Source of the DNA: Zygnema cylindricum
Taxonomy: Eukaryota; Streptophyta; Zygnematophyceae; Zygnematales; Zygnemataceae
NCBI GenBank assembly: GCA_037447655.1
Contig: JBBHKE010001934.1
Coordinates: 227,219-291,218, forward strand
DNA: 64,000 nucleotides
Reading direction: 5' to 3'
A program made the position numbers and the translations under genes. The first letter of the stretch is position 1; each line of letters begins with the position of its first letter. The notes below the pieces were generated by a model. The model was not told the DNA's origin, searched no databases, and was given only the letters and a program-made list of their open reading frames with translations. Positions 1 through 64,000 of this stretch are shown in pieces.

Positions 1-265
1 CTACGAAGCTATTCCTCTACATGAAGACCTATACATAATATACACCCACTATCCCGAACAACAACCTCATCGTTTGTTGTTTTCCAATAACGAGGAAGGT
101 GGTACCTCCGACTCATATACCGGAGAACGAGACGACATTTTCTTTATTACACCCAATTCAGAAACGAACCACTCATACCAATGGAATTCTCACCACACGT
201 TTAAAAAAAAACACTATTAGTCCGTCGTTAGCGATAAAGACGGTTAGGATTTGTAGTAAAATTTT
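1..265. other. Unassigned DNA left of the CopA breakpoint
   Basis: This stretch has no detectable similarity to the Copia 3' end (polypurine tract and LTR) that should follow the RNase H region. Homology to CopD stops near position 265. I see no gene in it. Confidence 0.5.
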
Positions 266-3200
266 GAGGCACAGGTTTGGTCATCATATCTGCTACCATC
301 TCGCTATCTGGTCGGTACTCTAAACTGATTATTTTGTTTTCTACTTTCTCTGTAACAAAACTGAGTCTAATGTCCATGTGTTTGGTTTTAAAATGATGTT
401 TAGGATTGGCAGAAATAGCGATTGCTGCCTGATTATCACAAAAAAAAATTTGCACACCACTCTTAAGGTAACCATACTCACCAAGCAAAGACTTAACCCA
501 CATTATTTCTTTTACAGCAGAGCAAGAGGCCATATACTCAGCCTCCATGGTGGAAGGAGCAATAACCTTTTGTTGTTTGCTACTCCAACAACAAGCCCTA
601 TCACCCACATATAATACATATCCAGAAGTACATCTCCTTATCGAAGCATCACCATAACTGGCATCACTCCAAGTAGTGATGTCAGTATTCTCCCCACCCA
701 AATGCAGCCATAGATCCCTAGAACCTATCAAATATCTAAGGACTCTCTTAGCCGCCTCCCAATCCCTCTTAGTGGGAGCATTTAGACTTCTACTCTGCAC
801 TCCTACAGCTGTTGCTAAATCCGACCTGGTACAATTCATAAAATAGATTAAGCTTCCCACTACTTGCCTGTAAGGAATAGTCTACATGAACTTCTATTCT
901 TCAGGACTTAATTCCTCGTCTTAGACTATAACTCCTTCTTCCTCACTCCCCTCACTTCCTTTCTTTAACTCCATTAGAGTTGTACAACTATTAGCCTTAT
1001 CCATTTGAAATTTTTCCAACATGTTCCCTATTGTTTCATTTTGAGTCAATCTTATAATCTTTCTTTCTTGGTCTCTTTCTACTTGAATTCCCAAAATATA
1101 TCTTGCCTCCCACATATCTTTCATCTCAAATCTCCCTTTAAGATCGATTTTCAGTTTATTAATTTTTTCCATTGATTTACTTAAAACAAGCAAATCATCA
1201 ACATATTGCAATATAAATAACACCCTCCTCATCTTCAAAAACATAGATTGAGTGATCTGAGCTGATCCGAATATATCCCAGACCGGTAAGAAACTCATCA
1301 AGCTTCTTATTCCACTGTCGAGGCGCTTGTTTCAAACCATAAAGAGATTTAATTAGCCGGCATACCTTACTCTCCTCTCTTTCCTCCACAAATCCTTTGG
1401 GTTGTCACATGAAGATCTCCTCTCCCAATTCTCCATGCAAATAGGTTGTCTTGATGTCCATCTAGTGTATCTCTATGTCTTCCGTTGCTGCCAGACTGAG
1501 AAGTATGCGGACGGAGGGAAATCTGACGTCCGGGGCATAGGTTTTCTTGTAGTCGATTCCTTCTTTCTGTGTAAATCCTTTTGCCCCTAACCGGACTTTG
1601 TAACACTCAATGGTGTTATATGGGATCAGTTATAATTTGAAGACCCACTTACAACCGATTAGTTTTTGGTTAGGTGGAGAATCCACCAATTCCCAAGTAT
1701 CGGCTGCCATAATTGAGGCCATCTTCTCATTGATGGTTGTCTTCCAATGATTCCTCTCTGGACAAGTCATCGCCTCTTATAAGTCTGAGGTTCATCTTGA
1801 TGAGATAGTTTTTTTACCTTGTTATTAACCTGTTTTTCTTGCAACCTTTTGCTACTTCTCCTTCCTCCCACAAAATCTGTGGCTGGAATAGATAGTTCTC
1901 GTGCGTTCTTTAAAACAATCTCGCCTTCTCCCCTGTACCTTGATTCCGAATCAATTTCCATCACGTCTTCCGCTTCGCGTAGAGTTGTCATTGGAGTTTC
2001 CGCAGCCGAGTCCTTTTTGGTCTGATTTGTACCTGTAACAATGTCATCTTCTCTAAAACTTGGATAGTTAGGAAGGTCAAAGTCATTGGAATTTTCTGAC
2101 TCAAATCTGATTTTTACTGACTTTGTATATTTGAAGGGATCCACAGACTTTTCTTCATCCATAACTACAAAGTGTTTTACTAAAATTATATCTTCCCTTT
2201 TTAGATCATAAACTCTATATCCTTTGACATCCTCATCATATCCTAATAAGTTCCCCGGTTTTCCATTACGATCTAGCTTCCAATTAGACTGATATGTATC
2301 TAGACTGAACACTTGACTGCCGAAAACCTTTAAGTGAGATATGTTTGGCTTCCGGCCGGTCCATCTCTCATAAGGTGTTTGACCTTTTATAGTTGAAGTA
2401 AGAACTCTATTTTTGAGGTAATTAGCACAGCTCATACCTTCTGCCCAAAACCTTTTTCCTATCTTCTTATCCGACAACATACTTCTAGCACTATCACTTA
2501 GTGTCCTATTTAATCTTTCAGCTACCCCATTCTGTTCCGGGTTTTCTGGAACTGACTTTTGGTGTTGAACTCCATCTTCCCTCAGAAAATCCTCAAACTG
2601 GTTAGAAGTATACTCTCCACCATTGTCACTCCTTACTCTCTTGATTGGAGTCTCAAGAAGTTTTTGGCTCCATGATTTATTTTGTCTAAATTATTCTTGA
2701 GATTCTGACTTGATTTCAAAAAATACACCCTGGAATACTAAGACCAATCATCAGTGATAATCATCATAAATCTCTTCCCCTTGGGTGATGGCACTCTGGC
2801 CGGCCCCCAAATATCTGTGTGTACTAAATCTAGAATATTTTCTCCCTTATAGGTGGCAGTTTTTGGGAAGGGTAACCTGTGTGCTTTACCTTGAGCACAT
2901 CCACTAGAATCACTTAGATTCTCACTTTCACCAAACTCAATTCCTTCCACCACTCCCATCTTTTTCATCTCTATTAACTTATCTCGATTCACATGCCCAA
3001 GCCTCTTATGCCACAACATTATATCATGAACACCAGCATCATAAAGTTTCTTCTTTTCATTGCTTAAAATCAGCCTAAACATCCCTTCGCTACCTTTTTC
3101 AGCAGTGTAATAAACTTCCTCCTCAAAACTAGTAGTAAAAAATCCTTTCCTAGTGCTAGTATCAAAACCCTTATCATCTCATACAGACGTAAAGATGAGG

Positions 3201-3629
3201 TTTTTGTTCAGCTCCGGAATAAACAATACATCGGAGAATATAACTATGGATGTCTTTCCTTCTACTAACAGTTTTAGATCTGTCGATCCTACAAGTGTAC
3301 TAGTGACTATCCTCCCATCCCCGTACTCTATCTCTACGGTGGGAATCTTTCTTATCTTAGTGAACAGGTGTTTATCTTTACACTTGTGCATGGATGCACC
3401 TGAGTCTACAATCCAGCGTGCTTCACCTTTCAATCCACCGAAAGCACATTTTTGCTTTCGTGGAATTTCGACCTCGTTTTTCGCTTTGTACTCCTCATCC
3501 ATTAGGAGTTCATCGTCCTTGTCCTCGGATTCCGCCTCATGTACCTGTGTCACAAGGGCCTTTTTCTTTCCTCTCAGGGTCCACCGGTCATCCCCTCCTT
3601 TAACCGTAGCACGGTTAACTTAGTGCACT
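266..3629 (-). pseudogene. CopA pol: protease, integrase, RT, RNase H, broken
   Basis: Domains in element order are: aspartic protease at 3553-3179 with the active-site string DSGAS; GAG-pre-integrase/zinc-binding region at 3082-2738 (HKRLGH, CSGCAQGK-like); integrase core at about 2830-2480 with DIWGP, SDNGGEY and EQNGVAER-like blocks around the three acidic residues; integrase C-terminal part at 2480-1767; reverse transcriptase at about 1760-921 with YVDDLLVLSK; RNase H at 860-266. RT is split over at least three frames and integrase over two. Catalytic motifs survive, so the decay is by indels and stops rather than active-site loss. Confidence 0.88.
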
Positions 3630-4458
3630 CAACCATATAGTGCCTTGGTGTTTTACAAAAATGGCACAAACCCTTAGGAGTCCTTGGTCTGAACTCCTCA
3701 GTCTGATTTTTCTGCCCCTCCCCTCGATAATTTCCAACCTGTTTCGTGAATCATTGTTCCTCTAATCGGTCCCAGCTGCCAAAGCTTGCCCACTCTTTCC
3801 TCCCTTTCGGATCTCAATCGTATTCTCCCAAACGACAATCATCCTTACCACTGGATTCCAAATCCACCTTGAGTCCGCAAAGTCCTGCACACGGTTGACT
3901 ATGTTTTCGAACTCATCGGGTAACTTCATCAATAAACAGTTAACCTTTTCCTTTTCACTAAATACTTTTCCTACACTCTCTAGTTCCATGAAAAGTGTAG
4001 CAAGCTCATTGCAAAAATCGAACATCTTCCCCCCTTTGTATGCATACTCCTTAATTTTTTGATCAGCCAACTGTTGTTGCTGAATCGTACCACTTCGATA
4101 CATCTCTATGAGAGCCACCCAAAGATCGGATGCCCTCTCTACCTGCAAATGGGGAGATGCAAGCCCTTGAGTAAGATGGCGGAGGATGAAGTGCTTAGCC
4201 GCCATATTGTTGTAGTCCCAGGAATCGATATCATTCTCCTTGTTCGTCGGAATAGGTGACATGCATGTCGAACCGGTTGCTATTGGTGTGAACATCTCCT
4301 TCTCCTTTCCTTTGTCCACCACTTCCCCTTGCTTTGTCTCCTCCGTTGAAGATGGATTTGCATCTCTTGTGAATGTGCCTCTTGTAAACCTTGGAGGTAT
4401 CCCAAGACTTGATGGACGCCTCACATGCCCACTCACTATTCCCAAAACCGTTTTTCAC
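3630..4458 (-). pseudogene. CopA gag (nucleocapsid-like) remnant
   Basis: The longest open piece, 227 codons at 4445-3762, matches the Gag parts of CopB and CopC (shared KNFILRHLTQ-like and YTYKGGKM-like blocks). A CX2CX4HX4C zinc knuckle (CHFCKTPRHYMVEC) is readable at about 3672-3630 in a neighbouring frame. Gag packages the RNA into virus-like particles. In-frame stops in the first 30 codons and a frame change before the knuckle show it is no longer one open frame. Confidence 0.8.
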
Positions 4459-4541
4459 ATAGAGCTCATGTCATCATACTTTCCCAGTATATGAAGCCAG
4501 CTCGATTAAATAAAGGCACCCTAGAGGGTGGGCCCATAACC

Positions 4542-5649
4542 TGCAACTGTGAGGCCTCTATAGGTCCTCAAAACCTCCATATGTCCTCAAAGTAGGCAGC
4601 TCACACGAAGCCTGTAGGATAACCTTGACCCCTTTGTGTTCAGCAAGAATACCTGCCACCTTGGCCGACAAAAACTGTGACAACCTTCACCCTTGTTAAG
4701 GGAAGACTCCATTGAGTCGATAGCAAAAAGAATCTATGAATTTGCTTCGCTGACAAGTAAGTTAGGAAGGGTCACAGTTGACCTTTTGTACAGAAGCTCT
4801 TTGGGAGAGAGGGTCCTATCTACCAAATTTAACTAAGTCCTATCTCTCTTTAAAAATCTATCTACTGATGTACGGCACCAATCATATTACTGTGTCGTCC
4901 AGAAAGGTACAGGTGCCGGTGTACTTTCTACACGGACATTGTACGACATGGCCAAAAAGTTGACACATGTCATATTCGGATTTGTTTTCGTAATCCTTGG
5001 AGATGCCAAAATCCAATGTTATAGTGCCACGTGTCATCCGATTTGGCGATGACCACAAATCGCCGAAATTCTTTTTCGTGATCTCGTCATTCATTCCGGC
5101 CGTCCGATTAAATGTAGATTTCAATCTTAGCCGTCATAAATAAATGCGTAGTATTCGTTTCGCTATTGAAACAAATGCGCGGTACTTGTTTCTTATCCGT
5201 ACCCTAATCTGTATTTTATATAACCGAATCTATGTATCTAGTAAATAGTTACCATTAAATGAATAAGTCGACGTGGAAAAATTTATATATTTATCAAACC
5301 CTATATGTCCTAACATTAGTCTTAGACTAAACGACTAAAGCTACCGGTTAATGTGAGTTTGACGGCAGATAGGTACCAGGATCAAATCTTGCCTTTGACT
5401 GATACTCTTTTAGTAAATCAACTAATCTACTACCCGTATATCAACTAATCCTTTACCCGTAAATCTCCGGATAGCATAGGCAGCCATGGCTTTAACTTCC
5501 TCTCTATTTTTCAGTGACTGCAACAAGTATGGGAGTTGAAGAAACAAGTGTGGGAGTTGAAGAGAGGAGTTAGAGGCAGATTGCCTCGGCTTATTTTCTA
5601 CATTATATTTTAGACCTAGAAAATACTAAAAGAACCATCAATTTCTACA
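4542..5649 (-). repeat. 5' LTR of CopA
   Basis: This LTR is about 1108 bp, with TG...CA ends in element orientation (start TGTAGAAATT, end CAGTTGCA). The leader follows immediately with the conserved GGGCCCACCC hairpin region (about 4515-4540). The antisense (plus) strand carries a B-box-like GATCAAATC at 5380-5388 and an A-box-like segment about 50 bp upstream, as in the other Copia LTRs here. A TATA-like stretch (ttttatataacc) lies near 5215. Confidence 0.85.
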
Positions 5650-7309
5650 TAAACAACCACACTTTTGGTTTAACAAGCTTCACCTTTGGTTTAAAGTTTG
5701 TTTTTTTTTAAAAGACCTAAGTATATAGTTAATACTACAGAAATTAGTAAACATAAACAAAACCATAGAGGTACCACTCATACGAATTTTAACTTGTTTA
5801 CCAAAATGCGTTATTTTTTCTAGATTTTATACTTTTTGTAAAATTTGTATGCTTTTCGTGTTCGATAAAATGTACGGAAAATGTACGAAATTTGAGTGTA
5901 TCGTGGATCGTTACTATAGTAAAAAAGTAATAAATTTAAATAAACATTTAATATCATCAATTCTTTTTTAGATTCTAAGACCTTTCGCCAAAATAAAATG
6001 ACGATAAATTATACAGTTAACACTAATTTGCATCACATCCCCATATTGTAGCCGCGATAGTGTGTATTCACACATTTGACGCTTGAACATGTGAGAACAA
6101 ATTTTCGTGATTTTCCCTCGTCTTTATTATTTGGAACCAAATTTGAGTACGCTTTTACATAGAGACGCACTCAATTTCTTTTGACGACGCCTTTATCTAA
6201 CACTTATTTGTACGTATGTAAAAAATAATGAGTTATTTTAGTACGGATTGACAAATTTCTTAGATTATGAAAGGATAGATATTAAATCTCAATGTTCACT
6301 AATACCAACTATAGCAGCGGAAGCATTCAAACTACAAAACATTAAATCAACATTGAAGAGACATTCCGGAAAAATCATCACATTAATAAAAACCGAAATT
6401 ACAATTTCTCTTCCATCTACTTTATCACTTCTATTCCTCCATCTAATCCTTCAATTGATTGTTGATTGCTAATTACATAAGTCCATGGTGTCCCTTAAAT
6501 AATACACCAACTATGGCACGGCACGTGTAAGCGTGCGCCGCCAAGAAACCTACTAGAAATTTGCCACCTGTTTGCAGATTAGCCTAAAACACTCTAGTTT
6601 TCACTAAGGACTTAAAACATTACAAAACGACAAACCATAACGAAAGTACTAGACAAATCTAAAGTATTACCGTACTAAACTAAACCTACAACAATTTTAG
6701 ACGCGAAAAGAAACGACAAATATATCGCGAAACAAAACATCATAGTACTTTCGCAAAATCGTACTTGAAAGTGCTTTCGCAATTCTTTCTAGAAAGTACG
6801 TCTTCAAAATTGAGCCGATTCCGCGCACTTACAATTCTTGCAATGAATCGTAACAGATTACACTATTTAAAAGTCGAAATTAAAGGAATTAACGTTAAAT
6901 CGCTAATGAAACAATACATCTATTATTTGATAAAAAAGAGTTATTTACTCTATTTTTGGTTTGAGGGTCAAAATTTGGGGGCGTTGAATCAGCGTTATTT
7001 GCGCTAACAACGATTCACGATGTAGAAAGAGGAATATATATTTGAAGTGACGTTGAAATGTGTTTCGTTTCGTTTGGATTTTGTCGTAGTAGTATTTTTG
7101 ATTAATTTTTTTTTATTATTATTATAAAATCAAAGTCGGTTAACGCATTTATCAATAGTGCATTTGTTCCATGTGCATATTCATATTTTTGAATCATTTC
7201 ATGCGTGTGTTTCATACATAGTTGTTCAATTCACCTATTACGCACGCATCAAACTCACGATTACTACTCAAAATGCGCATCGAACACTAATGAATTGTTA
7301 GTAAAATGA
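5650..7309. other. AT-rich intergenic DNA with MITE fragments
   Basis: No gene is supported here. Positions 5975-6070 match, in inverse orientation, 44900-45000 (a block containing cgcggctacaatatgg), so this is a dispersed repeat. A MITE-1 right end (ctaacaacgattcacgatg, then TA) closes at 7022. Its inner flank (gtcaaaatttgggg) resembles the right end of the copy at 46355-46939. The left end of this copy is not identifiable. Confidence 0.5.
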
Positions 7310-8170
7310 GTACCCGAGGTTGTATCAGTGCAGTTCTCGTATATTTCTAATTTTTAGGGTTATTTAAGGTTTTTTTAGGGTTTATGGGGTACCTTCTCTT
7401 ATATTTCAGTACAACTGCTTTACGTTTTCGTATATCTACGTTTAGTGTTCGTATATTTTCGTACTTTCTAGGGTTATTTGAGGGGATTTAAGGGTTGTTA
7501 GAGTGCATTCCCCTACATTATCGTATATCTAAGTGCAATTGCTTTACATTTTCATTCATCAACTTACAATTTTCGTGTATTTCCGTACTTTTTAGGGCTA
7601 TTTGAGGGGATTTTAGGGTTGTTTGGGTACATTTCCGTAAATCCCTATATATTTCAGTGCAACTGCCTTACATTTTTGTACATCTACATACAATATTCGT
7701 ATATTTCCTTACCTTTTAAGGTTATTTGATGGGATTTTAGGGTTGGTAGGGTACATTCCCCTACATTCTCGTATATTTCAATGTAAATGCCTTACATTTT
7801 CGTACATCTACGTACAATATTCGTATATTTCCTTACCTTTTAAGGTTATTTGATGGGATTTTAGGGATGGTAGGGTACATACCCAACCACTTTACATTTT
7901 CCATACATTTATGAGGTAAAGTGTCCATATATTTCGTACTTTCTGGAGTTATTTAAAGGGGATTTTGGGGTTGTTAGGGTACTTTTTTGTACATTCCCGT
8001 ATATTTAAGTACAAGTGCTTCACATTTTCCGTACTTTTACAGTCTTTATGGTACACTTTCCGTATGATTTTGTACATATCTGTATATTTTTCCGTAATTT
8101 TTAGGAATTTTTAAGATTTTTTTAGGGTTTGTTTAAGGGGGACAATACCCTTACATTTTGGTACATTTTT
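7310..8170. repeat. 124-bp tandem repeat (about 6-7 units)
   Basis: Successive copies of a (g)ctttacattttcgtacatctac-like block start at about 7417, 7541, 7665 and 7789, a strict 124-bp period. Later units near 7888 and 8017 contain a deletion and more divergence. Each unit also carries a tttaggg(t)t-rich segment followed by gtacattcccctaca. Units around 7665 and 7789 are nearly identical. No ORF is conserved across units. Confidence 0.85.
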
Positions 8171-8529
8171 CCGTACAAAAAATATCATACAAAATTTATG
8201 TTAAGTATAGAATCGGCTGACACATTTTAAAAAAAGTAAAAAATGTCATAATCCGTACGAATTGAACAACTTCGGTTTTCTGCGTTCGGTACCTCTATGA
8301 ATAGAAGCGAGCACATGGGTTGATACCCATTATCCATCTCGACGCATTTAGGGTTTTCTATAGGGGAATTGCAAATCGCAGAGACAATTTTTGTTGCGCG
8401 CAAATAGTTGTCAAAAATTGTACATTTCAAATACAGTATACTACAAGTTACGCACCTTTGAGTTCAAATTTGCCAGTCAATCTGTCAAACAACTTTGACA
8501 GGCAAAATATTGTAACGACGGTTAAAAAA

Positions 8530-9566
8530 TGTTGAAATTTATAGATTTCTAGAGTATTTTCTAGGTTCAAATATGTTTTTATAAAAGGAAAAGAAAAAAG
8601 ACGGACAGCCTGCCTCCACCTCCGCTCTCTAGCTCCCATACTTGTTGTAGTCATTCAAGGTAAGAGAGAGAGGTTGATCCATGGCTGCCTTAGTTCAACA
8701 GACAGCTATTTTTAGTAGGTTACAAAAAATATACTTGACGGACCAGAGATTTGATCCCGGTACCTGCGGTTCGTCAAGTTGACCGGTAGCGGTCAGCTTT
8801 ATCCTAATAGACTAGGACCAATGCTAAGTGCTATCGTATGTGATAGATATATATTTAGTTCGAGTGGATAAAATTCATTTAACTAGAACTGTATACGGCG
8901 TACATTGATTCAGTTTTATGAAGTACGTCGTACGACGCTAATTCAAAACAGATACCACGCATTTTATTTCGACATCGGAACAAATGTCGCTCAAGTATTT
9001 ATTACGGCTAAGATTGCGTTTCGTATAAAATCCAACGGCGCACATCATCGCCGAAATCCCGGAGTGGTCACTTTGGCGTTTTGTGACGTGGCATGACTTG
9101 GAGCCACGTGGAGAGATGACACTCGGTCATAGGAATTCCGAGGAACGTACGGACGAGTGACAAGCGGACACGCGTCCACTTAATAGCCTTGTCGTACTTA
9201 GGCTGTACAAAAGGTACATCGGCAGTAGTACTTTTGTGTACGATACAGTAATCTGATTGGTCCGTACTTCAGTAGATAGGAGTAATTAGAGAGAATCAGG
9301 ACTTAGAAAATTTAGGTAGGTAGTCACCTCTCCCTTTGAGAGTTTGTACAAATTGGCATTTTTACTGCCTCATAACTTATCGGCTGGTTGGCCGTTTTTA
9401 GTGATTCTTTTTGCTACGGACTCACGGGAGTCCACGCTGCACAGGGGTGTAGTCAAATTGTCAGTTTGCCTTCTTGGGCAGAAGTGGTTGCGGCTTAAAG
9501 TGGGTTAGTTAAATAGTATCTAGAGGCTTCCTGTATTCTGTAGTCCAATGGAGGACACAGAATTGC
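8530..9566 (+). repeat. 5' LTR of CopB
   Basis: This 1037-bp LTR is about the same length as the CopC LTRs (1030 and 1038). It contains a TATA-like gatatatatttag near 8843, a bZIP-type TGACGTGGC at about 9083 and CCACGTGG at about 9103. On the antisense strand it has a Pol III-like A box (TAGTCTATTAG, 8814-8804) and B box (GATCAAATC, 8756-8748). Confidence 0.9.
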
Positions 9567-12500
9567 ATGTTATGGGCCCACCCTCTAGGGTGCCCACCTT
9601 CAATAGATCTGGGTTCATCTATTGGGAAGCCATGATGATGGGAGATTTGTGTGAAAAACGATACTGGGGTATCGTCAGTTGACAAGTGAAACGTCCACCT
9701 TCGGGAACTCCACCAGGATTTGGGGGGGTAAGGTTTTCTGCAACAACAGCTGCCTCAGCGGAGGAGGCAGATGATGGGGACAGCAGTGTGTCCGAAAAGG
9801 AAAAAGGGAAGGAGACACCCCTCACTCCTATTGCCACAGTATCGGGAGCGGCGACCGTGAAGACCGTGGAGAACGATACTCAAATGTGGGAGGATGTAAA
9901 CATGAATGCCAAGAACTTCATTCTGAGGCACCTCACTCAATGTTTAGCCACTCCTCATCTCCACATTTACAAGGCCGAGGAGTTGTGGGAGAGTTTAGTG
10001 GAGATTTATAGAGCTGGAACTATTCAGGAGCTCTAGTTGGCTGAGCAAAAGCTATTGAGTTACACTTACAAAGGAGGAAAGATGTTAGATTACTGTAATG
10101 ATCTTTCTTGTTTGTATATGGAAATGGAAAGTGCCGGGTGGACTGGTACAATGAAAATGAAAGTTAACACCCTTATCATGAAATTACCAGATGAGTTCGA
10201 AAACATAGTGTACCGAGTACAGGGAATGCCTGATAGTTCATGGAAATGGAACACAGTAGTCAGGATGATACTTGTGCAGGAAAACACAATGGAGATTAGG
10301 AGAGGAGGAAAGAGCATTCAAGCTCTAGCAGCAGGAGAGGACCGATGGGGGTAGGACCCGAAGAAACCTTATAGAGGGGAAAGAGATCATTCTGGGGGAC
10401 AGAGGCCCCCAAAGGGTCTTTGTCATTATTGCAAAAAGCTGGGACACTTTATTGCAGATTGTGTCAAGTTATCAGAGCTGAGGCTCCAAGAGAACCGTGG
10501 AGGAGGTTCTTCCGGAGGGAAGAAAAAGGCACTTGTGGTTACAAAAGTGTCAGGAGAAACCGAGGATGAGTCATCTGAGGAGGATGGGGAGCTTCTTCTT
10601 GACGAGAGTCTGGAGGAGAAGGAGATCCCTCGGAGGCAGAAGTGTGCCCTTGGAGCAATTCGGGAAGCTCCACAAGAAGGATGGATCATCGACTCAGGTG
10701 CATCCATGCATATGTGTCGTGATAAAGAACTCTTCACTAAGCTAAGAAAGATTCCTACTGTAGAGATAAAGTATGGGGATGGGAGAGTGGTTACTACAGA
10801 TCTAGTGGGATCAGTAGATCTGAAAGTCTAAGTGGAGGGTAAGACTTCTATACTTACATTCTCAGATGTACTTTACATTCCTCAGCTGAGTAAAAATCTT
10901 GTCTCTACGTCTGTGTTAGATGACAAAGAGTTTGATACTTTCACTAGAAAAGGAGTCTTTACAGCTAAGTATGGGAATGAAGTTTACTTCACAGCAGATA
11001 AGGGTAGCCAAGGAATGTTAAGGCTTAACCTGAGTAATGAAAAGAAGAATGTTTATTATGTTGGTGTTCCTAAGGTGATGATTTGGCATAAGCGGTTGGG
11101 GCATGTGCATTTTGATAGGTTGAGGGAAATGAAAAAGCTTGGGGTAGTAGATGGCATTTAGTTTGAGGATAATGAAATGATGGATGATTGTAGTGGTTGT
11201 GCTCAAGGTAAGGCTCACAGACTTCCCTTTCCCCAAGCCGCCACATATAGAGGTGAGAAAGTGTTAGATTTGGTCCACACAGATATTTGGGGACCTGCAA
11301 AAGTACCTTCGGTTGGAGGAAAGAGGTTTATGATGACAATAACTGATGACTGGTCTAGATACTATGGAGTATACTTTCTGAAAACAAAGTCTGAAGCATC
11401 AACTTACTTCAAAGAATATAAAGCTTGGAGTGAGAAGTTGCATGAAACCCCCATTAAGAGGATAAGGAGTTATAATGGGGGGGAATATACCTCTAACGAG
11501 TTTGAGGAATATCTGAGAAATAAGGGAGTGCAGCACCACAAAACTGTACCATATAACCCGGAACAAAATGGGGTAGCTGAAAGGTTGAATCGAACACTAG
11601 GAGATAGTGTGCGCAGTATGTTGGCAGACAAGAAAATAGGAAAGAGATTTTGGGCAGAAGCAATGAACTGTGCCAACTACATTAAGAATAGAGTCCTTAC
11701 GTCAGCTGTAAAGGGAGTGACACCTTATGAGAGATGGGTTGGAAGGAAACCAAATATCTCACACCTTAAAGTATTTGGTAGCCAAGTTTACAGTCTTGAC
11801 ACGGATAGGAAAAACTGGAAACTAGATGCTAAGGGAAAACCTGGATACTTTGTGGGATATGATGAGGATGTTAAGGGATATAGAGTCTATGACTTAGCGA
11901 AGAAAGATATCATTCTGGTCAAACACTTAGTTGTCATGGATGAAGGGAAGTCATTTGACCCCTTCAAATATAGAAAGAAGATAAGGATCAGATTTGAGTC
12001 CGAAAGTGATGAGAATTTGGTATTTCCCGAAAGGGACATGAGTGAAACCGTGATTACTGATTCAGGGGAGATCGCATATACAGGAGACTCACCGGAAACC
12101 TCACATACTCCTATGGACTTCGAGGAGATTGAAGAAGCGGGACAAGAACCGGTTTTCATAGACAGGGGAGCCGATGAGACAGTGAGAAGAAATCCAAGAC
12201 TTCCATCCATTCCAGCTTCGGAGTTTGAGGGAGGAAGGAGGAGCAACAAAAGGATACAGGACAAACAAGCTGCCCATAAGGTAACTAAGCTATCTCACCC
12301 AGATGAGCCTCAGTCTTACTTAGAGGCACTGAATAGTCCAGAGAAAGAAAGATGGATTAGAGCCATAAATGATGAGATGGCTTCTATCATGGAAGCAAAT
12401 ACTTGGGAACTAGCGGATTGCCCTCCAGACAGAAAACCTATTGGATGTAAATGGGTATTTAAACTAAAACTGAACCCAGATAATACAATTGAGAGGAATA

Positions 12501-13640
12501 AGGCTCGATTGGTAGCGAAGGGATTCACCCAAAAAGAGGGGATTGACTATGAGGAGACCTTTGCTCCAGTTGTTCGGTTCCCATCGGAAAGGATTCTCCT
12601 CAGTCTGGCTGCAGCGGAAGACATGGAAATACACCAGATGGAAATTAAGACTGCTTTTCTTAATGGTGAGTTAGAGGAAGAAATTTTTATGAGGCAACCC
12701 GAGGGGTTTGTGGAAAAAGGAGAAGAGAGCAAAGTCTGCAGGCTCATAAAGTCCTTATATGGACTGAAACAGGCTCCCCGACAGTGGAATAAGAAACTAG
12801 ATGAGTTTCTCACCGATGTGGGATACATCCAGATCAGCTCTGACCATTCTATCTATATGTTTGAAGATGAGAATGGTGTCATTTTTATTGCAATTTATGT
12901 GAATGATCTGCTTGTGTTAAGTAAGTCTTTGGAGAAGATCAATAGGCTAAAGAAAGATCTTAGGGGCAGATTTGATATGAAGGATTTAGGGGAGGCAAAA
13001 TATATTTTGGGGATCGAAATGGAGAGAGATAGGGGGAAGAAGATTAGCAGACTTACTCAGAAAAAAACAATAGGTAATATGCTTGAGAAATTCCAGATGG
13101 AAAATGCTAACAGTTCTACCACTCCCATGGACTTGAAAAAAGTAAGTGATGGGAGTGTAGAAGGAGGAGTGATGATCTTAGACGATCAGATAAGTCCAGA
13201 GGAGAGAGAGTTCATGAAGTCTATCCCTTATAGACAGGTCGTAGGAAGCTTAATCTAATTTATGAACTGTACCAGGCCGGACATAGCGGCAGCAGTTGGA
13301 GTACTCAATAGGAGTCTTAATGATATTAGGAAGAGAGACTTGGAGGCAGCCAAGAGATTCATGAGATATCTAGTTGGAACCAGAGAATTATGGTTGCATT
13401 TGGGAGGGGAGCACACTGATATCACCACTTAGAGTGACGCCAGTTATGGGGATGCACCTATAAGAAGATGCACTTCTGGATATGTTTTGTATGTGGGGGA
13501 AGGTGCTTGCTGTTGGAGCAGTAAGCAACAAAAGGTGGTTGCTCAGTCTACTATGGAGGCTGAGTATATGGCATCTTGTTCTACTGTAAAAGAACTAATG
13601 TGGGTGAAATCATTGTTACAAGAACTGGGATTTATGAAGT
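9567..13640 (+). pseudogene. CopB gag-pol polyprotein with point stops and 3' truncation
   Basis: The Gag N-terminus begins about 9600-9640 and a CCHC zinc knuckle (CHYCKKLGHFIADC) lies at about 10420-10461. Protease has DSGAS at about 10690. The GAG-pre-integrase/zinc module (HKRLGH...CSGCAQGK) spans about 11080-11215. The integrase core runs 11270-11620 with HTDIWGP and EQNGVAER; the middle catalytic Asp is replaced (RSYNGGEY instead of RSDNGGEY, about 11469). RT lies at about 12390-13000 with YVND instead of YVDD (12896-12907). RNase H is at 13230-13640. In-frame stops occur near 9679, 10036, 10352, 10829, 11159, 13256 and 13429. The 693-codon stretch 11177-13258 is otherwise open. Losing both an integrase and an RT catalytic Asp makes this copy non-autonomous. 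Confidence 0.92.
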
Positions 13641-13887
13641 AAATAGATAACATGGAGAGATATTTGTTCGATAAGTAATCTGAAATGTAATGATAACATA
13701 AAATAAAAAAAAAGGCCTAACGCAAAAGTAAACAATAATAATAGTTACGAATAGAATTCTTGAGGTAGACATAAAAATGATTCATATAAATCGCAGTTTT
13801 AGAAAATATAATAGACAATATAAAAAAGAATCAGAAGAAGATGTATTCATATTCAAAAAGCTAAAGAAACTCGAAAACTTGTATTTG

Positions 13888-13889
<2 letters not shown>

Positions 13890-13954
<65 letters not shown>
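13890..13954. repeat. (TA)n microsatellite
   Basis: About 32 uninterrupted TA dinucleotides. Confidence 0.98.
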
Positions 13955-13957
<3 letters not shown>

Positions 13958-14130
13958 AAAACAGTAACAAAGTAACTCCAAAATTGGAAGTTCATAAGTC
14001 TCACTTTACACTTACAAATACAATAATCTACTTATGGAAAATAACAAATAAAAAACCATGTAAAGAATAAACTTGAAGTTGATATCACTCACTTGACTAT
14101 GATCCTTTTTGCATATGCGCCCTCAATGTG

Positions 14131-14597
14131 AAGGAGTTAAGGAGGGTGCAGAGATACGAGATGCAGGAATGACAGAGATTGAATAAGAATGGAAGATAAG
14201 AGAATGGGGGAAGTCAAGTAAGATAATGAATGGAAAAAGTACAGTGAGAGGGAAATTGACGGGGAGGAGGAATTGGGGAGGGCGTAAGTTAAGTTGAGGG
14301 AGAGGGAGGGAGATAGAGAGACTACAAGGTAATCCTGTTTGGATGACCCTATGATGTAGGGATACTCCCTCAATTTTAAACAAGTTCCAACCAATTATCG
14401 ATCTCCTGCATACCAATTCCGTTTCACGTCCCACAAACTAGCTGCATAAACCATGGCTATTTTATATAATGAACCGTAACACTCGAGGGGAGGGAAACGA
14501 ATTTATGGAGAAGACGTGGAGGGATGAAATGTGTGCGGTGGAGTGAAATAAGTGCGGTGGAGTTAAAATGAGCGCGGTGGAGAGCGGTGAGAGTGCG
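14131..14597. repeat. GA-rich tract and 22-bp triplicated motif
   Basis: Positions 14131-14320 are purine-rich (gagggagagggaggg). At 14531-14590 a gtgcggtggagt-type motif repeats about three times with a spacing near 22 bp. The ORFs here are compositional. Confidence 0.6.
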
Positions 14598-14789
14598 ATG
14601 AGAGAGACTACAGAGAGTTCATAGTTTTTTCGAAAAGGGCGAAACCGCCAAAGTGTTTTTGCAGCCACCAATGGGTATGTTTTGGTAATATTTTTTGGCA
14701 GCGTGGAATATTTTTTTTTTATCGCCCCATAATGCCTAGTTAGTCAATTTGAGGCTTTATTTAGTGTGGCCTTCAAAATTGCAGTCGCT

Positions 14790-15117
14790 AATATGACAGA
14801 TAGTCCTATCGTAAGTTGTGTTATGGGCTTTTCATGTGATCTTCTTAGATAGCTACTTTGATTAACGACCGTCCGATCATCCAAATCTGACGATTTAAAT
14901 AAAAAATACCTCAAAACTCAGAGAAAAAAAAATGTCTCAATGTTTTTCAAAATTTAGACATGACGTTTAATCCTCTATTTATCGATGTGCAACTCAATCC
15001 TGCTACTATTTTTTTCCATTTTGCGACCCATACAATATGGGTCTTAAGGTCATATTGTATATTTTACATTTAATAGGCATATTGTATGGGCCTACTTTCA
15101 CCTACTTTTGAACTATG
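14790..15117. mobile_element. hAT-like MITE (MITE-2), left end eroded
   Basis: The right terminus CCTACTTTTGAACTATG and interior blocks (tgcaactcaatcctgctac, acccatacaatatgggtcttaaggtcatattgtat) match the complete copies at 28151-28456 and 42797-43362. The left terminal repeat is not recognisable. A still more degenerate piece of the same family (gtgcaactcaaaccctg, acccatgcaatat) lies at about 15755-15885. Confidence 0.7.
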
Positions 15118-16287
15118 GTCCGTACACATTTTGAGCTTACGGCGCGCAAATAGTGTGACACTGCAACGTCTCTTTTTGAAATTGTCCTGTACGATAAACT
15201 TCCGTACATATCCGTGCACATTCCGTGCACATTCTGTTCAGTTTATAGAACAGAAAGTAAGATACGTGCATCGTATCTTTTTGTAAAATTCCTAAAAGTT
15301 TCCGTAAAAGAACTGTGCATTTACCGTAATTTGTTTGTAGGTTTCCCATAAATTTCCAGTTTCAGTTTATAGTAGACGTTTTTTTGCTATTTTTTCAAAA
15401 GTCACGTACAATACGTAGAAACTGGAAAAAATGAAAAAATCGCTCGATTTGAACAACTAGGCCGCATCCCTATTTTCGTAGGAAAACGTCACCGTTGACC
15501 TAAGCATTCTAACGTTATGTTACATAGCTTCTGATGCCGACCGGCGCGTTGGCACGACAAATTCACTGAAAAGGATAGGGAGAAGAATCTAACGGCCACG
15601 AACGGACCAAATCAAAAATGTGCGAACGCGAGTAAGACAATTGTACTAAAGTACATTAAATAGTGCGTATCCCATGGGATATTTTTATTAGACCAAACAA
15701 ATTCTTGGACGTTGGATTTGTAAATGCCTACAGTCCCGATTTGAGTGAGATTTCTATTGATGTGCAACTCAAACCCTGAATTCAACTTCTATTTCTTACA
15801 CCCATGCAATATTAATGTTGTGCATAGTGTACCACAAATCATATTGTATGGCATACCATTTCACACATCAAAACTATGGGTCAAAACCAAGCCGAAACAA
15901 GAGGAAACGGATACACATGTACGGGTTGTCCACTTTTAGTACACATATAGTATGGTGAAATTACATATAGGGTTTCCATACCTTTTCAAGTTTTCGCACA
16001 GTAAACGTGGAAGGAAAAAATGGAACATTCTCGGGAGAAATTAATGTGTTCCACGTTAATTCCTATATCGACAGGAAGAACACTTCTTCCACATTATACA
16101 TCTTAGAGTCCACATTACCAGTAGTCCCTACAACCTTTCCTCTTCTACACTATGTCATTATTCATATTATAAATCAATAATTTCAATTGGACATCATTTA
16201 CATTATTTACGTTACAAAACTAGACGTTTTCAAGCAATTTCAATTACCAGACGGGCGTACACACTTTTGGTGATTCCATTGTAAAAG

Positions 16288-16590
16288 TTGTTCGATTTGT
16301 CGGCGTACCTATTGGCGAAGGAGAACTTATGGGGTCGTTTGAAATTGCCCTCTCCAATTTATAGCGGCATTATCACTCAGATCTCATATCTTAAAGGAGA
16401 TCTCAGCCTCTGGCACCACTCGTTGTGCCATACATCCGCGGGAAGCTTACGTCGAATGATAAAAAATGGGAGTGTGAGGGGACGCGGGAAATGATTAATG
16501 GATGTGAGGGATGTAGCATGGGGCGATAAATCTGGAAGCCCCATCCGGCCATGCTGTGTTGGAATAGTTTCCATGGATTTAGACAAATTT
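16288..16590 (+). pseudogene. GAG-pre-integrase relic of a different Copia lineage
   Basis: A short frame (16288-16494) contains LWHHSLCHTSAGSLRRM followed by NGSVRG, the signature of the GAG-pre-integrase domain (LWHxRLGHxS...). In the next frame MINGCEGCSMG gives the CxxC half of the zinc module. It is not close to CopA-D (LWHKRLGHVHFDRL-type), so it comes from another Copia lineage. Nothing of the integrase core or RT is recognisable on either side. Confidence 0.65.
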
Positions 16591-18114
16591 CGTCACCATT
16601 TACGGAAGTAATTTGCGCCTCGAAGATATTTCTTACTGGTATCCACCATTATGTTTTGAAAGTTATGGCCGGGAGAGCTCGTAAGAAGGTTGTTTTGTAA
16701 ATCCTTGATTGAGATCAATAGAGGTTGAAGCCCTTTTTCAAATTTTAATTTTCTATACGTAAAACAAAACAAACTCTTATGGAATAAATTAATATGAACC
16801 AAATACCATGACATTAGTTGTACACGTGTAGTAGATAAGAGTCATAGGTCACTCAAAAGAGGCTCCTCATAAGTAAAAGACAACCTACGAAATTGTAAAC
16901 AAAAACAGGAGCTTGCAAGGCATTCCAAAAATATCTGCGGATTTTTCGCAGATTTTGATTTGATCTTGCTTTTCGATTCTAATGTATACATTGGTCTCCA
17001 GGGACATTGTTAGATATTGTCGTGGATTGCTCCACATTGTTGCACATGTCCGAACGACGCTCGACTTTCATTAGGATTCCGTCCTAGAACCTTCTTGGGC
17101 CTTCCTGGGTCATTTTTGTTTTCGTACTATGTCGGGTCTTTTCTCATGTGTTTGTTGCTTCTTCAAGTGTCTTTGTTTTACCTGTCCTTTTTTTGTGTGT
17201 GTTCATTGCTTTTGCGTTGTTTATCCATTTTGTTTGCTTCCCTCCAAATGTAGTTTTTCAGTTTTAGCATAGCTGTTTTTTTTTCTTTTGGTTCCCATGG
17301 ACTCCGATGGTTTACCATCGCACTTTTTAATAAAGTCGATTTGTTTGTTCCTGGGCCTTTTTGGGCGTTATTAGAGAATGGTAGACATTTGGAGATTCAA
17401 GGACTTGGCTGGTGCACTCCCCATTATTGTTAGCATTAAGGAACTATTTGTGTTTATGTGAAATAAGAGCATATAACAGTAACTTAGTGCAAAGAGACAT
17501 GGTAGATTGTAATGCACTCCCTCAAATAGTGTTGTTAACACTGTTTTATGATTTATGGCGAGAAAAAGTTGGGACCGAATTAGTGTTATCGACCTAATCA
17601 CGATGGGCAGTGTAGTAGTTGGACGTTGGTAGACATTGCTTCTCACAGGTGGATATAAGTACAGACAAGACAGTTTTGGAAACTTATGATATTTTCAGCA
17701 TTAATATGCACTGATTTTGGATGAAATGCCTCATACCGTTGTCTTATTTTACAGCTATTCAGATCTTACCACTCACGGTACAAAAACAGAAACAACGACA
17801 ACATATAGAACACAGAAATCCTCGCAGACATTTCTCACACAAACTATTTCACACGGGCGATTCATAAACTGCAAACACGACAAATAAAACATATTGAAAA
17901 ACTTACAAAAACTTTTCAACGATGCCTCGAGCAGAGCTCTTGATTTCACCAAAAGGCAAAAAACGATAGTGTTTTTTTCCAAAAATATTGTAAAAAATTG
18001 ATAGAAAAGAAGAAAGTGACCATCTCGTTTATACTGTTTTACATTGTTAAAAAACATGGACTTCATTCAGTGAAATTTGTTTGCTACAATAGATAAAAGT
18101 GAAACTCTTTAATT

Positions 18115-18223
18115 TGTCCCCTATCTTTCCATTGCAACCGTCCTATTAATAATCTGATAAGTGTGCGCGGAAAAAAGTTGATTTAGGTTAAAAAAAACAT
18201 AACCCTAGCAACAATGCACGGTG
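18115..18223. mobile_element. Partial short MITE-1b
   Basis: The right half only is present: gcaaccgtc...gataagtgtgcgcgg, then aacaatgcacggtg followed by TA. It matches the right half of 29230-29445. The left terminal repeat is not found. Confidence 0.5.
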
Positions 18224-19637
18224 TATTTTGTGGACTTACAGTCAATATACCAAAGTGAATCATACTGTCATTATTACATAGTCACTTGTTTTACGCAGGT
18301 AGTAAACAAAATCAGATGATTTCCCATCATGTGTTTTTCATAAAGCTTATTATTATATGTAATAAACAAAAATCGTAGAGCCGTAGAGATCCAGGCCAAC
18401 CCGATAAGCCTTGTCACAGACCCAACAATAAGTCATTAATGACCAGATATGTGGCACATTACTGATCATTGTAGATAATTCATAGTTATGATGTAATAGT
18501 TTCAAACTTCCATTAAAATCATTCTTTCACGCACTCAAGATTGCAATCAGTTTCTCATACTAAACGCCTGCTTAAAAGAGTTTATTATTATCTCTAAGCA
18601 GAAAAGATACAGAAAAGAGAAGATGGTATAGCAGAAAGTACACCTGTATATACTCGTTTTTAGAAGAAAAAACCATGGGTATGGCAAGATACAATTTTTA
18701 TGAAAAAACTATAAATGGAAACTGTGGAAATAGGAATTTTTCGACTCCTCTGTCATCTGGGCTCACTTGCTCACTTTCTTTCTAAACACAATAATACCTG
18801 GACAGAAAAAAGAGCGTGTTTTTGCTTCCTTAAAAATCCACAAATTATAAATTTGGCTGTTATATACACATCAAGTATCTTGAAACATCCACGACTGACC
18901 TCTTCCAATGTTCAATTAAAATGACCATGTCGAAAATGGGACCAACATCTTTTGTTTGCATATGGTTTGCATACCTGAGAGCATAAAAAGGTTCACATAT
19001 CCACCTGCAATTGGTTGTGAACTGAGATTTTTGTTTACTTTGTACAAAATAGAACAGGTTGGAAAATCCGTGTGTCTCCTTTTATATCCATGATTGTTCT
19101 TTTATGACGTGGATGATGTGAAGGTCTCCAACGGTCCAGAACTGTCTTGGCCGGTGTGGACAGGTTTGGAACATTGTTGCCAATTTTTCTTATTCTAGTC
19201 CTTCATCAATCCTTCTGCCTGTTAATTTCTTTCACAGAGTTATACATCTTGGTTTGCTTGATTCTGTGTGAGTTTTTCAGTCTCGTTTTCGCTTTTCCTT
19301 TCTTTTGTTTTGAATGATCGGTCTTAAAAAAGTTTATTATTAAATAAACAAAAAACATCAATACGAATTCAAGGTAAATCCTACCACATGTATTTAGTCC
19401 CACTAGTTCAAGCGAAATCTGAACACGAGAGAATATAATTGAATTGCTCCTCATTAAACCCAGAACCTCAGTAAAGTTTTCCAATAGTAATCCAGGTGGG
19501 ATGCTCCTGAGAAGTATTATCAATAGTAAAATAGAGGTATCACAATTATAATCAAAGTTGAGATCCACCAGTGGCTAGACGAAAAGTATCATGAATTACA
19601 ATGGAAGTTGCAAACCCAACAGGAATATTATACAGTA

Positions 19638-19851
19638 CACCGTGAATCGTGAAGGTTAATGTTTTTTCAGCCTCAAAACTCATAATTCTCCATGCACACT
19701 TGTCCGATTTCCATTTGGAGACACCCAATCAGAAGGTAGGAATTGTAACTTTCCATTGCAAATTGTGTGACTAAAGTGTGCACAGAGAAAAATGAGTTAG
19801 AAGGGCGCAAAAAAACATTAACACTAATAGAGACATTAAAATATTTACGTG
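19638..19851. mobile_element. Short MITE-1b copy
   Basis: It is flanked by TA (19636-37, 19852-53). The left end is CACCGTGAATCGTGA and the right end aacactaatagag...acgtg. The interior shares cacacttgtccgattt and cattgcaa with the copies at 29230, 34309 and 59362. Confidence 0.65.
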
Positions 19852-20800
19852 TAGCCTAAAACTGAACAGAGAACAAGGTGTAGATTTCCTGTTCGATTCT
19901 TAATAAATAAAAAATGGGTAAGCTCAGATGCTCACCTCTTCTATTCGTCAAATCCAGGTCAACAGGTAAAGAAGCAGTGTGAGAACTTGTTTTTGAATAT
20001 TGACATTTCGCTTATGCTCTTCAGCTTACGAACCTCACCGAATAAAATCCGAATTATATGAATGGGAATAACTGCTGTTACATAGCATTCACAAGCATGT
20101 AAAGTTCACAGAACTCAGTGTATCCAAAAATTGAACCCCCCTGTCATCTTGGAGATGTGGTAGCAAAAAGAACCCATACACCAGGTTAGTTTGGTAGCAC
20201 AGACAATTTGTAACTGCGAGAAAATGTTGCATAAAACACAAAACCGATATACAAAATTGAATGGATCCACTGTCTTTCGTGAAAACAATTAGGACTGACA
20301 GTCAGGATAAGTTAAGCTAAGCTAAATTGCAAAATGTACTGTCTCATAGACAAAAGCATATTGATGTGGGACCTTCACAAGAAAGGAAGGAGGCTTTCAT
20401 ATGAGGCTGATAATAAGTTGTGAGAAATGGGTGTAAATAAAAACAAGATGGTTAAGTTCACTTACAAACACCTACCTTTTGTAACTTTGTTAAACGCGTG
20501 CTATCAGGTATAAACAGCATGACAAAACACATTTATGGATAAAGATATTAAAGTGCTGTACAATATAGACAGCAAGCTCTCGCATTTCTTTTTTTGCATA
20601 AACCTTCCAATTTTTATCATCGCCAGAGAGGATACAATATACAACCTATTGTAAAAAAACTACATTTGAACATGTTCGTTGAAACCTCACCAAAGGACCA
20701 TTCCCCAAAAGGACTTTGGTTTCACAAAAGGGCTGCTATGATTCAGTTACTGCAACAAACCCATCAATACCGAAGGGACATATGAATCGCCTGCAATACC

Positions 20801-20828
20801 CTAAAAAACTAAACCCTAAAAACTAAAC
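20801..20828. promoter_or_regulatory. Telobox-like AAACCCTAAA cluster
   Basis: A taccctaaaaaac string and an aaaccctaaaaac string lie about 110 bp beyond the stop of the minus-strand zinc-knuckle gene. In plants AAACCCTA motifs occur in promoters of growth-related genes; here the position is downstream, so a role is doubtful. They may be degenerate interstitial telomeric DNA. Confidence 0.35.
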
Positions 20829-20935
20829 ACATGGCTGTGGCTAGGGATGGTTATTCAATTATTTCAAAAAGCAGAAAAACGTGGCACCTCAATCTTGTGA
20901 TGACAATGGAAGGAGACAACAAACAAGAAAAACAA

Positions 20936-21916
20936 TTACCTCTTGTGGCCCCTGTCCCCATTTTGCCGGGCCATGCCACTGTCTAACTCACTGCTAACGT
21001 CACTTTCTGTCTCATTACGCTTCTGATCCTTTGATTTTCTGCCACTTGTTTTCCTACTACTGATTTTTTGTGACTTCCTATGCTTACGGCTACGCCTATC
21101 ATCTTCACTTTCTTCACTTTCTTCACTATCTTCACTGTCGTCACTGTCTTCACTGTCATCGCTGTCATCGCTTTCACTCTCTTTCTTGCTTTCCCTACGG
21201 CGATGTCGAGATGAACGGGAGGACCGCTTCCTTTTTCTCCTCTCATACGAATCCGATGATTCTGACTCCGATTCTGAGTCGGTTTCAGTATCTGAATCAG
21301 AATCATCATCAGAACCTGAATCTGAATCTTCGCTACCATCAGTTCCACTACTGCTGTCAGATTCACTGTCGCTTTGAGATTTCTGTTTTTTCCTTCTTTT
21401 CTTCGACTTGCTCTCTCCATTCTTTTTGCTCATTTGCCTGCCGAGCTCATCTTCTCTTAGCGCCTCCCTTTCTTGAGCCCTGGGGTCCATTCCATCCAAA
21501 AGTTCTGCAGCATCCATGTACTTTGGCCGGAACTTCGGGTTCTTCAATTGCTGTGTCCTTGTCGGCCTGGCTACATAAACTCTCTCATTCTTGCATTCGT
21601 ACGTCCAATGACCTGTCTTGTAACACTTCTGACACATCTGATTTCCAGGATGGCTTGTCGCGCCTTTCTGCTTACGCACTCCGAGTTTCACTGCTTGCTC
21701 GGTCGACTCCAAATACATCATACGCTTTGCTTCTTTCCGTTCTTGCCATCTGGAAGGTCCTTCTTCCTTCTGTCCGTACGCGTTTACGTTACGAGCAGCA
21801 GCAGCTGCAGCACGCTCGGCTTGAGCCCTACTGAGTCCCTTGCTCGCGTTCATGGCCGCTTGCTTAATGCGATCAGCCGCAGCCATGCTGGACTTCTCTT
21901 TATTGTTGCTGGCCAT
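20936..21916 (-). CDS. ZCCHC10-like CCHC zinc-knuckle, Ser/Asp/Glu/Lys-rich nuclear protein
   Basis: The protein is 326 residues in one exon. Residues 1-90 are basic and Ala-rich ([11 protein letters not shown]). One zinc knuckle, [14 protein letters not shown] (C95, C98, H103, C108), is followed by a charged linker with [11 protein letters not shown]. Residues 165-326 are low complexity: a Lys/Arg patch (SKKRRKKQK, a candidate nuclear localisation signal), then long Ser-Asp-Glu runs alternating with Arg/Lys-Ser runs. The CQKCxxxGHWTYEC core plus acidic-Ser tail is the pattern of the ZCCHC10 (zf-CCHC_3) family; animal members are nuclear and poorly characterised. Partner or RNA specificity cannot be read from the sequence. 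The start is the first ATG after a likely 5' UTR splice acceptor. The stop TAA overlaps a perfect donor context (AAGAG|GTAATT), so the true C-terminus may lie in a further exon to the left. Confidence 0.85.
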
Positions 21917-21930
21917 GACTTCCGCAGAGC

Positions 21931-22128
21931 CTAAAACAGAGCCGAGTAGTCACAAAGAAGTAATCAAGCAACTAGGGAGTCAAACACTAGAGCTCGTCTA
22001 GGTGATCATTAAATCACAAAAGGCTTCCTCTAGGGTTAACTGGAGAGCCTTGAGCAGACCAAGTAGTCACAAAATCGGAAAGTAATTTACAAGCCCGTGC
22101 ATAAATTGCTTTGGGCGCACGCGCTTAC
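21931..22128 (-). other. Probable 5' UTR intron of the zinc-knuckle gene
   Basis: On the minus strand a strong donor (AAGAG|GTAAGC, GT at 22128-22127) and an acceptor (CTGTTTTAG ending at 21931) lie 14 bp before the ATG at 21916. The implied intron is 198 bp. This is inference from consensus sites only. Confidence 0.5.
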
Positions 22129-22718
22129 CTCTTACAAACAGTACAGCATACGTACACAACAGTACGAATCTGGTACAGTACAGTTGAGTCAGGATTTGAC
22201 GGCCACTCCGTTGACTAGCTTTGATCAGCTAAAATGTGACAAACCGGTTAAATTTTCCCGCGCTTGTGAACGTCGACCGTCATAAGAAAGCAACAATTGA
22301 CACACGGCCGGCCAAGTGTTACGGTTTTGTTACAACCACATGTAAATAAAGGTGCAGCGCGCAAGCCCACTTTACTAAACTCGTGAAGTACGGCCACGTC
22401 AACAAAAGCTACGTGAACTCCACAGCGTGGACATTTCGTTTAGTTTTTCACTTTTTCATCATCATTTTATATTTTTTTATAACGAAAAGGTTTTTCTACG
22501 ATTATACAAAGAAGAAAAAAAAAAAAGTTGACGCACTTTTATTCAAAATGTATGACGTCAGCGCTTGCGGCCAAACAAAATACGCACGCGCTTCTCATTT
22601 CCCCAAATCTGAAGGACAACCACCAGCTGAACAAAGAGAGGCTGTAAGAGAAACCCTAAAAATGTTATTTGCTGTATTTGACTGTTTTCTTTTTACCGCA
22701 CCAAACTGAACAGTTTTC
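22129..22718. other. Upstream region of the zinc-knuckle gene
   Basis: This is a candidate first non-coding exon and promoter for the minus-strand gene. No canonical TATA box is evident within 200 bp of the inferred exon. It contains several GTACA-rich strings (22140-22180). No other gene is visible. Confidence 0.35.
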
Positions 22719-22757
22719 CGAACCCAAATCCGAACCCGAACCCGAACCCGAACCGGA
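22719..22757. repeat. (CCGAAC)n hexanucleotide repeat
   Basis: Five to six CCGAAC units, slightly interrupted, are followed by a region rich in ggttcggtt/aaaccgg strings to about 22865 that is partly complementary to them. Confidence 0.8.
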
Positions 22758-22873
22758 CGGGTTTCTCAAAATGTACGAACTGAACCAAACGGTTTAAAAC
22801 CGGTTTCATCCAGCGAACCGCCAAAAAACCGGGTTGGTTCAATTCGGTTCGGTTTTCTCCTGGCCGACTACTA

Positions 22874-23090
22874 CACCGCGGATCGTTATTAGCGTATTGA
22901 ACGTTAATTCGGTTCCCCCAAATTTTTCCCAAATTCTCAATTAGAATTATCCATGCTATTTTAAAAAAACCCTAATTTCTAATTAGAGTAAATGATTTCT
23001 TTGAGAATTTTCAAATTCCCAATTAGCGTTAGTAAAGGTAATTATTCTTATACGCTAAAAAACTTCTACGCTAATAACGACTGGCGGGTG
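22874..23090. mobile_element. MITE-1a copy, 217 bp
   Basis: The left end is TA + CACCGCGGATCGTTATTAGCG; the right end is CGCTAATAACGACTGGCGGGTG. The interior (aattctcaattagaattatcc, cccaattagcgt) matches 45085-45300 and 59139-59355. Confidence 0.8.
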
Positions 23091-23624
23091 AACTGTACCA
23101 AAACATTACAAAACACGATTCATTATTTGAAAATGTTTTCGTTTTTCAGATCGAATCCAAATAACCACGCCAAATCTACCTATTACTCGTCTTTCAGCTC
23201 TTCCGTACAAAACCACAAATTCTCCGCCCAATCAACGCCAACAGAGCCAAAATGCTTTGTCGTTTTTCGCCTAAAATACATCGCCGCAGTTTGTCTTTTT
23301 TGGCCTCCAATAGTATGACGCCTAACTGTCTCGAATAATATAGAGAACTAAAATCCACTTTATTATTGAAAGAAAAGCTTACCAATCTTCTACGCCCAAC
23401 AGAACCGAAGCGAGGTGAGAGCTTTGACAAAAACGAGGGTAAAAGGAAAATCCAGATTACAATGTGTATAATTAATTTTGAAGGGATTCTAAATATGGTC
23501 CACACTATTTGTAACAAGAACTTAGAACTTACTGGAGTAGTGAGGTCCACACTATTTAGAACTGAAGACCTACAGTGGGATACCAAAACATACTGTGGTC
23601 GAGACTAGAGACTGTGGGGGTACA

Positions 23625-23800
23625 GAATTGGGGTGGAGAGAGAGGGAGGGGGAGTGGGAGAGGGAGAGGAAAGGGAGAGGAAAAGGTAGAGGGAGAGGGA
23701 GACAAAGAGGGAGAGGGAGAAATGGAGAGGGAGGGAGGAGGGAAATGGAGAGGGAAGGAAGGAGAGAGATTGGGGCGGAAAGGGGACGGGAGGGTCGTGG
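23625..23800. repeat. GA-rich low-complexity tract
   Basis: A near-continuous purine strand (gagagggaggggga). ORFs on both strands through it are compositional. Confidence 0.9.
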
Positions 23801-25600
23801 ATCTTTTGAGGCACATAAAAAATATAAACATAGTAAATTGTACTAAAATATAATCCCGAAACTTGTTCGAGGTTTCGAACCATCACGCTATTTGCAGTCA
23901 AACTTGTTAAGGAACAAATAATGTTATATTCTTTTGGGAATAAACAAAAAAACAAAAAGTACATCGTACTTATCTTTAACACAAAACTTAAGAGACTTTA
24001 CTAAAAGAAATTAAAATTTCCCAACCGAGTTAGTTGTATTGCAAAAAATCTTCTCCTTCCCTATCATAGTCTATCTCCTCCTCTATTATCGTAGATTTCG
24101 AGCTCACAAGATTTACAATAAAGTCCACCCGCGCTACCAAACCCTAAAGAAACCTAAAAGAAAAATAAAACAAAAAAATAGTTCCAAACTACAATTTTTT
24201 GTACACACTACTGTCATCCCTTTCTCTATCCTGGTCCCTCTGATGTCTTCTCGATTTTTCTTCCCTCTCCTCTTATCTCTTTGGTTATCTCTTCGATTGT
24301 CTCTCTTCTATACCTCTTCTTCGTCATGAAAAACATCTATCTCCTCTCCCCACAACCCCTTCAGTCTCTCCTCTATCCTGTGGCCTCTTATCTTGTGGAG
24401 CTGCAAAGTTTTTGTCAGTTTGCGAAACATCTCGCCCTTGTCCTGAAACCCAAAACCGAACCCTAAAAACGTCAAAAGAAAAAAAAAACCGTCTATTTAC
24501 TTACCTTATTACCTTCCATTGAAAAAAAACAAGGGGGAGGGCGGAAAATTAAAAAAACGTCTTATCATGGTGATTATCTTTAGTGCGGAGACTGACTCGA
24601 ATGGAGGAGGGGGGGAGGGAGGGGGAGGAGGGGGAGGGGGGAAGGAAGTGGGGATCAGGCGTGGATAGTTGAGTTGGAGGAGAGGGAGGATGGATGGAGG
24701 ACGGAAAGGACGAGGAAATCACGGAAAGTCGGGCGTTCTTTAGAGTCACCTGGCATTCCTCAATAGAAGAATACATATATAAATAATTAAGTAAAAGGAA
24801 AAACAAAAACAGAAAAGAATGTTGCTGTTAGAATGTTAAACCGTGGAAACGCATTTACCTTTTCGGAGGAAAAGACCAAAACTGTATGCATCTGTTTGTT
24901 TGATTACAATTGTACTCATTTGGGTAACCACAAAAACTTGCTCTAAAAATGTAAGGTGAATGTCACTATTGTGACCATAAAACCTTTCTCTCTCCTTCCC
25001 CTTCCTCCTCTCCCCTGCCCTCATCATAAGAAGACCTCAAATTTTTGTAAAAGAGAAAAAAAAAACGAAGAAAGAGAAAAACCACTCACCAGTCGCTTAC
25101 AAAGGACAGCGGCTTCCAGATTGTTCTCCAACGCCTGTTCCCAGAAAGGACAAAACAACAAACGACAAAGAAAAGGCAAAAGTAAGAAAAGACAGAAATA
25201 AGAAAAGACAAAAAAAAAGAAAGAGAAACAGGGAACAGAGGTACAAGTTCTCCTTGGGATAAAAACTGTGGACACACGTATATAAATATACATAAATAGT
25301 CATACACTTACACACGTGTATGAATATATATATAGCAAAAAAAAAGGAAAAAAAAAGGAAAAAAAAAGAAAGAAACAGTACACCAATAATGCAGGTTCCC
25401 ATTCTATCCGGACCAATATGATTATTTCTTTCCACAAAAAGAAAACACGGGCCTTTAGGGGGAAGAGAAGGGGAGGGCAGGAGGGAGGGAGCATGAACTA
25501 GTGTGGATCATTAGCACGAGTGAGAACACGTACAACTATTAAATTTCAAACTACCCTGCCCATCGCTATTAGTAGTGATACGCGTCAAGGAAATAACCTC
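23801..25600. other. Low-complexity intergenic region
   Basis: It contains pyrimidine-rich DNA (24050-24380), a G-rich polypurine block (24598-24720, runs of gggggaggg) and A-rich DNA (25040-25375). No conserved protein is recognisable in any frame. Purine/pyrimidine asymmetry explains the ORFs. Confidence 0.5.
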
Positions 25601-26420
25601 GTGCTACAATATATATGATATATTATATATTATGTATATACATTATCTTTATGTATGTATATTATGTATATATATATAAATATTATATATACATATAACC
25701 TTATACAATAATCTCATATCGTAACCTGATATGATATTCAATACAGCGGCAAATACTGGCCTCGATATTCAATACAAACCCCCCCCCAAAAAAAAAAGCT
25801 TCTGTAGTGTGTCATTCGACAGAGAAAAAAGATTTTTGGTAATAAAATAGAACACCTCAATTCAACACACAGGATTCGACGTCTGAGACAAGCTTTGAAG
25901 TCAGCTTATATGTCAATCTATGTCCATTATAAAATTTCTCTGATTTGTAAAAAACCCTAAAAAGTTTGTAATCTGTACTCCGTAATATATAGTACTTATA
26001 CTTCCTGTACTAGGCAAGATATTACGTATGTATCTTGTATAGTATGAAACAGCAACAAGATACACTATTTAAAATTTGTCGCTACACTCCATTGCCCATC
26101 GCTATTAAAGTGAGGATTTTCCGTACCGTATTATATTATAAAAAATTACTCTGATTTTGGACCAAAGTTCAGGAAACAACATTGCCCATCGCTATTAGAG
26201 TTGATCACTCTAATTCGCATGAGTGTTTTCCTTACCCCAAAATCGTAAATTAGTGTTAATAACACTATTTAGTTAAGTTGCTTTCATACTGAGCCATGTG
26301 GCTGAACATAATCTGGTGTAGTTAATTCTAATAAAGTGTTGACGTTGTATTGAGTAATATCGGGGTTTTTACGCTTCCCTACGCATCACTAGTTATTAGT
26401 GTTGAACATTTTTCAGGCAG
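25550..26420. mobile_element. Cluster of MITE-1-related ends
   Basis: The string tgcccatcgctatta occurs at about 25557, 26092 and 26184, and a related gcatcactagttattagtg at about 26383. These resemble the left terminal repeat of MITE-1 (CACCGCGAATCGCTATTAG) with a diverged start. Matching right ends are not obvious. The interval 25610-25700 is TATA-rich simple sequence. Confidence 0.45.
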
Positions 26421-26689
26421 TTAAAAGGCGATTAAATTCATGTTCAAACATTGAATTTTCTTTTTGAGACAAGCAAAAGAAAGCTAAAGGAAAAAATCAA
26501 AAATCAACGGTTGGAAAAAAGTTGAAGACGTGTTAGTGCCCTGAAAATGATTAACACTTAGAGCGATGAGCTGTACTCTTCATTTCATATTCATTTTCTA
26601 TTTTTTGATTTTTTTCTTCACATCGCCGTTGACTTTCCACTGACCTTTCGGAATCGATCTTTGTTCAAACTTTCGATGTTGGAGATCAG

Positions 26690-27075
26690 GTTCTCCACAC
26701 TGCCTGTTTGCCAAAAGTCAATCGAGGAAAAGACAAAAGGTGAACCAAAGTGAAGACAAAGTCAACCGAAGTAAAGACAAAGTCAACTGAGGTAAAGACA
26801 AAGTCAACCAAAGATTAAACAAGCTGAAACAAACTCAGTGAAACAAAAGCCATAGAAAGTCAAAACAAAATCAACCAATTTTGCTATAAGGTAAAACCTA
26901 AGTCAAACAAAGTCAGTACAAAGTCAAAACAAAGTAACAAAAAGTTAGTCGAATTGAACCAAAGTAAGTCAAACTAAGTTAGTCAAAAGTCAAACAAACA
27001 AAGTCAATAAATAACAACAAAAGTCAACAAAGACAACTAAAGTCAACTGTAAGTAAATTAGAGTCAAAATGAAGT
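26690..27075. repeat. Degenerate AAAGTCAAC repeat region
   Basis: Dozens of variants of (a)aagtcaac/aaagtcaaa occur with spacing of roughly 9-18 bp. The opposite strand reads GTTGACTTT, so every unit contains a TTGAC (W-box) core. No ORF is conserved. Confidence 0.75.
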
Positions 27076-27123
27076 CAAAACAAAGATGATCCAAAATAAA
27101 ACCAAAATCAGCAAGATTTCTAA

Positions 27124-27535
27124 GGGTGTGTGCCCATGTGTTCAAGTAAGGGTTTTTTTCCGTCGTTTTCACAGAAAATGGGACTTGCAACGAGAAAATA
27201 TTACGTCGTACGAAAAATGGGCAAGAACCAAAGTACATTTTGCGTCATCTTGGAACTTGGAAGGTACGTCAATTTGGCGTTATTATCATCGCGACCCACT
27301 TCCACGCCACGCCAGTTCATCTTCACACTTGTACTGGAATCAAATTGCGACCTGATTTTAATTAAAATAATACCCTATTGACGAATAGAAAACTGGGATT
27401 GCATGCGTCAAACGTTTTCGAATTTTTTTGCACGAGGGAAAGTACACGCTATTTTTTGCCCTGCTTGTCACGCGCATGCACGTACGAAAATGATAAGCAT
27501 GTACGGAAAAAAAATCGTTGGGGTCTCGGACCTCC
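27124..27535. mobile_element. PIF/Harbinger-like element, left-half fragment
   Basis: It starts TAA|GGGTGTGTGCCCATGTG and matches the left half of the complete element at 42341-43689 (agggtttttttccgtcgttttc, aagtacattttgcgtcat, cgacccacttccacgcca, ggggtctc). Similarity stops near 27535 and no right terminus is found. Confidence 0.65.
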
Positions 27536-27686
27536 ACTTTCATTCATGGGTCCTTTGCAAAAGTTTAAGTCGTCCTCGTCTCTCCCTCTCTTTCTCACTC
27601 GACTGCTCCTTTTTCTCGCTTCTCTAAATGAAATGGAGCAATAATAGTATCAAATGAAAGATATATATTTTTCTTTTTTTTGAATA

Positions 27687-27760
27687 CTAGTAAATCAATG
27701 CCCGTTACACGGGCATGGCCTGTTTATCATGCTCGTTACACGCGCATGGACCGTTTTTTG
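27687..27760 (-). mobile_element. Helitron 3' terminus
   Basis: On the minus strand the hairpin GCCCGTGTAACGGGC is followed by ATTGATTTA, then CTAG and a T at the junction. A GC hairpin ~10 nt before CTRR abutting a T is the canonical Helitron 3' end. A second, weaker hairpin (tgctcgttacacgcgca) lies just inside. The 5' end (TC) and body limits to the right are not identifiable; no Rep/helicase is visible, so it is non-autonomous. Confidence 0.7.
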
Positions 27761-27979
27761 TTTATCAAAACGTGTAAGTACAGCACTATTGTACTATGCA
27801 AGTCGCCCGTACGTTTATTTGTAGACGTGACCCAAAATAACAGAGCGATTGACGGTAAATCGAGCAAAGAATTGACGACACGTAATCGTACTTCTTGAAA
27901 AGGACGGTTATCTTTTGAACTGCCAGCATTCTATGATCGGACGGTCGTGAACGAAGGATAGACGGCTGAAGACTCACTA

Positions 27980-28492
27980 CACCGTGAATCGTTATTAGCC
28001 TTATGTACGCTATATTGGCACCCCAAAATTTTGACATTGATACCTTAAATATAATAAATTACACTATTTAAGGACGTGGACCATAATCTGCCACGTCTCC
28101 TGGCACTAAATTAGAATGAATGACGCTAATTTTTTCTTTACACTAATAATCATAGTTCAAAAGTAGGTGAAAGTAGGCCCATACATTATGCCTATTGTAT
28201 GCAAAACATACAATGTGACCTTAAGACCCATATTGTATTCGTACCTATTTGGACCAATTAAAACATTCGGACCATAAAGTGGACCAATTAAAACATTTGA
28301 ACCAAAAAAATTTGTTTACACCGTCAGATTCGGAGGATCGGACGGTTGCTGATCAAAGTAGCGATCTAAGAAGATCACATGAAAAGCCCATAACACAACT
28401 TATGATAAAGGCGCCGACCAAAGGCCTACCATAAAAACGCCTACTTTTGAACTATGCTAATAATATCTATACGCTAATAACGATTCAAGGTG
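27980..28492. mobile_element. MITE-1 interrupted by a hAT-like MITE
   Basis: TA-flanked (27978-79, 28493-94). Ends are CACCGTGAATCGTTATTAG and CTAATAACGATTCAAGGTG. Removing the nested element at 28151-28456 and one 8-bp duplication leaves about 199 bp. Confidence 0.85.
28151..28456. mobile_element. MITE-2: complete hAT-like MITE, 306 bp
   Basis: The terminal inverted repeats are CATAGTTCAAAAGTAGG and CCTACTTTTGAACTATG. They are flanked by a perfect 8-bp target duplication CTAATAAT (28143-28150 and 28457-28464). An 8-bp duplication is typical of hAT transposons. No coding capacity. Confidence 0.92.
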
Positions 28493-28494
28493 TA

Positions 28495-29227
28495 CCTGCA
28501 CGCAGCAAAAAATGTCTCTGCGATTAGCAATTCCCTTCCTGTATTTATGCAAGTGGTGCTAATTTTAATCTCCCATGTAGACAGTTCTATATTTGTCAAT
28601 AGTTCGCTCGCTTGTTCGAACAGGTGACGTTTAAACGTTTTAAATCTATTGAATGGTATGCTGTCCTCCGACAAAAAGTGCGGTCTTTAACCTTAAACCT
28701 CAGTATTGTTTTATGACCCAATGCCCCGCAGTCCTAAGGTAGAGTACTATGCCGTACAGATATCGTGTTGTACCTTTCCCTCCGCCGCAGGTCCCGGATC
28801 CAAGCTCAATATATACCCGTTCTTGCCGGCGAATATTGCGATTGAGTCCCTGTCGGCCGGCCGTCTGACAGACGGTAACCCGGATTCTTGTTGTACTTCG
28901 GTTAGGACCATTGTTTAAAAAATATAATTATCTCTGACATGATTTTGAACTGTCTGACTGATTTTCCATCAGATCATCATCAGTACGGATGATTTGCGAC
29001 GCCAAATCTTACGCTCTTTCATGCTCAAAATAACGACAAAATATCTGATATAGTTCGTTACGCAAGCAGGAAATCTCATCATGGTGCCGACTGAAGACTT
29101 TGCGATGATGCCAAAAAAGACTGCCACTGCCAAATGAAATCTGAACGGTAAATTTTGACCAGCTGGAAGATCTTTGGATCGTCCAATCGCGTCCGTCCGA
29201 TGGTTCTCCAGAGTATAAACTGGACGG
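28495..29227. other. Anonymous intergenic segment
   Basis: No ORF or repeat that I recognise. The interval 28740-28880 is more GC-rich (tccgccgcaggtcccgg, cggccggccg) than its surroundings but has no coherent reading frame. Confidence 0.35.
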
Positions 29228-29229
29228 TA

Positions 29230-29445
29230 CACCGTGTACCGCTATTAGTGCTGATTTTTTTTTGCCACTTAAAACATCTTTTCTCCGTACACACTTGTCG
29301 GATTTTCAATTTGAGACGATCAATAGGAAGCTGAAATCTTACCTTTTAATCGCAACCGTCAGACCCACAATCCGACATGTGTGTACGGAGAATTGATGTT
29401 TTTTACTGACAAAAAAAACATTAACACTAATAACGATACACGGTG
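29230..29445. mobile_element. MITE-1b copy, 216 bp
   Basis: TA-flanked. Ends are CACCGTGTACCGCTATTAG and CTAATAACGATACACGGTG. The interior has a subterminal inverted pair (ttctccgtacacacttgtcgg and ccgacatgtgtgtacggag). It is the best model for the short MITE-1b subfamily. Confidence 0.88.
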
Positions 29446-29559
29446 TAGCGAACAGCTATATGAATAATTTTTGACTCCAAAACCCTAACGGGCTGGGCAC
29501 TCATTACTAGGCCACGATTCGGGTCGTTTGGAGCAGTGATCCGATTATGGTCGCGTGGC

Positions 29560-29640
29560 ATGCCACGTGTCATAATTTGAGCCATTCAAATTGCTCTCCT
29601 AATCAGTATATAAATAAGGGAACGTTGTTCGCCCCTCTGC
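29560..29640 (+). promoter_or_regulatory. TATA-box promoter-like segment before the 49-bp array
   Basis: CCACGTG (G-box core, about 29561-29567) lies about 40 bp upstream of a strong TATATAAATA (29607-29616), followed by a short leader running into the minisatellite. No ORF follows, so any transcript would be non-coding. Confidence 0.4.
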
Positions 29641-30147
29641 GAAAGCTTATATAGGCGGTAGGCGGTGTGTCTGTCTTCGATTTTTTCCGTCCGTCCGCAG
29701 TACGGACAGCCGTACCGCTGGCACAATGTAACGGTGCCGTGCGACCGTCTGCAATACAGACCGCTGTACCGCTGGCGTAATTAAACGTTGCCGTGTGTCG
29801 CTGTGCAGATAGCCGTATGGATGGCGTAATTTTACGTTGCCGTGCGTCGCTGTCCAGATCGCCGTACGGATGGCGTAATTTTACGTTGCCGTGCGTCGCT
29901 GTGCAGATCACCGTACGGATGGCGTAATTTTACGTTGCCGTGCGTCGCTGTGCAGATCGCCGTACGGATGGCGTAATTAAACGTTGCCGTGCGTCGCTGT
30001 GCAGATCGCCGTACGGATGGCGTAATTAAACGTTGCCGTGCGTCGCTGTGCAGATCGCCGTACGGATGGCGTAATTTTACGTTGCCGTACGGCTGGCACA
30101 ATTTAACATTGCCAACCGTCGCAGACCGCCGTACCGCTCGCAGAATG
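29641..30147. repeat. 49-bp minisatellite array I, left part
   Basis: The unit includes cgttgccgtgcgtcgctgtg and gccgtacggatggcgtaa. The atggcg start recurs at 29821, 29870, 29919, 29968, 30017 and 30066, exactly 49 bp apart. The proximal units (29690-29820) are more divergent. Because 49 is not a multiple of three, the long minus-strand ORFs are by-products. The array begins with ggcggtaggcggtgtgtctg, as does array II. Confidence 0.95.
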
Positions 30148-30149
30148 TA

Positions 30150-30669
30150 CACCGCGAATCGTTATTAGAGTATATAACTCTAATTTGGGTTTTTGAAATT
30201 TTGATTTTTTTTCATAAATAGGTTACATGATTTTAATTTTTCCTTGACGTTAATTAAGGTACCGTACAGAATAGCGTTAAAAATGAAAGTACGATAAGAT
30301 CTAAATGGTGTGGTGTGCGGTCGATGTCAGACCGTACAAAAATGTACCTTTTAAAGTGAAAAATTTACAAAAAAAGAATTAAATCAGATGCGCAGGCATA
30401 GGAGCGTGCGCTAAAAAAATGGAATTAGTCTGACATGTACGGAAATTTAAATTTCACGACCGCGTACGATTTCTAATATTTTGTACGAATACATATGTTA
30501 ATGTATACAATCGTACGGAGAATATTTAATTTTTGTAGTTCCAAAATTAGCATTGAGCCGAAATTACAATACAACTTTTAAAAAAAAAATCAAATTCTTA
30601 ATTAGCATCAATTACGGTAAATTACCTTAAACACTATTTAAACTTTGACACTAATAACGATTCGCGGTG
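30150..30669. mobile_element. MITE-1c inserted in array I, 520 bp
   Basis: Ends are CACCGCGAATCGTTATTAG and CTAATAACGATTCGCGGTG. Excising it with one TA restores gaatgTAacgttgccg, the normal repeat-unit junction (compare caatgtaacg in other units). This proves the target duplication is TA, consistent with a Tc1/mariner (Stowaway)-type mobiliser. Confidence 0.93.
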
Positions 30670-30671
30670 TA

Positions 30672-30860
30672 ACGTTGCCGTGCGATCGTCCGTAGTACGG
30701 ACCGCCGTACAACGTGACGCTGCCGTGCGTCAGTGGTACAGACCGCCGAACCGCTAACACAACTGACTTTGTCGTGCGTCATGTGACGTTGTCATGCGTC
30801 AGCGGTACAGACCGCCGTACCGCTGGCACAACGTGACGTTTCCGTACGGAAAATCGTACG
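30672..30860. repeat. 49-bp minisatellite array I, right part
   Basis: Diverged units (cgttgccgtgcg, gtacagaccgccgtaccgctggcacaa) continue the array interrupted by the MITE. Unit lengths are irregular here. The following 30861-31035 contains an 18-bp perfect palindrome (attcgatatatatcgaat, 30991-31008) and nothing else recognisable. Confidence 0.75.
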
Positions 30861-31039
30861 GACCCCCTCCCCCCCACCACTGAGCGAGCGCCACGGGGGG
30901 GTAGGGATTTGAGAAAAAAATCGCGTAAATATCCGGATATTCAGCTTCTAGGTGTACGGATTCGATATATTCGATTATCGGATCCCTAAAATTCGATATA
31001 TATCGAATATCGGCAATAGGTCCTTGATACCCAACACTA

Positions 31040-31577
31040 CACCGCCAATCGCTATTAGCATAGTGTATGGTAATTCCGTCCCGCTTTTTTTTTTTTATTC
31101 TCCATTAGCATAGTTCATTATATTTTTTTTCTTTACTCTATTTAGGTTTCATTTTTTAGTACCGTACAAAACGGAAGTACGTCATCATTTAATTAGTGTC
31201 TGTACAAAATTGTACCTTTTTAAGTGAAAAAGTATAATCAATGAGTTTTAGTAACCGCGAACGCATGAGAATGTGCGCTTTAAAAAGAGGATATAATCGG
31301 GTTGTCAAATATCACGCTCTTACATATTCGTCCAGCAACCACGTTTCGACTGTGTGAACGTACGATTTGAGTACAATTTGTCAAACTTTGTACGAATACC
31401 TATATTATTCTAAGCATGTTTGCGATCGACATTTTTTTTCAAAGACTCAAATTATAACTGTTAAACAATTAAAATGCATGCTTTTATCCAAAAAATTTAA
31501 ATTCTTAATTAGAGTAAACCACGGTAATTTATTCATATACGCTAAAGAAACTTCTACGCTAATAGCGATTAGCGGTG
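31040..31577. mobile_element. MITE-1c copy, 538 bp
   Basis: TA-flanked. Ends are CACCGCCAATCGCTATTAG and CGCTAATAGCGATTAGCGGTG. It is closely similar to 45303-45861 (shared cgtgcgacg-free interior with gaacgcatgagaatgtgcgct and ggttgtcaaatatca). Confidence 0.88.
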
Positions 31578-31584
31578 TAGTTGC

Positions 31585-31613
31585 CAGGGTAAATGCCCGT
31601 GTAACGGGCGTTG
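31585..31613 (+). mobile_element. Helitron 3' end, broken at the array
   Basis: The hairpin GCCCGTGTAACGGGC and gttgattta match the termini at 27687 and 32874. The terminal CTAG is replaced by ccgcgg where array II starts (gattta|ccgcggtaggcgg). Confidence 0.6.
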
Positions 31614-32279
31614 ATTTACCGCGGTAGGCGGTGTGTCTGTCTTCGATTTTTTCCGTCCGTCCGCAGTACGGACAACCGTACGTCTGGCACAATGTAACGC
31701 TGCCGTGCGACGGTCCGGAGTACGGACCGCCGTACCACTGGGACAATGTAACGGTGCCGCCCGTACCGCCGTGCGGATGGCGTAATCTTACATTGCCAGT
31801 TGTCGGTGTGTAGACCACCGTACGACTGACATACTCTAACATTGCCAACTGTCGATGTGCATATTGCCGTACGGTTGGTGAAACCTAACATTGCCACCCG
31901 TCGGTGTGCAGACCGCTGTACGGTTGGCGTAACCTAACATTGGTAACTGTCGATGTGCAGACCGGCGTACGGTTGGCGTAACCTAACATTGCCGCCCGTC
32001 GGTGTGCAAACCGCCGTACGGATGGCAAAATCTAACATTGCTAACCGTAGGTGTGCAGACCGCCGTACGGATGGCGTATTTTAAGGTTGCCGTGCGTCGT
32101 TGTGCAGATCGCCATACAGATGGCGTAATGTAACATTGCCGTGCTTCGCTGTGCAGACTGCCTTACGGTTGGCGTAATTTAACGTTGTCGTGCGTCGTTG
32201 TGCAGATCGCCGTACGGATGGGCTAATGTAACATTACCGTGCGTCGCTGTGCACACCGCATTACGGATAGCGTAATGTA
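31614..32279. repeat. 49-bp minisatellite array II
   Basis: About 13 units, more diverged than array I but with the same 49-bp spacing (cggttggcg at 31921 and 31970). It starts with the same ggcggtaggcggtgtgtctg followed by gattttttccgtccgtccg. The array is followed by a MITE-1c copy, as in array I, indicating a shared or duplicated structure. Confidence 0.9.
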
Positions 32280-32794
32280 TCATTAATTTGGGTTCTTGAA
32301 ATTTTGATTTTTTTTGCTAAATAGGATACATGGTTTTAATTTTTCCTTTACTTTAATTAAGGTATTGTACAAAATAGCGTAAAGAACGAAAGTACAATAA
32401 GATCTAAATAGTGTGGTGTACGGTATATGTAAGACCGTACATAAATGTAACTGTTCAAGTGAAAATTTTACAAAAAATGAATTAAAGCAGACGCGCACTT
32501 ATAGGAACGTGCGCTAAAAAAACGGGATTATTCTGACACATAAATTAGTCTGACATATACGGATATTTAATTTCAAGACTGCGTACTATTTCTAATATTT
32601 TGTACGGATACATATATTTATATATATAACCGTACGGCAAATAATCCATTTTTGCTGTTCCCAAATTAGCATAATGCCGAAATTAGAATACATTATTACA
32701 AATTATAAAAAAAATCAAATTCTTATTTAGCATCAATTACGTTACAATTTCTTCGACACTATTTAAAATTTGACATTAATAACAATTCGCGGTG
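32280..32794. mobile_element. MITE-1c copy with deleted left end
   Basis: From aatttgggttcttg onward it parallels 30180-30669 (ttaattaaggta, aagtacaataagatctaaat, gacgcgcac). The right end is ATAACAATTCGCGGTG + TA. The first ~30 bp including the left inverted repeat are missing. Confidence 0.8.
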
Positions 32795-32796
32795 TA

Positions 32797-32874
32797 GCGT
32801 TGCCGTGCGTCCGTAGTACGGGCATGATAAACTAGACAGGGTACTTGCCCGTGTCACGGGCGTTGATTTACTAG
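32797..32874 (+). mobile_element. Helitron 3' terminus
   Basis: The hairpin GCCCGTGTCACGGGC (32847-32861), then gttgattta, then CTAG (32871-32874) and T. The preceding catgataaac...cagggta is shared with the minus-strand copy at 27687. The terminus sits in a 20-bp perfect palindrome (TTGATTTACTAGTAAATCAA, 32863-32882). No 5' end is identified; arrays I/II may be Helitron cargo. Confidence 0.7.
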
Positions 32875-32882
32875 TAAATCAA

Positions 32883-33950
32883 ATTACGGCCACTCTACTC
32901 GTTTCGAAGTTTTTCTTAGATAGATCCACAAAGTTAAACCAATCATATTCCAATTTTGACGACATTAAAGATTCTATGAAATTTTCAGGGGCAATTGCAT
33001 GCTATTTTTCTTTCTTTTCCTTATACGACACGTGTCGTAAAGAAATTCGACGACGGCATTCCCCGCGGCTGTCGCAATCCGAGATTGCAGATCGGCTTTC
33101 ACCCTGGGATCGTCCCGTGGCGCTTACGGAAGAATAGATTTAGAATATATATATATGATTTTTCGTCGCATAAGGACTCAAATTTGGCCCAATTGGTCCT
33201 AAGCTCAAAGTGGACCAATGAAGCTAAATCCGTACAATCCGTCGTCGTTTTTCAATGACGGCGATTGAATTTAGAATTGGATTGTAAACAATATTAAACA
33301 TGAAAGCAAATCCTTTAAAGAAACCTTAAACCTCGTCGAAACCCTGAGCCCTAAAACCCTAAAGATGCTTTTTGCTTTGTCGTATTGGACAAAGATTTTA
33401 CATTTTCAATCTAGTTCCTTGGATCCATCCGTGGCTATTCCGTACTATACGCGATCGCTACTCAAAATTAAATACAGTCCTCGTATAGTACCATGCAAAA
33501 AATGCGTTCTCAAATGTCAAACAAGTTCAGTACGGTTTATAATAATTTACCTCAAACACTAAACGACAAAACAATACCAGCATAGCCGGCTTTTCTGAAA
33601 TAAGATTCCCAGTGGCCAACAGTTGATTGTCGCAAGATTCCCTCATTGGCCGTGTACCATTTCGTACCAAGGCAGCTTCAACAGATTTTGCGAAGATTTT
33701 ATTGTACGGATTAGGTCCTTGTAACCTAATCTCAAAATGAGAGGGCGATCCGGCGCTCCCCTAAGGACAAAATATTGACCTCCCAAGTAGGCCAGCTGAT
33801 CAAATATATTTCGTACCGACATTCTGATTTTTTGTCATCTTGCGGTCATAAATACGACAACACTGTCAGGATGAATTTCCATGCTCTCAGCATTTTCTTA
33901 AATCCAAGGATCCGATAGTGGATTTTTGGCCCTATCCCTTTCCGTGTTCC
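32883..33950. other. Anonymous intergenic segment
   Basis: No gene is supported. It holds a CGACACGTGTCGT palindrome (33027-33038 region) and telobox-like ccctaaaaccctaaag at about 33350. Short ORFs have no recognisable similarity. Confidence 0.35.
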
Positions 33951-33954
33951 GTTT

Positions 33955-34130
33955 TTTTTAGGTTTTTTTCGCCACTTAACAAATATTATCGCCGCGCACA
34001 CTTGTTGTATTATCGATTTTGGACCGCCGATCTGAAAAGTGTGAATCTCGTATTTGAATCGTAACCGTTGGATGAACAATTGGACAAGTGTGTACGGGAA
34101 AAATATGTTGTAAAGTGACGAAAAAAAAAC
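33955..34130. mobile_element. MITE-1b interior without terminal repeats
   Basis: It shares cgccactta, gcgcacacttgt...aatcgtaaccgt and acaagtgtgtacggg with 29230-29445. Both outer ends are lost. Confidence 0.5.
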
Positions 34131-34308
34131 TTCACAAAACAAGCGGAAGCATTACATTCATTTCCATCACCATACCAAAAAAGATTTCAACAAAATACAT
34201 TCGTACTAAATTGAAGCTTTTCAATAATACATACGTTTTCCTCGCAGCTCCTATACAAAACTTCCAACAAAGTTTTTCCTTACTTCACAGTTCACACTGG
34301 CAGCTATA

Positions 34309-34523
34309 CCGTGTATCGCTATTAGTGTTGATGATTTTTTGACACTTAGAATTTTTTTTCTTTTAACACACATGTTCTATTTTCGGTTAAAGACCACCGC
34401 AGGGTTAAGGTGAGAATCTTATGTTCCAATCGCAACCGTCAGATCCACATTCCGATAAGTGTGTACAGAGAAAAGATGTTTTTATCGACAAAAGAACATT
34501 AACCCTAATAGCGATACGCGGTG
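34309..34523. mobile_element. MITE-1b copy
   Basis: TA-flanked. The left end is CCGTGTATCGCTATTAG (the first two bases eroded), the right end CTAATAGCGATACGCGGTG. The interior matches 29230-29445. Confidence 0.8.
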
Positions 34524-34810
34524 TAACCTGCCGCACAAGCCTCCACTACAATACTGTACTGAAACTTGTAACTTTTTGGCCCAACAGGGGTGCCGAAGGC
34601 GTCTACGTCTGTGTATCGCTATTAGAGTTAATGTTTTTTTTGCCACTTAAAACGTTTTTTCTCCATACACACTTGTCGGATTATAAATCTGACGGTTGCC
34701 ATTGCAAGGTAAGATTTTCACCTTCCGATTGTCGGTCTTCGTCTAAAAATCGGACGAGTGTGTACGGAAAAAAAGATGTTCTATGAGGCGAAAAATATAT
34801 TAGCAATAAT

Positions 34811-35840
34811 TGTTGAAATTTATAGATTTCTAGAGTATTTTCTAGGTTTAGTATAAAAGGAAAAGAAAAGGACAGGCAGCCTGCCTCCACCTCCTCTCTC
34901 TAGCCCCCATACTTGTTGTAGTCACTGAAGGATAGAGAGGGAGGTTGATCTATGGCTGCCTTAGTTCAAACAGGCAGTTATTTTTAGTAGGTTACTAAAA
35001 ATATACCTAACGGACCCGAGATTTGATCCCGGTACCAGCGGTTTGTCAAGTTGGCCGATAGCGGTCAGCTTTATCCTATTAGACTAGGACCAATACTAAA
35101 TGCCATAGTATGTGGTAAATATATATATATATTTAGAGAGGAACAAATCCATTAAACTAAAACTGTATACGGCATGCATAGATACAGTTTTATGAAAGTA
35201 CGAAGTACGATACTATTTCAAAACAGATACCACGCATTTTTCCGACAGCGAAACAAATGTCGCGCAAGTATTTATAACGGCTTAGATTGCATCTCGCTGC
35301 AAATCCAACGGCGCACATCATCGCCAAAATCCCGGAGTGGTCACTTTGGCGTTTTGTGACGTGGCATGACCTAGAGCCACGTGGAGAGATGACGTTCGGT
35401 CATGAGAATTCCGAGGAATGTACGAACGAGTGAAAAGTAGACACGCGTCCGCTAAATAGCCTTGTCGTACTTAGGTCGTACAAAAGGTACATCGGCAGTA
35501 GTACTTTTTGGTACAATACAGTAATCTGATTGGTTCGGACTTCAGTAGATAGAAGTTATTAGAGGGAATCAGGACTTAGAAAATTTTTGGTAGGTAGTCA
35601 CCTCTCCCTTTGAGAGTTTATACAAATAGGCATTTTTACTGCCTCATAACTTATCAGGTGGTTGGCCATTTGCAGTGATTCTTTTTGCTACAGACTCACG
35701 GAAGTCCATGCTGCACAGGGGTGCTGTCAAACTGTCATTTTGCCTTCCTAGATGCAGTGGTTGTGGCTTGAAGTGGGTTAGTTAAATACTATCTAGAGGC
35801 TTTTTGTATTCTGTGGTCCAACGGAGGACACAGAAATGCA
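34811..35840 (+). repeat. 5' LTR of CopC
   Basis: 1030 bp, TGTTGAAATT...AAATGCA. It contains a TATA-rich segment near 35120-35135, TGACGTGGC near 35358 and CCACGTGG near 35378. Antisense A box (TAGTCTAATAG, 35086-35076) and B box (GATCAAATC, 35028-35020). Confidence 0.95.
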
Positions 35841-38800
35841 GGTTTTGGGCCCACCCTCTAGGGTGCCCACCTTTAATGCATCTGGGTTCATCTATTGGGA
35901 AGCCATGATGATGGGAGCTTTGTGCGAAAAACGATACTGGGGTATCGTCAGTGGACAAGTGAAATGTCCACCTTCGGGAACTCCACCAGGATTTGAAGGA
36001 GTAAGGTTTCCTGCAGCTACGGCTACCTCAACGGAGGAGGCAGATGATGGGGACACCAGTGTGTCCGAAAAGGGAAAAGGGAAGGAGACACCCCTCACTC
36101 CTATTGCCACAGTCCCGGGAGCGGCGACCGTGAAGACCGCGGAGAACGATACTCAAATGTGGGAGGATGTAAACATGGCTGCCAAGAACTTCATTCTAAG
36201 GCACCTCACTCAAGCTTTGGCCACTCCTCATCTTCACATTTACAAGGCCGAGGAGTTGTGGGTGAGTTTGGTGGAGATTTATAGAGCTGGAACTATTCAG
36301 GAGCTCCAGTTGGCTGAGCAAAAGCTAGTGAGATATACTTACAAAGGAGGAAAGATGTTGGATTACTATAATGAACTTTCTTGTTTGTATATAGAGATGG
36401 AAAGTGCCTGATGGAAAAGTAAAATGAAAATGAAAGTTAACACCCTTATCATGAAGTTACTAGATGAGTACGAGAACATAGTGTACCGAGTACAGGAAAT
36501 GGCAGATAGTTCATGGAAATAGAACACAGTGGTCAGGATGATACTTGTGCAAGAAAACACAATGGAGATTAGGATAGGAGGAAAGTGCATTCAAGCTCTA
36601 GCAACAAGAGGGGGCCGATGGGGGAAGGACCCGAAGAAACCATACAAAGGGGAAAGGGATCATTCTGGAGGACCGAGGCCCCCAAAGGGTCTTTGAATTC
36701 TTTGCAAAAAGCCGGGACACTTCATCGCAGATTGTGTCAAGCTGTCGGAGCTGAGGCTCCAAGAAAACCGTGGAGGTGGTTCTTTTGGAGGGAAGAAAAA
36801 GGCACTTGTGGTTACAAAAGTGACAAGAGAAACCGAGGATGAGTCTTCTGAGGAGGATGGGGAGCTTCTTCTTGACGAGAATCTGGAGGAGAAGGAGATC
36901 CGTCGTAGACAAAAATGTGCCCTTGGAGCAATTCGGGAGGCTCCACAAGAAGGATGGATCATCGACTCAAGTGCATCCATGCATATGTGTCGTGATAAGG
37001 AACTCTTCACTAAGCTAAGAAAGATCCCTACAGTAGAGATAGAGTATGGGGATGGGTGAGTGGTTACTACAGATCTTGTGGGATTAGTAGATCTGAAAGT
37101 CTTAGTGGAAGGTAAGACTTCTATAGTTACATTTTCAAATCTACTCTACATTCCTCAGCTGAGTAGAAATCTTGTCTCTACGTCTGTGTTAGATGACAAA
37201 GAGTTTGATACCTTCACTAGAAAGGGAGTCTTTACAACTAAGTATGGGGATGAAGTTTACTTCACGGCAGATAAGGGTAGCCAACGAATGTTTAGGCTTA
37301 ACCTGAGTAATGAAAAGAATAATGCTTACTATGTTGGTGTTCCTAAGTTGATGATTTGGCATAAGTGGTTGGGGCATGTACATTTTGATAGATTGAGGGA
37401 AATGAAAAAGCTTGGGGTAGTAGAAGGCATTCAGTTTGGAGATAATGAAATGATGGATGATTGTAGTGGCTGTGCTCAAGGTAAGGCTCACACACTACCC
37501 TTTCCAAAAGCCGCCACATATAGAGGTGAGAAAGTATTAGATTTGGTCCACACAGATATTTGGGGACCAGCAAAAGTACCTTCGGTTGGAGGAAAAAGGT
37601 TTATGATGACAATAACCGATGACTGGTCTAGATACTTTAGAGTATACTTTCTAAAAACAAAGTCTGAAGCATCAACTTACTTCAAAGAATATAAAGCATG
37701 GAGTGAGAAGTTGCATGAAACCCCCATTAAGAGGATAAGGAGTGATAATGGGGGGGAATATACCTCTAACCAGTTTGAGGATTATCTGAGAGATGAGGGA
37801 TTACAGCACCAAAAAACTGTACCATATAACCCCGAACAAAATGGGGTAGCTGAGAGGTTGAATCGAACACTAGGAGATAGTGCATGCAGTATGTTGGCCG
37901 ACAAGAAAATAGGAAAGAGATTTTGGGCAGAGGCGATGAACTGTGCCAACTATATTAAAGAATAGAGTCTTTATCTCAGCTGTAAAGGGAGTGACACCTT
38001 ATGAGAGATGAATTGGAAGGAAACCAGATATTTCACACCTTAAAGTTTTCGGTAGCCAAGTTTACAGTCTTGACACGGATAGGAGAAACTGGAAACTAGA
38101 TGTTAAGGGAAAACCTCGATACTTTGTGGGATATGATGAGGATGTTAAGGAGTATAGAGTCTATGACTTAGCAAAGAAGAATATCATCCTGGTCAAACAC
38201 CTAGTTGTCATGGATGAAGGAAAGTCATTTGATCCCTTCAAATATACAAAGAAGATAAAAATCAGATTCGAGTCCGAAAGTGAGGAAAACTCGGTCGTTC
38301 CCAAAAGGGACATGAGTGAAACCGTGATTGCAGATTCAAGGGAGATCCGAGATACAGAAGACTCACCAGAAACCTCACATACTCCTATGGACCTCGAGGA
38401 GATAGAAGAAGCGGGACCAGAACCGGCTTCCATGGACAGGGGAGCGAATCAGACAGTGAGAAGAAACCCAAGACTTCCATACATTCTAGCTTTGGAGTTT
38501 GAGGGAGGAAGGAGGAGCAGCAAATGGATACAAGAAAAACAGGTCGCTCATAAGGTAACTAAGCTATCTCACCCAGATGAGCCTCAGTCTTACTCGGAGG
38601 CAGTGAATAGTCTAGAGAAAGAAAGATGGATTAGAGCCATAAATGATGAGATGGCTTCTATCATGGAAGCAAATACTTGGGAACTAGCGGATTGTCCTCC
38701 AGACAGAAAACCTATTGGGTGTAAATAGGTATTTAAACTAAAACTGAACCTAGATAATACCATTGAGAGGTATAAGGCTCGATCGGTAGCCAAGGGGTTC

Positions 38801-40182
38801 ACCCAAAAGGAGGGGATTGACTATGATGAGACCTTTGCTCCAGTTGTTAGGTTCCCATCACTAAGGATTCTCCACAGTCTAGCAGCAGCGGAAGACATGG
38901 AAATACACCTGATGGACATTAGACAGCTTTTTTTAATGGTGAGTTAGAGGAAGAAATTTTCATGAGAAAACCCGAGGGGTTCGTGGAAAAAGGAGAAGAG
39001 AGCAAAGTTTGCAGGCTCATTAAGTCCTTATATGGACGGAAGTATGCTCCCTGACAGTGGAATAAGAAACTAGATGAGTTTCTCACCGATCTGGGATATA
39101 TCCCTATCAACTCTGACCATTCTATCTATATGTTTGAAGATGAGAATGGTGTCATTTTTATTGAATTTATGTGGATGATCTGCTTCTGTTTAGTAAGTCT
39201 TTGGAGAAGATCAATAGGCTAAAGAAACATCTTAGGGGCAGATTTGATATGAAAGATTTAAGGGAGGCAAAATATATTTTGGGGATCGAAATGGAGAGAG
39301 ATAGGGGGAAGAAGATTATCAGACTTACTCAGAAAGAAGCAATAGGTAATATACTTGAGAAAATCCAAATGGAAAATGCTAAAAGTTGTACCACTCCCAT
39401 GGACTTGAAAAAAGTAAGTGATCGGTGTGTAAAAGGAGGAGTGATGATCTTAGACGATCAGATGAGTCCAGAGGAGAGAGAGTTCATGAAGTCTATCCCT
39501 TATAGACAAGTTGTAGGAAGTTTAATCTATTTTATGAACTGTACCAGGCCGAACATAGCGGCAGCAGTTGGAGTACTCAGTAGGAGTCTTAATGATCCTA
39601 AGAAGAGAGACTGGGAGGCAGCCAAAAGAGTCATGAGATATCTGGATGGAACCAGAGAATTATGGTTGCATTTGGGAGGGGAGCACAGTGATATCACCAC
39701 TTCGAGTGATGCTAGTTATGGGGATGCACCTATGAGAAGATGCAGATCTGGATATGTTTTGTATGTGGGGGAAGGTGCTTGCTGTTGGAGAAGTAAGCAA
39801 CAAAAGGTGGTTGCTTCAGTCTACTATGGAGGCTGATTATATGGCGTTCGTTCTGCTATAAAATAACTAATGTGGGTGAAGTTATTGTTGCAAGAATTGG
39901 GATATATGAAGGAGGGAGTGCATGAAATCTTTTACAATAATCAAGTTGCAATCGCAATTGCAGCCAATCCAAAATACCATTTCAAAGCAAAACATGTGGA
40001 CATAAGATTAAGCTTCGTAAGAGAAAAAGTTGAAAATAAAATTTTAAATCTTTTGTATAGACCTGATAAAGAAATGGTGGCTGACATGATGACCAAACCT
40101 GTGCCCTCTCCTAAATTACAATATTGTTGGGAAAAATGCAGGTTGAAAGAAAAAATAAAATTAGACTAGAAAATAAGGGGAG
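35841..40182 (+). pseudogene. CopC gag-pol, multiply disrupted
   Basis: The gag frame is open over 35836-36411, then a TGA. The zinc knuckle near 36695 has lost its first Cys to a stop (GL*ILCKKPGHFIADC). The protease motif is DSS instead of DSG (about 36964). The integrase frame 37060-37965 keeps HTDIWGP, RSDNGGEY and EQNGVAER but then frameshifts at an extra A near 37960. A piece 38126-38728 ends at a TAG replacing Trp. RT (38730-39250) is split by indels, with VDDLL around 39170. RNase H is at 39171-39836 and, after a frameshift near 39815, 39870-40169. The integrase triad is intact whereas protease, Gag and RT are not. Confidence 0.92.
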
Positions 40183-41220
40183 TGTTGAAATTTATAGATT
40201 TCTAGAGTATTTTCTAGGTTTAAATATGTTAGTATAAAAGGAAAAGAAAAGGACGGGCAGCTTGCCTCCACCTCCTCTCTCTAGCCCCCATACTTGTTGT
40301 AGTCACTGAAGGATAGAGAGGGAGGTTGAACCATGGCTGCCTTAGTTCAAACAGGCGGTTATTTTTAATATGTTACTAAAAATATACCTAACGGACCCGG
40401 GATTTGATCCCGGTACCAGCGGTTTGTCAAGTTGGCCAATAGCGGTCAGCTTTATCCTATTAGACTAAGACCAATTCTAAATGTCATAGTATGTGGTAAA
40501 TATATATATATTTAGAGAGGAACAAATCCATTTAACTAAAACTGTATACGGCATGCATAGATACAGTTTTATGAAAGTACGAAGTACGATACTATTTCAA
40601 AATAGATACCACGCATTTTTCCGACAGCGAAACAAATGTCGCGCAAGTATTTATAACGGCTAAGATTGCATCTCGCTGCAAATCCAACGACCCACATCAT
40701 CGTCGAAATCCCGGAGTGGTCACTTTGGCGTTTTGTGACGTGGCATGACCTAGAGCCACGTGGAGAGATGACATTCGGTCATGAGAATTCTGAGGAATGT
40801 ACGGACGAGTGAAAAGTAGACATGCGTCCGCTAAATAGCCTTGTCGTACATAGGTCGTACAAAAGGTACATCGGCAGTAGTACTTTTTGGTACGGTACAG
40901 TAATCTGATTGGTCCGGACTTCAGTCGATATAAGTTATTAGAGGGAATCAGGACTTAGAATTTTTTTGGTAGGTAGTCACCTCTCCCTTTGAGAGTTTGT
41001 ACAAATAGGCATTTTTACTGCCTCATAACTTATCGGCTGGTTGGCCGTTTTTAGTGATTATTTTTGCTACAAGCTCAGGGGAGTCTACGCTGCATAGCGG
41101 TGCAGTCAAATTGTCATTTTGCCTTCCTGGACAGCAGTGGTTGTGGCTTGAAGTGGGTTAGTTAAATACTATCTACAAGCTTCCTGTATTCTGTGGTCCA
41201 ATGGAGGACACACAATTGCA
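40183..41220 (+). repeat. 3' LTR of CopC
   Basis: 1038 bp, TGTTGAAATT...AATTGCA, preceded by the polypurine tract and followed by the ATAAT duplication. It differs from the 5' LTR by scattered substitutions and small indels, so the insertion is not recent. Confidence 0.95.
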
Positions 41221-41393
41221 ATAATAGCGATGCACAATGTAGTTTTCAGCTGTCAAACGTTGAGGAATGTGGCTATATCGCTCAGAAACTAACAATTCTT
41301 GTATCGCCGACGGGTGTAAAATATATAACATACTATATATCATGGTACTCTACCCTATATTGTATTATATTTTATACATTATATAGTGTCTCG

Positions 41394-41614
41394 TGTTAAG
41401 ATTCTTAGAATCGGGGGATAGAATGGACGATCCCAAGAAAGGGATTGATGAGCCGGCCACGATTTGAACCTGGGATCTTTCACTTAAGCTGCGAACGCAC
41501 TACCACTGTGCCACCAGTTCTGATGTTACACTGGTGGGTCCAATTTTATATAGGATTTAGTGTGGATTTTACCACAATTCCGGATATCGAGCGCACATTT
41601 CACGTATCTCAACA
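41394..41614 (-). repeat. 3' LTR of the TRIM
   Basis: Same layout as the 5' LTR, with the tRNA-like segment at 41520-41450. It is followed by the TCTCG duplication on the plus-strand left side. Confidence 0.93.
41450..41520 (-). other. tRNA-like cloverleaf in TRIM 3' LTR
   Basis: Acceptor GAACTGG/CCGGCTC has one A-C mismatch. The D arm is identical to the other copy. The anticodon stem TTCGC/GTGAA has loop AGCTTAA. The variable loop is AGATC. The T stem CCAGG/CGTGG has one G-G mismatch. A and B boxes are intact. Confidence 0.82.
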
Positions 41615-41679
41615 CCCCGTTCGAGAGGTAGCCGGTCATATTTGTCCATGTAAATCTAGTCCTCTTGGCTTTGATACCA

Positions 41680-41900
41680 TGTTAAGATTCCTAAAATCGG
41701 GGGATAGAATGGATGATCCCAATAAAGGGATTGATGAGCCGGCCAAGATTTGAACCTGAGACCTTTCACTTAAGTTGCAAAGGCACTACCACTGTGCCAC
41801 CAGCTCAGATGTTACGCTGGTGGGTCCAATTTTATATAGATTTTAGTGTGGAGTTTACCACAATTTTGGATATCGTGCGCACGTTTCACGTACGTCAACA
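41680..41900 (-). repeat. 5' LTR of the TRIM
   Basis: In element sense: TGTTGACGTACGTG, then a TATA box (TCTATATAAA, 41840-41831), then the 71-nt tRNA-like segment (41806-41736), a small ATCCC/GGGAT stem-loop, and the end CTTAACA. Confidence 0.93.
41736..41806 (-). other. tRNA-like cloverleaf in TRIM 5' LTR
   Basis: Reading the minus strand: acceptor GAGCTGG pairs with CCGGCTC (7 bp, one G-U). The D stem GCAC/GTGC has loop AGTGGTA. The anticodon stem TTTGC/GTGAA (two wobbles) has loop AACTTAA. The variable loop is AGGTC. The T stem TCAGG/CTTGG (two wobbles) has loop TTCAAAT. The discriminator position is A; no CCA is encoded. The A box TGGCACAGTGG and B box GGTTCAAATC fit the Pol III consensus. 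The central loop triplet would be CTT (Lys-like), but U33 is missing, so it is unlikely to be a translating tRNA. Confidence 0.85.
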
Positions 41901-41905
41901 TCTCG

Positions 41906-42337
41906 TGCCATGTATGACAATGCATTCCGTATCTTTGTACAAAACAGTATAGATGTACAATTTGAACCACAATTATCGTTTTAAATTTTTGGGCTTGGTA
42001 TCTATCGGTAATATATCGCGATTATTGATTTTTTACCGCGATAATTTCCTTACCGATATACCGTACCGATATATCCGTTATCGGTGGATCAGAAAAAATT
42101 GCATATCGGTTATCGAAAAACGGCTACCGATACACAAAACTACAAATTACAGTTAGATTTATAAATTATCGGTAACTTTAATACCGATGCGTTGTATACC
42201 TTTCGTTTGTTTGCCACGAAAACAACATCCAACGGTCCATCACAAAGATACACGCTTTTGGTTGCCCGATAAATGTTTAACTCAAATAACGATTGAAAAA
42301 AGAAAACGATGGGGGGTGTACTGTAGCAATTGAATAC
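41906..42337. other. Segment with ATCGGT/ACCGAT inverted motifs
   Basis: Positions 41990-42185 contain repeated tatcggta, ttaccgata and accgatata strings in both orientations, able to form several overlapping hairpins. No gene. Confidence 0.45.
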
Positions 42338-42340
42338 TTA

Positions 42341-43689
42341 GGGTGCGTCTCCATGTGCCAAATTAAGGGTTTTTTTTTCTGTCGTTTTCCTGTAAAACTT
42401 AGAGTCGTACCGCGTAAGTTTCAACTTAAAAAATAGAAAAAAAGAGAAGTACATTTTATGTCATCATCGAATTTAGGATGTACTATATGTTGTCGTTTTG
42501 TGTTCTTCGACCCACTACCACGCCAAAAACGTCATCTTCAAACTTTTCTTTATAACATAGGGACGATGTGTTTCAAAACAAATTATTTTCGAAAAAAAAA
42601 TAGGAAAACGTAATAGCATGTGTAGAAATTTTACAGAAATTTTAAACGAATTTTAGCGACGGCGAAAGGTACACTATTTATTATGTTTTGTGCGTTTGTG
42701 TTCAGTTACGATGAGGCAAAGTACACATTTTGATTGGTTTTTTCCATTTATGCTTGGTACGGATTTTATTTCGCCAGGGGTCTCAAGCGTCTGATGCATA
42801 GTTCAAAAGTAGGTGACCGTACGCCCATACAATATGCCTATTGTACGCAAAACATACAATATGCCCTTAAGACCCATATTGTATTGACTGCAAAATGAAA
42901 TAAAATAGGAACAGGGTTGAGTTGCACATTAACCGATAGAGAATTAAACGTCATGTCTAAATTTTGAAAAACATTCGGACAAAAAAATATTTTTCCGTGA
43001 GTTTTTAGGTATTTTTAATTTAAACCGTCAAATTTGGACGATCGGACGGTCGCTGATCAAAGTAGCGATCTAAGAAGATCACATGAAAAGCCCATAACAC
43101 AATTTACGATAGGACTTACGTCCGCGTTTTCTTTTTTTCTGGGATTTTTTTCCCGCTGAATGTCATCCTACGCCGTGTCAGTTCGCTAAAAAATTTCTTC
43201 CGGCGGCGTGCGCTGTACTATGATCATACGTCAGATTCGTACGTTCGTACAAGGGTGTGCACAGCGCACACACATAGAGTATGCCTCATCTGCGCGAGTT
43301 TTGTGCCAAGTTTTGTACGCCTACCAAACGCCTACCATAAAAACGCCTACTTTTGAACTATGGTCTGATGCCATTTCACGTTGAGCGGACAAGCGACGCA
43401 AAGGCAAAGCGCATCTTCGTCAACTGTGAAAGGGCACAGGATGGAAGGTGGTACGTTTATGATGTCACGAATATTCATGCGATGTCAGAAGCAGTTACAA
43501 AAAATAACATGCGTCATCACAGATTGTAGACGTTGACAACCGTCACATGCATTGTCAACTATACAATCGTCACACCCTTAAGTAACTATGTCGTTGCTAC
43601 ACATAGGGACACTTGAAATCCGGGTCCGCCGGATCTGCGCTAAAAACCAAAGTAAGTTCACTATGTTTCAAGTACATGGAGACGCACCC
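42341..43689. mobile_element. PIF/Harbinger-like non-autonomous element, 1349 bp
   Basis: Terminal inverted repeats GGGTGCGTCTCCATGT and ACATGGAGACGCACCC are flanked by TTA on both sides (42338-40, 43690-92). A 3-bp TTA duplication with GGG-starting ends fits PIF/Harbinger. A nested hAT-like MITE occupies 42797-43362; without it the element is about 775 bp. No transposase frame is visible. Left and right fragments of the family occur at 27124-27535 and 59688-59935. Confidence 0.88.
42797..43362. mobile_element. MITE-2 (hAT-like), 566 bp, nested
   Basis: CATAGTTCAAAAGTAGG...CCTACTTTTGAACTATG with a perfect 8-bp duplication GTCTGATG (42789-42796 and 43363-43370). It is longer than the 28151 copy because of a segment at about 43113-43330 absent from the shorter copy. 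Confidence 0.93.
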
Positions 43690-43811
43690 TTAGTGTAGTG
43701 CGCAACTCCACTGAATTACTGTAGACATAAATGTACGGTGATTGGGGGAGAAAAAGTTGAGGGTTTGGCAGTTTAATGTACGGAAGGAATTCATGCGATG
43801 GTTCGGCTGTA

Positions 43812-44338
43812 CACCGTGAATCGTTATTTGCGTAAAGGTTTCTTTAGCGTGTAGGAAAAATTACCGTTATTTACGCTAATTGAGAATTTGGATTTTTTCA
43901 AAAAAAACATACATACTGGATATTTACTTATACTAATTTGGATTTAAAAAGAATTAAACACCCGCCCCAAACTTGTTTACACTAATATAGGTTCTGTTCA
44001 AAATATGACAAATCGTACGTTCACACCGTCGAAACGCGGTTGCCTGACGAATATGTGAGAACGTGATTTTTGACAACCCGATTGCATCCCCTTTTTAGAG
44101 CGCATATTCTCATGCGTCCGTGGTTACTAAAACCCATTAATTATACTTTCTCACTTAAAAAGGAACATTTTTGTACGGTCTGACACCAACCGTACAACAC
44201 TCTATTTAGATGATAAATATTGGAAAAGAACCCTAAATGGCGTAAAAGAAAAAACAAAATAATTTATGCTGTTTAAGAATTTGGGGGAAAAAAAGGTACC
44301 TTAAATAGCGTCCATTACGCCAATAACGATTCACGGTG
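43812..44338. mobile_element. MITE-1c copy, 527 bp, inverse orientation
   Basis: TA-flanked, CACCGTGAATCGTTATTTG...CCAATAACGATTCACGGTG. The interior is the inverse of 31040-31577 (ttgacaacccgattgcatcccc, cgcatattctcatgcg). Confidence 0.88.
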
Positions 44339-44340
44339 TA

Positions 44341-44930
44341 CTGTACTGTACCGTACGAATGTACTTGGAGGTTCGCCAGCGAAAAGCGATCTGGATACGA
44401 AGTTTCGACAACCATGTGACGCCATGACACGCGAATAATATCGCGGGGGTTTATTCGCGACAGCGGATTCCGAATGCAGGGGAATCGCCACTTGTACGGA
44501 CAATAAATTCGTGGCGCAAGGAATTTTGGTGAGTCGTCCATGCGAATTAATTCACGACAGCTGGAGGAACGTACAGCTACGATGGACATGTTGGCCACGT
44601 GACCGAAATAAATGGTACAAACATTTTGAGGAGCATTTCCGGATTGTAAAGGGTGTAGTTTTTTCGAGATCGAATATATTCGACGGACACGATGATCTCG
44701 CTCACAATTTGCAAGGACCACTCTGACTCAAACATTTTTTGACGCGTCTCTGTGTCGTTTACGTTTCACCAGTAGAAAGTACTGTAATGTACCTTTTGTA
44801 CTACTCATTCCGGCGATTGGCTGGCGCGGCAATAGATAGGACTGAGACACTAATCGTAGGATACCATGCTTGTGTGTGACACAGAAATTACGCTCAAATT
44901 AATTGATATGCAGATTATCGCGGCTACAAT
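44341..44930. other. Anonymous segment
   Basis: No recognisable gene. It is rich in gtac/cgta strings, like much of this window. The end (44900-45000) is the dispersed repeat also found inverted at 5975-6070. Confidence 0.35.
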
Positions 44931-45077
44931 ATGGCAATGTGTATCCAAATTAGTGTTAGGAGCATAAATTACTGTCAATTTTTGTTGGCGTTAGGCCGTT
45001 GAACCCAAAATAGAGTTAATAACACTATTTTTTTCTTTACACTATGTTTCTTACAACTCTAATAGCGATTCACGTTG
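44931..45077. mobile_element. MITE-1 right-end fragment (unit 0 of the chain)
   Basis: Ends ctctaatagcgattcacgttg + TA (45078-79), three bases from the TA that opens the next unit. The left terminus is not clear. Confidence 0.5.
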
Positions 45078-45084
45078 TACACTA

Positions 45085-45300
45085 CACCGCCAATCGTTAT
45101 TAGCGTTGTGTACGCTAATTCCGTCCCGCCTTTTTTTTTTTTATTCTCAAATAGAATTATCCACGCTATTTAAAAAAAACCCTAATTCCTAATTATAATA
45201 GACGATTTCTTCGAAAATTTTCAAATTCCCAATTAGCGTAAACCACGCTAATTATTCGTATACGCTAAAAAAACTTACACGCTAATAACGATTGGCGGTG
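45085..45300. mobile_element. MITE-1a, 216 bp (chain unit 1)
   Basis: TA (45083-84) + CACCGCCAATCGTTATTAGCG...CGCTAATAACGATTGGCGGTG + TA (45301-02). That TA is also the left target of unit 2. Confidence 0.93.
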
Positions 45301-45302
45301 TA

Positions 45303-45861
45303 CACCGCCAATCGCTATTAGCGTAGTGTACGCTAATCCCGTCCCGCTTTTTTTATTTTTATTCTCCATTAGCGTAGTTCATTCTATTTTTTTCTTTACT
45401 CTATTTAGGGTTAATTTTTTAGTACCGTACAAAACGGAAGTACGCCATCATTTAATTAGTGTGGTGTACGGACAGTGTCAGACCGTACAAAATTGTACAT
45501 TTTTAAGTGCATAAGTATAATTAATGAGTTTTGGTAACCGTGGACGCATGAGAATGTGCGCTCTAAAAAGGGGATATAATGGGGTTGTCAAATATCAAGT
45601 TCGCACATATTCGTCCAGCAACCACGTTTCGAATGTGTGAACGTACGATTTATGTACGATTTGTCAGATTTTGTACGAGTACCTATATTTGTGTCAGCAT
45701 GTTTGCGACCGACATTTATTTTTTCAAAGACCCAAATTAGAATTATTAAACAATTAGAATGTATGTTTTTTTTCGAAATTTTCAAATTCTTAATTAGCGT
45801 ACACCACTGTAATTTTTCATACACGCTAAAGAAACTTCTACGCTAATAGCAATTGGCGGTG
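45303..45861. mobile_element. MITE-1c, 559 bp (chain unit 2)
   Basis: CACCGCCAATCGCTATTAG...CTAATAGCAATTGGCGGTG. Shares TA 45862-63 with unit 3. Homologous to 31040-31577. Confidence 0.92.
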
Positions 45862-45863
45862 TA

Positions 45864-46352
45864 CACCGTGAATCGCTATTAGCGTAATAAAATAGATAGC
45901 GTAATGAAACAATTAGCGTACTTTACGGTAAATTGGGTTTTTTAGGGTACACAATGATACTAATTTATCATTAACTCTAATTTGTAAACTTCTTTGTAAA
46001 ATATTTCGGCACATAATATGTCCACACTAAAACATATAGATGTACTAAATTGTTCAAATCGTACGCCGTCGCGTTTTTTTTACATCCGCGTATGCCAGAA
46101 AATATTTACGCAATTACATATTATTATATTTTCTGTACTTTTATATTTAAAAAGGTACGAAATAGTACGGATATGACAGTCCGTACACCACACTATTTAA
46201 AAGGGCACTAAATTACAGTTATGAACCGTATTGAGCGGGGTACCTCAAATAACGTTCAGAAACATTTAGCGTACTTTATTCTATTTGAGAATTTGCCGAA
46301 AAAAAAGAGGTACCCCAATTAGCGTCATGTACGCTAATAGCGATTCGCGGTG
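45864..46352. mobile_element. MITE-1c-like, 489 bp (chain unit 3)
   Basis: CACCGTGAATCGCTATTAG...CTAATAGCGATTCGCGGTG. Shares TA 46353-54 with unit 4. The interior differs from unit 2. Confidence 0.9.
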
Positions 46353-46354
46353 TA

Positions 46355-46939
46355 CACCGCCAATCGTTATTAGCGATTAGAATGATTAGTGTTAAAAATT
46401 AATTAGCGTTATTAACGCTAATTTGAGTTTTTCCATATTTCGAAAAAAAAATTACTCTAACTGATCCATAACGCTGATTTGGGTACAACGGATCTACCAT
46501 CAAGATCTTCACAGTAAAACAGGTAAAAGTACAAAATTTGACAAATCGTACACCGTCGCGTCTTATTACTCTAATTTACTCATAACTCATTTTGGGTTTT
46601 CTCCCGTATAATTAATACGCAATCAATATCATTTAAATAGACTAAAATAGGTACGATCTCATTCTACCTTTTTATTCTGAGCGCAATATTACAAGCGATC
46701 GCGAATATTTTAATCCATATTTCATTATTTCTTACTTTTCTACTTCACAAAGTACCATTTTGTACGGATTAACACGTCTGTACTCCACACTATTCAAAAA
46801 GGTCATAAATGAAAAAATTTATCGCTAATTCACCAATACCTTAATTAACGTAAAAAAAAAATTGTGTTATTGATTATATTTCAGATTTTGAGGTCAAAAT
46901 TTGGGGGTGTCGATATAGCGTTAATAACGATTGGCGATG
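46355..46939. mobile_element. MITE-1c-like, 585 bp (chain unit 4)
   Basis: CACCGCCAATCGTTATTAG...TTAATAACGATTGGCGATG + TA (46940-41). The right-hand interior (gtcaaaatttgggggtgtcg) matches the fragment ending at 7022. Confidence 0.88.
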
Positions 46940-47144
46940 TACTTCATAAGTAAAGATCGATGGTAAACCACCTGAGTATAAGGGAGCCACAAAATTAAGA
47001 GATAATGACTAAAATGAGGAGCAAAATGAACGCAAAAGCACCGTTGAATAGGCACTTAGGCCGAAGTCCATAAGAAGGTTTATGTAAAAAAAGAAAAAAA
47101 AAAAACCATGAACGAGGTTTAAGGTTGGCCCGAGGTTTTTTCGA

Positions 47145-47218
47145 GGTTGGTTGATTTTGGTTGGTTGGTTAGATTGGTTAGCATGTTTGATTTGTGGGTT
47201 GGTCGGTTGGTTGGTTGG
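47145..47218. repeat. GGTT-rich simple repeat
   Basis: ggttggttgg-type DNA. The same repeat resumes at 48391 beyond the solo LTR, so it is the insertion site. Confidence 0.8.
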
Positions 47219-48390
47219 TGTTGAAATGTATGTATTTTCTAGGTCAGTATTGTGTAGAAAATAATGTTTTTCTTTGGGTATTTTTTTAGGTTGATGTAGA
47301 AAAGAAGCGGAGGCAGTCTGCGTCTAACTTCTCTCTCTAACCCCCACACTTGCCGTAGTCACTGAAGGCTAGAGAGGGAGCTAGAGTCATGGCTGCGTAA
47401 GCTGTATAGAGAGAGAGGTAGCAAAATCTGGGTAGATTTACCAAAAGGGACTTGACAGACCCCGAATTTGATCTTGGTACCTACCATCCGTCAAATCGCC
47501 CGTAGTCGTTAGCTTTATCCTATACCCTAGGACCAATGCTGAATTATGTAGGGTACTATAGTTATTTAAATGCATACACGCCAAAAATTCCATTTAACTA
47601 TCAGAACGGAATCATAAAGCATAGAACCTATTGTACTTTATCTACCGTACAAAATGAATGATACAGACATTTATTTCGACGGTCCGTATCAAAAGCCGAA
47701 CTTGATCGACGACCATGGTGCGAGCCGAGATTCCGGAATGGTCGCCTTGGCGGTTTTCGAACGCCGCCACTTCGGACAACACGTGGCAACATCTTACGGG
47801 TTTGTGGAATCTCCGGAGCGCACGATAAATCTGGATGTGACGGATATGGCCATGCCGTACAAAAGCCGTACAGAAAAGTACTCCGGCGCCTGTACTTTTA
47901 TGTATGGTACAATCATATGATTGGTGCCGTACTTCAGTAGTAGAGGGTTTAGAGAGGGGTTTAGAACTTAGAGAAATAAGTAGGTAGCCGCCTCTCTCCC
48001 TGAGTGCTTATGTATTTATAAGCCATCTTTGGCCAACCATAACTATAAACTCAGTTGACCATTTTCAGTGATTCTTTTTGCCGCGGACTCACGCGAGTCC
48101 AGGCTACACACAGGTGTAGTGAGTCAGAGTCTTTGCCTGCCAGAGTGGCGATATTTCTAAGGGAAAGTTAAAGTGGGGGAATGTGTCCAAATACTCATAT
48201 TATAACTTTGCATTCTGTGGGGGAACTGAGCACACAAAAAGTCTTTTTTCACAAGGATGAACTTGTGTTGGGGTTCTGATTGTCAGGGTGGCAGTCATTT
48301 GGGTTTATATCAACTTGGAGTCGGCGCTATCTAGATAAGCTTCTTTGGATTTGCAATTTATGTGGGGGAATGGACCCCATAGAGTTTTAG
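47219..48390 (+). mobile_element. Solo LTR of a Copia related to CopA-D
   Basis: It starts TGTTGAAATG and follows the other LTRs block by block: tctctctaacccccacacttg, the start-like gtcatggctgc, tttgatcttggtacc, agctttatcctat...aggacca, gtgattctttttgc...gactcacg, and attctgtggggg. No internal domain follows. The 3' end is uncertain (the last ~150 bp differ from the other LTRs, and the GGTTGG flanks prevent a clear target duplication). Confidence 0.75.
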
Positions 48391-48429
48391 TTGGTTGGTT
48401 GGTAACTAGGTTGGTTGGTTCGAGGTTAA

Positions 48430-49125
48430 TTTTTGTTTGATGTTGTTTTTTTCTGCTTTGGACGAGGGAATATGGTGTAGACCCTTTAAACCACATATTA
48501 TAATTTGGGTCGTACCCATTAAGCTAAAATCATATATTGGAAACCATCAAATATTTTTACTCGACATTTATATTGTAAAATCTTCATGTGCGTACTATGT
48601 GTTTGCAAACGAAGTACTATGCAATTGCTTACCTAGTCATTGTACCACATAAATCTGTATTTTTTGCACGAAAAACCACGAAGTTGATAGATGGCAAGAG
48701 AGCCTAGCGAAAGAGCTTTTACAAATAGCGTGGTAAAAGCGCGTTACATAATAAATTTCGAATTTTCCATTGCGTTTTCGTGGACTTGCATCCACTTTGT
48801 TCGAAGGTATATATCATGTGCAAAATTTTGAGAATTATAGTGGTGATCTATTGTGACACTTATCTTTATCATCCATGTTTGGCGACTTTGCTATTTCTGT
48901 AAAATATAAGCCACTCAGAAGACATGAGGTGAGTATTCAACTCCAAAACGGATTAGACCGAATGCCTCGGCAAAAAAAATATCCTAGCTAATTGTTACCT
49001 CTTGAACCTTTGGGGAATATTGGTGAAGATTCTTTGTAATGTTGTTTTGTGAATAAAAGAAAAAACTGCAATTAAAAAATATATATGGTACGTTGGAGTA
49101 CGCATACTGGCTTTTACTGAGCAAT
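48430..49125. other. Anonymous AT-rich segment
   Basis: No gene or recognisable repeat. Confidence 0.35.
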
Positions 49126-49129
49126 TATG

Positions 49130-49885
49130 AGGGAGCGGTAAGTGGTGAGTTTCTCAAAGTGGATGGTTTACGTTGAGTCGCTAAGAGTGAATGGTTAGTC
49201 TTGAGTTGGAAAGATTACATGGCTGGTATAAAGTGGCTTGGAGTGAGTACTTCGCAGCTTGAAATGAGTTGTAGAGAGTAAATACCTTGAAGTGAGTGTT
49301 TGGAGTAAGTGGGTACATGTGAGTTACTCAAACTATGACCTTGGCGTTAGTGGCCCGAAATGCTCAAAAACAGTGGCTCGAAGTCGTGTGTGTGTCTTAA
49401 AAAGGAGTGTGTGGGTCGGAGAAGTGGTTAGGATTCATTTGCTTTTTGTAAGTTGCATGTAATGGAAAAACCACCGGAAGTAGTCCGGATTCAATGATTT
49501 GTTCAAGAGGCTCAATATAGGCTTCTTTGAGAATTGGACTTAGAGTGAGTGGCTAAGTGATTTCGAGTGAGTGGGTGGGAATGAGTTGCTTAGAATGATG
49601 GCTTTAGAATGAGTGGTTGGAAGTCAATGGCTCCAAATGAGTGTTTCACAATGAGTGGTTTCGATTTAGTGGATCCAATTCAATAGCTTTAGATGTGCAG
49701 CTCGAAGTAAGTGGCTCGAGGTGAACATCTTAAAGTGAGTGGTTCAAAGTGACTTGCTCCTACTAAGTGGATGGAAGTGATAGGTTTGGAATGAGTAGCT
49801 TGGCATGTGAAAATATGAGTGAGTGACTATGATTTAGTGGCTTCAAGTGAGTGGCTTCAAGTAAGTGGTTCAATTAAGTTCAATC
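49130..49885. repeat. Degenerate 14-bp repeat region
   Basis: Variants of gtggcttcaagtga recur over 750 bp. They are clearest at 49838-49873, where consecutive units are 14 bp apart, and elsewhere are strongly diverged (gagtggctcgaag, gagtggttggaag). Confidence 0.75.
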
Positions 49886-52270
49886 CAGTATTAAGCTATC
49901 TATACTCGAAGTTACACTTCTTATTTGACCAAGATACTTTTGGTCGACCATATCTTTGCATCTAATGGTCTTACTACACGTAAAAATATTGTTGTCTGCT
50001 GCATATATTGTCTTTTAGATGCTTGAAGTAAGGAGGAAATCATATGTTTGGTTTCCATCTTCATCGAGCTTTTATAAGAGACCTTATTATACAAATACTT
50101 TAAGGTCCTTTCATATCACGAGACTCTTCATAAATCCCTCGGTTTTCCCTGATTATGAGGATCTTAAAAAAAAATGACATTCTTTAACTCCACAGACCCT
50201 AAAATTTCTCTTGAAAAGCCATGGTTCGAAGATTTCTCCTAAGTTCTAAAAACTATTGTTACAAGCTCCAACAGTGAGACTCTCGTTGTCTACCCTTCAT
50301 TGAACTTTAGTTCTCGACATCATTGGTCTATTGTAGTCAAAAAATTGTGCCCTTAGTTATGACACTCGAAGATTTGGTTATGACACTCGAAGTTTGTTGG
50401 TTTGACGATATTATAAATATATGCACTTGCATGTTGTATTAGTATATATTGTTTTATAAGGCTCGACAGATGTTGCCAAAATTTTGTGATTCCACAATTT
50501 TATGGTTATCGTACCAAAATGTCAGTATATTATAATTTGATACGTTATTCGTAAATTAGTAGTTAGTCGACATGGACTGTTCTCTACAAGTTTTTATAAA
50601 CGACATTGCTATTTTCCAGCTTTCAATGTCAGTCATTTTGAAAATGTTCGAATTATATTACTATTTTTTTCCGTCTCTTTTTTATTGCTTATTTGTAAAA
50701 ACGACTTTTTGACATATTGTTTTGCTTTAGCTTGTGTTGTAAACCTTTTTGAAGGTACTTAAGGGTTTTAGAAATTTTAAAGGTATTTCAAATTGGAAGG
50801 GTTTGTGGGGCTTTTCAAGGTTTTCTATGGTTTTTGGAGGTTTTGTAAGGCATTCAAAGTTTTCTAGTGTTTTAATGTTTAAGCTCGATGTTTTATTATT
50901 TCCTTTATTTTTTAGTAAGAATAATCTTGTACCTATAAGTTATTTCAAGCAACTGTAGATAAAGCAGTTCCTATGGTTTTTAATTGACCCTAAAATATAA
51001 GTAACAAGAATGGTTTAGCCCAAATACCGCCCATTCTTTTTGAACCACCAATACAATTAAAACCTCAGAACTGGCGATCTCGATTCGATACGCAACACTA
51101 AGTAGCGTGCCTCGCATCGGTATCCAATAATATCGCCTCCCGATACGAGCCGCTACGCGTCACTGTGCACAACACTGTGGAAAAAGTGCTGACCTGGAGT
51201 GCGTTGTGCGTGAAAAACAGTGTTTGAATTTCCGAGTCTAAGGACCTTCACGTCGGACAAAAAAGTACAGCCACTGTATCCAGCAATTCTGTAACAACCA
51301 GTTTAATCCGTACTTTGTGCAACCGAGATTCTGTCGTATCTCTGGAAGTCTTTTGTTGCCACCTTGACATGGATTCGACACCATTTGTCGTTTTATGCCA
51401 AACTTCCAACCCGAAACGGAATACCTGCCGTCTACAATTCCGAAGAGTGACAAAGTACAATCTGTACTTTTCTCTGCGAACCAGGACAGAAATTGCAGAA
51501 TTTAAATATAAACACAAAAAATTGGAGTTGATTATTATTAAAACGATTACGATAACGAGTGGAGAATATTCACCCACGCTGACGACATGAGCTGGCAGGA
51601 TCCACGTCACTAAACCTTTCGTACGATTTACCTTTCCGCACTAAATTAGGTTTAGGGATTAATGCTGACAAGCGTGCCAGATATCTTGTCGTATCTCCAA
51701 ACCTTTATTTGTCGTCTTTCCATAAATCGCTGTTGAAGATTCTGTTGTAGTAGGCTCTGATTTTGGAAGTATGCGCAATTTGTCGTCGACCGTACGGACA
51801 AAAAAAACTGTCCGAATAATCCAAACCACATCAGTTTCTGTCTTTCTGTACCCTAAAAAGGCTAAAACGTCTACCATTATCACGCTGTCAACACCTATTT
51901 GCACACCCTAAGAATCCGGAAAAGTAGCCCGACTTGTCGGTTAAGCCGTCCGTACACATTTATTGAATCCCCTCGTATGTACGAACACCCGAACCTATGG
52001 CTATCCGTACATTACACGTGTCCTCTTACACGACGAATAATCATACGGACGGAAATTCAATTCGGGCGATCACCGGATTTGCGCGGCGGCGAAGTTTCGA
52101 AAATTGACATTCTTCTGACGCGCTCCTATTGGCTGTCAGATCCAGAAATCACGGAATCCTCGATATTTCGCACGTGCGAGATGTCGGTTCGTAAACTTAC
52201 GCTCGATTCGCTTCCCAGACCTGTGGCGCGAGTGGCGGGGGAAACCGGGCGGCAAACTCGCATACGACAA
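49886..52270. other. Intergenic DNA without supported genes
   Basis: It includes T/G-rich 50745-50880 (ggttttagaaattttaaagg-like repeats) and cgatacg-rich 51075-51160. The ORFs at 51248-51904 and 51899-52363 have no domain I recognise. The latter runs into the GA tract, so it is doubtful. Confidence 0.4.
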
Positions 52271-52274
52271 AAAA

Positions 52275-52680
52275 GGGAGCCAAAAAAGGGAGAGGGAAAA
52301 GGAGAGAGAGAAGGAGAGAAAGAACAAAGCAAAAGTGAGAGACGGGAAAAGTTAAATTTTTGAAAGAGAGATAGGGAAAGAGAGAGAGACAGGGAGAGAG
52401 AGACAGGGAGAGAGAGAGAGGGAGAGAGAGAGACACAGAGGGAGAGAGAGAGGGAGAGTTTGAGAAAGAAAGTAGATTGGAGTCATCATTTGAAACAGTT
52501 TGCACGTGAGTTCCTCTCCCTCTCTTCTCTCTCTCCCATATTACTAATCCGTCCTCTCTCTCCTTCATCTCCTATCCCTTCTCTCTCCGCCGTCTCTCTC
52601 ACCTATCGCTCCTTTCTCTCCTCTCTCTCTCCTCTCCTTCCTCTCTTTCTTCTCTTCACTCTCTCTCCCTCTCTCAATTT
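52275..52680. repeat. Polypurine block followed by polypyrimidine block
   Basis: Positions 52275-52460 are (gagaggga)-type on the plus strand. Positions 52505-52675 are (ctctctcc)-type. The two blocks are roughly inverse-complementary, separated by ~45 bp. Confidence 0.85.
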
Positions 52681-54420
52681 TTTTCCATTTTTTGTTTTTA
52701 TAAGTGTTGCGATATTAGTATTATTTTTTTTCTTTTTGTTATTATTTGAAATTAGTACACTCAAGCTAAAAATTGATTCAGAATCAATTCGAATTATTAT
52801 TATTATTTTTTTTGTTTTTCTTTTTCATTTTCTTCTATTTAAGAACTCATTGGAAATTTCTGCTTGTTTTTCCTCTTTTTTTATGAAATTAGTGTGGCTT
52901 TTTTTTTTTTCTGTAGAGTTTCGATTTTTCCCATAAAAATCAAAATGGAAAATTCCACTGTAGTATTAATGTTTGATTATTGTTATTTTTCCGTTTTCGA
53001 CTAATTGTAATGTTGCTATTTTTCTTTTTCCTTTTCTTTTTCTTTATATTTTATAAAAAATAGAGTTTGACAAAAAGTTTTAAATTTTATTATTTTTTTC
53101 CTCTAAAAGGTTTTTTATTATTGCCATTTTTATATTCAATATGTTTTATACTATTTACTAATGTCATTTTCTTTGTTTTTTTTTTTTTTTCTTTTTCTTT
53201 TTCAAATTTTAAGTGTAAAGAAGTAAATTGACATTTTTTTTTAATTTTTTTATGATTTTTTGAATTTTATTTGAGCTGAAATTCGCAATTTGGATGACGA
53301 AACTGACATTATGTTCATTAAATCAATTAGCTATTAATATTTAACGATAATGTTATATTAATATTTATTGAGATTAATTTGTTCCCTAATTTTTAATTTT
53401 ATGTGAGAATAGTAGCAGTAATATAAATTATATTAATAATAATAAAAATGTAATAATTTCGTAGCTGTAGCACTATCAATTATAACTCTATTTGTTATAT
53501 TTATTTTTATTCTATTTTATTATTATTTTTTTTTTTTTTTTAGGAATTAAGAATCCAATAACACAGCTACCCTGTGGTTGCAAAATTAAAAAAAAAAAAA
53601 AAAAAAATAATGGAGGTTTTTTTTTTTGCTTAAGTCAATTATTGTATATTTATCACTTGTTGAAAAATACTAATATCATAAATGCCAAAATACAAAAAGG
53701 TACTAGATAATAAAAATATTAGATAAAAAAATAGGTATTAGATAAAAAAATATACTAAATAAAAAAGGGTACTAAATAAAAAAAGGTTATAAATAAAAAT
53801 GATGGTAAATAAAGAAAGATTCTGATAATAAATTAAAAAAAAGATGCTAACGGTAATAGTAAAATGGAATTTTGGTAATAACAATTGTAATTATAATAAA
53901 ATTGAATACCACAGATATCTTGAAAAATGTAAAAAGAAAACGAAAAGAAGCAATTCCAAATCCATTTCAATTTCAATTTTCAATTTCCCAATTTTTTTTT
54001 TTTTTTTTAAATTTAAGTTTATTTTTTTTTTTTTTTTTTTTTTATTTTTTGTGACACTTTCGACCATAAGTAAGTCGTATTTTATGCATTGCAGTCAAAC
54101 AAAGAGTCAGTAAGTTAGGCGTAATTTATGCATTGTAGTCAAACAAAGAGTCAGAAATGGCGGAAACATGGAAAATGGAGAAAAAAAAAAAACATAAAAA
54201 TGGTGAACTGCTGTTGCTGTTTGGTTTTCTTCTTCTCCATTTTTTTTTCTTCTTCTCAATTTTTTCCTCTTCTCATTTTTTTTCTTCTTCCCATTTTTTT
54301 TTTCCTCTTCTCATTTTCCACTCGTCCTCCTGACTCAGCATCTCACATTTCTCCCTCCCTCTCTTTCTGCAGATAAGACAAAAAAGCCTCTCTTTTTCTT
54401 TCTTCCACTACCAATCCCTG
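52681..54420. other. T-rich low-complexity region upstream of the expansin gene
   Basis: Long T and A homopolymers (53522-53542, 53587-53608, 53993-54009, 54021-54043). A ~40-bp direct duplication (gtaagt...atgcattg(c/t)agtcaaacaaagagtca) lies at 54069-54108 and 54109-54152. The gtaagt at each repeat start and ctgcag|at at 54366-54372 could bound a 5' UTR intron, which is speculative. Confidence 0.45.
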
Positions 54421-54469
54421 CCTTCCACGTGGAGTTCCCAAAAACCCCATAAAGTCCTCCCTTCCTCAT

Positions 54470-54574
54470 CAGCGACTGCCACATCATCAGCACCGACTGC
54501 CACGTCATCAGCACCGACTGCCACGTCATCATCACCGACTGCCACGTCATCATCACCGACTGCCACGTCATCAT
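54470..54574 (+). promoter_or_regulatory. Five 21-bp repeats with ACGT-core elements, expansin promoter
   Basis: The unit CACCGACTGCCACGTCATCA(G/T) starts at 54470 (variant, CACAT), 54491, 54512, 54533 and 54554. Four units carry GCCACGTCA, i.e. TGACGTGGC on the other strand, the C/G-box hybrid bound by plant bZIP factors. A palindromic CCACGTGG lies upstream at 54425 and GCCACGTGTC overlaps the ATG. A TTTAAAA string ends at the ATG. Confidence 0.7.
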
Positions 54575-54602
54575 CATCACCATCATCCCACCCTTTAAAA
54601 AA

Positions 54603-55466
54603 ATGCCACGTGTCACGTCCCATCCCCGTTCTCCCTCCTCTACCTCGCCTCGCGCCCCTTCCCTCCTCTCCCCCAAGGACCCTTCTCCCCTCCTCTCCCT
54701 CCTCCTCCTCCTCTTCTCCCTCTCCCTCCTCTCCTCCCTCCCCTCCCCCTGCCTCGCGAAAAGAAAGCTCTCCAAATGGATCCGCGGCACCGCCACTTAT
54801 TACGGCGACGAATCCGGCGGCGGAACCGGAGGCGGCACGTGCGGGTACGGAAATAATTACCAATTCGGGTACGGAATGATGACGGCAGCAACTTCTTACG
54901 CGTTATGGTTCGACGCCGCGATTTGCGGAGCCTGTTTTGAAGTACAATGCGCCAATCCCACCGGGTGCAAACGGGGTAAATCCGTTGTCGTATCCATAAC
55001 GAATTTATGTCCGGGAGACGGAGGTTCGCCGTGCGCCCGACCGAATAAACATTTAGATTTGGCGCTCCCGGTTTTTACGGCGATCGCGGATAAGGTTTTG
55101 GGACACATGTCGGTTCGGATGCGGCGGGTTCCGTGCGTAAAATCCGGAAATGCCAAAGTGACTTTGTCGGGGAATCCGTGGTTTTTGATGGTCATGTTTA
55201 CTAATTTGGCGGGTAGCGGGGACGTGAAGGCCGTACAAATTCGGGCGTCGGGTACGAAAGCTTGGAGCTGGTTTCGGCGGAACAACGGCGCGACTTGGTC
55301 GATGGATAATTCGGACCCGGGGAAGTTTTTCGGGCGGCAAGTGGATTTTCGAATTAGGGCGGCGTATACGGGCGAAATATTGGTTCTAAAAAGGGCTTTA
55401 CCGCAAAATTGGGGTTTTGGAGGGACGTATGAAACCGGAGGCAATTTCGGTATGAATTGGAATTGA
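54603..55466 (+). CDS. Alpha-expansin-like wall-loosening protein, intronless
   Basis: The protein is 287 residues. A hydrophobic leader (about 30-50) with a probable cleavage after CLA (52) follows an unusually long Pro/Ser-rich N-terminus; there is no later Met before residue 92, so the first ATG is used. Residues about 60-178 form the double-psi beta-barrel domain: TATYYGD, GTCGYGNNY, CGACFEVQC, TNLCPGDGG, HLDLALPVF, RRVPC, with eight Cys. Residues about 185-283 form the C-terminal CBM63-like domain, with TNLAGSGDVKAV and aromatic residues (W221, W223, W232, W270). Expansins loosen cellulose-matrix contacts in the wall without hydrolysis. The GG-C-x-P-x-H-D arrangement and RVPC favour EXPA over EXPB. 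The usual HFD is HLD (150-152), keeping the Asp. Typical EXPA genes have introns, this one none. GC content is high compared with its AT-rich flanks. Confidence 0.93.
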   Translation: MPRVTSHPRSPSSTSPRAPSLLSPKDPSPLLSLLLLLFSLSLLSSLPSPCLAKRKLSKWIRGTATYYGDESGGGTGGGTCGYGNNYQFGYGMMTAATSYALWFDAAICGACFEVQCANPTGCKRGKSVVVSITNLCPGDGGSPCARPNKHLDLALPVFTAIADKVLGHMSVRMRRVPCVKSGNAKVTLSGNPWFLMVMFTNLAGSGDVKAVQIRASGTKAWSWFRRNNGATWSMDNSDPGKFFGRQVDFRIRAAYTGEILVLKRALPQNWGFGGTYETGGNFGMNWN

Positions 55467-55489
55467 TTTGCGCCGTACCACTTTTTTTT

Positions 55490-55536
55490 GGGATTTTTGT
55501 GGGGTTTTTTGGGGGTTTTTTGGGGTTTTGGTGGGG
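55490..55536 (+). other. G-quadruplex-like motif in the expansin 3' UTR
   Basis: Runs of G (55501-04, 55511-15, 55522-25, 55533-36, plus GGG at 55490-92) are separated by 6, 6 and 7 nt of mostly T. It begins 24 bp after the stop, on the sense strand, and so would be in the mRNA. Confidence 0.7.
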
Positions 55537-56560
55537 ATTGTTTCCCATCTAGTTTGGGTTCGAATTTGGGTCAATTTTTGGGGTTATTTAAAAGGGAACT
55601 TTGAGGAAATTTCGAGGGAATGGTAGAGGATTTTGGGTTTTTCTAGGGAAAGTGTGTAGTGGAGTAAAGAAACGGAAATTAGAGTGGATTTTTACTTCAT
55701 AATCGAAGTTTTTGTACTTTATTATTCATCTTCTAGGGTATCTATATTTAGTTGTTCTAGTGGAACTATATAAGTAGATAGGAAAAAGGGGTAAACTAAA
55801 TAGTCCAATGGACAATAACGACAAATGTTTGTCAAAAGAGTCAAACAAGTCGAGCTAGAAGTCTGCAGATGATGACAAAAGTCAACCGTAATGATTACCT
55901 TTGACCGAAAACATTTTGTAGTTTAAAGCTTCCCTTAGTGAGAACAGGTTAAATTAGATGCAAAAGAGCGTAAAAATAGGGTAAAAATAGGGTTAAAATA
56001 GTGTTGAAATAGGGTAAAAATAGGGTATACTACGGTAAAAAGTAGGCCGCGTATAGGGTGCAAATAGGGTTTATTTGCCGATTTTGAGCCTTATACTGAT
56101 TTTTGCTCCACATGGAGCTTCAGATTTTTGCAATTTGTTGACGTGGCGCTTTTTTATTCCTCTAAAAATGTAAGCTAGTTAGATAATATAACTAATAGTT
56201 CCGAAAAAAGTTGCCATTTCTTTTAGGAAAAATACTCTCTCAAAAGAAAGAAGCAATTTAGTCAAAGGAAGTCGAAAGGTCAAATTTAGTCAAGGGAGGT
56301 CAAAGGAAGTCAAATACTAGAAATTGGAATAAGAGGATCCAGAAAGTTGTAATTTTAAAGGAGAAAAAATTGAAAGAAATTCTCCGATTTTTCAATTTTT
56401 TTCAAATGTGGATAATTTGGAAATAGTGTTGAAATTTTGAGTTTGAAATGTTATAATGGAGATAAAATCCCCCCCCCCGATTTTTTTTGAGCTCGTCATA
56501 TGATTTTTTTTATCAACTTCCCTCCCCGACTCTCCCCCTCCTCCCTCTCCCCCCCCTTCG
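55537..56560. other. Downstream region of the expansin gene
   Basis: 3' flank with a gtaaaaatagg-type 11-14 bp repeat at about 55966-56071 and a gtcaaa/ggaagtc-rich patch at 56250-56325. No gene. Confidence 0.5.
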
Positions 56561-56702
56561 CCTCTCCATTTTCTCCTATTCTACTCTAAGTCTCTTCCAT
56601 CCTCAGTATTTTCTCTCCTCACTCTTCCCTTCCTACCCCTTAACCGCGTAACTCTCCATGACCTACCATTACTCCATCTCTGTCCTCCCTCCCCACTTTC
56701 CC

Positions 56703-56879
<177 letters not shown>

Positions 56880-57109
56880 CCTCTCTCCTCCCTCTTCCTC
56901 TCTTCTCCTTTTCCACGTCTCTCCTCCCTTTTTCCCTTCTCCCCGTCTCCTTTTTCCCCTCTCTCCCTCTCCTTTGCCTTCATTTGGTTTTCATCGACTC
57001 CATTTCCCCTCACTCCATCTCTCTCTCTCCCTTCCCAACTTTGTTCTCTTTTTACCACTTTTCTCTTTACTTCCTCTCCCCCCCCCCCCCCTTTTTTTTA
57101 ATTCCCTAT

Positions 57110-58185
57110 CATCTGAAGTCTCAAGAAGGTCCCTTTTTCCAATGTTGTTTTTGTTTCCAAAATGGATTCTACTTTAATGTTTTCAAAGATTTCTCTTCTT
57201 TATAACAAGCTAAATGTTTTGGAAAATAATTTTGTAACGTTGTTAAAAAAAAAGACTTATCTTTATGAAAACGTTTTCATTAGAGGTACAGATTATTTTG
57301 TTTAGTTGCAAAGAAGCTTGGATTAGATAATCGGGTACACCAATTCACAAATATTCGCTCATAATTATAATAATGATAGTCCTATTTTACACCAATTTAC
57401 GAATATTAACCCATTGTAATAATAATAGTCTTATTTTACACCAATTTACAAGCATTCGCTCGTCGTAGAAATAATAGTCCCTTTTTCCACAATCGACAAG
57501 AAAGAGAAAAGATTCCCTCGACTTTTGGGCGACAAGGATTGTTATTTTGCTACCTGAATTGGTTTGTTTCTTTATTCTAGGCAATTTGATATATGTGCAA
57601 TACTCGACATTAGTGTTAACACTAATAGCGATTTGCGGTGTAGCTTCCATTATTCGACGTTATTAACATTTCCAGCGTTTAAAAGGTGAAGACATACATG
57701 TTAATGTGTATTTCACTATTTTCCAAGCATTCCATATAGATGATCTTACTTCAAGTCACTTAATGTTGTTTTGAGCGTAGTGTTGAAGGTCTTTAACGGT
57801 TTTTTCGAACACTTTCTCAACTTTTACGGATTTTTTAGGGTCATTTAGGATTTTTAAGAGTGTTTTTCAGGCTACTACAGTACTATAGCTATTGAGGATC
57901 GGCGATATTATACGTATCGCATGGGCGTTAACGCTTTATTGCGCAATCTTTTGGCGTTTCTAGTTTTTTTTTGCGAACAACTTTATGGGCTGCCACTAAT
58001 TCAACCGTACGTGATTTCAAGTTTTGTAGTTTGAAACATAGATGTCCTATGCGCATAAAACGCACGGAGTAAACTAACGAATACTACGTAGAGTGCGCAT
58101 AAAACAATTTCAAACTTTTAAAATTCGTAGGTAAAATTCGTACTTTTTTTGGACTTACAAATTTCAAAAATTTTCAATATTCAAT
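57110..58185. other. AT-rich segment with short tandem repeats and a MITE-1 end
   Basis: A ~49-52 bp unit (ttacaccaatttac...attcgctc...aataatagtc) is repeated three times at 57337-57481. A MITE-1 right end (aacactaatagcgatttgcggtg + TA) closes at 57640 without a matching left end. No gene. Confidence 0.55.
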
Positions 58186-58189
58186 ACCC

Positions 58190-58700
58190 TAAAAAACTGA
58201 AAAGTGCAACGAACTAGCGGCGAGCGCCGGAATTTACAGCGTCTCCAACGGCGGCTTCCTTCTAAGGACGGAGTGGAGGACATGAAAATACGCGCGCGCA
58301 AATGACGCAAAATGGCTCAAGGAAGCCGCCCGTAAATTCCGCGACTCGCCGCTGAGATAAAAATAAGCGTGCGAGACGCCATAAATTCCGCGCCTCGCCG
58401 CTGAGATAAAAATACGCGTGTGAGACGCCATAAATTCCGCGGCTCAGATAAAAATACGCGTGCGAGACGCCATAAATTTCGCTGCTCGCGGCTGAGATAA
58501 AAATACGCGTGCGAGACGCCATAAATTCCGCTGCTCGCCGCTCAGATAAAAATACGCGCGCGCAAATGAAGCGAAAATGCAAAACTGAAAAGTGCAACGA
58601 ACAAGCAACGAGCGGCGGAATCTACGGCGTCTCCAACGGCGGCTTCCTTCTGAAGACGGAGTGGAGGACAAAAAATACGCGCGCGCAAATGAAGCAACTT
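58190..58700. repeat. 49-bp tandem array flanked by ~110-bp direct repeats
   Basis: The gataaaaatacgcg start recurs at 58356, 58405, 58447, 58496 and 58545 (spacings 49, 42, 49, 49). The flanks at 58193-58306 and 58581-58697 are near-identical (aactgaaaagtgcaacgaac, gtctccaacggcggcttcct, ggacggagtggagga). The sequence is unrelated to arrays I/II. Confidence 0.88.
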
Positions 58701-59136
58701 TTTTTTTAGTGTCCGTACAAATTTTCATAGGATGTGAGACGCACGAAATTTATGAAAGCTACGAAACAAACGAATACTACGTAGTTTTCGTAATAAAGTC
58801 CAAATCCGTACGAATAGGACATTAATGGTTTGAAACCCTAAAACAAACTTACGTTTTTTTATATAAATCGCCACGAAGCTGATACACGTTTTATGTGAAC
58901 CCATGTTGGGATATCGTGCGAATAGGTCTCTCTCTCTTTTGTTTCGGTTTCGTAGGTGCGTCTATGCATCGTTTCGATTAGTGCGAGTTCAGCTGCTATT
59001 AGTGCGTAGCACGTGGTATTGGTGCGGCGCACGCTAGGTTTCGGCACAGATGTACTTTCCGTAGCGTCTCGCGCTGTATCTGGTAAGCACAGTACAATAC
59101 AGTACAGTACAATACATACAGTTCACTTCTGTACAG
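58701..59136. other. Anonymous segment
   Basis: It shows no gene. The end (59085-59130) is rich in acagtacaatac strings. Confidence 0.35.
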
Positions 59137-59138
59137 TA

Positions 59139-59355
59139 CACTGCGAATCCTTATTAGCGTAGAAGTTTTTTTAGCGTATAAGAATAATTACCGTTATTAA
59201 CGTTGATTGGGAATTTGAAAATTTTCAAAGAAATCATTTACTTTAATTAGAAATTAGGGTTGTTTTTAAATAGTATGGATAATTCTAGTTGAGAATTTGG
59301 AAAAAAAAATAGGGAACCGAATTAGCGTTCAATACGCTAATAACGATTCACAGTG
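59139..59355. mobile_element. MITE-1a copy, 217 bp
   Basis: TA-flanked, CACTGCGAATCCTTATTAGCG...CGCTAATAACGATTCACAGTG. The interior is the inverse of 22874-23090. Confidence 0.85.
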
Positions 59356-59361
59356 TACTGT

Positions 59362-59581
59362 ACTATTTAGATATTAGGATTAATGTTCTTTTGCCGCTGA
59401 AAACATCTTGTATCCGTACACACTTGTCCGATTTTCACATGGAGATCGCCAACCGGAAGGTGAAAATCTTGGATTTCAATCGCAACCGTCAGATCTATAA
59501 TCCGACAATCGTTTACAGAGAGAAGACATTTTCATTAGCAAACAAATTAAAAAACATCAACACTAATAGTGATACACTGTG
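59362..59581. mobile_element. MITE-1b copy
   Basis: Starts six bases after the previous MITE. The right end is cactaatagtgatacactgtg + TA. The interior matches 29230-29445 (ttgtatccgtacacacttgtccg, aatcgcaaccgtcag). Confidence 0.75.
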
Positions 59582-59593
59582 TACTTTACACTA

Positions 59594-59682
59594 CACCGCC
59601 AATCGCTATTAACGTCAAGGAATAAATAGGGTAAAAGAAAAATTAGCGTTATTAACACTAATTGGGAATTTCAAAATTTTAG
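59594..59682. mobile_element. MITE-1 left-end fragment
   Basis: TA + CACCGCCAATCGCTATTAACG, then gcgttattaacactaattggg. It is cut off where the Harbinger-like fragment begins. Confidence 0.6.
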
Positions 59683-59687
59683 GGTAA

Positions 59688-59935
59688 GGGTATATCCCCA
59701 TGTACTTGAAACTTAGCGAACTTGCTTTGTTTTTTAGCGCAGATCCGCCAGACCCGGATTTCAAGTGTCCCTATGTGTAAAACCGAAATTGTTACTTAAG
59801 GGTGTGACGATTGTATACGCTGACAATGCCCGTGACGGCTGTCAACGTCTACAATCTGTAATGACGCACATTGTTTTCCGTAACTGCTTGTGACGTCGCG
59901 TGACATTTCGTGACATTGTACACCTACCGCCCTCC
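59688..59935. mobile_element. PIF/Harbinger-like right-half fragment, inverted
   Basis: TAA + GGGTATATCCCCATGTACTTG, then agcgcagatccgccagacccggatttcaagtgtccctat-type sequence. It matches the right half of 42341-43689 in inverse orientation. It ends at the CopD LTR. Confidence 0.75.
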
Positions 59936-61010
59936 TGCCTGTGTCGTTTCACGGTTGAAGGATGAAACTCTGAGACCTCCATAAGTCCTCAGAGTGGACA
60001 GCTTCCAAGAAGCCTCTAGGATAACCCTGACCCCTTTGTATTTCTGCAAAAATAACTGCCACCCTGACAGACAAAAACTCTGACCAACTTCACCCGTGTG
60101 AAGACAAGACTCCCGTGAGTCGATAGCAAAAAGAATCTCTGAATTTGCTCCCCTGAGCAGTAAGTTATGGAGGGTCAAAGTTGACCTTTTGTACAGAAGC
60201 TCTCTGGGAGAGAGGGTCCTATCTCCTAATTTTTCTAAGTCCTATCTCTCTCACAAACTCTATCTACTGATGTACGGAACCAATCAGAATTGAGTTCCGT
60301 ACGCAAAAGTACAGCTGCCGGTGTACTTTAGGTACGGACATTGTACGACAAGCCTAAATGTCGACACATGTCATATCCGGATTCGATGCCATAATTTCCG
60401 GGGATTCCACGATCCAACGAAATTTTGCCACGCGTCATCCGATGTGGCGATGGCCACAAACCGCCGAAAACTTCCTCTGCGATCTCGGAGCTAATTGCGG
60501 CCGTCCGATGAGAATCTAATTTAATCGTAGCCGTAATAAATACATGTGCGGTATTTGTTTCATTTACGAAACAAATGCGCGGTATTGATTTATAGTCCGT
60601 ACCGTAATCCGTACTTTATATATTACCGGATCTATGTATCCCGTAATCTATTATAGTTAAATGAATAATCGTACGTATTGCTATTAAAATAACTATCAAA
60701 CTATATACTACGTATCATGACTCCTTGACTTAACGGCTAAGGCTACTGGCTATTCCCTGTCTGCCGGCCGGTAGGTACAAGGATCAATTCCTACCGCCGG
60801 CACATACCTTTTAAATAAATAAACCCGAACTAATATAAATTTCCCGTAAACCTCAAGATAGCCTAGGTAGCCATGGCTCTACCTTCCTCTCCGATTTCTC
60901 AGTGACTGCGACAAGTTTGAGAGTTGGAGAGAGAAGTTAGAGGTAGACTGCCTCGGCTTCTTTATTTCTATTCAGACCTAGAAAATACTTAAAAACCATT
61001 AATTTCTACA
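59936..61010 (-). repeat. 3' LTR of CopD
   Basis: It starts TGTAGAAATTAATGG and ends near 59936 (the 3' limit is inferred from alignment with the CopA LTR and a CA end). The antisense strand keeps a D-arm-like acggctaaggc (about 60732) and a B-box-like GATCAATTC (60782-60790). Confidence 0.8.
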
Positions 61011-61022
61011 CTCCCCTTATTT

Positions 61023-64000
61023 TCTAGTCAATTCTTAATTTCAGACCACACTTCTCCCTGCAAAAAATTAGCTTAGGGGAAGGCACAGGTTTGGTCATCA
61101 TATCTGCTACCATCTCACTATCTGGTCGGTACTCTAAACTGATTATTTTATTTTCTACTTTCTCTCTAACAAAGCTGAGTCTAATGTCCATATGTTTTGC
61201 TTTAAAATGATGTTTAGGATTGGCAGAAATAGCAATTGCTGCTTGATTATCACAAAATATTTTCTGCACACCACTCTTAAGATGACCAAGTTCACCAGTA
61301 AAGACTTGACCCACATCAATTCTTTTACAGCAGAGCAAGAGGCCATATACTCAGCCTCCATGGTGGACTGAGCAATAACCTTTTGCTGTTTGCTACTCCA
61401 ACAGCAAGCCCCATCACCCACATATAATACATATCCAGAAGTACATCTCCTCATCGGAGCATCACCATAACTAGCATCACTCCAAGTAGTGATGTCAGTA
61501 TTCTCCCCACCCAAATGCAACCATAGATCCCTAGTTCCTATCAAGTATCTAAGAACTCTTTTAGCTGCCTCCCAATCCTTCTTAGTGGGAGCATTTAGAC
61601 TTCTACTCAGCACTCCTACAGCTGCAGCTAAATCCGGCTGGGTACAATTCATAAAATAGATTAGACTTCCCACTACTTGCCTGTAAGGAATAGTCTGCAT
61701 GAACTTCTGTTCTTCAGGAGATAATTCCTCGTCTAAGACTATGACTCCTCCTTCCTCACTCCTCTCACTTCCCTTCTTCAACTCCATTGGAGTTGTACAA
61801 CTATTAGCTTTATCCATTTGAAATTTTTCAAGCATGTTCCCTGTTGCTTCTTTTTGAGTCAATCTTATAATTTTTCTTTTTCGGTCTCTCTCTTCTTGAA
61901 TTCCCAAAACATATTTTGCTTCCCCCATATCCTTCATTTCAAATCTCCCCTTAAGATCGGTTTTCAGTTTATTAATTTTTTCCATTGATTTACTTAAAAC
62001 AAGTAAATCATCAACATAAATTGCAATAAATATAAAACCTTCCTCATCTTCGAAAACATAGATTGAGTGATCTGAGCTGATCCGAATGTATCCTAGACCA
62101 GTAAGAAACTCATCAAGCTTCTTATTCCACTGTCGAGGCGCCTGTTTCAAACCATAAAGAGATTTAATCAGCCGGCATACCTTACTCTCCTCTCCTTCTT
62201 TCACAAACCCTTCGGGTTGTCGCATGAAGATCTCCTCTTCCAATTCTCCATGCAAAAAGGCTGTTTTGATGTCCATCTGGTGCACTTCCATGTCTTCCGC
62301 TGCTGCCTGGCTGAGAAGTATGCGGACGGAGGGAAATCTGACCACCGGGGCAAAGGTTTCCTCGTAGTCAATTCCCTCCTTTTGTGTAAATCCCTTTGCC
62401 ACTAGTCGGGCCTTGTAGCGCTCGATTGTGTTATCTGGGTTCAGTTTTAATTTGAAAACCCACTTACAACCGATTGGTTTTCGGTTAGGTGGACAATCCA
62501 CCAGCTCCCAAGTATTGGCTGCCATAATTGAGGCCATCTCTTCATTGATGGCTGTCTTCCACCGATTTCTTTCTGGACAAGTCATCGCCTCTCCATAAGT
62601 TTGAGGTTCATCTTGATGAGATAGTTTTGTTACCTTGTTATTAACCTGTTTTTCTTGCAGTCTTTTACTACTTCTCCTTCCCCCTTCAAAATCTGAGGCC
62701 GGAATAGATGGTTCTCGTGGATTCTTTCAAACAAACTCGGTTTCTCCCCTATCCCTTGATTCCGAATCAATTTCCACCACGTCTTCCGCTTCGGGTAGAG
62801 TTGTCACTGGAGTTTCCACAGCCGAGTCCTTTTCGGTCTGATTTGTTCCTGCAAGAGTATCATCTTCTCTAAAACCCGGATAGTTAGGAAGCTCAAAGTC
62901 ATCGGAATTTTCTGACTCAAATCTGATTTTTACTGACTTTGTATATTTGAAGGGATCCACAGACTTTCCTTCATCCATAACTACTAGATGCTTTACTAAG
63001 ATTATATCTTCCCTTTTTAGATCATAAACTCTATATCCTTTAACATCTTCATCATATCCTAATAAGTATCCCGGTTTTCCTTTAGGATCTAGCTTCCAAT
63101 TGGACCGATCAGTATCTAGACTGAACACTTGACTGCCGAAAACCTTTGAATGAGATAAGTTTGGTTTCCGGCCTGTCCATCTCTCATAAGGTGTTTGATC
63201 TTTTATAGCTGAAGTAAGAACTCTATTTTTGAGGTAATTAGCACAGTTCATTGCTTCTGCCCAAAACCTTTTTCCTATCTTCTTATCCGACAACATACTT
63301 CTAGCACTATCACTTAGTGTTCTATTTAACGTTTCATCTACCCCATTCTGTTCCGGATTTTATGGAACTGTCTTTTGGTGTTGAACCCCATCTTCCCTCA
63401 AAAAATCCTCAAACTGGTTAGAAGTATACTCTCCACCATTGTCACTCCTTACTCTCTTGATTGGAGTTTCATGGAGTTTTTCGCTCCATGCTTTATATTG
63501 TCTAAAACAGTCCTCAGCTTCTGACTTGTTTTTCAAAAAATATACTCGGGAATACCGAGACCAATCATCAGTTATAGTCATCATAAATCTCTTCCCCCCC
63601 GGTGAGGGCACTCTAGCCGGTCCCCAAATATCTGTGTGTACTAGATCTAGAAGTTTTTCTCCCTTGTAGGTGGCTGTTTTTGGAAAGGGTAATCTGTGTG
63701 CTTTACCTTGAGCACACCCACTACAATCACTTATATCATCACTCTCACTGAACTGAATCCCTTCCACCACTCCCATCTTTTTCATCTCTCTTAACTTATC
63801 TAGATTCACATGCCCAAGCCTCTTATGCCACATCATAATATCATGAACACCAGCATAATAAAGTTTCTTCGTTTCATTACTTAAGATCAGCCTAAACATC
63901 CCATGGCTACCTTTCTCAGCAATGAAATAGACATCCTCCTCAAAACTAGCAGTAAAGACTCCTTCCCTAGTGCTAGTAAAAAAACCCTTATCATCTAATA
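61023..64000 (-). pseudogene. CopD pol, nearly intact RT-RNase H, partial at the edge
   Basis: The 476-codon frame 62585-61155 holds RT, with an intact YVDDLLVLSK at about 62022, and RNase H with SGYVLYVGDGACCWSSKQ. A small deletion near 61300 shifts the last ~90 codons into another frame (61338-61024). Integrase is in 63899-63360 (HKRLGH, CSGCAQGK, HTDIWGP, SDNGGEY) and 63296-62727. The breaks are TAA near 63360 and TGA near 62727. With only two stops and one frameshift in view it is the best-preserved pol here and keeps all visible catalytic residues. Confidence 0.92.

Follow-up and report, generated by a model that had tools for sequence, protein, structure and literature searches.

The window analysed here, a stretch of 64,000 nucleotides of Zygnema cylindricum DNA, carries on the plus strand at 54453-55466 an expansin-like reading frame, whose best match is 83% identical and whose other matches do not exceed 46%, and on the minus strand at 20936-21949 a CCHC zinc-finger (ZCCHC10-like) frame, whose best match is 96% identical and for which a Mesen1-labelled protein (Mesen1 presumably standing for Mesotaenium) and a Marchantia protein reach 70% each. 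By these proteins the host is likely to be a streptophyte outside the flowering plants. Two clusters of 49-bp tandem repeats lie at 29610-32355, where a 300-nt stretch recurs in 15 overlapping copies. A Copia-type element with broken reading frames spans 34811-41220 on the plus strand; its LTRs of about 1 kb are 93% alike, it is flanked by the target site duplication (TSD) ATAAT, and relatives of it occupy about 8.5-14 kb and, in inverted orientation, the two ends of the window.

The subject of this report is a 507-bp element on the minus strand, which together with its TSD spans 41389-41905 (Table 1). Comparison of the sequences bore out the original prediction of a TRIM with two LTRs of 221 bp each, an interior of 65 bp and a TCTCG duplication: two LTRs, a primer binding site (PBS) and a polypurine tract (PPT) are present, the length is below 1000 bp and there is no coding region, as every frame between stops within the TSD-bounded span is shorter than 120 aa in the reading-frame listing of the window. 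We take the PBS to be of the initiator-Met tRNA type. The LTR pair differs at 22 positions (10.0%), seven of which lie inside the tRNA-like part, and the copy is an old, decayed member of a family that we call A.

Table 1. Parts of the TRIM in the window; positions are those of the window.
Feature	Position	Strand	Basis
TSD TCTCG, left	41389-41393	no strand	sequence
TSD TCTCG, right	41901-41905	no strand	sequence
5' LTR, 221 bp, TGTTGA...TTAACA	41680-41900	minus	LTR comparison
3' LTR, 221 bp	41394-41614	minus	LTR comparison
Interior, 65 bp, from PBS to 3' LTR	41615-41679	minus	sequence
PBS TGGTATCAAAGCC, start of interior	41667-41679	minus	sequence and relatives
PPT, decayed, GAACGGGG, 5' of 3' LTR	41615-41622	minus	sequence and relatives
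tRNA-like domain, 5' LTR	41735-41806	minus	ARAGORN; RF00005, 41.9 bits
tRNA-like domain, 3' LTR, two non-standard pairs	41449-41520	minus	ARAGORN; RF00005, 40.4 bits
Box A-like TGGCACAGTGG	41789-41799 (5' LTR), 41503-41513 (3' LTR)	minus	sequence
Box B-like GGTTCAAATC	41747-41756 (5' LTR), 41461-41470 (3' LTR)	minus	sequence
TATA-like TATATAAAA, starting 32 bp upstream of tRNA-like domain	41830-41838 (5' LTR), 41544-41552 (3' LTR)	minus	
CCACCAGC, inverted repeat of tRNA-like positions 3-10 (41797-41804)	41816-41823	minus	could rival acceptor stem

The tRNA-like unit that had been claimed for each LTR was recovered by two programs. ARAGORN called a tRNA-Lys on the minus strand in both LTRs, and Rfam RF00005, run with permissive filters, matched over its whole model the domain of the 5' LTR at E 2.4e-07 and that of the 3' LTR at E 6.2e-07, with scores above the gathering score of 29 bits. 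It should be emphasized that sensitivity matters here: the whole window scanned with fast filters yielded no match at all, and the RF00005 matches in the window thus depend on the permissive filters. The matched segment is 72 nt long, not 71 nt as first given. Boxes A and B are present in both LTRs, as had been proposed; the cloverleaf stems proposed for each LTR consist of standard pairs throughout in the 5' copy, but not in the 3' copy. A TATA box had been placed about 25 bp upstream of the domain, and a TATA-like sequence is indeed there, although its start is further away than supposed. With up to three mismatches allowed, the 19-mer that surrounds box A is matched twice in the window and not once in 100 shuffles; this, the RF00005 scores and the better-preserved relatives in the same genome rule out a chance resemblance to a tRNA. 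At E 1, an Rfam scan of 41200-42100 gave two RF00005 matches and none to a 5S family.

Relatives of the element were sought in the same genome (352,776,454 bases in 2,689 contigs), where at least 49 matches were found, a lower bound in that 40 of the 820 first-look candidates were scored. In the 30 family A loci that were fetched the LTRs are paired or stand in arrays, including tandem LTR-interior-LTR arrays such as L007, which has four LTRs. Most other copies have 5-bp duplications: 17 of the 21 complete copies with at least two LTRs possess a perfect 5-bp TSD, each in its own sequence context, compared with a mean of 0.2 and a maximum of 3 in 1000 rounds of shuffled flanks. This count covers 21 of the 28 clusters in 27 loci, the overlapping loci L010, L012 and L026 being set aside and six clusters with cut ends and one single LTR left out. 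The relatives also carry the cloverleaf, so that the refuting condition named at the outset, family copies without that region, decided for the prediction: among 61 LTR matches, six of which are cut, there are 55 full-length LTRs, and of the 51 distinct sequences that these represent ARAGORN found a tRNA in 45 and missed six. Rfam was run on 19 of the 30 loci fetched by then; of their 42 LTR matches, 31 contained RF00005, at 40.1-58.4 bits, and the other 11 gave no Rfam match at E 0.1. The PPT is clear in the relatives, many of which have CTCTCGAGGGGGGG, and their PBS varies as TGGTATC(A/G)(A/G)AGC. In L031-L060, loci that in part overlap one another and L001-L030, 50 of the 57 matches to the tRNA domain are flanked by both U3 and U5.

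The youngest copies are the best preserved. The LTRs of each pair are identical in L002 and L003 and 0-0.5% apart across L002, L003 and L004, and in these three loci both LTRs score 56.3 bits with RF00005, compared with about 40 bits for the window copy at 10% divergence. Thus, the cloverleaf is a property of recently active members that decays in old ones. Sequence comparison establishes the LTR-PBS-PPT-LTR anatomy, the 5-bp TSDs, the near-identical young members and the tRNA-like LTR domain, and the identical LTR pairs point to recent activity of family A in this genome. The paired LTRs, the PBS and the 5-bp TSD exclude the identification of the element as a SINE, with a tRNA head and no LTRs. 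Plasmid and phage collections contained no match to the element, and the viral_contigs collection did not contain the exact 19-mer; plant nuclear DNA is not expected in any of these.

A search with the tRNA-like domain alone led to L042 and L052, which hold a different LTR, B, whose tRNA-like sequence differs from that of A (49.3 and 54.3 bits). The genome contains at least 55 matches to this LTR (40 of 297 candidates scored), and ten regions were fetched from the places listed, picked mainly for lying in pairs. Family B is a separate TRIM with an LTR of about 247 bp and an interior of 61 bp; a perfect 5-bp TSD flanks four of six complete multi-LTR copies (L065, L068, L069 and L070, not L064 and L066) and both of two solo LTRs, and RF00005 was found in all 19 B LTRs scanned (38.2-54.3 bits). 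The last 10 nt upstream of the tRNA-like unit include CAA in 17 of 23 B LTRs, TTTT follows the unit at a distance of 11 nt in 22 of 23 (the remaining one, L075, was not located), and in none of the 23 is there a TATA within 40 bp upstream. The accessible text of PMC11700998 names upstream CAA and downstream TTTT among the features of plant tRNA genes, and the B LTR looks like such a gene in its layout. A third, degenerate LTR (L052, 903-1092), termed C-type, contains an old tRNA-like domain followed by TTTT; it has nothing in common with A except this domain and roughly 20 nt upstream.

The original prediction knew of no described family of this kind. Kojima 2024 (PMC10886601), however, describes TRIMs with tRNA-like LTR sequence and names them Helenus, Selaginella moellendorffii being the only plant in the tabulation available to us. 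According to the accessible text of that paper most Helenus elements have a box A with TRGCY and YGG and a box B with GGTTC, those of plants and fungi have 5-bp TSDs, and Helenus-1_SMo has an LTR of 120 bp and an interior of 85 bp. The window element, compared with Helenus-1_SMo by description, fits the Helenus definition: its LTRs contain tRNA-derived sequence, and 5-bp TSDs are found in both A and B. Families A and B further resemble Helenus, as far as it is described there, in a length below 1000 bp without a coding region, in A and B boxes within the tRNA-like LTR sequence, in having a PBS and a PPT, in tandem arrays and in the presence of several families per genome. The boxes of family A include GGTTC and TGG, with TGGCA one base off TRGCY, and those of family B include TAGCT, TGG and GGTTC. 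In contrast, the LTRs are 221 bp (A) and 247 bp (B) rather than 120 bp, the interiors 65 bp (A) and 61 bp (B) rather than 85 bp, the host is, by its proteins, not the listed Selaginella moellendorffii, and exchange between families with a joint within the tRNA-like domain, as seen here, is not mentioned in the accessible text of PMC10886601. Pol III transcription, the TRIMp3 trait, would have its candidate signals in the A and B boxes present here, whose conservation is uninformative. Searches of the open PMC literature, subscription papers being outside that scope, listed no other paper with the tRNA-like LTRs of TRIMs as its title subject. We are dealing with a real element of an already known class, forming a new family in what is probably a new host lineage, and Helenus-type elements, tabulated from one plant in the text available of Kojima 2024 (PMC10886601), would be extended to what looks like another streptophyte lineage.

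The comparison with Cassandra that had been made at the outset, as a TRIM with a small-RNA-like unit in each LTR, is apt. In the accessible text of PMC7215508 the motif TGGTATCAGAGC serves as a Cassandra landmark, and a PBS of that type, a small-RNA gene in each LTR and tandem arrays of LTR and interior are common to both kinds of TRIM. The unit is, however, tRNA-like here and 5S-like in Cassandra (PMC7215508), the window element having no 5S rRNA-derived LTR sequence, and families A and B are known here from their sequences alone.

The two families have exchanged parts. By their coordinates, six of at least 41 matches to the A interior lie behind a B or a chimeric B/A LTR (40 of 117 candidates scored). 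As read from the sequence, three of these hybrids have the layout B-intA-A (C535, C2522 and C1766), one is B-intA-A-intB-B (C2124), and two are chimera-intA-A-intB-B (C1450 and C327); in all of them the interior is of the type of the LTR on its 3' side (6 of 6 A interiors, 3 of 3 B interiors). AATTG on both sides of C1766 is a perfect TSD, and this copy therefore either integrated as a hybrid or underwent a precise replacement of its outer LTR. The flanks of C2124 are GTGCT and ATGCT, alike at 4 of 5 bases, and there are 6 differences in 240 positions between its outer B LTRs; C327 is flanked left and right by GGGAG, although this lies inside a GGGA repeat, and no TSD was found at the hybrid ends of C1450. 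Since C1450 and C327 agree in 288 bases of their left flank and in the whole chimeric LTR, we treat them as a single event, although their right parts differ. The chimeric LTR has B sequence as far as the tRNA-like domain and A sequence beyond, the switch falling within 8 common bases, AAGGTCCC, and the hybrid tRNA that results scores 45.1 bits with RF00005. What families A and B have in common is limited to about 19 bases around the PBS and, where the chimera is joined, to 8 bases, and so little common sequence makes a simple misassembly less likely.

These hybrids could be accounted for by the packaging of A and B RNAs together. Transfer of the second strand in trans at the common PBS would place a B LTR ahead of an A interior and A LTR, and transfer of the first strand in trans within R would create an LTR with the U3 of B and the U5 of A, in which case R would span the tRNA-like domain. 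Template switching was proposed for complex Triticeae elements by Sabot and Schulman 2007 (PMC1950507), and, in the accessible text of that paper, those elements likewise consist of two fused elements with common or chimeric LTRs and outer TSDs, the B-intA-A-intB-B arrangement of C2124 resembling their heterodimer. In contrast with the large elements described there (PMC1950507), the partners here are TRIMs, one joint lies inside a tRNA-like domain and C1766 has two unlike outer LTRs. Recombination after insertion, instead of strand transfer, is a possible origin of the A/B hybrids.

The explanation that we favour, at a probability of roughly 0.55, is that the element is a Helenus-class TRIM in which Pol III would start at or near the tRNA-like domain, the RNA would be reverse transcribed in trans, the domain would lie in R, and A and B would have recombined by heterologous strand transfer. 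The A LTR holds both the TATA-like box and boxes A and B, and either would start an RNA near the tRNA-like 5' end. We infer a start at or just upstream of the domain, by Pol III most likely, acting through boxes A and B and aided by the TATA-like box. Pol III is favoured because two families with different LTRs each keep the layout of a tRNA gene. A consequence of the TTTT inside the B LTR is that Pol III transcripts begun in this LTR would often terminate short of the interior, so that read-through would be needed at the 5' LTR. The RNA would be reverse transcribed from the initiator-Met-type PBS by the proteins of an autonomous element, the tRNA-like domain being inside R, over which the first strand transfer takes place; recombination at the PBS would then correspond to the second transfer and recombination within the domain to the first. 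No autonomous partner of the TRIM was found, and the Copia-type element in the window is unsupported in this capacity, its PBS being unlike that of the TRIM.

The tests of conservation had weak outcomes. Among the 51 distinct A LTRs, U3 has a mean pairwise identity of 0.895, the tRNA-like part one of 0.922 and the remainder downstream one of 0.949. The values for box A, 0.929, and for box B, 0.918, are ordinary for the LTR, 36% and 51%, respectively, of equally long LTR windows being at least as conserved, and their preferential conservation in family A was rejected; the same applies to the tRNA-like stretch of B, as 65% of windows are at least as conserved. TTTT is absent from 15 of 23 full A copies, but shuffles lack it as often (26-74%), and selection against TTTT was accordingly discarded as evidence for Pol III. 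In an alignment of 48 A tRNA domains, taken from 53 distinct domain sequences by omitting the C-type one of L052 and four whose length is aberrant, 96.2% of cells pair, and three pairs have changed on both sides, a number reached by 133 of 500 shuffles. The main double change, C:G to U:A in the D stem of 10 of the 48 rows, is probably one event; covariation within the family rests on this one pair and was rejected as proof of selection on the fold. Stronger covariation figures came from an alignment that included two B rows and one C row, which are other tRNA types.

It could be argued that Pol II transcribes the same TRIM, with the TATA-like box as its promoter, and that the tRNA-like domain is a fixed passenger, derived from an old SINE or tRNA insertion, with no present role. 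The TATA-like box, with an identity of 0.978, is indeed in the best conserved 4% of equally long A LTR windows while boxes A and B are average, a TATA at -32 would also make Pol II initiate close to the 5' end of the tRNA-like domain, and B has TTTT between the tRNA-like domain and the interior. In family B, however, U3 is unrelated and the tRNA-like sequence is not that of A, and a TATA is absent while CAA is frequent, as described above, such that the tRNA gene layout must have been kept or acquired twice, and the near-identical young copies of A keep a full 56-bit tRNA. We consider Pol II transcription with a passenger domain a serious but doubtful alternative. An accidental insertion of a SINE or tRNA gene into a single copy, as opposed to a feature of the family, has a negligible probability: both LTRs of many independent copies with TSDs of their own carry the domain, which refutes this explanation for family A.

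The domain may instead act as an RNA structure, in packaging, in strand transfer or in protection from RNase P/Z, with the upstream CCACCAG arm exchanging the acceptor stem for a hairpin wherever U3 is present, such that the 5' and 3' copies would fold differently. The arm faces CTGGTGG in the 5' part of the tRNA-like domain, all 8 pairs are preserved, each in 48-51 of the 51 A LTRs, and the distant C-type LTR, too, has the upstream block GGACCCACCAG. Of the LTRs folded in silico with the upstream arm, all six give a hairpin probability of 0.43-0.90 (-30 to +72) or 0.75-0.97 (to the LTR end) and an acceptor stem of at most 0.05, and without the arm the acceptor stem is kept in four of four young LTRs (0.55-1.00). 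On these predictions the 3' copy of the RNA could fold differently from the 5' copy. The families are young, however, which makes retention weak evidence, and the C-type copy has a mismatch in the hairpin of the upstream arm; as the main role of the domain we regard RNA structure as quite unlikely. Somewhat speculative, and in our opinion improbable, is a broader proposal that makes the tRNA-like domain a hinge which can be interchanged: in one genome, several TRIM families would carry different tRNAs in R, be packaged together, and swap U3 and U5 by strand transfer inside the domain and whole LTRs via the common PBS, with the competing upstream hairpin giving a tRNA fold at the 5' end of the RNA and a hairpin near its 3' end. 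Returning to the favoured reading of Pol III initiation, the presence in one genome of two families with different tRNA-like sequences, some copies having identical LTRs, makes a Pol III origin directly testable, and the hybrids, together with the chimeric LTR, offer a sequence-based handle on the position of R.

Many LTR copies will turn up among the tRNA genes predicted for this genome. The window itself contains, at 57892-57927 on the minus strand, a 36-nt remnant that is 89% identical to the end of a B-type LTR and beside which there is no Rfam tRNA. Elsewhere in the genome, partial A LTRs in L032, L038 and L060 start within the tRNA-like domain beside other sequence, the neighbour in L060 being a CT repeat.
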